Shown here: positions 1 through 64,000 of the stretch, piece by piece
How positions within the stretch are numbered: the stretch's first letter is position 1
Layout of the letters: every line of letters begins with the position of its first letter
Source of the DNA: Aphrophora alni
Lineage: Eukaryota > Arthropoda > Insecta > Hemiptera > Aphrophoridae
DNA: 64,000 bases
Direction: 5' to 3'
NCBI GenBank assembly: GCA_963513935.1
Contig: OY740768.1
Coordinates: 69,924,231-69,988,230 of the forward strand
The notes under the pieces: model-generated
What the model was told of the DNA's origin: nothing
Seen by the model: the letters and a program-made list of their open reading frames with translations, nothing else
Database searches by the model: none
Translations under genes and position numbers: made by a program

Positions 1-600
1 TACTAATTGTAAATATAAGAACTTAATGTTCGATATAAAATACTTAAATACTACAGCAGCAATTGGTTATTTTTTAAAAATATAGAACCCAATATAAGGT
101 AAAAAATACTTAAATAGTACAACAGTAATATTAATATTATTTGTGGAAACTATAAGAACTCAAGGTTTGATATAAAATGCTTAAATAATATACAGCAGAA
201 ATAGGTTATTTGTTGTAAATATAAGAACTCAATGTTCAGTATAAAATAATATGTTAAATGGTATGGCAGTAATAGGTTTGTTGTAAATATAAGAACTCAA
301 TGAAAGGTAAAATATACTGAAGTTGTACAGTAGTAACAAGTTATTTGTTATAAATAGAATAAATCAATGTTCAGTATATAAAATTATATGATATAGCTGT
401 AGTAGATTATTTTCTTGTAAATATTAAAACTCAATGTTTGATATACAATATGTAAATAGTAAAGTGGAAATAGGTTATTTCTTGATAATATAAGAACCCA
501 ATGTTCGGTATAAATACATAAATAGTATATCAGTAATAGTTTATTTGTTGTAAATATAAAAACTCAATTTAAGGTAAATAATTCTTAAATAGTACATTGC
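1..600. repeat. Degenerate tandem repeat, period about 67 bp
   Basis: The phrase 'aatataagaactcaatg' or a close variant recurs near 13, 80, 151, 220, 287, 351, 421, 487 and 554, a spacing of 64-71 bp. Between these marks 'aaatactta', 'tacagcagtaata' and 'ggttatttgttgtaa' also recur. That makes about nine diverged head-to-tail units. The array runs off the left edge of the window, so its full length is unknown. No coding potential is seen. Confidence 0.8.
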
Positions 601-1038
601 CAAGAACAAGTAAAGTTTACTGTGGAAAACTGTTTATTTTATTTAATGATTAGTATAATCAAATTGACATTATTATTACCTTGATTTTGTTTTTTAAATG
701 CATGTAGTCCTATGCTCTCAATTCCCATCCACTGTACTGTCATACCTGATCGGCAGCATACTGGATCTGGAATCATCTGAAATCCATAAAAACAGTGGTA
801 TCTTTTAAACACTTTTTGTTTTTGAGAAATAGGTAATTCAGATTTTATTTTCAATCTTTGCGGCTTTAAGAAGCAAATTATTCTATAATTTGAATCATTA
901 TAAATGTTACAAACATTTTATTCTATAGGCTTTTTACTGATTGTAAATAAGCGAAACCTACATCAAAATTAAAGGGTGGGGGAGTCCCCACTTATAAACA
1001 GCTAAACCGCCTTTTTTATAGGGATTAAATATATGTTT
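601..1038. other. Unassigned A+T-rich sequence
   Basis: No recognisable gene. A 71-codon open frame on the minus strand (639-854) has no family signature. The phrase 'cttttttatagg' near 1012 resembles 'ctttttatagg' near 1733 on the far side of the neighbouring TIR element. Confidence 0.4.
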
Positions 1039-1727
1039 TAATAAATTTATTGTAAAAATGTTAAGAGCACAAGTAAATTAGTATATAAGGAAAAAGTTTT
1101 CAAATTTCGAATATTAGTTGAGGAAAATGGCGACCATCATTTAGTAAACATTGTGCGAGTCTCGAATCAAAAATTTCACCAAAACGTTATAATACTGCCA
1201 GTGTTATTGCACAAATCCCCACTTTCAAGTCTTGTATTATTATTGGGCAAGTCGCAAAACCCCTCCACATGAGATATCCTTATAAAAAAAAAAAAAATCA
1301 CAAGTGCTCAGGCCTAGCGATCGTGGAGGCCACTAAACATCGTCATTTCAGGAAAAGGTCTTTCCGAAGATTCATTGCTACTCTGGCTGTGTGGTTAGTC
1401 GCTCAACCTTAATGAAAATACGTGTTCTCATTAATGGAAAAATGTTTAAGTTCTGGAAGGAGAAAGGTTTTTACCTTGTGAATGTAGCAAGGTCATGTTA
1501 TTGTAACTAAATTGTCGTTATTATCCTCCAAAAATTACGAGCCAATTATTCCATTCGAAGAGATTGCACACCATACGGTAACTATTGACAGGAGCCCAAT
1601 GGTGAAAGTTAAATGAACTTTCATGATGGGTAGTTATTTTCATCAACTAATATTTAAAATTTGAAACTTTTTTGCATGTATACTATTTTCTACTTGTGCT
1701 CTTAACATTTTTCGCAATAAATTTATT
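1039..1727 (-). mobile_element. Mariner/IS630-type TIR element with transposase scrap
   Basis: The left arm (1039-1142) and the reverse complement of the right arm (1624-1727) match over about 100 bp with small indels. Both contain 'aatgttaagagcacaagta' and later 'aatattagttga', followed by 'ccatcat'. On the minus strand between them, around 1380 to 1275, a frame with stops reads WPPRSLGLSTCDFFF, the conserved WPPRSPDL..CDFFLWG block of mariner/IS630-type transposases, with the Asp of SPDL replaced. At about 690 bp the element is an internally deleted, non-autonomous derivative. 'aataaattta' flanks both ends and is palindromic, so the exact termini and target duplication cannot be fixed. Confidence 0.75.
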
Positions 1728-2689
1728 TTAAAGGCTTTTTATAGGTACTTTCCATAGGTTTTTTAATACCTAGAAAAAATGTGGTTTGACTGCCCCTCCT
1801 CTACTTTCTCAAGATCATTCTTTATGCAAATATGAACATTGTTTAGAATAAAAGATACAATTTTTTTCAAACCTATACTCAAAACCAAAATTTGTCTATG
1901 TAAACAAAAAGTATTCAGTACTATCCCCCAACAATTTTTATTTAGGGGCTATCGGGTCAGAAGGTGAAAATAAACCACAAATACCACTCTTAAAAGTTCA
2001 AATAACTCAATAGCCTATTCTATAAAGAGTTCTATCGCCAATTACCATATATTTACAATACATAGAATGAAAATGTTTAACAGATCTCTCTACAGAAAAT
2101 TTTGTGGAAACACTTTTGAAGATGACTATAAAAATACAAAATACAATTTAAGAGTAGTTTGCTGATTGTCATCCTGCATCACTACAATAAATGATAAGGT
2201 AGTCATTTAATCTGTGGGGCCCTTCTTTCCTTGTTTATATTCTATTTGTACTATGTGTGTACAAAGTTTAAGGTTTCTAAACTATTTTTGGAAAAAATAG
2301 TGCCATATCCTAAAGATATCTACTAAATAAAGAAATACCAATTAAAGAAACACTCATACATATATTCATACAAATAATTACCAACACTAAATTCCACCCA
2401 AATAGGCTACTTAAGTAGAGTTTCACTGAAACCTGTAATTATGAAGAAAAATTATATAAATACAGTATATTATAAATAAAAACTTAAATGAAAAAAACAA
2501 AACAAAAGAGTGTGGAAACAAAGTATATAGCCTATATACATGAATTAACCATTTCGGTCATTATCGCCTTCAAAATAATTTGGCAAGATGATGCTTTACC
2601 TTAACAACTTAGGAAATAAAACATTAAAAACAATAACAATTCAAAAACTAGATAACAAACAAAATAAACAACAACATAATAAATTACCA
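1728..2689. other. Unassigned A+T-rich sequence
   Basis: No open frame of note, no tandem repeat and no recognised element. The right part may still belong to the 3' untranslated region of the LINE on the minus strand. Confidence 0.4.
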
Positions 2690-2890
2690 AGGCTGTAAAA
2701 TGGCCCTGCAATAGGTTAACAATAACAATTACAGACTACGATAAATTATAATTAAAACAAATATTACAGGGCTGTAAAAGGACACTGTAACGACTTATGG
2801 AAAGGTAGAATTTCAACAACAAAAATTATTTAATTATAAAACACAAAATATTAGGCTACACAGCTGTAAGAGGCTCTGTAATAATGGAAT
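2690..2890 (-). repeat. LINE 3' untranslated region with three motif copies
   Basis: On the plus strand a motif of about 25 bp occurs three times: 'ggctgtaaaatggccctgca' from 2692, 'gggctgtaaaaggacactgt' from 2769 and 'agctgtaagaggctctgtaa' from 2863. The spacing is 77 and 94 bp. It lies directly downstream, on the minus strand, of the RNase H remnant and is best read as that element's 3' end. Repeated 3' motifs are known in non-LTR elements, but the function here is unknown. Confidence 0.6.
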
Positions 2891-4125
2891 CGAAAATTTG
2901 CTTTATATTTTATCAAACATTTTCAGAGAACGCAAAAAGGACAATACCCGATCAAGGATCTGAGCATTATTCCCCAACATCGCCTGAATGGAATTAGGCG
3001 CACAAATGCCAAAGTTCGTCGCACACCTCTTAACATAGCACATTCAATGAGGATGTGTTTTATTGACAACACACCTTGAAAAAATGGGCATTGTGGGGGA
3101 TTCCCCTGTTCCATCAGAAATCCATGAGTGATCATGGAATGACCAATATGAACACGGGTACCCACCACTTCCTCTCGATGACTGGCACGTATGGATGAAT
3201 TCCAAGGACGGACATTATCTTTTACTTCCCTCAGCTTATTAGACACTATATTTGTCCACTCGTCTTCCCATTTCCTATGTAAAATAATTTTAACTGTTGA
3301 TACAAAGTCAGATACAATAACACGCTGTGTGATTTGTATCTGACTTGTAGCTTCCTTTGCCGCTTCGTCAGCTTTTGCGTTTCCAGAAATTCCGCAATAC
3401 CCAGGTACCCAGCAAAATGATACTCTCACATCCCGTAGTTGAAGTCTGTGATGGAACACAGAATATCCCCAATCAAGGGATCCTTAGAATACATATCCTG
3501 AATAGCCTGTAAAACACTTTTGGAATCAGAACACAAAAGTTAATGACAGGAACCAGATGAAACAGTATTAAGGCCTTTCAAAATAGCAAAGAGTTCGGCA
3601 GAAAATACACTATAAGCTAAGGGTAATCCATACATATACGTCCGACCGGATGAGTAATATGCGCAACCAACTTTACTGTCCTGTTTAGAAATAATTTCAC
3701 TAGATGGGTATTCATCAAGTATAGGCCTATATTGAAACTCCTTAGGATATGCTAGATCAGGAGTGTTGTACTTGATAAACCTCGACAGTGAGAAATCAAA
3801 AGTTGGCATTTGAATGAGCCATGGAGCAATAAAACATGGATTATTCTCATTCATTGGAGGAAATACAAGGCCCAAATTGTCAAGCATTCTAAACATTCTA
3901 ATGCTGAATGGGGCAGTACAATTTTGATGACATTTATATATCTATCAGCCAAGGGATTTTAAAACACGGATGTAAGCCAGAATACACGGTTTGGAGCGCA
4001 GACTACAAATATATGTCATTTGTAGTTGCTGTGTTCGTCGAGTAAGAGATGGTTCACCAGTCTCACCATGTAAGCTAGAAACTGGGCTCGAACGAAATGC
4101 TCCAGAAACAATAACACGATTTTAT
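2891..4125 (-). pseudogene. 5'-truncated jockey-like LINE: linker, RNase H and C-terminus
   Basis: Read on the minus strand from about 4118, the product starts in the RT-RNase H linker (SGAFRSSPVSSLHGETGEP), passes a stop near 3950, then enters an RNase H domain. All four acidic positions can still be placed: Asp in KQDSKVG, Glu in SAELFAIL, Asp in CSDSKSVLQ, and Asp in GNAKADEAAKEA after WVPGYCGISGN. A stop follows SSGSCH near 3540 and a frame change near 3450 separates the third motif from the fourth. The last part (HIGHSMITHGF, then PPQC...HILIEC) is the usual Cys/His tail of these elements. Stops directly upstream of 4118 mark 5' truncation, since no RT domain is present. RNase H would degrade the RNA strand during reverse transcription; this copy cannot make a functional protein. 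Confidence 0.88.
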
Positions 4126-4239
4126 TAAAACATATTTTTCCATAGAATGTTGTTTGTGTCGGTAATTATGTATTGTACTATGCTTTGATATTTAGTTAAG
4201 AAAATTGTTGAAATCATTTACTACCTACCTTATTTTGAA

Positions 4240-5228
4240 ACAATTAGATCATACTTGATGTCAAAAGACCCTTTTGAAGTACCAAAATACATTAAGTAGA
4301 AAATAAGAAATATACAAGTAGGAACTGCGCTATAAAGTAACAAATTGAGCTATGCGTATAGTTTGCTTAAAAGTTACACCGTTTTTACCATGTCAAATAC
4401 ATTGTAATATTGTATTAATAAACATCAAGCGATCACACATTTTTCTGTAAATATCGGTTGTACCTTGTCTTATGATTTTTTTATAAGAAATTAAGAAAAC
4501 AAAGTATTTACCTTATAATCAAAGGATCAGATCATATTATGTGTCGTAATAAACATTTCAAGTCTCAAAAATAGTTTAATAGAAAAAGAGATTTATAAAA
4601 GTACGAAATCTAGATACGTAGGTTAGGAATGCCAATGTTAATACTAATAACTACATTCTCAAGTCACTAAATCTATGATCCCTTGTTCTTATATATATAT
4701 GATCTTGTTCACCTGACATGACCTCGGCTATGTAATTTACATCTTTATTAGGTCAAGTCAGATGGCTATATAAATAGATTTTGCAAGTGTCTTACAAAAT
4801 TTTTAATATCTGACTGTTTTAAACTAAGGTAGTCATAACACATAATATACTAACTTTATTAAAGTAGTCATACATATTAACATTGGCTTTCGTTATTAGA
4901 CTTTAACCTAACAGCTGTATTCCCTTGTTTTCTATGTGTTATTTAACATTGTAGAAATGTATTTTGGGACTTGAAATGTTTATACACATAATACTATAAT
5001 AACTATTATTATACTATAATAACACATAATACTATCTAATTCTTTGAACATAAGGTAAATACTTTGTAATTCATAATACTTTGTAACGTAATACTTCATA
5101 ATTTTTTATTTAAAAAAAACGAAGCAAGAGGTAGGCTATAACCGATATTTACCCATTTTTCTTCTTAAATAATGTATTTAAGTAGATAATTCAAAAGGGT
5201 ATTTCAACATCAAATATGATCTAATTGT
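4240..5228. mobile_element. Fold-back element with long imperfect inverted arms
   Basis: The left arm (4240-4654) and right arm (4863-5228) are inverted copies. Matching landmarks: 'caattagatcatacttgatg' at 4240 with the inverse at 5228; 'cccttttgaa'; 'taaatatcggttgta' near 4447 with 'taaccgatatttac' near 5139; 'aaggtaaatactttgt'; 'acatttcaagtc' near 4554 with 'gacttgaaatgt' near 4969; and 'gccaatgttaata' near 4631 with its inverse near 4886. The arms are roughly 370-415 bp and the loop about 210 bp. No coding frame is seen. No target duplication is clear. Confidence 0.75.
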
Positions 5229-5239
5229 GGTCATTGTTT

Positions 5240-5767
5240 ACAGTTACTGCAACTGTTCTTTCTGGTGATTTTTTAAAATCATGTTCTACAGACCTTGTTG
5301 TAATACCTAACAAAATAAGTTTTCAATGTGGTAGGCTACTAACCTTTTCACCGAAAAATCACGCTTTCAAAACTACAGAAACAATACATTTATAGATCAT
5401 TGAGGTCTAGAAACATTGAGTGCTGTTACAACTGAGATGGGGACAGCTTGGGAATGAATGCACATTTTATTTATTTTTTTCAAATTTACACATAGGTCAG
5501 GTAAGGTGGCTCTCTCTCTATATATATATATATGTATAATATTTACATATATAGAGAGAGAGCCACCTTACTTTACCTTGTAAGGTAAAAATTCATGTAC
5601 AAACCTATTTTAGCGCAATTCACTTAATGGATCTTAACCTAAAAAAATTGAAATTATGTTTTTATTCCGTGAAAAAGTTAGCTCAGCGTTGAAAACTTAT
5701 TTTGTTATTAATAATTAAGAACATGTTAAATAAAATCACAAAAAGCAGTAACTTTCTTTGTAAACCA
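5240..5767. repeat. Imperfect inverted repeat around a strong hairpin
   Basis: The segment 5240-5356, reversed, resembles 5667-5767: both contain 'ggtgaaaaagttag', 'ttgaaaacttattttgtta', 'aaaatcac' and 'gtaaac'. Near the centre, 5502-5524 ('taaggtggctctctctctat') pairs without mismatch with 5548-5570, giving a hairpin of about 23 bp with a short A+T loop. It abuts the fold-back element, so both may be parts of one larger palindromic element. Confidence 0.65.
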
Positions 5768-6216
5768 TTACCGAATTTGTTCTTTTCAATTTTTCAGTTA
5801 AAAAGTGAATTCCGTGTTATATTATACAATTTCAAAATAAAGTAAGTAGTAAAAGATTTATAAAGATGTTATCAAATTATTTTTAAACTGACTTCTCAAA
5901 TAATTACCAAATGCTCGAATCATTTACAAAAATATATTTTTTAGGTTATCCTAGTCTATCTCAATCAATTGAAACTTACAGTTTCTGGACAATCGTTCTG
6001 ATCTTCGTTCATGTTATATCAGCAAATATTTCTTAAGTCATATAACCTATATACACACTTTTTTTAGTGTTTACTAACTTCACTAATTAACCAACATTTT
6101 ATGTCCATCTAGAGATTCAAGACAGGTAGGTATTACCGATTACTGTAAGTTACTACGTAAGGTCGTAAGCGGTAAGTTTGAAAGTACAAATACAAAATGA
6201 ACTAGACATGTGGGTT
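5768..6216. other. Unassigned A+T-rich sequence
   Basis: Nothing recognisable on either strand. Confidence 0.4.
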
Positions 6217-6744
6217 CAGTGTTGCCAGATGACTTTAGTAAAAATATACCTTCTTCAGAAATCAGAAGTGAAATTTCCCTTTTCCCCTCCCATTGAACTA
6301 AAATTTCCCTGAATTTATATAATAAGTTTTTGTTTATTGGTTCTTATTATTTTGCAAATTAAGTTAATATAAAAATAAACAGAAAAAATTTTAACATGAG
6401 AAAAAAAGACAAGATTTATTAGTTCTGTTACATGGTAATTTAAACAAGACGTAATACAATTTAATAAAAATATTTTTATAACTTTAGAATAAAAGTCTAC
6501 TGATACAAATGCTTTGTAGAAGTGCACAACTTGTATGGTCTTATGTATTAAAACTTATGCCAAAAATTTGCACAAGTAATTCACAGATAATCTGACTAGA
6601 ATAAAGTATAATTATTTGATGCTTTAAAGATAAAAATTCCTTTTATTGTATACTTTTTATAGCTTTCCCCTTATTCCCTCCACTAAAATTGAGGTCGATT
6701 TCCCCCTCAGTTTGGGAAATTTTCGTTTATCTGATCACGCTCTG
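6217..6744. mobile_element. Candidate hAT-like MITE
   Basis: The left end reads 'cagtgttgccagat' (6217-6230); the right end reversed begins 'cagagcgtgatcagat' (6744 downwards). CAGTG-type ends are typical of hAT elements. The flanking 8-mers 'tgtgggtt' and 'tgagtttg' agree at only four of eight positions, so a target duplication is not convincing. The interior has two similar pyrimidine-rich blocks near 6280 and 6670 and no gene. Confidence 0.4.
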
Positions 6745-6886
6745 TGAGTTTGAATTCCTCTGTTCAAACGTTCGAACCAGTGGCAGTGGCAGTGGCTCCA
6801 GGCTCTGCTAAACAATTGTCTGATAAGTGAGAATTGTGAGGGCCTCTCCACCATGTGTTACTATGTACTATTATTAGCATTGATTT

Positions 6887-6937
<51 letters not shown>

Positions 6938-8014
6938 TATTATGTATTATTATTAACATTGATTTTACATATATATAATATTAATAATAAATTTATATAT
7001 ACACTTAGATATAAATACAATGTTAGTAATAATTGATGTACCCACAGAATATATTGAGATTGATTATGTTACAGTAATTTCATATTAAAAGTAGCATATT
7101 GTGTAAAATATATCATATATAACTAAAAATTGAGAAATAAAATATAAGCCCAGTATGTGGGGTACATCTGCTTGATAAGAACCAACAATTATGATATATG
7201 TGATTGGTGGAAAGACATTAATTCGTGCTCGCTAAAAGTAATCTAGTACGAGTACCGGTAGTATATGAGTGAATAGGTACTGACTGGACTTTGAACTTTG
7301 GTAGAAGTTTGAAATTAAAATATATCAAACAAAATTTCGGACACTGATCGATTATCACGATTATTTACACATAAATAGAACTCAATGATATGTCAGTCCT
7401 TGATGAAAGTTAAATTTTAAATATTGACCTGAGTCAAAAGTTATAAATGACCAAAATATTTAATTATAATAAAAATCAGAAGTAACTTATGAATGAAAGT
7501 GAGATAAAGAATAATTTGTCTGCCTCTGACATTATATACTTGTATTTGAAAACATTGAATTATACATAAAATTTAAACGTCACATACGCTTTTGTAATGT
7601 ACATTTATAACCAAATATTTTACTTATTGATGAATTATGTTTACTTTCCTGTTTTATTTCTTTAGAAAAGACTCATTAAATGAAATAATTCTACCATAAT
7701 ATTTTTAGAAGTACCATATGTATTTTAGACACGTATAAATACAAATGAATGACTTAATATTAAGCGGGGGAAATGCAACTGAAGTATACTGTAATCAAAT
7801 ACAGTGCAGCTTAACTCAAACACTGCAAAATAAGTTTTTAAACATTATTCTAAAATGAATATTATTATTTTTAAATAGTTACTGTTTTAGAAACTAAGAA
7901 ATTATATTTAATAAATAAATAATTACATATGAATGTCATTTTAACGATAATCTTGGCTGCTGATTTATTTATTATATTAAATACAAATTTCCATAAAATA
8001 GTAAAATTTACATT
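6745..8014. other. Unassigned A+T-rich sequence with (TA)n tract
   Basis: Holds a (TA)n microsatellite at 6890-6936. The tract is flanked by a direct duplication: 'attattagcattgattttac' before it and 'ttattaacattgattttaca' after it (6947-6969). Nothing else is recognised. Confidence 0.5.
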
Positions 8015-9485
8015 TTAATAAACCGCTAAAATTTCATTGGAGTCTTCCTTATCTTTGTAGTTGTCATCATCTTCTTCACTCCCTTCTCTTTTCCTTTGGT
8101 TCTATACCACATTCATTACTTTCTTCTTCACTACTGTCGGTACCACCAAGTCTAATTATTAATTTGTCTTTGCATCTTCTATAGCTCCATCTTTAACCCA
8201 AAATGTTTCCTCCAGCTGGAGAATATGACTATTCTCCGGCCCAGTTTTCCGGTGTGACAGTTTCTATACCAGCATTCACTAACTCTTTTAGTCGTATCAG
8301 TGAAATAATGTCTCCGGTTGTGTTATGTGATTAAATGTAGTATTATATTTTAGTCCAGGCTAATTCTATTGGATTTAACTCGCACATATAAAGCGGAAGT
8401 CGGATTACTGTATGGCCAACTGCAGACAGTAAGTTATGAACCCTGAACTGTTTCTTTTCAGGAAACTGAAGAATTCAACTGGCTGTATTAGTTGAAGCAA
8501 GATTATTATTATTTCTCTTGTTTTCATTACAAGAAACTCCATTTCTTCTTAAATAATCAATCATTTCGCCTTTTAAAGAAGACGTAACCGGGACTTTGTC
8601 TATTTGTTTCAAATGTTAAGGGGTGTTGTCCATTACTATAACACTTGGTTCATTCAAGTTGGAACACTTGGTTCAGTATCACTTGCTAACTTATCTATTT
8701 TTCAAAATTGATGGAGTTCATCTAATCATGGTAAGCCAGCAGTGAAAATTAGTTCAGCGTTTTTCAAAATATATTGGAAGACCCAATATGAACGACGACA
8801 CGTCTGTTGGAAGCATTAATTCTTTTAAGCACTTCGATGACATCTTTACTTCGCTAACACTTTTGGAAATTTAAATTTGTATCAGCCAATGTTTCATTTA
8901 CAAAATAAATTGCTTTTCTACTAATTTAATTTCCATAATTTTTGTAAGGATGTGCACTTTAAATTAACCACATCTTGCTAATCTACCAACATTTTATGTT
9001 TTGACGGACATGTCTTCCACATAAATCCCATTTCCTTTAAAATCTTTCTAAGAGTTATTTCCTTTCACTTAAATTCTATTTTTTCTTGCAGCAAAGGAAG
9101 GAGTTTAAAAACTGTCAGAAAACTTTTTGATTTAAATAAAAATCTTGTATTACACTCCAAATAACTTCCCGTTCGAAACTCTCGATAAGAGCAGTATGGA
9201 AATCAGCACACTTCCATTTTTTACCAAACATAGACAATGAATCTCTTTCATTTTCCTTAACTTCATTATTTATTTTAGAAGCAGTTTACAGTGACACTTT
9301 GCAGTATTTTTCTGTTCGTTCCCTTACTTTATTTAATGGAATTATCAGTGTTTTAAATTTATTTGTTCTTTACAACATTTAAGTACACGCAAAATTACTT
9401 CTCTTTCTGAACTGTGAATAGCCTTACCATGTTTTTTTATACTATTTGTAGGAACTGATTTCTTTATAACACCTTCTATTATCAT
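8015..9485 (-). pseudogene. Decayed full-length Tc1/mariner-like (DDE_3 type) transposase
   Basis: On the minus strand a transposase can be followed from start to finish despite many stops and frame changes. It opens at 9485 (MIIEGVIKKS), then GKAIHSSEREVILRVLKCC, then GKKWKCADFHTALIESFERE, then a block ending in KTCPSKHKMLVD. Next come RKAIYFVNETLADTN (the YxDETW site, with the first catalytic Asp changed to Asn), YHD.MNSINFEK, SVIVMDN (second Asp), PLYMCELNPIELAWTK (catalytic Glu) and a C-terminal acidic tail ending near 8015. Total length about 1.47 kb fits the family. It would have cut and joined transposon ends; now inactive. No TIRs were found around it. Confidence 0.85.
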
Positions 9486-9623
9486 TTACAATATTCCAAA
9501 ATAATCTATTTTAATAGAGAGTGTAAATAATTTAAGATTTTCAAAACATAATTTTTTTTTCTAATGTAAAACTCACACTCACAAATGTACAACAAGCACA
9601 GTAAAACATTCTTCTTGAACAAC

Positions 9624-9959
9624 AATCTTTTTGAATAAAAAAAGTTGTGTGTTTGTAGTATAAAATATCGAAAATGAAAACTCAACCTGTTCGCATGATG
9701 TTACCATGATTTTTATACTAATATTTAATTAATTAAATTAAATACTTTAGTATTTAATTTAAAAAAATACTAAAGAATAGTAAATATTAGTATAAATAAT
9801 GTATTTTAGTATTTTAGTACTTTAGTATTTAATTTAAAAAAATACTAAAGAATAGTAAATATTAGTATAAAAATCATGGTAACATCATGCGAACAGGTTG
9901 AGTTTTCATTTTCGATATTTTATACTACAAACACACAACTTTTTTTATTCAAAAAGATT
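9624..9959. repeat. 104-bp inverted repeat with no visible mismatch, plus internal direct repeat
   Basis: Arm 9624-9727 and arm 9856-9959 are reverse complements with no mismatch that I can see over 104 bp. Both contain 'aagttgtgtgtttgtagtat', 'ctcaacctgttcgcatgatg' and 'ttaccatgatttttatacta'. The 128-bp spacer holds two direct copies of a unit of about 50 bp built on 'actttagtatttaattt' and 'aatactaaagaatagtaaat'. No coding content. Identity this high in otherwise decayed DNA implies a recent origin. Confidence 0.9.
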
Positions 9960-11479
9960 CATTTAATTAACTCAATTTAGTTAACTTAAATTTTAACTTA
10001 TGATTATTTCTCCTAAAACCATTTATTTTACGTTCATATGTGTTCAATGCTCATACATATCAGAAAGTTTGTGCAATAATTATTCACATGTATTACTGTA
10101 AGAAATGTGTTTGAAGTTGCAGTAAGGAGAAGATGAGGGGGGGGGGGAGGAGAGTACTCCTTCATACTTTAATAAAGTAATTTATTTTAGCACTTCTCAT
10201 AAAACTGAGTAAAGATTTGATCGTTATTAGTTTCATGGTATAAAATATTAATATCACTTGACTTAAGTTTAAAATGAAATTAAACAAGATTATTGAACAA
10301 GCAGACTTTTTTACGTAAATCCTTCTTTCCCATTGTGTTAATTTAAGAGTTTAGTGATCACAAAAGTGATCTCTGTTTTTACTGATTGTCAAGTTTCAAT
10401 TCCTAAGAAATCGGTATAAATATTTTAAATATGTTGACCGGCTGTCTTTAATGTCACTGTCGATGTTCTGATTACTGATAGTATACTTCCCACTACTTAT
10501 TGATATTCACGAAAGGCTAACGTTAACAAAATTTAAGTTGGCCATTTCAAACAGTTTCTTGTTAGTGATATGCACAACTAAGTTTCTTATAAGGATTTAA
10601 TGGGTAAAGAGGAATCAGATACACATTCTGAGACACTTGTTGTTGATACAGTAGCATTCAAAGTGGGTAATACTGGGTTTTGAAGCTTTGGACAATTTTT
10701 TGAACAACTTAGTCTCTGTAGATCTGATCAGCTGGGAGCTGGTAGGTATGTATTGGTGTTCCAAACAGAGTTATATATATATATATATATTTCTCCATTG
10801 TGAAAGTCTGGGGGAGGTGATTTACTTAACAGTAACGTTAAGATTTATTAGAAGAGTCAGGTAGTATTGTGGGTTTTTATGTCTCCTAAGTAACATTTAT
10901 TTTAGAAAGAGGCGTGTAAAGATGCGCTGATAAAATTAGTCCAAGTTAAAGAGGTCAAGCTAATCTGGTCAACATCACATTGTGAGCCATGAAGGAAGAG
11001 GAATACTGGTTTCAGAATTAGGAAGATAGAATTTGACAGTGCTAGTAGTAGGGACCTTGCTTTGGGTTTGAAGGGATTTCTTTCGATTATGGAAAAAAAG
11101 ACTTATTAGCTGACACTGATACTGATAGCTGAAGATTTTGTTGGTTGTCTTGAACATAAGAGCAGAGTAAGATATGACATGATAAATGCTGATAATTTGA
11201 ATGTAGGAAAGTTGCAAGAAGTCTGTTGAGATATATCAAGAGAACAGGTATATTTAGTGAAAGGTAAAGATAAGGTACTGTTCTCTAAATAAGGTGGAGG
11301 AGAAAAAAGGGTCCACAAAGCCTAATTACTGGGACGTTATGTAAACTTCATTACAGAATACAATAGAAAATACTTAATTACTATATCCACCATTGTTTTT
11401 TTAATTGATATTCTTGTTTCATGCCTTAACCCACATACGATGGAATTTTCAATATATGTTAAATTAATGTCTCAAACGT
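9960..11479. other. Unassigned sequence with G run, (TA)10 and odd purine-rich block
   Basis: Contains an 11-bp G run (10137-10147) and a short (TA)n tract (about 10771-10790). The stretch 10600-11320 is less A+T-rich than its surroundings. On the plus strand it reads as short coding-like pieces (MGKEESDTHSETLVVDTVAF; VRYDMINADNLNVGKLQEVC) interrupted by stops. I do not recognise the family; it may be a decayed element gene. Minus-strand open frames at 10975-11318 look like antisense shadows. Confidence 0.3.
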
Positions 11480-11760
11480 TGAATTTAGTAAACGTTGTAA
11501 TATACAATTTTTAATAAACATGTAATAAGGTTGATTTCAACAAAAGTTGTTATCTAGAATGTCGAAAGAGATTATAAATGTTGAATTTATTAAATATGTT
11601 TTAAAAATTAATATTATTAAACTTTAATTTTAATAAATGTTGTGTTGTATATTGTTTTTATATCTTTAAAAATGACGAGTGTAATAAATGTTGTTATTGG
11701 CAGAGTTTAATAGAAGTTGTAATGGTCAGGTTTGTAATAACGTTGTAAAACATAAAATTG
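11480..11760. repeat. Degenerate tandem repeat of 'taataaatgttgtaat' type
   Basis: Variants of 'ttaataaacgttgtaata' occur near 11487, 11513, 11540, 11571, 11631, 11681, 11709 and 11733. Most intervals are 24-31 bp or about double that. Units are strongly diverged. No coding content. Confidence 0.5.
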
Positions 11761-12270
11761 AATAGGGTTAAAAATGGTTGTACTTTACAATGTTTACACA
11801 TGTTCGAAGTCTTGGATAACTGTTCTATTTTGCTAAATTGTTGTTTGGACTATTTGTATGTTAAACTGAAATTGTTTATCAACTTTTATATCTGTTTATA
11901 AGGAATCCGGAACAAATCATTTTCGATATGCCTACTGTTTGTCGTCTGTACGTAAGTACTCAGTACTGTACGATAGGGCCAGAAAAATTACGTATGTTAT
12001 TGGGTACTTTTATTTTTCTCATTAGAAACTAATTTATATTCAGAAAATTTCAAAATCAGAGCCATTATAAACAGTTTTTTTCTGTCCGTATATTTTGAGA
12101 AAAAGAGTTAAAATAAGTATAAGAAAAAACTTATACCAACTTGTATAAAGCAAACATTAATATTTTTGTTTTTGTATGCTTTATAAAAATAGGTAGAGAA
12201 ACAAAAATATTAATGAATACATTTATATTACCTTTTAATTCGGTACGTCTCGTTAATCCCCTGTTGGTTA
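11761..12270. other. Unassigned sequence with short inverted repeat
   Basis: 'cattaatatttttgttt' (near 12154) is repeated inverted as 'aaacaaaaatattaatg' (near 12199), a 17-bp stem. 'gtctgtacgtaagtactc' near 11947 resembles a phrase near 38774. No gene seen. Confidence 0.4.
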
Positions 12271-12318
12271 ATTAGATTACTGCAGTTTCGGGCTGTGTGA
12301 GCCCATCATCAGATCATA
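12271..12318 (-). ncRNA. Hammerhead-ribozyme-like motif (type I, short stem III)
   Basis: On the minus strand the order is CTGATGA (12312-12306), one T, stem II GGGC/GCCC (12304-12301 with 12293-12290), GAAA (12289-12286), then palindromic ACTGCAGT (12286-12279) followed by A. This fits the hammerhead core CUGANGA, stem II, GAAA, a minimal stem III and an NUH (GUA) cleavage site. 'gat' before the core can pair with 'atc' after the cleavage site as the start of stem I. The extra T before stem II departs from the classical core. Such short-stem-III hammerheads are known from Penelope-like retroelements. Activity is unproven. Confidence 0.6.
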
Positions 12319-12984
12319 AAAGGTTTCTTAGAAAAAGTCTTTAATCTTTCCATACAAAGACTGTTAATGTTTCATTAAAAATGAAAAAAAAAATTAATGT
12401 TTTTAGTTGTCATATTGCATTTTTAGAGAGATGTATAAGCCCTGTACACAATTTTATAGCAAATTCGTAATCATCGACTTAATATCTATTTGTGAAATGA
12501 GTTTTATAAAATTTTGAAGTTTTGCTTGAGAAGCAAAAAGTTAATAACATTTTAGCGCAGTTAAGTGTTTAGTTTTAGTTAGAAATTTAGGAATAATGGG
12601 ATTTGAAGTTTACACGTGAACTATACCTTGGCTGGTTTCGTCACAGGAGCTACCTACATGCCAAATTTCAAGTTGATCTACATCAAACATTGCTGAAAAG
12701 TACTCAAACATTTTTATAAGTCAGTGTCAGTCAATGATGACTTGAAGCTTTAAAATATATATAAGATAGGCCTATAGTTATGACAATAGGGTATTTTACT
12801 AGCTTGCTACCAAATTGGTGGCCTATTTATTGTTAAGCAACATCGTAAGTCACAATATATCCCTGAGAGAACCGCAGTGAGCTTGTGATTGTGTAGATTT
12901 ATTTGTGGCATAAACAGTGTCGTAAAATGTCATTTGTGGTTCTCGGATGCAAAACTATAGTGGTTATTACTGAGAGCTGTTAGG
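12319..12984. other. Unassigned A+T-rich sequence
   Basis: No gene or repeat recognised. Confidence 0.4.
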
Positions 12985-13073
12985 GAGCTTTGAGAGGAGT
13001 TTTGGAATAACATAAGAACAGGAAGAAAGAGAGCTTTGAGAGGAGTTTTGGAATAACATATGGAGCAGGAAGT
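12985..13073. repeat. Two-copy tandem duplication, 46-bp period
   Basis: 'gagctttgagaggagttttg' followed by 'gaataacata' begins at 12985 and again at 13031, with near-identical continuation ('..gaacaggaag', '..gagcaggaag'). Recent local duplication. Confidence 0.85.
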
Positions 13074-15120
13074 AAGTAAGTTTTGGAATGAATTGGCGAG
13101 GTATAAGGGAAAGTTGGGTGCTTATCAACTAATGGGGGGGGGGATTAGTCTTTGGCGACCTTAGATCCTTGCTCTATCTTATACAGATGTCTTCCAAAGT
13201 TTGAAATAATTGTCACCTTTAATAAAAAAAAGAGACATATAGTTTAGGTATCGTATGCATTTTCATGTTGAACAAAACATTAAGGGTACTCTAAGACATC
13301 ATGCAAGTGGAGACGGCTAGACATCCATCCTCATTTATATGACAAACTGTAGTTCGATAACCAAAACAATCGATGCCGTTTACCCGATCACTCTTGCTGA
13401 ATCCAGACTTAAATAAACTTTTAAATAGACAAATAAATTATATAATGGAATGCGAACCACACAACAAATTTAAAAAAAAAAATTGGAGATTTAAAAAAAT
13501 CCCTACAAACATTTAAAAACAATATGTTTTGGTATTTAAATTGAAATAATAGTAATCATTGTGTATATTTTAACCTATCAAACCTAAATAATTGTAATCT
13601 TCATTCACTTGCTATTTTGTTGGGTTCATCTTCATAGCAAACTTTCTATGCTTCATCTAGTTTCTCAGCTAAACTTTATGAAAATAGTGAAGGCTGTTTG
13701 TGAAATTAAAAAAAAAAAACTTTAGTTCATTTAAGATTTTAACTAAACAATATATATTCAGATTTTTTTTTAAGAATTGTGACCAAATGCTTTTAAATTA
13801 TACTTGAACTGGACTTTAACATTTTTTGTTACAACTTTATTAGTCAACTACGAAATGTAGATATTACAAGTATTTGCTAAATCAGAGGTGTTGATAACTC
13901 AATAATCCCGTAAGTATGCTTACACTCCAGATTTCACTAAAAATGGTCTAAGTTTTTTAGATTTTATGCCTTCATATATCCTCCAACCATCTTTCTAACA
14001 ATCACATATTTACTTTCTCCCTCTCAGGATGTTTATCTGTATCACAGTCAGTAGAAATTTCACAAAAAACTTTATTTTCTTTAAAATTTTTGTCTGAGGG
14101 TTTTTGGACTTTTATAATTCTGCACTTAAAATGTAATGGTTTTAACTCTAAATTTATAATGTTTGCCGTTAAATAAAAAAACAAAATATACGTTTTTAAC
14201 AAATCGGTTTTTAATCAAATTTCAAGACTACAAAAATGTATTAGTCTCAATTTCCCCAATGAAAAGCTAGTTCAAGGCTTATTGGTAGAAAAAAATTACA
14301 AATAATACAAAAGGGTCACTAATGCCGAACCGAAGCGAGTGATTTCAATAAGGAATGTAATAGTGATCTGCCCGACAAGTGAATGACTGCAAACCCAGAA
14401 AAACCAAGTCGCCGACACGATAAAAATTTCTCAATACGAGTGTATTATAATAGAGAAAATACTGTTTCAGGAAAAAATCGATGTAAAGACATTCTTAGCT
14501 GTATCCATTTTTGTCGTTATGTGAATATATGAAAGGCAGATAATTAATGTACTTATATTATTACTACCCACCTACTGCATTTTAATTTTGTTTGAATATT
14601 ATATGACTGTATGCATTAATGTTAGAAATAACACGAAATGGAAGTTTTGCATCAATTCAATTAAAAATAACTTCTTATCACATACAGTAATGTAAACATT
14701 AATTTTGTTTTGACCTCGCGTACACTGATGGCCTTGAAGAAGGGGGTTGTGGAAGGGTTGGGTGGAGCATGCGCTATGAGGAGCAAGTTAGATGGCAATA
14801 TTCAGTATTTATAGTGTGCTCCCATAACCAACCACATTGACTGAAGTTATGTCCTTTATGAAAGATAACCTTAAAAATAAGAATCATTAACGTTTGTAAA
14901 GATATAGTGTTTATTGGTTCAGTTCATATAATGTAGTTGTGTATTGTGTGACTTATTGCATATTGTGTAAACACTAATTACTGGATGCCATGGTTACGTA
15001 ATAATTGCCAACCCTTGGTGTGACTTTGTTTTGTTTGTTTTGCGACTCTGATATTAGTGAGCGTGTTTATAATGTTACACTATGTATCCTTGTGGATGCT
15101 AGATTAACATCTTTTCAACT
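13074..15120. other. Unassigned sequence
   Basis: A G run lies near 13135-13143. From about 14700 the sequence is less A+T-rich and leads up to the candidate exon at 15124. No gene could be assigned. Confidence 0.35.
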
Positions 15121-15123
15121 GAA

Positions 15124-15154
15124 ATGATAGCAGGTTCTGATTCATTCACGAGTG
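15124..15154 (+). CDS. Candidate first coding exon (10 codons), weak
   Basis: ATG opens MIAGSDSFTS, then one base (G) meets a good splice donor, 'gtaagt', at 15155. An in-frame TAG lies just upstream (tgctagatt), so coding would begin here. The upstream 400 bp are less A+T-rich than the neighbourhood. The exon is too short to identify a gene, and no acceptor or second exon could be located. It has the same length and phase as the candidate at 16500. Confidence 0.2.
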
Positions 15155-15159
15155 GTAAG

Positions 15160-16499
15160 TCTACGTTTAAAATTAATTTTATTATAGATTTTGTTTGAAT
15201 TGTAAACAGCTCTGTTTACATTTAAGATCGGGGTCGAATATGAGCAGCTGAGAGCAAGAAGTGAATTCAAAACAAATGAAACGAATCGTAGGCTACATAA
15301 CCTTATTAAGACTATAGGTTTTTAACTTACTGTATGTGTTGGTTGACTTTTACTTAGTAGCCTATGTAGGTACTCCTAATAAATAATCACTTCAATTTAA
15401 TAGTTGGTGCACACACATTGCAAAAACAAACACACATATTAGCTGTTACGTTATATTTCTTTACATACATTTTAAGATAAATTAGTTAAGAAAATAATGT
15501 GTCATTTTATAATCATTTTTAAACGTAGTTTATCACGTAGGAATTTTTGCGCAGTTTGACATGGGGTCATGTTTCTCCCCTTTTTTTACGCCTTCAGAAT
15601 AAAACATAATTATTGTTATAATTTATTCGGACATTTTCCGTAATTTATGTGTGTATGGAAACACAACGTTTGAAAGTATGGCTCAACTCTCGTCTCAAGT
15701 CAAGTGTTAAACCTAGAACATTAGAGAAACTCATCATCAATTTTTTGACCTATTACGAAATTTGTGTGTAACTATATATTTGTGAGCATTAAATTATATA
15801 TTGTCAAAACACGATATTTTACCAAGTGTAAACCATTTTCGAATGTACTATAAGTTTTTATGAAGATGAAACACTTATTCTGTCTTAAAGTTAATGGATC
15901 TCTCATATTATTGATAAAACTTATTCAGACATTAACCATCATTTGTGTTTATACAAGATATTTTGATGTGTGGATTATTAACTCTAGTTATCAAGTTATA
16001 ACAAAAAAAATCATGAAATACAATGCCTTAGGACTATGCTAGAAACTAAAACTAGTAATCTAAGAAACGAACCGAAGGCCAAAGCAGCGAGATCCTAAAA
16101 ACGTGTTAGTTTATTTTTTATTTTTAATGTAATCCTGGCTCTTTTCGTGTTTTTTATGTTCTAGGTTTATTTGATCTACAGTCTCAAAATGTTGTGTATT
16201 AATTTTTATATACACAAATGAAAGTACTGAATAAATAACTATAGTATGAAGAATCATTATCTAAAAAATTACAAAAAAAGAAAATAATATAATGATCATT
16301 CATATATTGTTACATATATATGTATAAATTTTTATGTATGTATAAAATTCATGTAGAATACCAGTATCCATAAAAGTTTTTTAGTTTTTAAAAAGACCAT
16401 TTTTTGTAAAGAAATATTTACCTGATCGGAAGATCGGAACCAAATCAGGTTCAACAGTTGTCCTTCCCATTTCATTGAATGTGCTTGAAAACTAATAGA
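15160..16499. other. Unassigned A+T-rich sequence
   Basis: No recognised feature. A 60-codon plus-strand frame (15860-16042) lacks any family signature. Confidence 0.35.
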
Positions 16500-16530
16500 A
16501 TGGATTCAGAGGAACTAACCCCAAATAGTG
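16500..16530 (+). CDS. Candidate alternative first coding exon (10 codons), weak
   Basis: ATG opens MDSEELTPNS, then one base (G) precedes 'gtaaat', an acceptable donor at 16531. Length (31 nt), phase and exon end ('agtg' before gtaa) are the same as at 15124-15154, which is what alternative first exons of one gene would look like. Chance cannot be excluded and no downstream exon was found. Confidence 0.2.
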
Positions 16531-19500
16531 GTAAATATTAACAAAACTATATAACAATTTACTTGTTAAAAAAAAAACCTTTAAAAAGCTGAATTGATTG
16601 AGATTTTATCTTTATCTAACTGTCTACTACAAATTGTTTTTGAGATTATGGCCTAAAACAGAAAATACCCTCGATATTTTGAAAATGCAGAAACCTTAAG
16701 TAGGTAAATGGTGGAAGCGAGTTTTCCAAATTGTATATAGTACTGCGTCATGTAATTATATTAGAGGTCGAAATCGGCGGTGGAGGTCTCCCCACCAAAA
16801 CATACAAGGCAGTATCACCAAAACATATTTTCGCTTGACAGTTTTGTATGATGGCGTAATAGATAATGTTAGAAAATATAAGAACTTCAAGCTTCAAGTA
16901 ACATTGATTCTGGATGCAAATCTTTGTTTTTTTAGTGTTTTAGTTCTTAAAGACTATTCTCAACCTTTGCGGCGTGACCTACAAATATGGAAACAAACAT
17001 TATTTGGATTTGAATTGAAATTGAAGAGCGAAAATTTTTATTATAGTTTTTTGTATGATGAATATAACTTAAATTAATCACACATTGAAAATTGCTTAAC
17101 TTATAAGTTTCAAAACCATGATGAGACAAACAATTCAATAACCATTAAAACATAGATTACATTTTTATTGATTTCTTTTTATTACAGTCCTTAGGAAAAC
17201 CAGGGACCATTAACCTATAATTTCACGCACGTGTCTGTCTGTCTTAAAGTCGCAACCAGTCTACACAGACAAGACGATAATTTCTATATATTTCCTGTCA
17301 GGTCTCTATTGACTAACTCTTTTTCTTTTCCAACCCCGTCGCTAATAAATAATTTTAAGTTTAAGGGTTTCTATTTTCTTCTTTTTGTAGAAGGGGATGA
17401 TGATAAAGAGGTTTCCCTCTTTCAACGATAATTAAAAAAATTACAATTTTTAAATTCCCTGGTAAGATGTTCTGTGCGTAGTCATTGAGAACAATATGTT
17501 TCATAGGATAATAATTTTATATCTAACGGTATACACTCCCATTGCTGTTTTGTTTCTGACAGTTTGCTTCACAATTACTTGTAACATTTCGCTGTTCCTA
17601 TGATTTGTACAAAGTGTCACAGACAATGTTTTATTCGTATCGAACGTACTTTATGGAATTTTAAAGTTAACTAATCACACTGGAAAAACGTGAAAGTATA
17701 AAAAAATGTATGCAAATTTATTGTAAAATACAGTTTTTTGTGGTTTTCAATTTATCAAATACACAATAATAAGAAATATACAAATTTGTATTAAATAATA
17801 ATGAAAGATTTATGTTTAATTGTTATTTGGGCCGAATAATATTGTTATTAATGAAAACATCGATTTTTAATTTTAGGATGTACGCGTGTTTTATTTCTTA
17901 TTTCAATTATAGCCGGCTTAGTCAATTTTCAACATAGAGCAACAAATAAAGATTCAAATTAGGCAATTCAATTATCAAAATACTAATTTCTAGATTTTTC
18001 GATACTATACTTAGTTCTCATGGTACGAGTTATTATCAAATAAAGCGTGTAAACATAGTTTGTATGAGATGGGGTAGTTTCAGCGCCACCTTCAAAGGCC
18101 ATAAATCGGTTAATTTTAATTGCATCGAAACCAGTAATAACGTAAATTATATGTTGTATTAAAAATATTTTGTAAAATTCACAATTTAAGAGATAATCGT
18201 AAAATAAGTTGTTTTAATCCCTTCGTTTCGTTCCGCCCCCTTACAAAACGACTCTTCGATTTCTTAAAATGGAGATATTTTAATGCAACTTCCCATAGTT
18301 TGTTTTGAAACTTTATTTGTTTCCTTCAGGAAACTGCTGTATTAATTTCCTGCATAGCAGAATTGACTATTTCCCACGCCACAATACCTCCGATCTCTCT
18401 GTCGTACTCCCACACAGCTCGATTTCCTACGCAACAATTCTTTAAGTCAGTTTTATCTGTTTGCTCAATCATTGCATTTCGTTTAAGAAAACACAGTTAC
18501 TGAACCTATGCACCAGAGTTGTAAAAATGAATTAAAAAATAACTGAAAAAAATATATTAAACTTACAGAAAAAGTTTTGTGTGTATGTATGTATGCCTCT
18601 GTATGTAACTAGGTTATTAACGAGTCTTGAACAAAAGTCCATATAATGACTAAAACAAAATGCCCTCTCGACATTAGGTTATGTCGAATTGAAATGTTTA
18701 CTTCGAGGAGTGAGGAGATTACCCGAAATAAAAACGCGCTCTGCAGAGTGAATAAAAACTTCCGGCCAATACGAATAACACAGACGGACTGAAATTCAAT
18801 AAACTCAGTTTATATTTTAAAAACAATTAAAATAAATACTCCACCAACACCTCAAAAAAGATTTTGTTCTTAGACACTACTATTATCAGTTTAAGAGAAC
18901 ACCAACGATCCTATATTAAACAACAGATAAGACTCGTAGTAACAGTTTAAATACAATTTACTTCAAACAAAATGCTGAATAATAAACCGGTAAGCAACAA
19001 TTGAACACAAGCCAAAGTGTTTCATATACACTGAAACACTTACAAAATGAGATTACTTCTTGTAATCAGGATTTCATAGATGTTTAATTTATTATAAACC
19101 AGACAAAATTAATAATAAATAAAATACATTTTAATAAACTTTTTCTTAAATTGCGTAAATAAATACGAGATGTGAAGTTGAAAAAACAAATATTTGTTAG
19201 TAATCAAATACTGATGGCACTTGAATAGATTGATGTTATGTTAAACTGTGCACTATCTCTCTCATATACCCATTTATACTAAATCGGAAGTAAACAAAAT
19301 CTAAGAATTAACAACGTTTAAGATGTTAAATGTTACAAAATAAACTCAAGCGATATCGACCAAATTTTGATGAAATATGAAGTTTTTATAATAATAGAAA
19401 TCCAAACGGAATTTGAAAGAGTATATCGGTTTCTTGTTTAAAAATACCAAATCAAACCAATCAGTGAGCAAAAACCACAAACATACGTTTAGACAGAGAC

Positions 19501-19754
19501 ATCAAAAATATTTTTAAACTTTAAGAACCCCAGACTGACTAATTACTCAAAAACGATATTTTTGATTCTTCGCAAAATTTGAATTCTAGTGTTCAAATAT
19601 TTTTACTTAATCGGTTCTGTATTGATTTCAATCGGTTCAAAAAAGAACAGTTCTATTCAACATTAAAAAAAATCGAAATTTAAGCAAATTAAAAAATGTC
19701 TGTATAAAGGACATAATAAACAAATATACAACTTATAATATACAAAATTTATTG
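16531..19754. other. Unassigned A+T-rich sequence
   Basis: About 3.2 kb with no recognised gene or repeat. Open frames at 16835-17077 (plus), 16947-17138 (minus) and 17231-17431 (plus) are short and resemble no family. It may be intron or intergenic DNA. Confidence 0.35.
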
Positions 19755-20057
19755 TACGGGTGTACCATGAAGAGATCGCTATTTTTGAATTAATATCCTG
19801 GACATATGGAATACTTTACAAACTTAACACTTTACAGTTATGTTACATAGATGTGTAAAAAAAGGATCCTAAACTTTCATTTTTTTATAGTCAATCAAAA
19901 CAAAATAGCGGAATAACATAATAATGGTATGTTTTCAACAAATTGATTTTATTTGCATAACCATTACTAATTGTTGATTCGCAGATTTCATGAAACTGTG
20001 TAAAACTTAATAAAGAAAAATAACAATAATAAATTATTAATGATCCAAATTTGACCT

Positions 20058-20844
20058 TTATTCTAATTGATGTCCATCAATAGCTATGCACTCATAGGAA
20101 CGAAACGAAAAAGTGTCATAAGCGATTTTGACAAATTGCCGAATTATCAATAGTAATTCATTTTCAATCAGCCACATTAATTCATCATCTGTTGCTATGG
20201 GTTGAGAATAAACTTTTTTTTTTTTTTTCAAAAAGCCTCATAGGAAAAAATCGCAAACAGTCAAGTGTGGGGATCTTGGAAGGCAGTCTCCATGAAGTTG
20301 CTACCACGATCTATCTAACGGTTGGGAAGATCTCGATCTGAAACACCTTTGGGTACATTAGCATAATGAGGAGAAGCTCCATCCTGCTGGAAAAATATCC
20401 CTCATCTACGGCTGAGTAAGATGAGGAACTATGTAATCAGTTAATTTTGATGTGTATCTGTCTCCAGTCATTGACTGATCGGATATGTCATACGTTAAAA
20501 CAACATCCTTGATGACGGCAGCCCAACAGTTATACCCTTTGATTTCATGTCCTCTTCTTGTAAGATATGTAAATTTTGTATAAAATAATAATTAAAATTA
20601 TGACTGTTTACAGATCCTCTTCGGTAAAATGTAGCTTCATCTGAGGACACAATTCCTTCATATCACTCACCATCTTCGTCGAGGTTTTCAATTACCTTCA
20701 AACAAATTTCCACACGTCTGTCGGGTCATCTTACAGCAGTTCATAAACTAAATGTTTTTTTGTTTTTCTTGGGAAACCTTTGAACTTTAGACTTTGCTTT
20801 CCCAGTAGCAGATACAACTTTTCTAAGGGAATTAGGCCTGTTTG
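20058..20844 (-). pseudogene. Decayed mariner-type transposase, catalytic part
   Basis: Read on the minus strand from the array edge: SPNRPNSLRKVVSATGKAKS (second helix-turn-helix region), DRRVEICLKVIENLDEDGE and EGIVSSDEATFYRRGSVNSHN (first catalytic Asp in SSDEATF). Then GYNCWAAVIKDVVLTYDISD, FQQDGAPPHYANV (second Asp), DLPNR.IDRG, DPH.LTVCDFFL.GFLK (third Asp region), and a C-terminus ending IAIDGHQLE at 20058. Several stops and frame changes make it inactive. Order and spacing match the insect mariner/IS630 family with FQQDGAPPH and SPDLTPLDFFLWG motifs. The N-terminal domain lies on the other side of the array. Confidence 0.87.
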
Positions 20845-23800
20845 GAGATTTCAGTAAAGTAGCACATACAACTTTTCATTTTCTATTAGAAAATTTGTGG
20901 TAATTTCTGAGATTTCAGTAAAGTGGCACATACAACTTTTCATTTTCTATTTGAAAATTTGTGGTAATTTCTGAGATATCAGTAAAGTGGCACATACAAC
21001 TTTTCATTTTCTATTAGAAAATTTGTGGTAATTTCTGAGATTTCAGTAAAGTGGCACATACAACTTTTCATTTTTATTAGAAAATTTGTGGTATCTCTGA
21101 GATATCAGTAAAGTAGCACAAACAACTTTTCATTTTCTATTAGAAAATTTGTGGTAATTTCTGAGATTTCAGTAAAGTGGCACATACAACTTTTCATTTT
21201 TATTAGAAAATTTGTGGTATTTCTGAGATTTCAGTAAAGTGGCACATACAACTTTTCATTTTTATTAGAAAATTTGTGGTATTTCTGAGATATCAGTAAA
21301 GTAGCAAAAAGAACTTTTCATTTTCTATTAGAAAATTTGTGGTAATTTCTGAGATTTCAGTAAAGTGGCACATACAACTTTTCATTTTTATTAGAAAATT
21401 TGTGGTATTTCTGAGATTTCAGTAAAGTGGCACATACAACTTTTCATTTTCTATTAGAAAATTTGTGGTAATTTCTGAGATTTCAGTAAAGTGGCACATA
21501 CAACTTTTCATTTCTATTAGAAAATTTGTGGTATCTCTGAGATATCAGTAAAGTAGCACAAACAACTTTTCATTTTCTATTAGAAAATTTGTGGTAATTT
21601 CTGAGATTTCAGTAAAGTGGCACATACAACTTTTCATTTTTATTAGAAAATTTGTGGTATTTCTGAGATTTCAGTAAAGTGGCACATACAACTTTTCATT
21701 TTTATTAGAAAATTTGTGGTATTTCTGAGATATCAGTAAAGTAGCACAAACAACTTTTCATTTTCTATTAGAAAATTTGTGGTATCTCGGAGATATCAGT
21801 AAAGTAGCACAAACAACTTTTCATTTTCTATTAGAAAATTTGTGGTATCTCTGTGATATCAGTAAAGTAGCACAAACAACTTTTCATTTTTATTAGAAAA
21901 TTTGTGGTATTTCTGAGATATCAGTAAAGTAGCACAAACAACTTTTCATTTTCTATTAGAAAATTTGTGGTATCTCTGAGATATCAGTAAAGTAGCACAA
22001 ACAACTTTTCATTTTCTATTAGAAAATTTGTGGTATCTCTGTGATATCAGTAAAGTAGCACAAACAACTTTTCATTTTTATTAGAAAATTTGTGGTATCT
22101 CTGAGATATCAGTAAAGTAGCACAAACAACTTTTCATTTTCTATTAGAAAATTTGTGGTATCTCTGTGATATCAGTAAAGTAGCACAAACAACTTTTCAT
22201 TTTTATTAGAAAATTTGTGGTATTTCTGAGATTTCAGTAAAGTGGCACATACAACTTTTCATTTTTATTAGAAAATTTGTGGTATTTCTGAGATTTCAGT
22301 AAAGTGGCACATACAACTTTTCATTTTTATTAGAAAATTTGTGGTAATTTCTGAGATTTCAGTAAAGTGGCACATACAACTTTTCATTTTCTATTAGAAA
22401 ATATGTGGTATCTCTGAGATATCAGTAAAGTAGCACAAACAACTTTTCATTTTCTATTAGAAAATTTGTGGTATCTCTGTGATATCAGTAAAGTAGCACA
22501 AACAACTTTTCATTTTCTATTAGAAAATTTGTGGTATTTCTGAGATTTCAGTAAAGTAGCACAAACAACTTTTCATTTTCTATTAGAAAATTTGTGGTAT
22601 CTCTGTGATATCAGTAAAGTAGCACAAACAACTTTTCATTTTCTATTAGAAAATTTGTGGTATTTCTGAGATTTCAGTAAAGTAGCACAAACAACTTTTC
22701 ATTTTCTATTAGAAAATTTGTGGTATTTCTGAGATTTCAGTAAAGTAGCACAAACAACTTTTCATTTTCTATTAGAAAATTTGTGGTAATTTCTGAGATT
22801 TCAGTAAAGTGGCACATACAACTTTTCATTTTTATTAGAAAATTTGTGGTATTTCTGAGATTTCAGTAAAGTAGCACAAACAACTTTTCATTTTCTATTA
22901 GAAAATTTGTGGTATCTCTGTGATATCAGTAAAGTAGCACAAACAACTTTTCATTTTCTATTAGAAAATTTGTGGTATTTCTGAGATTTCAGTAAAGTAG
23001 CACAAACAACTTTTCATTTTCTATTAGAAAATTTGTGGTATCTCTGAGATATCAGTAAAGTAGCACAAACAACTTTTCATTTTCTATTAGAAAATTTGTG
23101 GTAATTTCTGAGATTTCAGTAAAGTGGCACATACAACTTTTCATTTTTATTAGAAAATTTGTGGTATTTCTGAGATTTCAGTAAAGTAGCACAAACAACT
23201 TTTCATTTTCTATTAGAAAATTTGTGGTATCTCTGTGATATCAGTAAAGTAGCACAAACAACTTTTCATTTTCTATTAGAAAATTTGTGGTAATTTCTGA
23301 GATTTCAGTAAAGTGGCACATACAACTTTTCATTTTTATTAGAAAATTTGTGGTATCTCTGAGATATCAGTAAAGTAGCACAAACAACTTTTCATTTTCT
23401 ATTAGAAAATTTGTGGTAATTTCTGAGATTTCAGTAAAGTGGCACATACAACTTTTCATTTTTATTAGAAAATTTGTGGTATTTCTGAGATTTCAGTAAA
23501 GTGGCACATACAACTTTTCATTTTCTATTAGAAAATTTGTGGTAATTTCTGAGATTTCAGTAAAGTGGCACATACAACTTTTCATTTCTATTAGAAAATT
23601 TGTGGTATCTCTGAGATATCAGTAAAGTAGCACAAACAACTTTTCATTTTCTATTAGAAAATTTATGGTAATTTCTGAGATTTCAGTAAAGTGGCACATA
23701 CAACTTTTCATTTTTATTAGAAAATTTGTGGTATTTCTGAGATTTCAGTAAAGTGGCACATACAACTTTTCATTTTTATTAGAAAATTTGTGGTATTTCT

Positions 23801-26800
23801 GAGATATCAGTAAAGTAGCACAAACAACTTTTCATTTTCTATTAGAAAATTTGTGGTATCTCTGAGATATCAGTAAAGTAGCACAAACAACTTTTCATTT
23901 TCTATTAGAAAATTTGTGGTATCTCTGTGATATCAGTAAAGTAGCACAAACAACTTTTCATTTTTATTAGAAAATTTGTGGTATTTCTGAGATATCAGTA
24001 AAGTAGCACAAACAACTTTTCATTTTCTATTAGAAAATTTGTGGTATCTCTGAGATATCAGTAAAGTAGCACAAACAACTTTTCATTTTCTATTAGAAAA
24101 TTTGTGGTATCTCTGTGATATCAGTAAAGTAGCACAAACAACTTTTCATTTTTATTAGAAAATTTGTGGTATCTCTGAGATATCAGTAAAGTAGCACAAA
24201 CAACTTTTCATTTTCTATTAGAAAATTTGTGGTATCTCTGTGATATCAGTAAAGTAGCACAAACAACTTTTCATTTTTATTAGAAAATTTGTGGTATTTC
24301 TGAGATTTCAGTAAAGTGGCACATACAACTTTTCATTTTTATTAGAAAATTTGTGGTATTTCTGAGATTTCAGTAAAGTGGCACATACAACTTTTCATTT
24401 TTATTAGAAAATTTGTGGTAATTTCTGAGATTTCAGTAAAGTGGCACATACAACTTTTCATTTTCTATTAGAAAATATGTGGTATCTCTGAGATATCAGT
24501 AAAGTAGCACAAACAACTTTTCATTTTCTATTAGAAAATTTGTGGTATCTCTGTGATATCAGTAAAGTAGCACAAACAACTTTTCATTTTCTATTAGAAA
24601 ATTTGTGGTATTTCTGAGATTTCAGTAAAGTAGCACAAACAACTTTTCATTTTCTATTAGAAAATTTGTGGTATCTCTGTGATATCAGTAAAGTAGCACA
24701 AACAACTTTTCATTTTCTATTAGAAAATTTGTGGTATTTCTGAGATTTCAGTAAAGTAGCACAAACAACTTTTCATTTTCTATTAGAAAATTTGTGGTAT
24801 TTCTGAGATTTCAGTAAAGTAGCACAAACAACTTTTCATTTTCTATTAGAAAATTTGTGGTATCTCTGTGATATCAGTAAAGTAGCACAAACAACTTTTC
24901 ATTTTCTATTAGAAAATTTGTGGTATTTCTGAGATTTCAGTAAAGTAGCACAAACAACTTTTCATTTTCTATTAGAAAATTTGTGGTATCTCTGAGATAT
25001 CAGTAAAGTAGCACAAACAACTTTTCATTTTCTATTAGAAAATTTGTGGTAATTTCTGAGATTTCAGTAAAGTGGCACATACAACTTTTCATTTTCTATT
25101 AGAAAATTTGTGGTATTTCTGAGATTTCAGTAAAGTAGCACAAACAACTTTTCATTTTCTATTAGAAAATTTGTGGTATCTCTGTGATATCAGTAAAGTA
25201 GCACAAACAACTTTTCATTTTCTATTAGAAAATTTGTGGTATTTCTGAGATTTCAGTAAAGTAGCACAAACAACTTTTCATTTTCTATTAGAAAATTTGT
25301 GGTATTTCTGAGATTTCAGTAAAGTAGCACAAACAACTTTTCATTTTCTATTAGAAAATTTGTGGTATCTCTGTGATATCAGTAAAGTAGCACAAACAAC
25401 TTTTCATTTTCTATTAGAAAATTTGTGGTATTTCTGAGATTTCAGTAAAGTGGCACATACAACTTTTCATTTTTATTAGAAAATTTGTGGTATTTCTGAG
25501 ATATCAGTAAAGTAGCAAAAAGAACTTTTCATTTTCTATTAGAAAATTTGTGGTAATTTCTGAGATTTCAGTAAAGTGGCACATACAACTTTTCATTTTT
25601 ATTAGAAAATTTGTGGTATTTCTGAGATTTCAGTAAAGTGGCACATACAACTTTTCATTTTCTATTAGAAAATTTGTGGTAATTTCTGAGATTTCAGTAA
25701 AGTGGCACATACAACTTTTCATTTCTATTAGAAAATTTGTGGTATCTCTGAGATATCAGTAAAGTAGCACAAACAACTTTTCATTTTCTATTAGAAAATT
25801 TGTGGTAATTTCTGAGATTTCAGTAAAGTGGCACATACAACTTTTCATTTTTATTAGAAAATTTGTGGTATTTCTGAGATTTCAGTAAAGTGGCACATAC
25901 AACTTTTCATTTTTATTAGAAAATTTGTGGTATTTCTGAGATATCAGTAAAGTAGCACAAACAACTTTTCATTTTCTATTAGAAAATTTGTGGTATCTCG
26001 GAGATATCAGTAAAGTAGCACAAACAACTTTTCATTTTCTATTAGAAAATTTGTGGTATCTCTGTGATATCAGTAAAGTAGCACAAACAACTTTTCATTT
26101 TTATTAGAAAATTTGTGGTATTTCTGAGATATCAGTAAAGTAGCACAAACAACTTTTCATTTTCTATTAGAAAATTTGTGGTATCTCTGAGATATCAGTA
26201 AAGTAGCACAAACAACTTTTCATTTTCTATTAGAAAATTTGTGGTATCTCTGTGATATCAGTAAAGTAGCACAAACAACTTTTCATTTTTATTAGAAAAT
26301 TTGTGGTATCTCTGAGATATCAGTAAAGTAGCACAAACAACTTTTCATTTTCTATTAGAAAATTTGTGGTATCTCTGTGATATCAGTAAAGTAGCACAAA
26401 CAACTTTTCATTTTTATTAGAAAATTTGTGGTATTTCTGAGATTTCAGTAAAGTGGCACATACAACTTTTCATTTTTATTAGAAAATTTGTGGTATTTCT
26501 GAGATTTCAGTAAAGTGGCACATACAACTTTTCATTTTTATTAGAAAATTTGTGGTAATTTCTGAGATTTCAGTAAAGTGGCACATACAACTTTTCATTT
26601 TCTATTAGAAAATATGTGGTATCTCTGAGATATCAGTAAAGTAGCACAAACAACTTTTCATTTTCTATTAGAAAATTTGTGGTATCTCTGTGATATCAGT
26701 AAAGTAGCACAAACAACTTTTCATTTTCTATTAGAAAATTTGTGGTATTTCTGAGATTTCAGTAAAGTAGCACAAACAACTTTTCATTTTCTATTAGAAA

Positions 26801-29800
26801 ATTTGTGGTATCTCTGTGATATCAGTAAAGTAGCACAAACAACTTTTCATTTTCTATTAGAAAATTTGTGGTATTTCTGAGATTTCAGTAAAGTAGCACA
26901 AACAACTTTTCATTTTCTATTAGAAAATTTGTGGTATTTCTGAGATTTCAGTAAAGTAGCACAAACAACTTTTCATTTTCTATTAGAAAATTTGTGGTAA
27001 TTTCTGAGATTTCAGTAAAGTGGCACATACAACTTTTCATTTTTATTAGAAAATTTGTGGTATTTCTGAGATTTCAGTAAAGTAGCACAAACAACTTTTC
27101 ATTTTCTATTAGAAAATTTGTGGTATCTCTGTGATATCAGTAAAGTAGCACAAACAACTTTTCATTTTCTATTAGAAAATTTGTGGTATTTCTGAGATTT
27201 CAGTAAAGTAGCACAAACAACTTTTCATTTTCTATTAGAAAATTTGTGGTATCTCTGAGATATCAGTAAAGTAGCACAAACAACTTTTCATTTTCTATTA
27301 GAAAATTTGTGGTAATTTCTGAGATTTCAGTAAAGTGGCACATACAACTTTTCATTTTTATTAGAAAATTTGTGGTATTTCTGAGATTTCAGTAAAGTAG
27401 CACAAACAACTTTTCATTTTCTATTAGAAAATTTGTGGTATCTCTGTGATATCAGTAAAGTAGCACAAACAACTTTTCATTTTCTATTAGAAAATTTGTG
27501 GTAATTTCTGAGATTTCAGTAAAGTGGCACATACAACTTTTCATTTTTATTAGAAAATTTGTGGTATCTCTGAGATATCAGTAAAGTAGCACAAACAACT
27601 TTTCATTTTCTATTAGAAAATTTGTGGTAATTTCTGAGATTTCAGTAAAGTGGCACATACAACTTTTCATTTTTATTAGAAAATTTGTGGTATTTCTGAG
27701 ATTTCAGTAAAGTGGCACATACAACTTTTCATTTTCTATTAGAAAATTTGTGGTAATTTCTGAGATTTCAGTAAAGTGGCACATACAACTTTTCATTTCT
27801 ATTAGAAAATTTGTGGTATCTCTGAGATATCAGTAAAGTAGCACAAACAACTTTTCATTTTCTATTAGAAAATTTATGGTAATTTCTGAGATTTCAGTAA
27901 AGTGGCACATACAACTTTTCATTTTTATTAGAAAATTTGTGGTATTTCTGAGATTTCAGTAAAGTGGCACATACAACTTTTCATTTTTATTAGAAAATTT
28001 GTGGTATTTCTGAGATATCAGTAAAGTAGCACAAACAACTTTTCATTTTCTATTAGAAAATTTGTGGTATCTCTGAGATATCAGTAAAGTAGCACAAACA
28101 ACTTTTCATTTTCTATTAGAAAATTTGTGGTATCTCTGTGATATCAGTAAAGTAGCACAAACAACTTTTCATTTTTATTAGAAAATTTGTGGTATTTCTG
28201 AGATATCAGTAAAGTAGCACAAACAACTTTTCATTTTCTATTAGAAAATTTGTGGTATCTCTGAGATATCAGTAAAGTAGCACAAACAACTTTTCATTTT
28301 CTATTAGAAAATTTGTGGTATCTCTGTGATATCAGTAAAGTAGCACAAACAACTTTTCATTTTTATTAGAAAATTTGTGGTATCTCTGAGATATCAGTAA
28401 AGTAGCACAAACAACTTTTCATTTTCTATTAGAAAATTTGTGGTATCTCTGTGATATCAGTAAAGTAGCACAAACAACTTTTCATTTTTATTAGAAAATT
28501 TGTGGTATTTCTGAGATTTCAGTAAAGTGGCACATACAACTTTTCATTTTTATTAGAAAATTTGTGGTATTTCTGAGATTTCAGTAAAGTGGCACATACA
28601 ACTTTTCATTTTTATTAGAAAATTTGTGGTAATTTCTGAGATTTCAGTAAAGTGGCACATACAACTTTTCATTTTCTATTAGAAAATATGTGGTATCTCT
28701 GAGATATCAGTAAAGTAGCACAAACAACTTTTCATTTTCTATTAGAAAATTTGTGGTATCTCTGTGATATCAGTAAAGTAGCACAAACAACTTTTCATTT
28801 TCTATTAGAAAATTTGTGGTATTTCTGAGATTTCAGTAAAGTAGCACAAACAACTTTTCATTTTCTATTAGAAAATTTGTGGTATCTCTGTGATATCAGT
28901 AAAGTAGCACAAACAACTTTTCATTTTCTATTAGAAAATTTGTGGTATTTCTGAGATTTCAGTAAAGTAGCACAAACAACTTTTCATTTTCTATTAGAAA
29001 ATTTGTGGTATTTCTGAGATTTCAGTAAAGTAGCACAAACAACTTTTCATTTTCTATTAGAAAATTTGTGGTATCTCTGTGATATCAGTAAAGTAGCACA
29101 AACAACTTTTCATTTTCTATTAGAAAATTTGTGGTATTTCTGAGATTTCAGTAAAGTAGCACAAACAACTTTTCATTTTCTATTAGAAAATTTGTGGTAT
29201 CTCTGAGATATCAGTAAAGTAGCACAAACAACTTTTCATTTTCTATTAGAAAATTTGTGGTAATTTCTGAGATTTCAGTAAAGTGGCACATACAACTTTT
29301 CATTTTCTATTAGAAAATTTGTGGTATTTCTGAGATTTCAGTAAAGTAGCACAAACAACTTTTCATTTTCTATTAGAAAATTTGTGGTATCTCTGTGATA
29401 TCAGTAAAGTAGCACAAACAACTTTTCATTTTCTATTAGAAAATTTGTGGTATTTCTGAGATTTCAGTAAAGTAGCACAAACAACTTTTCATTTTCTATT
29501 AGAAAATTTGTGGTATTTCTGAGATTTCAGTAAAGTAGCACAAACAACTTTTCATTTTCTATTAGAAAATTTGTGGTATCTCTGTGATATCAGTAAAGTA
29601 GCACAAACAACTTTTCATTTTCTATTAGAAAATTTGTGGTATTTCTGAGATTTCAGTAAAGTAGCACAAACAACTTTTCATTTTCTATTAGAAAATTTGT
29701 GGTATCTCTGAGATATCAGTAAAGTAGCACAAACAACTTTTCATTTTCTATTAGAAAATTTGTGGTAATTTCTGAGATTTCAGTAAAGTGGCACATACAA

Positions 29801-30690
29801 CTTTTCATTTTTATTAGAAAATTTGTGGTATCTCTGTGATATCAGTAAAGTAGCACAAACAACTTTTCATTTTCTATTAGAAAATTTGTGGTAATTTCTG
29901 AGATTTCAGTAAAGTGGCACATACAACTTTTCATTTTTATTAGAAAATTTGTGGTATTTCTGAGATTTCAGTAAAGTGGCACATACAACTTTTCATTTTT
30001 ATTAGAAAATTTGTGGTATTTCTGAGATTTCAGTAAAGTGGCACATACAACTTTTCATTTTTATTAGAAAATTTGTGGTATTTCTGAGATTTCAGTAAAG
30101 TAGCACAAACAACTTTTCATTTTCTATTAGAAAATTTGTGGTATCTCTGAGATATCAGTAAAGTAGCACAAACAACTTTTCATTTTCTATTAGAAAATTT
30201 GTGGTAATTTCTGAGATTTCAGTAAAGTGGCACATACAACTTTTCATTTTTATTAGAAAATTTGTGGTATTTCTGAGATTTCAGTAAAGTAGCACAAACA
30301 ACTTTTCATTTTCTATTAGAAAATTTGTGGTATCTCTGTGATATCAGTAAAGTAGCACAAACAACTTTTCATTTTCTATTAGAAAATTTGTGGTAATTTC
30401 TGAGATTTCAGTAAAGTGGCACATACAACTTTTCATTTTTATTAGAAAATTTGTGGTATTTCTGAGATTTCAGTAAAGTGGCACATACAACTTTTCATTT
30501 TTATTAGAAAATTTGTGGTATTTCTGAGATTTCAGTAAAGTGGCACATACAACTTTTCATTTTTATTAGAAAATTTGTGGTATTTCTGAGATTTCAGTAA
30601 AGTGGCACATACAACTTTTCATTTTTATTAGAAAATTTGTGGTATCTCTGAGATATCAGTAAAGTAGCACATATAACTTTTCATTTTCTA
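20845..30690. repeat. Satellite array, about 156 units of 62-64 bp, with 4,211-bp higher-order repeat
   Basis: Each unit contains 'cagtaaagt', 'gcaca.acaacttttcatt', 'attagaaaatttgtggta' and 'tctgagat'. Variation falls in a few classes: gtggcacata or gtagcacaaa, tttc or atatc, cattttctattag or catttttattag, ggtaatt or ggtatt. Rare variants recur at fixed distances: 'agcaaaaagaac' near 21303 and 25514; 'atctcgg' at 21788 and 25999; 'aaatttatgg' near 23661 and 27872. All are 4,211 bp apart. 'aaaatatgtgg' (22401, 24475, 26612, 28686) and 'catttctattag' (21509, 23583, 25720, 27794) step by 2,074, 2,137 and 2,074. So a subunit of about 2.1 kb is doubled, and the 4,211-bp block itself is present twice, about 21222-25432 and 25433-29643. 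Confidence 0.97.
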
Positions 30691-30841
30691 GTAACATATT
30701 TTTCTATTTATGAATCGATTTTCTTGATGGAGGAATCACATTTGGATAGGTTTTTTGAAAACACCTTATCATTTCATATTCATTATCAAAAGCATTAACC
30801 CAAGAAAAACATTTCACTTTTTGTTCAATTGAAAAATTCAT
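30691..30841 (-). pseudogene. N-terminal fragment of the split mariner-type transposase
   Basis: On the minus strand from ATG at 30841: MNFSIEQKVKCFL, then after a frame change DNEYEMIRCFQKTYPNVIPP and SRKSIHK. This matches the N-terminal helix-turn-helix (DUF4817-like) of the insect family whose catalytic part is at 20058-20844. The reading frame then runs straight into the satellite. Confidence 0.8.
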
Positions 30842-31145
30842 TTTTTCGAAGTTAGATATCACACATAAACTGATTGATACTCACCTACGAAATTGTTTCA
30901 ATGTAGTTTGTTAACAAAACAACAGCTGATTGAGATTCAACAGATGACAATGCACATTTTAATGCATTGCATTTAGGAGGAAGTGGTTTTACCCAGAAGA
31001 TTAATGTTCTTATTGTTATTCCGCCATTTTGTTTTGATTGACCAAACAAAAATTAAATTCAAGGATACTTTTTTACATATCTATATAACATAATTGTAAA
31101 GTGTCAAGTTTGTAGAGCAGCTGTCTCTTCATGGGACACTCCGTA

Positions 31146-33244
31146 TGTTAAGAAATATATAAACAATGTATAATACTGCACAAACTTCACATACCCCTAT
31201 ACAAACTCAAATACTAATCTGTCTTGTAACAAACAAAACAAAAGGCAAATACTAAAGATTACGAATTTATCAAAATTATTTCTAAAGATTGTGATTTTAA
31301 TTTGATAAACGTAGGCCGTAACAGCCCGCATAAAAGTAATAAACACAATTACTCACAAAATATCGGTTTAGTAGTTATCTGTTGAAAGAGAAATATAAAA
31401 ATGTGTTACATCATAAAGTTTGAATAACTTACAATTGGAGTAAACGATTTCGTTCACATGTTGGTGATATAAAAACGTGTAGCTCAAACCAATGTGCCAG
31501 ACAACAAGTCACGACAATTAGGTATGGTCCGTGCATAATTAGACAAAAAACAACAAAATACACAAAATGAGCCCAACGGGGATCATGGTTTACTTTGGTA
31601 TATTTCAAATTATTCACGAACCGTAATTGTCTTTTATTTGAGTTTGGGTAATGGTTTATAACTAACCAATTATAAATTTTCATTTATCACCAACATTTGA
31701 TTGAAATAGTTTGCGTTGTTGAAATTTTGGGGCAATTGATTATTTAAGAAACACCTTAGTTCATTTACCTTTTAGAGCGATTACATCCAAACCGTCATGT
31801 TTTGTGAGATAACATCTTTTCTTTGGGTTTTTAGAGACTATATTAAAAACAAATTTTTAGCAAAATGGTTATAGTCTATTTTGAGAAAATCGAAATTTTG
31901 AATTAAGCTAATACTCCCAAATTTTAAGTTATCGAATTTGGTGAAAACCTCTTTACTGGCTGGGCTGTAAAACACAGCATAAAGCAGACGAGAGACAAAC
32001 AAACAAGATTTTAAAAACGCTTTTTCGATCTCAAGTGTTCTTAAAACGAATATTTCATAAAAAAAATCAACATCTATTTGTTAACTGATACATAAAATTA
32101 TATATACAGTACTAGGTATATGTCAGAAAGGAGAAATGCTATGAAGGAAAGTGAATGAGAAAAATGATTCTCCTCAATAAATGTTTATTTTTAAATGTAA
32201 TTAATCGTACGTTAAGCTGTGTTGTAATGCCACTATTGTAATGTATACAAGGAACAAAACCCTCAGTTTAAAATAAAAGCACTTCAGTAAACTTGGTTGC
32301 GAAGACAGAGTTTCAAAATAATCATATTAAAATCCATAATTAACATTGTAAGTGAAATTAAAACTATTTGAATTGCACGCGACATTGTTCTTTCCATGTT
32401 TGTTATCTGATATCTTTCATGTCGCGTGTTTTTCTTTCCATGTCTGTTATCTTAAACAGATGGATATTATAAAGAAACTGGATTTTTCCGGTTCAGTCAG
32501 TCTGAGTTCTAATAAATCAGTGCTCTTCCATGCAACGGGAAACAAATAACATGCTCCTGTGAGTCAATGTGTCTTCTTGATTGCATCGTTCTGAAATACA
32601 CATCAATAGTCCCTAAAAAGAGAAGTAACTAGGTATCAAACAATACACTAACTCCTTTATATACTAATACGTAAAACTAAAACAAATTTATACGTCGCTC
32701 CATTATCTCACCATAATTACTGATTCCAGAATTATCGGACAAAATGTTGAAACATACTATGGTCACTATCTTTGAAGGCCATTATCTTAATACCAATTTA
32801 AGAAATAACGTTCAACTTTTAATGAAACATATATCATGCTACATTGTATTATTTTAATAAATACCGGTAAATTTCTCTGATTTGTAACTGACAATTTTTG
32901 ATTTGATTTGTAACATTGTGGAAATTGTTCCATCGACGTGGAATTATTTTGGGGACAGTTAATTTCACAGTAATGAAGTCTTCATTAATGCAATAAGACA
33001 TCCCATTATATTTTGTAACTTCTTCTCTTTGCGAACAGTTTATCAAGACATATTGACGACCCACCACTTTCATCCCTAGTGGGAGTCAGTCGTATAAGAA
33101 AAAACTGTTATACCTTCTTTGCCATATAGGCTGTCAATCTATGAAATATGCTGTAATAACTCCTATTTGTAAGAAATAAGATAATACGAGAGTTTACATA
33201 ATGTGAATAACAATAAAAAGCAGAAAGATTTCTACATAAATATA
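31146..33244. other. Unassigned A+T-rich sequence with a 44-bp duplication
   Basis: 'ttctttccatgtttgttatc' near 32388 is repeated near 32432 (one mismatch), a two-copy tandem of 44-bp period. Minus-strand frames at 31429-31683 and 32849-33073 have no recognisable family. Confidence 0.4.
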
Positions 33245-34160
33245 TAGATAGGGGTAGCTTTTTCTCTGGGACATTATTTTTAAAAGCGTATGTAATGGAC
33301 GTCTCAAAGGTGATCTTGTTGCGTTCTCAGATGACACAGCTTAGATGAAATTATGTCTAATATGAAGAGTGACGTATCTGTGCTGCTATGGTGGTTCACG
33401 CTAAATTATGTGGTTACAAGCCTTAAAACCAATTAATTATATAATTTTAAAGGTCACTAGGAATTCCTTTTATCATGATTTTTTGAAATACCACAACGTG
33501 AATTGCGATGTCTTACATTGGCAATACGTTTCTACTGAGCAGGTGGACCAAATTTAATATTTAGGGTTGATTGTCGACTATAGACTCAGATGGGAAAAAC
33601 ACGTTGATTATCTTAATAAAGTTTTAATGTTTTATATGGTTAGATATGTATGCAATAGCAAAATACTAAAGAGTATTTACTATGTCCTTTTAGATTCTAA
33701 ATTAGAATATGGACTTAAAATTCGGGGAGGAGCATATTTCACAGCAGTAAAATCATTAATAACACTGCAAAAAAGTATTGTTATTATGTCAAATAAATCT
33801 AAAATAGAACACAGCACCTCTTTTTTAGAGATCTGAATATTCTACCATTTAGAAATTTGTGGGTGTATGAAGTACTAAGATATATTTTTTTAAAGAAGTG
33901 GAGATTACAATATCGATATTAAAATAGCTGTTATAGGCTAATATCCGACAAAATTTCAAACGCTCCGCAATAAATTAAATACTTATTTACTTTAAACTGA
34001 ATTTAACTGTTTTCATGAAGTCTTCTGAGTATCTAGCACCAAAGTTTTTCATCTGTTTGTCACATTATATTCAAAGCGGTAAAAATAAGAATATATTTTC
34101 TCGGTTTTTAAGAAAACGTTTAATTAATGCCGAAAATATTGAACGCTGTTTTAACGTGTG
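33245..34160 (+). pseudogene. Non-LTR retrotransposon reverse transcriptase remnant
   Basis: The plus strand holds the 3' half of a LINE reverse transcriptase in several frames. SGTLFLKAYV near 33260 corresponds to the PLLFLIYVND block. GDLVAFSDDTA near 33310 is the catalytic FADD box, with both Asp kept. MSNMKSDVSVLLWW, the thumb and connection region (DYRLRWEKHVDYLNKVL, then SKLEYGLKIRGGAYF, TLQKSIVIMSNKSKIEHST; 33567-33836) and a terminal LSHYIQSGKNKNIFSRFLRK (about 34060-34120) follow. The order fits jockey/CR1-like elements. The coding end runs into an (AG)n tract at 34167, so the 3' tail is replaced or hidden. Multiple stops make it inactive. The 5' half is missing. Confidence 0.87.
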
Positions 34161-34163
34161 GGG

Positions 34164-35139
<976 letters not shown>

Positions 35140-35172
35140 TACTGCAGTTTCGGGTGAATTACCCATCTTCAT
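35140..35172 (-). ncRNA. Decayed hammerhead-like motif, same family as 12.3 kb
   Basis: On the minus strand: ATGAAGA (35172-35166; consensus CTGANGA with C to A), T, stem II GGG/CCC (35164-35162 with 35154-35152), GAAA (35151-35148), palindrome ACTGCAGT (35148-35141), then A (GUA). Downstream sequence ('gattagcagacgt') also resembles that after the 12.3-kb copy ('gattaacgagacgt'), so both are copies of one repeat. The C to A change should weaken or abolish catalysis. Confidence 0.5.
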
Positions 35173-38100
35173 GATGGTATTTTAATACGGTGAAATTAAA
35201 TTTTCACTAATAAATAAGCTACTACAATGGGATTTAGATTGAAAATACAGTACTAGTATTTCCTTAAAATATTAAAAATATTTGTACTTATTTTCTATAT
35301 TGTGATCGTCAGGTGTACAGAGACTTTTTTCATCATCTTTGTAGACTTTATAATTGTAAAATGTCAAAATAATTTCAATCGAAGGAAAGATGTTACGATT
35401 TAATTATATTAAAAACTGAAAGAATTAATTTAAAGTTTGGCTTTCATATCATTTTAGAATAAAATAAAATAATTACAGCAGCCGCATTGTATTAAACTAC
35501 AAACGTAGAGAATGACAGGAGAATTTTAGAATTTTATACTATAATAATTTAAAACTTTTAAAATAAAAATTTCTTTCTTACATTTATAAACTATTTAAGT
35601 GCTAAAGTTTTTGCCGTTAATAATAATTTTTTTAATCTCAACGTCGCGTCGTTCAAAGTTGAGAAAGTGAAGAACAATATCGGAAGGCAAAGAAAAGATA
35701 CTAAAATAATGTTATAAAGTTAAATTAAAACCGATTGTAGGAGGTAATATAATTATCAATTTAAACATTTATATAAATCAAAGTTTTCAATATGATACCA
35801 GATTTAGTTTTCTGTTATTTGTTATTGCCTCGAGAAGTTTTCACAACATAAAGAAAACGTTGTTATTGCCGTAAATAATTTGGTTTTGAAAATTCTTTCA
35901 TTTCCTGATTCATAGTCTATGGCCTGTGGATTCACTCAATTTGTCATTCCATGGATATTTTTAAATTGCCAATTTATACTGTACTTTGTATAAGCTTCGA
36001 TAGGTATACGAAGTGTATTACAAAGTCATGTACATATGCCATATGTAATTATACAACACAAAAATGAAAACGGTCTCACTTTTTTTTTACTTTCTCACAT
36101 ATTAAACTATAGAGAAAATTATGTGGTGAGTAAAAAAATCGAAATCGAGTTTTTTGCGGATATATCCGATATGAGGTCCCCTGAATACAAAGAAGTGTTT
36201 TTTTGGAAATAGTCCTGTCCGTTTATTTATAGGGTCGTTCTGGGCAATGTTCTACAGTCCAATGAGTGGACCAATTTTGATTGAATTTGGTGTGTAGCCT
36301 AAAAATATTTGGAAAGGTCTTGAGATTTTCTAGTTTTAAAATAACATAAAATGTGAGGTAGCAGTCCTAAGTCTAAAACTAAAAGTTCTGATTTTTTAAA
36401 AATCGACTTGGCGAGTTTTAATATATTTTTGTAAAGTGTAGCCTTTAAAGACTCAACGAAATCTATTGGACGTCATATCCCAAAACACATCATTTCAGAA
36501 GTTATCTTAACAAAAACAACAAACCATCCATACAACTGTTATGTAAGACTTGATTTTCCAAAATCGACTCTACAGATTTTTAAAAAATTTTGGTGAAATG
36601 TGAAAAGTAAGAACCCAAAGTTGTTTATCAAATCGAATGAGGAAGGGGGGGGATACAGTAGTCAGTGACAAAGTTAATGTATGAATCAAACCATAATCGG
36701 AATTGAAAACTTTGAATCGGTTTAATAGTTCCCGAGTTAAACGTTATTTTAAGTTTTAACAATTTTTAAATATTGAATAAAAGAAAATCCATATTCTCTA
36801 AAATAGTTTAAATATTTCAGCGACAATAAAATCACTTCTAATCACAGCGATAACGTGACACTTGGTACATAATAAAAACGTTATTTACAATTGAAAGAAT
36901 TATTACAATCGGTTCACAAGTTTCAAAGTTATACGTGGTTTTAATTGAACTCCACCTTGGGAAGCGACCTGTGAGAGTTTACTATGTGAGATGTAGATTG
37001 AGTTTTGCTTCGTACAAGTTTTCACACACCAAAAAAAAAAAGACAAGTGAACAAGATAAGAGGTATCCATTATTTTAATTTATGTGTAATAAGATGAATG
37101 GTAAATGAATTCATTACTTAAAATGTTTAATGATACGATACATTCTAACGGGAGTACCAGGGTTTCAATTAACGTTTAAAAAAAATTAGGATTCTGGTCG
37201 TAAAAAATAGGTGATATTAAAAATGGCTTACTATTGAAAATTCAGACTTCCTAATAGGAAGACGAATTATTTAAATGGATTACTTGGTCATCAATTTAGC
37301 TCAAAAGGGTAAATTGTAGATTGATTCTATAACACGCTGTTCTGAGCTGAAAAAAATTAAATAAATATTGGAAAATGGTTGGCCGAATTTAAAAATTCTA
37401 AATTCATATTTATAATGGGCATACAAAATAAGATGAAGCTCCCCATTTAAAGTTTCCTGTAAATCTTACCGTTTCCAAAGTACCAATGGTGGCACAGTTA
37501 AAAAAGACACTCTGTATACTATCACTGTAATCCCAGTGAATTGTATATGACAGTCACAATACAGTGACAAAGCAAACCTCCCATAAAGATTTTAACTTAC
37601 ATTCTTTCTCCTTGTGTGTGGTCTTTTGTTTAAGTGTACAGTAACTATTATTTACTGATATTTCTTGGTCTATTATTATTGTTGTGTTCGTCGCGCTCTA
37701 GGTAGTATCTAGATTATGTTTACAAAAACTATTTATTTAATGTATTAAAATTTTATGTTCATAGGTCTACTAGTAGTGAAGAGAAATAATAAGTAGTAGA
37801 GATTTTTGAAGAACCGGTATTTTTGCACTGTAACAACCCAACATCAAAGAAAATCACGAAAGATTGCTTCAAACAAACTATTACTCTACAGTAATAAAAA
37901 GAAATTTCCGCAAATGTTTTACTAAAAACATACAAAACACTTTGCATAAATTATAGCTGAGGTGGTATAATTTCACCCCAAGGCCTTTTTACATGAATAT
38001 ATGACTTCGCATGTATTCAGGCTATTTGTGAAAAGAAAAAACATAAATCAGGTCGAGAATTGCGTATGTATGAATGGCACTTTAAGCGTTCAGGGAATGA

Positions 38101-38734
38101 CGGATAGAGAGAGAGAGAAACGAGTTAATAAACGAACTGTGCATTTTATTAAAGGGACGATGCATATGAATCTATGAAATATTTCAGGTAACCGTAGTTA
38201 TAAACGTCCAACCCAGAGTTTTATTTCACCATTATATCCTACATTTAGTTCATAATTTCAATGGACCATATGGAAATCATAAGATTTTATGTTAGCAATT
38301 TAAAATAATTGATTTTATTGATAGATCTAAGTGATTAATTAATTCATTCAATTTTTATATTCCCAATACAAGGAATTGCAGCTTTCTGTAATTTTACGAA
38401 ATGTGAAGATAAACTATTACAATATGAAGGAATTTGTTCATAAACATTTAAACTATCATTTCTAGAAGACAAAATAATAAATTATCAATAATACTTAACG
38501 ATATTTATTAAAAAAAAGAAGAGATTGATGAAGTTTTTGGAAACAGCCATTTGTCGTAATGTTTTTTAATTTTTTACGATTACACTTCGGAGTTTTCCGA
38601 AAAAAGTTAAGTTACAAGCATATGTTTCGTATTGAAAATTAGTAACATGGAGTGGTAATTTCGTTCTGTTGTTTTATCTCTTTTATTTACCCAGTATACG
38701 AAGTATAGTTTAAGTTTAGTAACCTCAGGAAACC
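35173..38734. other. Unassigned A+T-rich sequence
   Basis: No gene seen. 'gatatgaggtcccctgaata' near 36168 is typical of dispersed insect repeats, but no boundaries were found. Frames at 37759-37947 and 38607-38816 (minus) have no family signature. Confidence 0.35.
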
Positions 38735-39170
38735 TAAAAAAACCGTCCGTCCGTCGTCGTTGTCGTCGTTGTAATCTGTACGTAAGCACGATAACGATCA
38801 CAAAAGATAGGAACATGAAATTTGGTACAGGGTGTGCTCATATTAAACCCTATTGAAATTGTAAACAATTAAATTGAAAACTTCTTAATGGAGGCCATTT
38901 TAAACGGTTTTTTATTCATATCTCGTATGTTATTCAACTAACACACTAAATTAGATAAGATTTTACATTTCAATTCTGCATGTAATGGTACCAACTCCAT
39001 ATCTCTACAATGACAAGTACTGAAGTTATTGTCAAGGTAATTTCGAATCCTGAACTAACAAGAAATGTGATATTAGTATAGTTGCGAGATCCTCCAAGGC
39101 TGCGTCATGACAAGAGAAAGGTGCCTTCACGAGACACTACCATGAGCGAAGCGAGGTAGAGACTTTTTAA
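38735..39170. repeat. Possible dispersed repeat (CCGTCCGT / 'gagcgaagcgagg' type)
   Basis: Begins with 'ccgtccgtccgtcgtcgttg', continues 'acgtaagcacgataacgatc' and 'aacatgaaatttggtacagg', and ends near 'ccatgagcgaagcgaggtag' (39143). These phrases are common in dispersed arthropod repeats. A related phrase lies near 11947. No TIR or coding frame supports a class assignment. Confidence 0.3.
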
Positions 39171-42100
39171 TATAGACAGATCTAAGAGGCTTGTGAGGCC
39201 TAGTTGATGTCAAGTGATAATCACATTTACGAGGTACAGAAAACTTGTGTAACAACTGATTTCAACTAATTAAGACTCCTTGATCTATCAATACAGTTTA
39301 ACATTTCCTACAAGGCTCAAGAAAACAACTCTTTGGAATTAGATTTAGATGGGTATTATATTGTATAATGGGGGTTAACTTGTTTAACATTGTTCTGTAA
39401 ATCTCCAAATTGAGTTTATTTGTCAAAATTTTAATAGCTATTTCTCAGCACTTAGTGTGTTGTTAGAACATTTTTATATTTAGCCGTAGCACTCATTTTT
39501 CTCTCTAACTTATTTCTTCTCACTAGTTCAGCTGCAAGGCTACATTTAATACAATATTATTTATAAATATATATTTAAATTGTATACTGTAAATGACTAT
39601 CGCTAACATATATTTTATATTAAAGATGGGATTAATTGATATAATTGTTTTTAAATTTGTTCATAAATTGTTTATAATTTGTTTATAAAACCTATTTTAA
39701 ACTTGAACGTGTCACACTAGATAGTAGAATGTCTAGAGTACAAAAATATAGGGGGTAAACTATATTGATACTATAAACGAAACTAAAAGTACGTACAAAA
39801 TTACTGTAAGAATTCGGGCATTAACATTTGGACAAAAGTAATATAAAAATACCCTGTTTTACAACAGTGAAAATGTTCATACATATTGATAACTTAGTGC
39901 TCAAAAACCTGGAAGACCCAAAATGTATAAAGATATTGAATTTATAGAGTTCTGGCAAATTAAAAAATCCAAGTCTGGGTTTTGTATAAGATCTAAGACA
40001 TAAAGACTTTACATGTAACTCATTTAAGTCTTAAAAGAACTCCTGCAAAATGAGGGTTTGTTGTATAACACCCAAAATGTACACAATTTAGGATTTTGCT
40101 CCGCGAAAAACGATAAAAGGTTTGTATTAGATAGGTCACAATCGTGGATTTAAGAGGCTCAAATTTTTTTCAAAAAATGGTTTTAACTTTTATAGACCCA
40201 AAATTTAAGTTGTAGGGGCCTAAAAGGATCTCAAAGAACCCAAATTTTATTTTTTAAGGCCAAAAAGGATGACAGAGGAACCAAAGTTTGGTCTACAGGC
40301 TTGTAAGTGGGCTGGGAATTGAAAAAAAGAAACCTAAATCATTCGAAAATTCTGTCTGTCTGTCTATAATGTGAATGAAATTCCATAATTTATTAAAAAA
40401 ATTACAATATATACTCATCCAAATTTAACTCAGACAGACAGACTATTAAAAACCCGTTTTCAGTATAGTCCACTAGAAAATAAGTTTGCAATTTAAATTC
40501 TGTACTAATCGTTACTTCTATAAATTTACAAGGAAATTTTAAGTACAAAATTGTTCATAATTTAAAGCTCATAACGGACCCTATGTAATTTATTATGTAC
40601 TTTATAATGAGTTTCAGTATTAACTTCGCAAATGGTGAAAAGGCTACATTTAACAGCTATTTTGTCTCTATTTCAAATAAAATGATTAGAAAAATGTTTG
40701 CTTAGATTGTGCAAGCCTTTCCAAAAGTTGTATGTACTTGTTAACATTAAGGAGTTCCTTAAATAGCTTTCTTTACTTTTTTTGTGAAAAACTAAGTCTT
40801 AACTACAATTATTGTGCTTAAACTCTGGGTTTGAATTAGTTACTAAAGTAGTTGTATCCAATTTGATAATTAAATAAAAAAACTTTCCAATTATAAACTA
40901 TCTACGATGTATCTCTGCTGTGTTTGTTTTGAATCACCTGTACGAAATAAAAGTACTGTGTAACATTTCTAAACAAATTAGTAATTGGGTACAAAATTAA
41001 CCTGTTATCTTCGTACATATTAATATATCGTTTTTATTTGCTTCTTCTTCTTCTTCTTTTTTTAAAAATATAAATGTTTGTACCAGTCCTGATTGAAAGT
41101 ATTATAACAGAGATTTTATATTTTTCACTCTTTGCGAAATTTACATTTTATTGTGTTTCTACCATGGAAGAAAGTTGTTTATTTGCCGCTGATATTATTT
41201 TCATATGAAATGAGATAGACAATTGAACTTAATTAAGCTCATTAATCAAAAGTATGTAATCGCTCTAATGAGTTAAAAGTATAGTTAAATAAATGTTACA
41301 TACAAACTATTATATCATATAATTTAGCTTCAACCGCCACAAATTTTGTACCACTATGACTAGTCGAGACAACTAAATGACCCCAAAGATTAGTCGTGAT
41401 TCTGTAAAATTGATAGATTGCTGAGGGAAAAAAAGTGTCATATACAGTATAACATTTCAAATCTTGAATTATTTTTTCATTGATGAAACGTTATTTATCA
41501 ACACGAACTTTTTCAATTGAAAACCTCTCAAAATCTCTTAACTTAAAAATTGATAAAAATTTATTTCAATTCCTTGAAAGAAACTTAACTGTCCAACAAG
41601 TTGTTAATACTAGTTTTACATAGTCTACTTAAAGAAAGAGGTAAAAAGATAAATGCATACCAAATTTAGATTTTAAACTGAAAGCAAAGTGCAGTGAGTA
41701 CTTTGTGTTTGAAGTACAGTACTGAGTTAAATTTGGTGCCAAGGATAAATGTTCAAGTATCCTTTGCAGAAGATGTCCTTATCAAAATACTCGATTTAAT
41801 AACTATGAATAAATAATAATGCTGTACCATATTATTTATTAAATTCTTCAATTCGTCTTATTAATGTTCTGGGCAATATGTACGGTCGATATTTGCTCAT
41901 TCCAATGTACCTTACCACTTTGTTGACAGACATGTTTTAAATAAGTTTTAGCGTTTAAAAATCCAATTACTTGACGTAAAGCTTTCGCACAAAATGGAAG
42001 AAATCCATGTCAGTCTTTGTGTTGGACTACTCTATCTAACCTGTCCGCTTTACTTTGATAAAATGGAATTTAATTGTTTCGTTGTTTTGTTAGAGTTAGA

Positions 42101-42722
42101 GGAGAGAATATAAAATAACCATTATTACATATTTTATTTATCTATCCTATTAAAAATATTTATATGTAACAAATGAATATATAATAATAATAATGTTGGT
42201 ATTTTATTTGTTATTTTATATTTATATGGATTGTAAAATAACATAATATATATGTTTGCTACACTATTAAAATTCACCCGGTCACTCATGTTAGCTTTAC
42301 CTCCTTTTAAACACAAACATTGTTTCTCCAGGAATGCTCATAAGGAAAAAGTAATTTTGCTACATTCAAAAGTCTGGCCAAATATTTAATTCTACACATG
42401 TTGATATTTAAATTCTTGGACGAATATTTGACGTACAGGATCTTTTAAGGTATGTTACAATTTCACATTTTCATAGATACAAATTTAGAAGGGAAAATAT
42501 GGTTCTATATTATGATAAATGGGATTTATTAAATACCAGCCTTTATTTTTCCATAGCAACGAAATTGTTGAACGTATCATGTCAAACATTATCAATTTGT
42601 TTCAAAACGTATTAAAAACCTACAAAACTCAAACTAGGTGTGATTGAAGTGAAGTTTTATCTTCATAAACAAGCTTTGGTTTTGTTCAATGTTATTATTA
42701 ATTTGCTAGAAGTTTTACAGCA
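39171..42722. other. Unassigned A+T-rich sequence
   Basis: Contains a loose series of 'aacccaaaattt'-like phrases (39900-40300), a (TCTG)n block near 40361 with its inverse (CAGA)n near 40432, and a (TTC)n run near 41041. No gene recognised. Confidence 0.4.
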
Positions 42723-42947
42723 GTTAAGAGACGGCTTGGAGTTGTAGGAACCAAAGGCTTGTAACAAATTCAATATCACTGGTTTTGTCAGAGAACGGTA
42801 GACATCAGCAAAATCTTAATTCAATTGAAAGCTACTGATGAGCTTTACCATGTTTCTGTTGTCATTAGCTCAAATTCCATTGAATACAATTTAACGAAAT
42901 CTTTTGGAGTGATGAAGAACACTGAATGTCTGCGTTACCACTTGTAA
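42723..42947 (+). other. Coding-like stretch with one stop, family unknown
   Basis: One plus-strand frame reads VKRRLGVVGTKGL, a stop at 42762, then 60 uninterrupted codons (QIQYHWFCQRTVDISKILIQ ... KNTECLRYHL) to a stop at 42945. The composition is more protein-like than the A+T-rich shadows around it. It could be a worn exon or an element fragment. I do not recognise it. Confidence 0.25.
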
Positions 42948-43069
42948 CTGCAGGATTTGGTCTTTAGCAACCCCTTATATTATAGTCTCTAAACAAGTAC
43001 ACCATGACAAAAGTAATAACGTGCTTAGGCTTTTCATCGCATTTAATAGTAGACCCATATTTTTGTTGT

Positions 43070-43185
43070 TGAAAAGATTGGTGTTAAAACACAATTGATG
43101 GTGTTAAAATAGTGTTACAAACAAATCAATTAATGGTGTTAAAATATTATAAAAAAATGAATGGTGTTACAAGACAATTTTAAAA
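43070..43185. repeat. Short degenerate tandem of 'aatggtgttaaaa'
   Basis: 'ttggtgttaaaa', 'gatggtgttaaaat', 'taatggtgttaaaata' and 'gaatggtgttacaag' occur in succession at about 22-50 bp spacing. Confidence 0.55.
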
Positions 43186-46100
43186 CAGGGTTATTTGAAA
43201 TTTTAGTGTGAAATATTATGTGAAAACTAAAAACACAAAATGTAAATACTATTTCGTGTAGAATGGAATACATCCTTAATCTGGTGGAACGAATAATATA
43301 CGACAAAATTTATAACACAGGAAAGTAATACGCTGTATCCCATTATCTCCAGTTTTAAATCTTCTTTACTTCTGGTTTTGAGAAGGGTAATTTGCACCGC
43401 CAACCATCGAATAGTTGAGGGAATCCATTACTCAAATAAATCTTAAGAATGCCATACAAGGTAAGTTACTAGGTGTCCAGGAGGAGAGTTGCGGCCACAT
43501 TGACCACTTGCTACGATGTATAGCCAGATGTTAAAAAAAAAAAAAAAAATTAACTGTTAGGCTACTCTCATTAATTTTTGTAGAAAAACTGTATTTAGTT
43601 AATTAATGTGTTAATAAATAAATAAACTGTGAAGATTTTAAATTATAACCTAATTTTGAAAGATCATGTGTGAAATTAAACAGAGGCAATAAAGAATATA
43701 CATTGTAATTAGAATGTATTACACTTCAGTACGCTAGTTTGTTGTTCAATGTAATTGCACAATCGTTAGAAATAACTTAAACGGATTTAAATATCTTAGC
43801 ATTGTGAAAATGCCTTGTAACCAATCTCTTTCGGTAAGCCAAGCACCTTTCATAACGATTTACACCTATAATGAACCATCTTTCATTACCATGTACAGAT
43901 TTACAAACTTATAAACTCAAGTATTTATTTATTTATTTTCTGAAGTTTTGAACAAGGAATATGTAACTATAAAGATCAATTCCTGGTCGTCTTTTAAAAC
44001 GATTGTAACGGGATTTCTTCCCTGTTTCGGAGTGTTGCTCAGAGGTTTCCTAATTGATAAGCGCACTTTTCTCTTATACTTCCATAGTGATTTTAACGCT
44101 AAATCATGAAAATATTCGCTACATGGTTTTATTTAACTGAATACTCTCTGTTATATTAACTAAACACAGCGCAACACGTCATATATGAAAATAATTTCAG
44201 TTTTTTGTTGAATAAATAGAAAGAAGTGATCATCTTACTATAAACAGTGGCATCACAGATCGTTTATGGATTAGGATTAGCTATTAAATCTTTTAATTGT
44301 GTTTAACATTTAGATTAAAAATCAATAGAACCACGTGTAATTATCCATTTTAAAATTTTGATTGAAGTTTTTAATTAGGAATTTTAGGGGGTTGGACAAC
44401 AATAAGTATTGTTCGATCTGCATTTGAACATAATTTGGTAAAATTCGTTGCAGATTTAGAATAATAGGAATTTTGTGTATTTTTTACTGTGACAGGAGCA
44501 TAAAATTTTTCGATTAACTTGCTTTGAGCGTATCAAATATAGTATAAAAAATTTGTTAATACTGGTATTTGATGAAATGAGAAACACAAATCGTTAGAAT
44601 TTATACAAATTGTAATATGTCAGTATTTGTACGTCATTTTTAAGGCTAACTAGCGAATAATGTATTGTATAATAATATTGCGTATGGAGTCGTGAATCTA
44701 TAATGGTTATTTCAAAGTAGTAGAAGCTGAAATAAGTTTTTAGTTCATATTTATTGCTGAAATATAACTTCAGCTCCAAATGAGATCTTGTAATTGTACT
44801 GCTTTATAAATAAATAAAAAGTTAAAATCCAAATTCCTAATATTGTGGCGCCAATTGAAAAATGTAAATATAAATCAATGAGCCACCAATAGTTTGTAAC
44901 TATTACACTGTATTATGATAACAACACCTATCCATAATCCCTAAGTGTCAGCTGTTATTGGGGACAATTAATTCTATTGAAATCAAAGCGACGAAGATTG
45001 ACAGATAACAGTGAACAAAAGGTTAGCTCCAATTGTCATATTTGGTGTTTCAGAAATGATGGGTAATTATTTATTTATTATTGTTATTATTAAAATAAAT
45101 TTTATCTGATTGGTTTAAAGTTTGAACCCTGGAATAAAACCTACTTTTGATACAAAATTTACACATCAATGCAAGTAATATTCAAAGTTTATTTGTCTAC
45201 AATTTTTAGTCGCTGCTGATCAAACGGAAATTGGAAATCTTGGAGTGAATGTGCAAGTTATAAATTATATTTTAAATTTATATAAGGATTCGTGCTTAAT
45301 TAAACTCTACTATTTAGAGTTTTATTTGTGTATATACCTTATGGATAAATATATCCATCAACATTTTGAATCCACGCAATACAAATTAAGTAATTAATTT
45401 ATAACGTAGAATATAGATTGTCTTAGTTATTTTTACATCTTAGTTGGTTAGTAAAAAACCCGATTGTATGTCAAACATTATACGATGTTTTATCACATTT
45501 AATAAAACAATTTTTTGTATTATATAACACGAAATAGACAAATTTTGCGAATAAAGATTAAAATATCTTTTTTTTCATCTACGAAATTTGGAAATTAAAA
45601 AAATATGTTGTAGATGAATGTATAGTGAGTTACCAGAAGATATTATTTATTTAGTCGAATGAACATGAATAATCGTGCTTTTAAGTTTTTAAGAAAGTAA
45701 TAATTAGAATACTAATAAGCAAATTGTAGCACTAATAGCACTAATTGTTACTATAAGCTTTTTGCACATTCCTAAACTACCAAATAACATAAAGATAAAG
45801 TTCACTCTTACTTCCTTTATTGTCCTTAATAATTTCCTCAAAAACTGTTTTGAAGATATTTTCCAAACGTTTGTGTATTATAAACAGTTAATGGTTTGTA
45901 ACAGGTGACTCGAAATCAATTAAAAAATTCAAATAATTGAAGAATTCCTTAACTCTAAACTACCCAATATTGTTAATAATTTTATAATAATAATAATATT
46001 TTAAAAATAAATAAATGAACGAAATTAAATCAAAAATAATAATGTAATTTATATAGTTCTTTTTGATAAATGTGTTGATACTCATAAAATACAATGTTGC

Positions 46101-46513
46101 AAGACGCCAACCGCGTCTGGTCGAACTGTAATAATTGAGGAGTTTATTGATTGACAGTAAGCTGAGTTCTATTTTTACAATTCACCTTAATGTGCTTCTC
46201 ATGACATGACTCTCAAACTACAAGTACAACTTGATTACAATGACGTTGCATTTATTACAAGAGAAGAGTTTCTTTCAATAATTTAATAACTTTAGATACT
46301 TCAAAATTAAGAAGATTGAATAAATAAAAATTTAACAAAATTCCACTTCTGTAGGATACAATTATTGATCTTAACGTTTGAATGCTACCAACTGAAATAC
46401 TCTGTCGTACTTCCATCTAAGTATTGAATCGTTGTTTGTTTACAATTGGTCAATATAAGGTACAATATAGCAGACTTTCGGAAGCATTAGACTTTGTATG
46501 TATGAGGTGTTTA
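43186..46513. other. Unassigned A+T-rich sequence
   Basis: About 3.3 kb with a poly-A run near 43531. No recognised gene or element. The minus-strand frame at 44594-44779 is low-complexity. Confidence 0.35.
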
Positions 46514-46515
46514 TA

Positions 46516-46958
46516 CAGTATGCGCCAAAATAAACAGTACTGAAACTGAATCAGCCTTCTCTGCAACTTTTGTTTGTTGCCACGTCTTCGTAATTATTAT
46601 TTCTTTCTTATTTGAGGTTAGTTTTTGCTGACATGGTGCTAACTTTTAACATGGTTCTGGAGAATGTTGAAGGAGAAGATTTTCCGTGAAGATCCAGCAG
46701 CTAGCTACCATCGTCCAACTCCAGTAAAAAAAAAAAAAAAAAAAAAAACCATGTGTATAAGGAGCATGAAACAACCACACCAAAATGATGCAAAACCTTC
46801 AAAAACGTTACGAGTGTTACTTAAAACTGAACGGAGGTCATATTGAACATATTATTACCCGAGTCTAACCGATTTTGCTTCCTTTTACTTGTATATGCTA
46901 GTAAAACTATGTAAATAAAATCTTACAATTTCAGTTCTGTTTATTTTGGCGCATACTG
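46516..46958 (+). mobile_element. Short Tc1/mariner-like element with TA target duplication
   Basis: Left end (46516-) and right end reversed (46958 downwards) both begin CAGTATGCGCCAAAATAAAC and continue AG.ACTGAAA.TG, giving a TIR of about 34 bp. Both are flanked by TA (46514-46515 and 46959-46960). Inside, near 46790-46850, a plus-strand frame reads LQKRYECYLKLNGGHIEH, matching the C-terminal end of IS630/Tc1-like transposases. So it is an internal-deletion derivative of an autonomous element. A 23-bp poly-A run lies near 46727. Confidence 0.88.
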
Positions 46959-46960
46959 TA

Positions 46961-48503
46961 TGATGGATTTTTTTTTACTTTGGATGATTACTTGATTGAT
47001 TAATTTGACTGGTTTTGAATGACAAGTTTAGGCCAATTCGTATAGAAATACGTTAGTTTTTGGAGGAATCATGGTAAACCTCTGTGTATTAAAGTATATA
47101 GAAATAGATAAGAAGGAAAACAGGAGAAAGAGAGCGGAAAGGGTGTGTTTGGCTAATGTGGTTGTATATCAGCAATAGCACTAGAGTGTTCTTCGTGTCA
47201 AACAGTTTCGGGTTTAATTCTCGTGGGGGCTTAAACAGATTTTGATGTTGATCCAACATCGCAACAAACGTGGGGACTACAGTTAGTATCGAATCCAGGT
47301 TCAAAAAGTAAAATTACGGCGACGGAAACACGATGTTCTGACACGATTTTTCATTTCGTCCACATTGGACTGTTTTTCTAAGGATTGTTTTAAAATAATT
47401 ATTATGAGAGTTAAAAAAATGACAAACTTATAGGGAATAAAGTGAAGGGGACATGTCTGAATCAGAATATATGTAATGGAATTACATTTAATCTTATTTG
47501 TCTGTCAATTTTAAACAAAATTTCAGCATACATTTTAATATTTCCTTTTGTTGAAATCGAATGCTGCATAACTGAATAAAACGTGATCGTAATTTAAAAT
47601 CCTTTTCTGAGATTGGGTTAGAGAAACACCAGTAATATATTTAAAGTTCGATTCAATTATCAACAAAGGGTGCTTGCTCTTTGTATGTTTTATTCCATGC
47701 ATTTCGACGGTATGTACGTGTACACTGAAAGAAATAACTGTTCTATTATTCAGAATAACATAAATTGATAATTCTTCCTTTTATTATTTACAGAAGAATA
47801 TCCGTATTTACATGCAATGATAAAGTTGTCATATTTTAATTTTAGTTCACTTAAAGAAGGAAATACAGGAAAAATGCTTTATCAGCCTGTAAAGAACACC
47901 ATGTAAAAAACAATAATATGTTTAAAAATAAAATAAAATTCACAAAAAACACTCTTAGGTCAAAAAAATATTGACTTTGTACACAAATACATTTCAAAAG
48001 GAAGAGAATAAATGAAAATTAGCTTTGTAATCTGTACACATTCATTATTTGTTCAATTTACGAAGTATGTTAATAAATGTGTAGTATTTAAAACTATAAG
48101 ATTAGTACACAAGTTGGTTACACTTGCAATTAGGTGTACTTAAAAAGGCAAGATAAAGTTTATTTTAACATTTATTAGACCATCTTGAAAGGCACCAATA
48201 TTTAGCCTTCTTGAAACATTATTTTTCTTTGACAGTTACAAAATCCTCTCAATTAATTATAAAAGTTTTATCCTCTTTAATAGTCGAATTATGCAGTTTC
48301 AGCACTACGGCAGTTTTGGTTATTAAAACATTTTCAATTGTTTTTGATGAGTGGACAGAACCTAATCATTGGCTTTAGTAGTCGTGTTCAATCTAAATCT
48401 ACAAAGTTGTTCAATGTGTTAAATATGTTGTGTTAGTGTTAGGTCTCATGTATACATGTATTTAAATATATGACAATGGACAGATCCTAGCACCATTCGA
48501 AAC
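46961..48503. other. Unassigned A+T-rich sequence
   Basis: No gene recognised. The minus-strand frame at 47089-47304 has no family signature. Confidence 0.35.
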
Positions 48504-48534
48504 ACTAAAGGATGTCTGAATAGCCGAAACGTAC
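48504..48534 (+). ncRNA. Degenerate hammerhead-like motif
   Basis: 'ctaaaggatgtctgaatagc' then 'cgaaacgtaca': the GAAA (48526-48529), a short palindrome ACGT and an A (GUA) fit the pattern of the other sites. The CTGANGA box is damaged and stem II is weak. Probably a dead copy. Confidence 0.3.
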
Positions 48535-48576
48535 AATTAGAATGTTGAAGACGATAAATGGATTATAATTAATTAA

Positions 48577-48709
48577 CACGTTCACTGCTGAAAAATAAGT
48601 ATATACCATCACCTATGGCTAAAATATTTTATGTCAAATCATTTCAGTTGGTCTGGTGCCGACTTTTGTCGGCGCGCGCCTCACGGCAGCGCTAGCGACG
48701 CCCAACGTG
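48577..48709. mobile_element. 133-bp piggyBac-type MITE
   Basis: TTAA stands at both edges (48573-48576 and 48710-48713). The element begins CACGTT and ends AACGTG. TTAA target duplications with short TIRs beginning CAC are the mark of piggyBac elements. The right half is strikingly G+C-rich ('cggcgcgcgcctcacggc') against an A+T-rich background and contains a small hairpin, 'gccgacttttgtcggc'. No coding capacity. Confidence 0.8.
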
Positions 48710-48713
48710 TTAA

Positions 48714-49193
48714 TATCATAGCTGGAATAGCGATAACAAAAAAGTACAATTATTATTTACTTTATTATCATTTCACCCGATGTTTGTCTTTTTATCATAA
48801 TATTCCTAAAGCAATAATAAATTCTATTGGTTCTATGTTGAAATTTACATTTCTTTATTTAGAATTCTAAAGTAATGCTATGCGTATATTACGATTAGTA
48901 TAATATTTATTATTGATAGTTTGAAATTGACTTGTATTTTAATTTACTTAGTGTAAATCTTTATCCGAAGATCATTATTATACTAAATTTCGACTTTCAC
49001 TTATTTAATTAAAGAGTAATGCTAATAAGTTGTGTGACGCATATTGTAATTCTTTGATATTCTTTTCTTTATAAATCTGTATATTTAGTAAATAACTGTG
49101 TTTAAATCTTTACTTAAATCTTTTCTAAGACAACATGTTTACTTTTCTAAGTTTGTTTCGAGTATCATCTTTTTCGTCAGTAATATTAGAAAA
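48714..49193. other. Unassigned A+T-rich sequence
   Basis: Nothing recognised. Confidence 0.4.
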
Positions 49194-50140
49194 ACTATAC
49201 CATTGTTGGTTATTAGTATATAGTGGACACAATAAAGTTGGTCATAGTATGGCGTACAGTGAGATAATTTAATAGTTTATTTCTAGAAGGTATAAAAGTA
49301 GTATATAATTCTGTTTTGAGTGCAGGTTTATCTGGGAAAAAAATTAGTAGGAATTAATACAAAATTATGTTCCTTATTTACGTGAAAGTTGCAAGTTAAT
49401 TTTTGTCATAGGGTAGAATTTTGAAAGGTTAAACTACGTAGTGTGACGGTTTAGGGCGAATTAACATAAAACCATGTTTCTGACAGACTGATGTCATTTT
49501 CATCGCTTTCTATTTACATTTAATCATAAGTGTACACCTGACATTCAACAATGAACTTTGTTAAAATTTTGTTGACGTGTCTTGTTTAAATGTTTTTATG
49601 TGTTATACATTTTTATATTTTAATGAAACAATTGAAATAATCTGATGATGACAATTTTAAACTATACCATTGTTGGTTATTAGTGTACAGTGGACACAGT
49701 ATGGTATACAGTGAGATAATTTAATTTTTTTTTCTAGAAGCTATAACAGTAGTATATAATAATTCTGTTTTGAGTGCAGGTTTATCTGGGGGAAAATTAG
49801 TAGGAATTAATACAAAATTATCCTTTTTATTTACGTGATATATGCAAGTTAATTTTTCTCATAGGATACATGTTATTAGATGATTTTTGAAAGGTTAAAT
49901 TACGTAGTGGGACGGTTTAGGGTGAATTAGATTAGGTGAATTAACATAAAACCATGTTTCTGATAGACTGATGTCATTTTCATCGCTTTCTATTTACATT
50001 TAATGATGAGTGTACACTTAACATTCAACCATGCATGAACTTTGTTAAAAATTTTGTTTAGGTGTCTTGTTTAAATATTTTTTGTTATATATTTTTGTAT
50101 TTTAATGAAGCAATTAAAATAATATGATGATGAAAATTTT
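49194..50140 (+). repeat. Two tandem units of about 470 bp ending in a hammerhead-like core
   Basis: Unit 1 (49194-49660, 467 bp) and unit 2 (49661-50140, 480 bp) both begin 'actataccattgttggttat' and share 'gagtgcaggtttatctggg', 'aaaaccatgtttctga' and 'tcatcgctttctatttacat'. Both end 'aataat.tgatgatga.aat'. Unit 1 stops in the stem-II loop of the hammerhead motif and passes straight into unit 2. Unit 2 has the complete motif. Tandem units carrying hammerheads recall the tandem repeats of Penelope-like elements and other hammerhead retroelements. No reverse transcriptase was found nearby. Confidence 0.8.
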
Positions 50141-50157
50141 AACTGTCGAAACCGGTC
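50124..50157 (+). ncRNA. Hammerhead-ribozyme-like motif at end of tandem unit 2
   Basis: ATGATGA (50124-50130; unit 1 has the consensus CTGATGA at 49642-49648), T, stem II strand GAAA here (GACA in unit 1, which would pair with TGTC at 50144-50147), GAAA (50148-50151), palindrome ACCGGT (50151-50156), then C. The NUH site would be GUC. The palindromic stem III is too short for a good monomer and suggests a dimer. C3 is mutated in this copy. Confidence 0.5.
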
Positions 50158-50583
50158 ATTGAATAAAATTATTTCAAATTAAAGATTGTGACAGATAAAA
50201 AAAGCTAATAAAACTTCTAACATAAAATGGAGTTAATCCTAAGCGCGTCATCAGAAGTTAATACAATGATAGATGTAGCAGATTAATGTATTTAAACCAA
50301 TTTTATGTACATTGATTACCATAGGTTTACTGCATCTCAAATTTCCATATAGGCCTAGTCTTCTAACTGGCTTCTTAGTTATGCCTATAATAAATAGCCT
50401 CCACTCGTTTTCTCTCTTATAGTTGTCTCTTCCGGATTCGAAGCGTTTATATATAATCGTCTCTCTCGTACTTGTAACTCAGATCTCTAATGTCGTGTCT
50501 CGTAATTGTGGGAATATAACATTTTATTGACAAATCGGATGCCTAAATTTGAAGTACTCAGAAGGGAATAGAGGATTATGACG

Positions 50584-50637
<54 letters not shown>

Positions 50638-51650
50638 ACTCCAAAACAATAACGATTTCTTAGTGGTCAACTCAGAGACAAAAACAATTTACTTATGGTT
50701 AAATTTATAAATTATGGTTATTTATATAACCATATATTATAACTTATGGTTATTTATAAATGGTTTGTAATTTATATTTTTCGAGAATGGTATAACTTAT
50801 AAATGAAAATATTGTTGGAAATATTTTCATTATATTTTTTTCCCTTTTAAATATTTTATAAATGTCAGGTTTTAAATATTTAAAATTTCTTTTAATAAAT
50901 CCATTTTCAATCAAACAAATATTTGTATTTACTAATACTTATAAATTAATGTAATTTTTTCCATAAAAGTTAGACAACTTGTATGAAAAAATTAATTCAT
51001 TAAAACTTCATGCAGTTAATTTCCTGTTCAATAAGCTATATAGTAGGCAGATTGAAGTTAGGGAATAAATAGTAGTATCCTCAATCCATAGTCTATCACA
51101 TAATTAATTAATCAAATTTAGTTATTGCTTTAATTTACAAAAAGACGTATTGATATAATTTTGAATCTAAACACAGAAAAGTTGTACAGGAATATATAAT
51201 AATATTAGAAGTATTTCAAATGGGAGAGGGTAGGAGTGAAAAGATTATTAAAGGAGGATTTGCGTCATAAATATAGAGGAGGTTGGACACCACTGCTGAT
51301 ATTGACAATTTAAGTACTAACTTCGTCATTTTTTACACTGAAGATGTGAAACATACTATAAATGTACGTATAATTAAATTAAGGAAATCTTAACTATAAT
51401 ATTCTAGGTGTAAAATTGTTTAAAATAATCACCATAACTAAAATTTTTTGTTGGAATTTCTTGAATATTAGAAGATTTCAAAAAATATCGACAAATTCCA
51501 GTGAGCTTTGGGAGTTACTTCAGTCTGCAATAATTATCATCAGAAATTTTACAGTAGCCTATTTAAAAATTCAGTATATTTGTATAATGTTTTCATCATA
51601 ACAGCGTTTCAAATGTTATTCATAATTCAACAATTTATGGTAAATACTAC

Positions 51651-51699
<49 letters not shown>

Positions 51700-52514
51700 C
51701 ACACGCTATATTGTGTACAAAACCAAATTATATTTAATACTTTCCCCCGACGTATATATTTATTATGCAGAAAATATTTATGAAAAACTAACCTCTATAA
51801 TTCTGTTAAGTCATTATATTTACAAATAACAGGTAAACTGTTGTATACAGATAAACCTATGTTGTGAATAGAAAACAAACTTTATAAATTTAGTGTTGAA
51901 ACGTTGAAATTATTATTACTAGTGATTGTTAAATGGTATCGGAGACTGTATTTTGATAAGCAGAGATTTTACATTTTATATAGAATTCTTAGGATGACTC
52001 TAGAAAATATTAGTAGGTTCGACTTAATTGGTTTTGTATACGAACTAAAATAAAGTTGACACATCTGTTGATAGAACGGAACTGTCGAAAATAACCATGT
52101 TTAAAATGGTTTAATTATATTTATATGTACACAAATTCAAATTAGAATTTATACTCATACATTATTAACTTGATAGAGAAATATAAAAGTAAGTTAGGGG
52201 TAACTTATAAGAAATTGATTGTAATGATTGAGGTAAGTTTTTTTATCCATTACGTAATTTAAAACAAAAAGAAACAAGATTTAGAACAAACACATCTAAG
52301 ATGGGTGAATATATCAAAATCAGCCTTGTCATACATAAATCATACACATATGTCCTTATATCATATTTTTGTTTGAAGTGTGAAAGTTTATAATCCAAAC
52401 AGATATGTCAAGCGTCACGAGTTTGTGATTACATTTAAAAAAAAGTTGATAGTCAGACTTTATTTTAGTCTTTATACTTGGAGGCTTGGTATAAATAATA
52501 AAAAGACATTTGAT
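50158..52514. other. Unassigned A+T-rich sequence with two (TA)n tracts
   Basis: Holds (TA)n tracts at 50586-50632 and 51654-51697 and a small cluster of 'cttatggttatttata' phrases near 50690-50770. Frames at 51416-51601 and 51508-51783 are shadows, the second reading through (TA)n. Confidence 0.45.
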
Positions 52515-52615
52515 TTGGGTCCTGTGGTGCAATAGTCTGAAAATAGCCGAGGTCTGACAAACAGCTTTTCATTCGAGCAATGTGAGGTCAGAAAATCGAG
52601 TTCCCTTCGTCGTAA
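52515..52615 (+). repeat. Possible tRNA-derived SINE head
   Basis: 'tggtgcaatag' (near 52523) fits the RNA polymerase III A-box pattern TRGYNNARNNG. 'aaaatcgagttccc' (near 52595) is a weak B box. The boxes are about 75 bp apart, longer than usual, so the call is tentative. Confidence 0.25.
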
Positions 52616-53489
52616 TTCTAGCTTTCACCACCAGAATTCACTACTATTCCAGCTCCTCACTTACTATCATGATACAGCTTTAACACCCAAACTTTAAAAT
52701 TCCTAATCTTCTAAGATGATATCCCTAGTTAATTTTAACTTTTCGAACGGCGACTATTGAACAGTTATGTTAGGAATATGGAGACCAACGTGTCCTGTAG
52801 TGTTCTTAGTGACCAAATTTTGATCAATATAGTTATAGTAGATTTTGAGAAAATCTTAATTTTGTGTTTTAATTTTACAGCAGGTAACTTCCAAATTTTT
52901 AGTTGTATAACATTGTTAAAACTCCTCGAGCTACAGTAAATTTTGTTGAGGTTTTTACTTACTGAATGGACGATAGAAAGACATCATACAAAAATAAAAT
53001 TTAAAAAAGGTGAGGGATAAAGATACGATGTTACTACGTATTAATCTTCCAACCTTGGTTATTTAATAATAGAGTATACAGCCTACAGGTGATATCTGAT
53101 TTGATTTCAGTGTAGGTGTACCATAAATATGCACATACTTTAACATATTCTGTGCTACAATAGAAGTATATTCATTAAATAACTTTCTTGAACAAAGTAC
53201 ATTAAGGATAGATTTTCCAAAACTGAGGGTTATGGAAGACTGTAAAAAAAGTAGTCATATTAAAGCCCATAATACAAAAATGTTTAAATGCATTACTTAG
53301 AAGTCTTTGGGCTCAGGAAGTGTATTTTTTCAATGATCTGATTCGCTTTGTATAAACTAGTGTTATACAGCGCAAACGAGGGTACCGATGTTATACAATT
53401 TTATATGTGGGACTATTATGCCATTTATCGAGATTCATTTTCATTTAATTCTCTTCCGTTTCAAAAATTTCTTAAATTGTCTTTAACGA
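52616..53489. other. Unassigned A+T-rich sequence
   Basis: Nothing recognised. A 60-codon plus-strand frame (52757-52939) has no family signature. Confidence 0.35.
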
Positions 53490-53925
53490 TTGTGATCACA
53501 ATTTAGTGAAAAATGAAGATTAATGATCCAAACCAAATGTGCCAAATTGTATGACAAGTAAAATCACAGTTTAATAACACTTGAGAAAAATAAAAACTGA
53601 AGATTCACAACCCAAACCAATGTTCCAAGTAAAATCACGGTTTATATTTGACAAAAATAAAAAAAAGAAGTTTAATGACCCAAACTAATGGCCAAATTGC
53701 AACACAAGTAAAATCACGGTTGAGAATACTTGACAAAAATATAAATGAAGAATAATGAACCAAAGTAATGTTCCAAATTGCAAGACAAGTAAAATCACGG
53801 TTTATAAATACTTGACAAAAATTAAAAAAAAAAAGATTAATTCCCCAAACCATTCTTCCAAATTACAAAACCAATAAAATCGCGGTTTAAGAATAATTGA
53901 CAAAATTAAAAAATAAACCTTGACT
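53490..53925. repeat. Tandem repeat, about 81 bp, five units
   Basis: 'aagtaaaatcacggtt' recurs near 53556, 53625, 53706, 53787 and, altered, near 53870. Between these marks 'ttgacaaaaataaa', 'gaagattaatgacccaaac' and 'ttccaaattgcaa' also recur. One unit is about 12 bp short. The minus-strand open frame over 53635-53853 is a product of the repeat. Confidence 0.88.
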
Positions 53926-54539
53926 CTTCATTAAATACTCGATTTCAATCAAATATATAATATTCAAATAGTATTATAAGCTATTTAAATATCTTATAAT
54001 ATGTACAATGAAACTCAATGAATGTTGTTAAGACTCTTCTGTACTATACATAGAAAATCAATCCTGGTAATATAAAAACTTACATTTTCCCCCTAACCTT
54101 AAGGTTGTACAGTGACATTTTTGTTGTTGGAGATGGGTGTTTGAGAAAATTAATAAAATGTTTTCGTACAGCTTGATTAGAATAAATGTAGTAACAGTCT
54201 TTTTGAGGCTGGGTTAACATTCACAGTTTCGTTATAATTAAGAGGGGGGGGGGTTATAAAATGGCGCACTGTACCTAATTTAGTGTTGCCCAAATCAAGA
54301 TTAATATCACCGATATTTTCATATGCTATACATTATGCGGTATCTTAGTATGGGACAGAATGGATATTAATTGTTTCCCTGGTATATGTTTTAAGTAATT
54401 TAGCACAATACGGGGATTTAGTTCTAGTAAGAGATACTGAAAATTTAGATATAAGGTAGATGAGATGAAACTAGGAATCATATAGAAAGTAAGTATAATT
54501 AGACGTAGGGACTGTAGGAAGGAAATCTAATTCATCTCA

Positions 54540-54594
<55 letters not shown>

Positions 54595-55449
54595 AAATAA
54601 ACTATGCATCAGTATTTAACAACTTTTTTTATCACCACTCATTCAAAAAACTAAATACTAACTACACAATCATTGTTAAAACATCAGTTCGATTGTCAGT
54701 CAAAAGTAAAAAAAGAAATAACAAAACTACCTATATATTTTCACATTGCTTAAGATTGGTAGGCTTGAATTATAAATTTGTACTAAGGGTAAATAATATT
54801 TGATGAATTCGAGTAAAATCAAAGCGGCCATGAAAATTATTGCAAAAAGGAAATTGTTTACTTATGACTTTGCACAATTCCCGAAAACTTAATAAATTCG
54901 TCCGAGCCGATTTTATGGTATAGAAATTGAAAAACATATATATTCATGAAAAACTTGTTATTCGATAAAGTAAAATGATTGCTGAGAATATGAAGTAAAA
55001 GAAAAAGAAATCAAATGGGACGTATATAAGTAATATTGAATTTAATCTTCAACATTCGTGGTTTTGTCATATTTGGTCATATGAATAAAGTTGAGCATGT
55101 TTGAGTACTCGATCTAGAGCATCTTTCTAAAAATAACTTTTTAAAATAAATCTTTTAAAGTACGTGAACAAATAAAAGAGTAAATGTTCCAAATTTGAAG
55201 GGTATATGCTAAAAAAGAGTTTGGCCAATAACAAATTCATATTTTAAGGTAACACAACTACCAATATATTTTTATAAGTGTGTATATATACTCATTTAGA
55301 TCCAAAAATCAAGGTTAACAAAACATTTTATAGATTGTAAAAAAGTTTCTGTAAATGATTTGAACCTTACTCTGAAAAATGTGTGACTTAATTATCGTAA
55401 TTAAATTAAACTAAAACAATATTTATAGTAAAATTATTCACTTATGCCT
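53926..55449. other. Unassigned A+T-rich sequence with G run and (TA)n
   Basis: A G run of about 10 lies near 54244 and a (TA)25 tract at 54541-54590. No gene recognised. Confidence 0.4.
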
Positions 55450-55523
55450 CCAAAACCCTAAATATATTTTTATATACGTATACCTTATGTCCGTCTTGGC
55501 AATTCATTCGTTGTGTTACTCAC

Positions 55524-55557
55524 TGCAGCTGTTTCGCCATCAATGCGGTATCATCAG
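55524..55557 (-). ncRNA. Hammerhead-like motif, left arm copy
   Basis: Minus strand: CTGATGA (55557-55551), T, ACCG...TGGC as a damaged stem II, GAAA (55535-55532), then CAGCTGCAGTG. The core box is intact. Stem II has lost a base compared with the right-arm copy, and stem III is not a perfect palindrome. Confidence 0.45.
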
Positions 55558-55672
55558 GTGAATATTACAGAACATATACAACATAATTATACGTACACTA
55601 ACATAAATACTGGACAGTTAAATTGGTTGTTGTTATTGTAGGTATATGTTGCATAATGTTTGTAATTTTCAC

Positions 55673-55706
55673 ATGATGATACCGCATTGATCGGCGAAAC
55701 AGCTGC
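55673..55706 (+). ncRNA. Hammerhead-like motif, right arm copy
   Basis: Plus strand: ATGATGA (55673-55679; C3 mutated), T, stem II ACCG/CGGC (55681-55684 with 55692-55695, three of four pairs), GAAA (55696-55699), CAGCTG. The two arms complement each other: one keeps the core box, the other keeps stem II. Confidence 0.45.
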
Positions 55707-56360
55707 AGTGAGTAACACAACGAAAGAATTGCAAAGTCGCACATATACAAATTTGTAGTTTAAAAAAAATGTAAGTTTAGATACATGTAAAATGTCTACT
55801 TAAATAAAGTTATAAAATAGATGCAGTAATTAAAATAAAACGTAGCAACGTAAATGTAACGTGATTTAAGAATATATAATTTGAATATAATATAAAATTT
55901 ACCTGAACTACAACATTTACAATCGTTCAAATTTGTATTCAAAAAGATAACTTAAATCAATACGAACAGCTGATCACGAGAGAAATATGAGTAAAATAGT
56001 GGAGCAGATGGTGCAGTTGGATTGTGTATATATGGTTGTAGATTAGGAAGATGCTATTCGTAACGAAAACAACAAATGAATGCTTTAATTTCAAAACGAT
56101 CTAAGTGCCAAAAATTAATATATATATTTTTTAATTGCAAAGTGATCTAAGTATCAACGCCAATGCACGTCTATAAGATCTATATGCCAAATAATTTTCT
56201 GTTGGTTTTTATAGCCTTCCATAGAATGCGCTGTGTGTATGTCCAGTGGGAGCGCCTTTCAATTCGATCTAAGTGCCACCTGCTTGGAATTGGTTTGTTT
56301 ACATGACATGAAACTGCTCTGTTGCACAACACTTTGTTATTGTTTTTTACAAGGTTTTAA

Positions 56361-57288
56361 TTGTTTTTGATTATAATTATGATGGATTGTGTTGTGAAAA
56401 AAGCTGGTAAGGCTTTGGAAACCATGAAAAATGATGCAATTTGTAGCACAAGACCGGGCAGTACTACTATCAATATAGTAATGGACTTACAGAAAGTCTT
56501 TCCCATCCCAAAGCTCACACACAGTGACATGTATTACAGCCGCCAACTTTCCTGCTACAATTTTGGAATCCATGTTACTAATAACGCAGATGGTATTATG
56601 TGTGTTTGGCACGAAGGGCAATCGGGACGTGGTGCCAATCAGATGGCGTCTTGTCTCTTCCAAGCAATAAACTCTGATCTTCTGTCAACTACTGATAAAA
56701 AACATTTAGTTGTTTGGTCCGATAACTGTGCTGGTCAGTTAAAAAACAGAATGTTAGTATTTTTGTATAAATACTTAGTATACATTGGAATGTTTGACAC
56801 TATCGAACACAAATTTCTAGTGACAGGGCACAGCTTTTCATATGCCGACAGAGATTTTGCGCTGATTGAAAAGCGAGCTAAAAAATGTTCGCAGATGGAA
56901 ACTGTTGAGCATGTGATGAATATTATAGCTACAGCTAGGCCTTCCAAACCATTTAAAGTTCTGAACATGAGTGAAAAGTTTTTTAAATTTTGATTTGGCA
57001 GGAGAAAATTATATAACAACTAAAAAACTGGGAATTTCATCTATATCAATGATAAAAATCTGCAAAGATGAACCAAACAATGTCCTCTTCAAAACATCTT
57101 TTTTCGGCGATTGGCAAAAGTGCAACGTGTTAAAAAAAGGAGTTAAGATTGAAGATCTCACCAATATGACACTTGAAATTCTTCTTACCTCAGTGCCAAT
57201 ATCTGAAAATAAAAAGAAGGACCTACGTGCTATGCTGGACTACATTTCAGAGCCAAACAGAACCTTTTACGCCAATTTGTGCGCCTAA
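56361..57288 (+). pseudogene. DUF7869-type protein, candidate transposase, one frameshift
   Basis: Two overlapping frames (56361-56993 and about 56985-57288) form one product of about 300 residues, joined by a single frameshift at a T run near 56990. Landmarks in the first frame: MDLQKVFPIPKLTHSDMYY (residues 41-59), QLSCYNFGIH, ARG-rich SGRGANQMASC, VVWSDNCAGQLKN (118-129) and ADRDFALIEKR (162-172). This order is that of arthropod proteins annotated as DUF7869. Asp42, Asp121 and Asp163/165 or Glu170 sit in the most conserved blocks and could form an RNase H-fold DDE/D triad (inference). The N-terminal CxxC region present in element 2 is missing here, so the gene is also 5' truncated. It lies alone between TIRs. 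Confidence 0.75.
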
Positions 57289-57464
57289 GATCCATAGGAC
57301 TTAGATCGGTTTGAAAGAAAACCAGCCATGTACATAGATCGTTCTGCTGACTGGGTACATCAAATTTTTTTTCTTCCTTGTGTGTTTTAATAATTTAATT
57401 TTTTAACATAAGAGCACTTTTTTATGTTTTTAACTTATGTAAAAATAATGTTGTACCCTATTGA

Positions 57465-57470
57465 AATAAA
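57465..57470 (+). promoter_or_regulatory. Polyadenylation signal AATAAA of element 1
   Basis: AATAAA stands about 180 bp after the end of the DUF7869-type frame and 51 bp before the right TIR, where a transcript of the element would be expected to end. Confidence 0.5.
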
Positions 57471-57554
57471 ACTATTATAAAACTACAGTGTTTTTATTGA
57501 TTACCCGAAAATTTACGTTATGGCACTTAGATCGCTTTGAAATTAAAGCATTCA

Positions 57555-57984
57555 AATGTTCAAGTCCTAGCCTTTCAACTCAAAGTTTTACATCATGTTC
57601 ATACTCAAGAGACATTGATTTAGTTTTATTCATAAGACCTAATATCTTATTCTATTAACCTTAGTAATATAACTTTTTTAAACCCTACATTTTCTTTATT
57701 TGTTATTTATTTATTGTTTTCTTATATTTTTAACGACTTATGTAGGTTATGAATTCCCATTGAGTATAAGGACTATACAATTACTATAATTAAAGTAAAG
57801 TATTTGATTTTATTACAATTTGAATATCTATATAGTAATTTTAATTACGTGTACGGAATGATAGGTATGTTATATTTAAAATGTTAAAGAACCCAGACAA
57901 CAATTTTTTATAAAAATCATCAAATATTGATATACAATTGATTATAATATAGGGAAGACGTAGAAATGAACGTTTATTTTCAAT
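57555..57984. other. Unassigned A+T-rich sequence
   Basis: Nothing recognised. Confidence 0.4.
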
Positions 57985-58348
57985 TGCTTGGTCAAGTCAA
58001 GTCACGGCACGTCACGTCACGTCACGTCACGTCACGTCAAGTCAAGTCAAGTCACGTTACGTCCGTTACAAAACGTAACGCCATGTCAAGTCAAGTCACG
58101 TTACGTCACGTCACGTCACGTCAAGTCACGTCAAGTCACGTTACGTCACATCACGTCACGTTACGTCTGTTACATCACGTAACGCCATGTCAAGTCAAGT
58201 CACGTTACGTCACGTCACGTCACGTCACGTCAAGTCAAGTCAAGTCACGTTACGTCACATCACGTCACGTTACGTCTGTTACATCACGTAACGCCATGTC
58301 AAGTCAAGTCACGTTACGTCACGTCACGTCACGTCACGTCAAGTCACG
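57985..58348. repeat. GTCAC/GTCAA pentamer array with about 105-bp higher-order unit
   Basis: The segment is built almost only from gtcac and gtcaa pentamers, with gttac variants. The longer phrase 'cgtaacgccatgtcaagtca' recurs near 58074, 58178 and 58287 (steps 104 and 109 bp), preceded each time by 'gttacgtc.gttaca'. So pentamers are organised in a unit of 21-22 copies. A run of about 13 G follows at 58371-58385. The long open frames are repeat artefacts (VTSRHVTSRQ-like). Confidence 0.95.
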
Positions 58349-58385
58349 TGGAATTATATTGAGGTGTAAGTAGGGGGGGGGGGGG

Positions 58386-59890
58386 AGGTTAACACTGAGA
58401 CCAAATCTACTGTTATGCTGATTACTAAAATACCAATATGCACCGATAACACCCCTGAGCCAGGATTTTACGAATAGTTAATATTAACATATTGCACAAA
58501 GTGTTTTTTACTACAAAGAATAGACATTCAACACTACAGTGTATTATTTACATCCCAAAGTTGAACATGATTTTACTTCTTTAAGTTTATTACGGCGAGC
58601 ACGCGAAACGCGACTGCTTACGTCACCATACCGCTTATAGACTAAACCTTATATTATAAGGGATTTTTCTTGGAACAGATGTTTAACTGCAGTTTAAAGA
58701 ATGGTATTTCCCACGGGTAGTGTTTTGTTATCGTGACAGTTGGAAAATCTGTTTAGACAATTAGAAGATAGTATTCCCAATAGGGTGACATTCTTACTTG
58801 CTAAAAATCTCTTTACAGTTTGTAAATTTACCGCGTAGGACAAAGTGTCAGGAATGGTTTCTTATGTGTCAAACAAATAAGCTCTGTCCATGGATTATTC
58901 GTAAAAAAAATGGAATGTATAGCTTGACCAAACTAGCTGTGCGGGTTAACCAGTCTCTAGTAATTTATCTTTCCTTACATCACTGGCAGATATAAGACAC
59001 TATATCTGTGTGTAGTTTAGGTTAATCATTTTTTTAAAAAGTTTCGACAAATACTTATGCGTTCATTTTGACATTTACAAATAAAAAACAATGAAATAAA
59101 TTTCAGAAATAGGCATCATTGTGTTATTGTCAAACTTCGCCAATAAAAAATAAAAAATTAAAAAAGAGATAACTAGTATTTAATCAATTTAGTTGAGTTG
59201 ATACTGTGCAGTTTAAGAAAGAATTCATTTTAAATATAATCTTATAATTTTAAAGCTAAAATTAAAAATTGCCAAACAATATGATTATAGCGGGAACAAA
59301 AAACTTAATGAATATATCAAACAATAATAATTTAATGGTGTAAAAGTATGAGTTCTCTCAGTTAGAATATTTCCTAGCTTAAAAAGGGTCGTATGAAAAG
59401 AGTAAAAAAATATAATTTAGCGTTTTATTTAATACTCATTAAAACATAATCCAACAAAAAAAAAAAAAAAATTCTTTCTTACTACTTTTTCATTATCACG
59501 AAACGTACGAAATTAAAATAGTTTTCTCTGTAATTAAATTTTATAAAAAATATGATTTTAATGTTTTTTTATAGAGACTTACATTAACTTTCTTCTTCTC
59601 TAAACAGAAGCTAGCCTCTGGCTTACATTCCTTTAAAACCTGACAATGTATTTTCTCACCTTGGTTTATGGCCCTCGGGCAAAACATATAAAAGCCCCCC
59701 CCCCCCATACACACGGCGATTTGATCGCTGAGCGACTAAATTCAATAAGATTTTCACTTGCATCCTAAAATCCTTTACACTTTACACTTTAGTGGACTTT
59801 ACCTGCTACACTACAAACAATATTTGGCATGTACGAGAAGGAGAGAGAACAATTTTGTGATCCTAAAGATATTTTTAATGCTTACTACTT
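58386..59890. other. Unassigned A+T-rich sequence with poly-A and poly-C runs
   Basis: Poly-A near 59457-59471 and a C run near 59695-59706. The 65-codon frame at 58798-58995 has no family signature. Confidence 0.4.
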
Positions 59891-59990
59891 TAAATCCCGT
59901 CCCTTTAGGGAAGTTAAATCATCGTAACACCCGGTGACCAACTCTACAACCCGTCTTTCTTTAGGCGGATTGAAATCGCAGTAACACCCT
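59891..59990. repeat. Two-copy diverged repeat, about 57-bp period
   Basis: 'cccgtccctttagggaagtt' continuing to 'cgtaacaccc' (59897-59931) is followed by 'cccgtctttctttaggcgga' continuing to 'cagtaacaccc' (59949-59988). It may belong to the 3' region of the LINE remnant on the minus strand at 60.6-61.1 kb. Confidence 0.5.
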
Positions 59991-60589
59991 AAGAATCTCT
60001 TTAGGGACGACCTACAGATCTCCTCCTAAACCTACCTTCCTCCAGCTATCTCCCCCTTTAATCAGACTTACTTTCACATTAAGACTGTATCAAACAGACA
60101 TAATATTTGTTCATAATTGTTTACTTAGAGATATCAATCAGTATCTTTGTTTTTATATTAATAGTTTATTATTGAATTTTCTGCTATAAGTGACCATTTC
60201 ACCATTTCAGTTTTTACTTCCAAAAGTTATTTTGTCACAATGTGCTTTCTTACCGCTCTTACAAGACTACTTGATGACTCGTAGATTTTTTTAAATATCT
60301 AGTCAGATATATTTTTGTGGAATGTAATTTATTTTAAAATAAAACTTTTATTTCTAGTTATATTTAATAAAGCTCACTTATATTTAATTTTGGATACTCC
60401 ATTTTTTTTTCTTCAAAATACTAACTTAATCACCACTGGAATAAAAATTAAAGTGATAACTATTATGCACATATTTTCATGGAAAGTACTTAATACTAAT
60501 TATAATACTAAACTTCTTATCCATAGAGGCGAGTCTTAGACACTTTAGATAATAAGACTTTTATGTGTACTTCTTATACCTGACTAGCT
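59991..60589. other. Unassigned A+T-rich sequence
   Basis: Possibly the 3' region of the LINE remnant to the right. The frame at 60315-60539 has no family signature. Confidence 0.3.
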
Positions 60590-61085
60590 TATTTCTATGC
60601 CCTTGGTTAGGGGCAGGATTTTCCAACCATGTTGCGTGTTGCTTTAAAGATCACATCTGCGCAGAAGAACTAATGCATCGTACTTTTTAGAAGTATATGT
60701 TCTGCAGTTTCTAGGTGCTGCTGGTTGTATAATCTCCATTTCAGGTTTTTGGAATAATCCCGTGGATTTAAGATGGTTTCTTGAAGGACCATGGCCTGAT
60801 ACGAAGCCTAATATATTTTTCTCTTTCTGATTTTATTCACTTTTAAAGTGACGAAAACTTAGAGAGTTTCAGATCTAGTTGGACCAGTGATCCGTAAAGT
60901 TTTCCCTTAGAGTATTTTGTCCATCGTCTCTTAATTTAGCCTTTGTTTTAGACTATCTTTTGCTAAGGCTTCAGTTATTCCGAAGGCGGGTTCTGGACCA
61001 ATGAAGGATTTCTTGGCCAGTTTATCCGCCTTTTAATTGCCTTCGTGGCCTTTGTGACCTGATATCCAAAAACTTCTCGTTACAC
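60590..61085 (-). pseudogene. LINE RNase H and C-terminal remnant
   Basis: Minus strand from about 61080: FWISGHKGHEGN.KADKLAK, where the WxxGHxGxxGN.xAD block is the last part of an RNase H domain and holds its final Asp. GPEPAFGITEALAKDSLKQR follows. After frame changes come VSGHGPSRNHLKSTGLFQKP and ETAEHILLK, the usual C-terminal 'TGHxxLxxHLxxxGL ... ETxEHIL' region of R1/jockey-like elements. Stops and shifts make it inactive. The RT and first RNase H motifs are absent. It differs in sequence from the RNase H at 2.9-4.1 kb, so it comes from another family. Confidence 0.8.
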
Positions 61086-62160
61086 AAATATACGATTAAT
61101 TACAATAACAAAATACCAAAATAATTACAACTCTAGGGATTTTATTTCTGAATGTATTTGAAACGTTTAGAAAACTTTAATTTTGTGGACATTAGCTCAG
61201 ATCCATATAAGTAAACATGTATTCATATTGGTCTTGAAAATTAATAAACATTAATTGGATTTCATTATTTTTATTTCCTTCTAAGCTATCATGACCAAAT
61301 CCGATTTTTGCCTTAAAAAATAAAATAAATAAACCAGTGTCCTATTAACAGTAGATCTCGCTCGTTGGTAATGGTATTTGTAACGCCAAAGTAGCTACTT
61401 CCTAGCGAGCAATGCGACACAATATTTATAGTCTAAGTGAAGTACAGTATCAGTAAATAATACCATAGTTTTTATACTTGAAAATATACAACTAACAAGG
61501 AAATAATAAAATTCTATGGATGGCTTTCTTTGCTTTGTTTTAGCTAATCATTAGGATCACACATTAGAAGGCAAGATAAATATATACTGGATGACGACGT
61601 GTCCTATGTGACATTGTCATATCTTAGACCGCTGCGACGATCGCTCGCTAGCTGCCCTTCCACGAACAGATCGTTGTTTCAAACTGAAAAAGAAACTTCA
61701 ACCCCACTATTACTTGGCGTTATGGTTGGTGGCTGGTTACCCAATTCTTTGAATCGTGAACGATCTGATTACAATTTGTATTTTATTATAATTCACATTT
61801 ATACAAATGTGAAGTTTCATGAAAGTAAATACAAGTTTACAAGTAAACTTAAAAATACAGGGAAAAACAGTAACTGTTAATTAAAGAATAATGTATTTGA
61901 CATTTATGTAATCCTATAAAATTCGAAAAGAAACAAAAAGTTGCGAGTGAGTTTTTATTTTTGGTTCAGGTAAAATCGTCCCGTTTGGAATTTTTACAAT
62001 ATACTTTAAAATAATTTAATTTTTTCATTTGAAGTTTTTATACAACTGTTTGTTTTGATTCGTTTTCACCATCATATTTAATACTACAAAGCACGTGATT
62101 TTTTTCCTAGCCGGATTATCCCAATCCATGGTTTGGAAACGTGCAGTAACTGTCAACATA
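61086..62160. other. Unassigned A+T-rich sequence
   Basis: No gene recognised. A 93-codon plus-strand frame (61599-61880) begins in a less A+T-rich patch but matches no family known to me. Confidence 0.35.
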
Positions 62161-63843
62161 TGAAGCATGCATTTCCAAAAGGGTGTAAGTGCCAAAGAGT
62201 AAATTTTTCAGGAGATAAAAAAAACATTTTTTTTCATAAAAACATTTATTTATTTACCTTTAAAGCAAATTTTCAAACAATTTCATAAATGATACAAGAG
62301 TTTTTGCATTTATAAAAATTTAGGTAAAATTTAAAAGGAAAAAAATTAAAGGAAAAAAACTGTTTTATCTAGGTGCAAGTCATAAGGCTGTAAGTTCCAC
62401 TATGCAACTCTTGCTTAGAGATCTGTATTATTGTCCGGAGTCTGTAGAGGTGGTGTTTCTGCCAATAACTCCTCGAAGTACCCACGTGATTCCGGCTTTA
62501 GGTAAGGGATTATCTTGATGATGTCTTCCCTTTACTTTTGTGGGATTCCCCACTTTGTTCTCATTGAAGGAAGCTGCAGACTCTTAAAATCATCAATACT
62601 CACTCCATTCTTAATGACTTTTATTGGGTCACTCCAGCCAGCTGCTTCTGATCCCCCTTTTGCTACCATCACACCACCAAAGTCTGCAACTGTCAAACGG
62701 AGCTGCGAGGCTTTAGAGATTCCTAGCTTCTTGGGATCCAGAAACTTTTGTGAGATCTCTTTGAAATTGTAGAACTCTTCTACCACAGTGCAGTAAAACG
62801 GATTTTCTGAGCATTACTTGTTATGATTTGAACCAAATCCATAATAGTGTTAGGATTGCATTTTCTTCTATGTTTTTCTATCAAAGAAAAGTCCCTGTCA
62901 CAAGTCAAAAAAGTATGGCCTTTGATAGGGAACTTGTGAATGATTTCATCAAACTTACTAGTAGCTATTAAAACTAGGTACATGGTGATCATGTATTGGT
63001 TTTTGTTTTGACCACCGCAATTGTCTGACCATACTACCAGTTTTCTTTTGTTAGTTCTACATTGAGTAGTTAGGTATTGATAAAGGCAAGAAGAGATTTC
63101 CAAGGACCCCCGACCACCATAGTTTTCCGACCACAAGAACATAAAACCCTTATCTACTGTAGAGTCATGAATCCCTAAATTGCAACATGCTAGTTGTTGT
63201 GAATAATACATCTCAGTATGTGTTAACTGAGGAAGATACATCTGCTGTTGCAGGTAAAACGATAGTACCTGAGCATCTGAATCTTTGTCATTGCATTAGT
63301 AATAGCTTCGGCGCGTCTGTGGTGTAGTTCTTGCTCTACTTTTGCAGCCAATACGCCAGATTGTACTTTAATATGCAGTTGGTCACAGGTCGAACAAGTA
63401 TCTACCCTTGGTCTATGAAAAGATAAATTGAACTTCGTCAACAAAATTTCATTGTACCACTGCCTAGTGATTGGGGGGTTCCTAAAATGAAACTCTTCGG
63501 AATGTTTCTCCAAAAATGAACGATACATACCTCCATCTCATAAAAAACTATTTAATATTATATTTTAACTGAAATAAACTGTTAAAATTATACAGCGCAA
63601 ACAGCTATGCAAGTCAAGTAGCGTACCGCTCACCTACACTGAGTGATCTCAAACTGTTGCACCAAGGGACATACACCCTTTTGACTTGCACAACAACAAA
63701 AGTTCACATTTGGCCCACAAGGAGCGCCAGCACCGCTGTAATACTTTGAAAACTGATATTTCGTGGCACTTACAACCCGATTACACAGAAAACGTAATTT
63801 CGTCCATTTTGGCACTTACATCCTTTTGGAAATGCACGCTTCA
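62161..63843 (-). mobile_element. TIR transposon carrying a DUF7869-type gene (element 2)
   Basis: 34-bp TIRs at 62161-62194 and 63810-63843 differ at two positions. They begin TGAAGC.TGCATTTCC and end TGTAAGTGCCA. Extra copies of the inner half occur near 62381-62400, 63664-63688 and 63763-63778. TA flanks both ends (62159-62160, 63844-63845). TIR length, the TGAA start, the TAAGTGCCA inner end and the subterminal copies repeat the plan of element 1, but the sequences differ enough to be a separate family. The only recognisable gene is the DUF7869-type frame at 62415-63545. Length 1,683 bp. Confidence 0.82.
62415..63545 (-). pseudogene. DUF7869-type protein, candidate transposase, one shift and one stop
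   Basis: Minus strand: GGMYRSFLEKHSEE starts near 63534, then HRPRVDTCSTCDQLHIK (CxxC motif typical of the family's N-terminal half) and a helical stretch VEQELHHRRAEAI. A frameshift near 63270-63290 leads to VLSFYLQQQMYLPQLTHTEM, where the Asp of the usual SFDLQQ is Tyr. ACCNLGIH, GGRGSLEISSCL, VVWSDNCGGQNKN and TCDRDFSLIEKHRRK follow. The last part has DPKKLGISKASQL, SDPIKVIKNGVSIDDFKSLQ, a stop at about 62530, then REDIIKIIPYLKPESRGYFE and a natural end near 62415. It is more complete than element 1's gene. A donor-like 'taggtgagc' near 63634 (minus strand) leaves room for a small upstream exon. Confidence 0.77.
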
Positions 63844-63845
63844 TA

Positions 63846-64000
63846 TACACAAAAACAAACATTCAGACGAAATGACAAATTGACTGTTTTAAGACACTTT
63901 TTGTAGTAACACGATCTGCTACGTTTGCTAAGAGTGGCAGTTTGAGCTCATAAGTCAGTCAGCTTGTGTGACGGGGAGGGGAGGCGAGGCAGGTTACATA
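63846..64000. other. Unassigned sequence at window edge
   Basis: Less A+T-rich towards the end ('ggggaggggaggcgaggcag'). Nothing recognised. Confidence 0.35.

Follow-up and report, generated by a model that had tools for sequence, protein, structure and literature searches.

The window analysed here, a 64,000-nucleotide stretch of the Aphrophora alni genome, carries a whole element of 1478 bp with TG...CA ends on the plus strand at 56077..57554, its bounds given by its ends and by comparison with its copies. The terminal inverted repeats (TIRs), found by the repeat search and the TIR scan, are 34 bp long, lie at 56077..56110 (plus strand) and 57521..57554 (minus strand) and differ at one position. 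With (TA)n runs excluded, they form the sole inverted pair of at most one mismatch at a spacing of 1-4.5 kb in the window. Copy-end analysis places a 2-bp AA target duplication on either side, at 56075..56076 and 57555..57556, within the site CA-AA-TG; the repeats proposed in the initial annotation thus coincide exactly with the true ends. The inner motif of the left TIR, GATCTAAGTGCCA, recurs in two subterminal copies at 56135..56156 and 56257..56278 (plus strand) and in an inverted copy at 57294..57324 (minus strand), all from the repeat search, and an AATAAA poly(A) signal is read off the plus strand at 57465..57470; both the subterminal motifs and this signal had been noticed before and are borne out.

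Just upstream of the element, the segment 55486-55745 holds two nested inverted repeats with arms of 53 and 47 nt, MITE-like in form. Just downstream, a GTCAC-based minisatellite with a 109-bp higher unit occupies 57991-58349, and the 135-codon ORF that runs over it is probably spurious. At 20845-30690, the window also contains a satellite array with a 63-bp unit (~157 copies, 94% matches).

The gene within the element matches the DUF7869 profile (PF25273) with an E-value of 1.4e-14 and 54.5 bits, above the curated cut-off of 26, in agreement with the domain named in the initial annotation. The single open frame described there, 56361-57288, in fact consists of two overlapping plus-strand ORFs in different frames: 56361-56993, with 210 codons from a TTG or 204 from the ATG at 56379 (56379..56993), and 56971..57288, which the ORF list and the copy comparison identify as the C-terminal part of the gene after a frameshift. 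The window copy is considered frameshifted because a 302-codon single frame comprising the core and the C-terminus is open in 5 of the 11 copies of the same length class. A longer copy of 2533 bp (L009) contains a two-exon gene, with a 511-codon ORF and an upstream exon-like stretch whose GT/AG borders were judged by eye; homologue P0013, also by eye, continues across this exon junction without a gap. Relative to L009, the window class has lost ~1.06 kb of N-terminal coding DNA between MMDCV and KKAGKA, so that the first codons of exon 1 are fused to the RNase H core. The deleted part comprises a CxCxxxC motif, a CxxC...H motif and the helix pair at residues 86-108 of the P0005 model, which in our reading of the predicted secondary structure is helix-turn-helix-like. 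On this sequence comparison, the window element is an internal-deletion derivative of a longer, 2.5-kb transposon, and frameshifted.

A DNA search of the 1.7-Gb genome, with 40 of 54 candidates scored, returned 105 matching pieces, many of them a TIR matched against the opposite TIR, and indicates ~30 full-length copies. For the family of the window element (F1), 38 loci, L001-L038, were collected, of which 32 with both ends were used for end analysis; L014, L022 and L028, with one end absent at ≤2 mismatches, and L023-L025, which belong to other families, were left out. A genome-wide TIR scan allowing ≤3 mismatches gave 66 matches (51 exact and 15 with one mismatch), against 0 for the reversed control; of these matches, 4 are single and the others form 31 pairs that span 968-2551 bp. 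As the initial annotation had anticipated, the paired repeats bracket the DUF7869 core, which tblastn detects in 31 of the 32 two-ended copies; the exception, the 968-bp L013, is an F1 element whose internal deletion removed the core. Two length classes, L001-L008 with L015-L017 on the one hand and L018-L021, L026, L027 and L029-L038 on the other, reflect two deletions of unequal size, both of which keep the catalytic core and lose the N-terminal half. Among the window-class copies compared (7 of 11), identity is 98.8-100%.

The two bases outside TG...CA agree in 28 of the 32 copies, and three bases agree in none. The bases disagree in L010, in L013 and in both L015 and L016, a pair that counts as one insertion because a single set of flanks is common to both. 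These two copies (C2:96917626-96926674) have identical flanks, stand in opposite orientation and lie ~7.6 kb apart, a sign of inverted duplication. The 28 matching duplications are AA (9), TT (7), TA (5), AT (4), GT (2) and TG (1), and in the flanks of the 32 copies position -3 is A in 30 and position +3 is T in all; the varied dinucleotides between A and T therefore point to a 2-bp stagger in an A-NN-T site, not to TA-only targeting. The flanks of L008, joined through one AA, are identical over 360/360 bases to each of four other genomic places, and the empty junction can be read in all four, showing precise insertion with a 2-bp duplication. These four places (L085-L088) belong to a recent repeat that extends over at least 3.2 kb, has no long ORF and shows 98-100% identity among its copies. 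The empty sites sought on the strength of the initial annotation thus exist for L008; for the window copy, a search with the flanks returned the flanks themselves and eight weak, partial matches, with no clean span of the junction. A 6-bp duplication (CAAATG, CATTTG) was considered and dropped, as the outer bases often differ; six bases match in one of the 32 copies, L032, which lies within a TA run. A 1-bp duplication, suggested by an extra A in L008 relative to a repeat in the L010 flank, was likewise dropped. The length is set at 2 bp because of the four exact L008 empty sites and the varied dinucleotides.

The F1 family is one of several in this genome. A family search located 1239 candidate DUF7869 places, 150 of which were scored and all 150 exceeded the cut-off, with 0 in 14 control genomes. 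Nine groups were examined, namely F1, F2-F8 and a second element in the window, and TIR pairs are present in six of them (F1, F2, F5, F7, F8 and the second window element). The latter, on the minus strand at 62161..63843 (1683 bp), has the TIR TGAAGCRTGCATTTCCAAAAGG with 2 mismatches in 34 and a TA duplication; its minus-strand DUF7869 gene is split into several ORFs, with the domain match at 62801-63160. The multi-copy groups F3 and F4 yielded no full TIR pair, as their ends could not be placed within the DNA stretches examined, nor did F6, for which the right end was seen and the left end was not found. Duplications of 2 bp flank 4/4 copies of F2, 3/3 of F8 and 2/2 of F7, a third F7 copy being without its left end. 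In F5, the duplication is clean in 2 of 6 two-ended copies, with one more if a mutated end base is allowed, giving weak sequence support for a shared design. The TA duplications of F8a and F2 say little by themselves, because F8a is embedded in a (TA)n stretch and F2 inserts at TATA-like sites; AC also occurs among the duplications in further DUF7869 families. Ten copies of four families, with ends set by the author and excluding F5a, c, d, e, f and F7a, were measured; they contain no ORF of 100 codons or more other than DUF7869, except for a 122-codon ORF on the opposite strand in F7. The TIRs of those families start with TGAAGC, TGAATC or TGTGAG. An inner block resembling TAAGTGCCA is common to F1, F5, F6 and F8, where the F8 version is TAAATGCCA; F7 has a shorter TAAGT, and F2 differs. 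Copies are 99.9-100% identical in F8 and 99.5-99.8% in F2, and both families have therefore moved recently.

Conservation assigns the putative catalytic residues to three Asp codons on the plus strand of the window gene: 56484..56486 in MDLQK, 56721..56723 in WSDNC and 56847..56849 in ADRDF. The Glu codon of IEK follows at 56868-56870. All 79 close homologues have the first two Asp and the IEK Glu (Glu392), and 78 of the 79 have the Asp of (C/A)D. Of 120 distant homologues, 119, 120 and 116 have the first, second and third Asp, and 118 have Lys where the close group has Glu. A profile comparison built from 79 close and 24 distant sequences unites the two groups as one family (probability 99.8, E 2.7e-29, 503 columns). 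Of 199 sequences, 193 have all three Asp, with 41 residues separating the second from the third in 192 of these. Within F1, Asp is found at all three positions in 30 of the 32 two-ended copies, the exceptions being L012, with Asn at the third, and L013. The conservation of three Asp in both groups, together with the prevalence of Lys at the Glu position in distant homologues, therefore leads us to infer a D-D-D triad. The initial annotation had offered Asp/Asp/Glu (or Asp), of which the first two Asp hold; as third acid, the Asp of (C/A)-D-(R/W)-x-F is a likelier candidate than the IEK Glu, since other families have Lys (F2, F4), Arg (F3) or Ser (F7) in place of the latter. A D-D-E triad using that Glu would account for the invariance of Glu392 in close homologues, yet it is unlikely: F2 and F7 are without the residue and still form near-identical multi-copy insertions, and Asp385, which the model places third in the final helix of the core, is kept in close and distant groups alike.

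The model of the window protein is a predicted RNase H core, in line with the fold expected in the initial annotation. This prediction rests on VIA re-alignment, in which each of the 50 matches listed is an integrase or a transposase, with Mos1 among the best structural matches, and on strand order. Foldseek gave no match at E ≤ 0.001; for the window core, its top rows are Piwi proteins, a Holliday junction resolvase, MutS, NurA and ribosomal proteins. Against viral models, Foldseek likewise returned none at E ≤ 0.001. Sequence searches for relatives of known structure, and searches of NCBIfam and PHROGs with four proteins, produced nothing significant; viral contigs gave two pattern matches, neither of them a relative, and phages, searched with one protein, gave no relatives. 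For the 79 homologues at E ≤ 5, no known transposase model appears among the best 25 of 45 families, and one distant homologue touches DDE_Tnp_ISAZ013 weakly (E 0.048). The closest named homologues are insect proteins, and DUF7869 proteins were found in insects, molluscs, sponges, corals and a crinoid.

Taken together, TIR-bounded, dispersed and recently moved elements with one long gene, a conserved Asp triad and a predicted integrase-like core make it very probable that a superfamily of cut-and-paste DNA transposons has DUF7869 proteins as its transposases. The transposase proposed in the initial annotation is accordingly upheld for the family, on the TIR pairs and the predicted fold, and the claim is limited to the family because the window copy is truncated and frameshifted. 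From their sequences, DUF7869 elements would work like a DDE/D cut-and-paste transposon. The full protein, estimated at ~570 aa from the two L009 exons, would comprise N-terminal Cys motifs, the helix-turn-helix-like pair, the CxxC...H motif and the RNase H core. The Cys motifs and the helix pair may bind the TIR and the subterminal repeats, and the three Asp of the core would hold two metal ions. The core would then release the element at its TG...CA ends and attach these, with a 2-bp stagger, to opposite strands of the A-NN-T target; gap filling would produce the 2-bp duplication, as the duplications and empty sites suggest. The window element is non-autonomous, its ~1.06-kb deletion having taken the N-terminal part and spared the ends and the catalytic core; longer copies such as L009 presumably mobilized it in trans, and a frameshift has arisen in this copy since.

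No mention of DUF7869, PF25273 or forms of the second motif was found in the open-licence literature. The elements probably represent an undescribed animal cut-and-paste superfamily (DD41D, TG...CA ends, 2-bp duplication in an A-NN-T target), including derivatives without the N-terminal half whose core ORF stays open, possibly as transposase regulators; the probability is lowered because Repbase or Dfam may hold a name. If true, this assigns a function to a Pfam family that counts 1239 candidate places in this genome alone, and many 'uncharacterized proteins' become reclassifiable as transposases or their remains. With near-identical copies, open frames and a defined target site, the mechanism is directly testable.

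Alternatively, DUF7869 might be a passenger or accessory gene, with the elements moved by an unrelated transposase encoded elsewhere. The window copy has no intact gene, so some copies were moved in trans, and the visible evidence consists of ends and duplications, not of catalysis. Against this, four diverged families that differ in their TIRs have DUF7869 as their sole long ORF, its predicted fold is integrase-like with conserved acids, and only the deleted L013 among the 32 two-ended F1 copies is without the core, which renders a passenger role very improbable. That a host gene with a non-transposase role lies between inverted repeats by chance has nothing in its favour beyond the DUF label; it is contradicted by the exact insertion junctions and empty sites, the ~30 dispersed full-length copies and the genome-wide candidates, all scored ones above the cut-off, and its probability is negligible.

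A further reading, doubtful though less so than the others, assigns the element to a known superfamily (Tc1/mariner, PHIS/ISL2EU or CACTA/Plavaka), of which it would be a divergent representative listed in Pfam by a different name. The structural match to Mos1 and the weak touch on DDE_Tnp_ISAZ013 would favour it, as would the target site: according to PMC4482050, ISL2EU (PHIS) elements produce a 2-bp duplication in an A|AT|T target, with A before and T after it as in F1, and most autonomous members carry a YqaJ second ORF. Unlike ISL2EU, F1 duplicates AT in only 4/28 cases, and no copy has a second ORF above 122 codons (10/10 measured copies, four families), none being YqaJ-sized. Tc1/mariner elements duplicate TA (PMC10045372), again recalling the 2-bp duplications here. 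Unlike Tc1/mariner elements such as Mos1 (ITm), F1 uses TA in only 5/28 cases, its other duplications being AA, TT, GT, AT and TG, with AC in further families, and DUF7869 has DNCxxQNKN as its second block and additional CxCxxxC and CxxC...H motifs. For DUF7869 homologues, neither DDE_Tnp_4 (ISL2EU) nor a Tc1/mariner profile nor Transposase_21 (CACTA/CMC) stands among the best 25 of 45 families.

PlavakaA has 2-bp TSDs and TGT..ACA ends (PMC12730594), to which the 2-bp duplication and TG...CA-type ends of DUF7869 elements are similar, and 7/14 copies of a Schistosoma element of CACTA type, which also has a CXXC motif, show 2-bp repeats (PMC1636069). In PMC12730594, the CMC clade is characterized by two motifs located between D2 and the final acid, C(2)C and H(3-4)H. 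In DUF7869, by contrast, the stretch from D2 to D3 contains C(2)C in 0/78 close and 9/115 distant homologues (absent in 106/115), and H(3-4)H occurs before the last acid in 0/78 and 3/115, so that both are rare, not strictly absent, in the distant group. Unlike hAT, MuDR, P, Kolobok and Dada, DUF7869 has C/DxxH between D2 and the last acid in only 4/78 close and 8/115 distant homologues. Retroviral-type integrases possess an HHCC zinc domain ahead of the core. The 79 close homologues, with H137 present in 76/79 and H147 in 79/79, prompted consideration of such an architecture; it was dropped because the HH pair is not conserved in the distant ones, where neither is among the listed residues of 120 sequences; the CC pair is kept in both groups. 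The retroviral integrase generates a 4-6-bp duplication (PMC10045372), whereas DUF7869, with no other long ORF beside it, belongs to a short-TIR DNA element with a 2-bp duplication.
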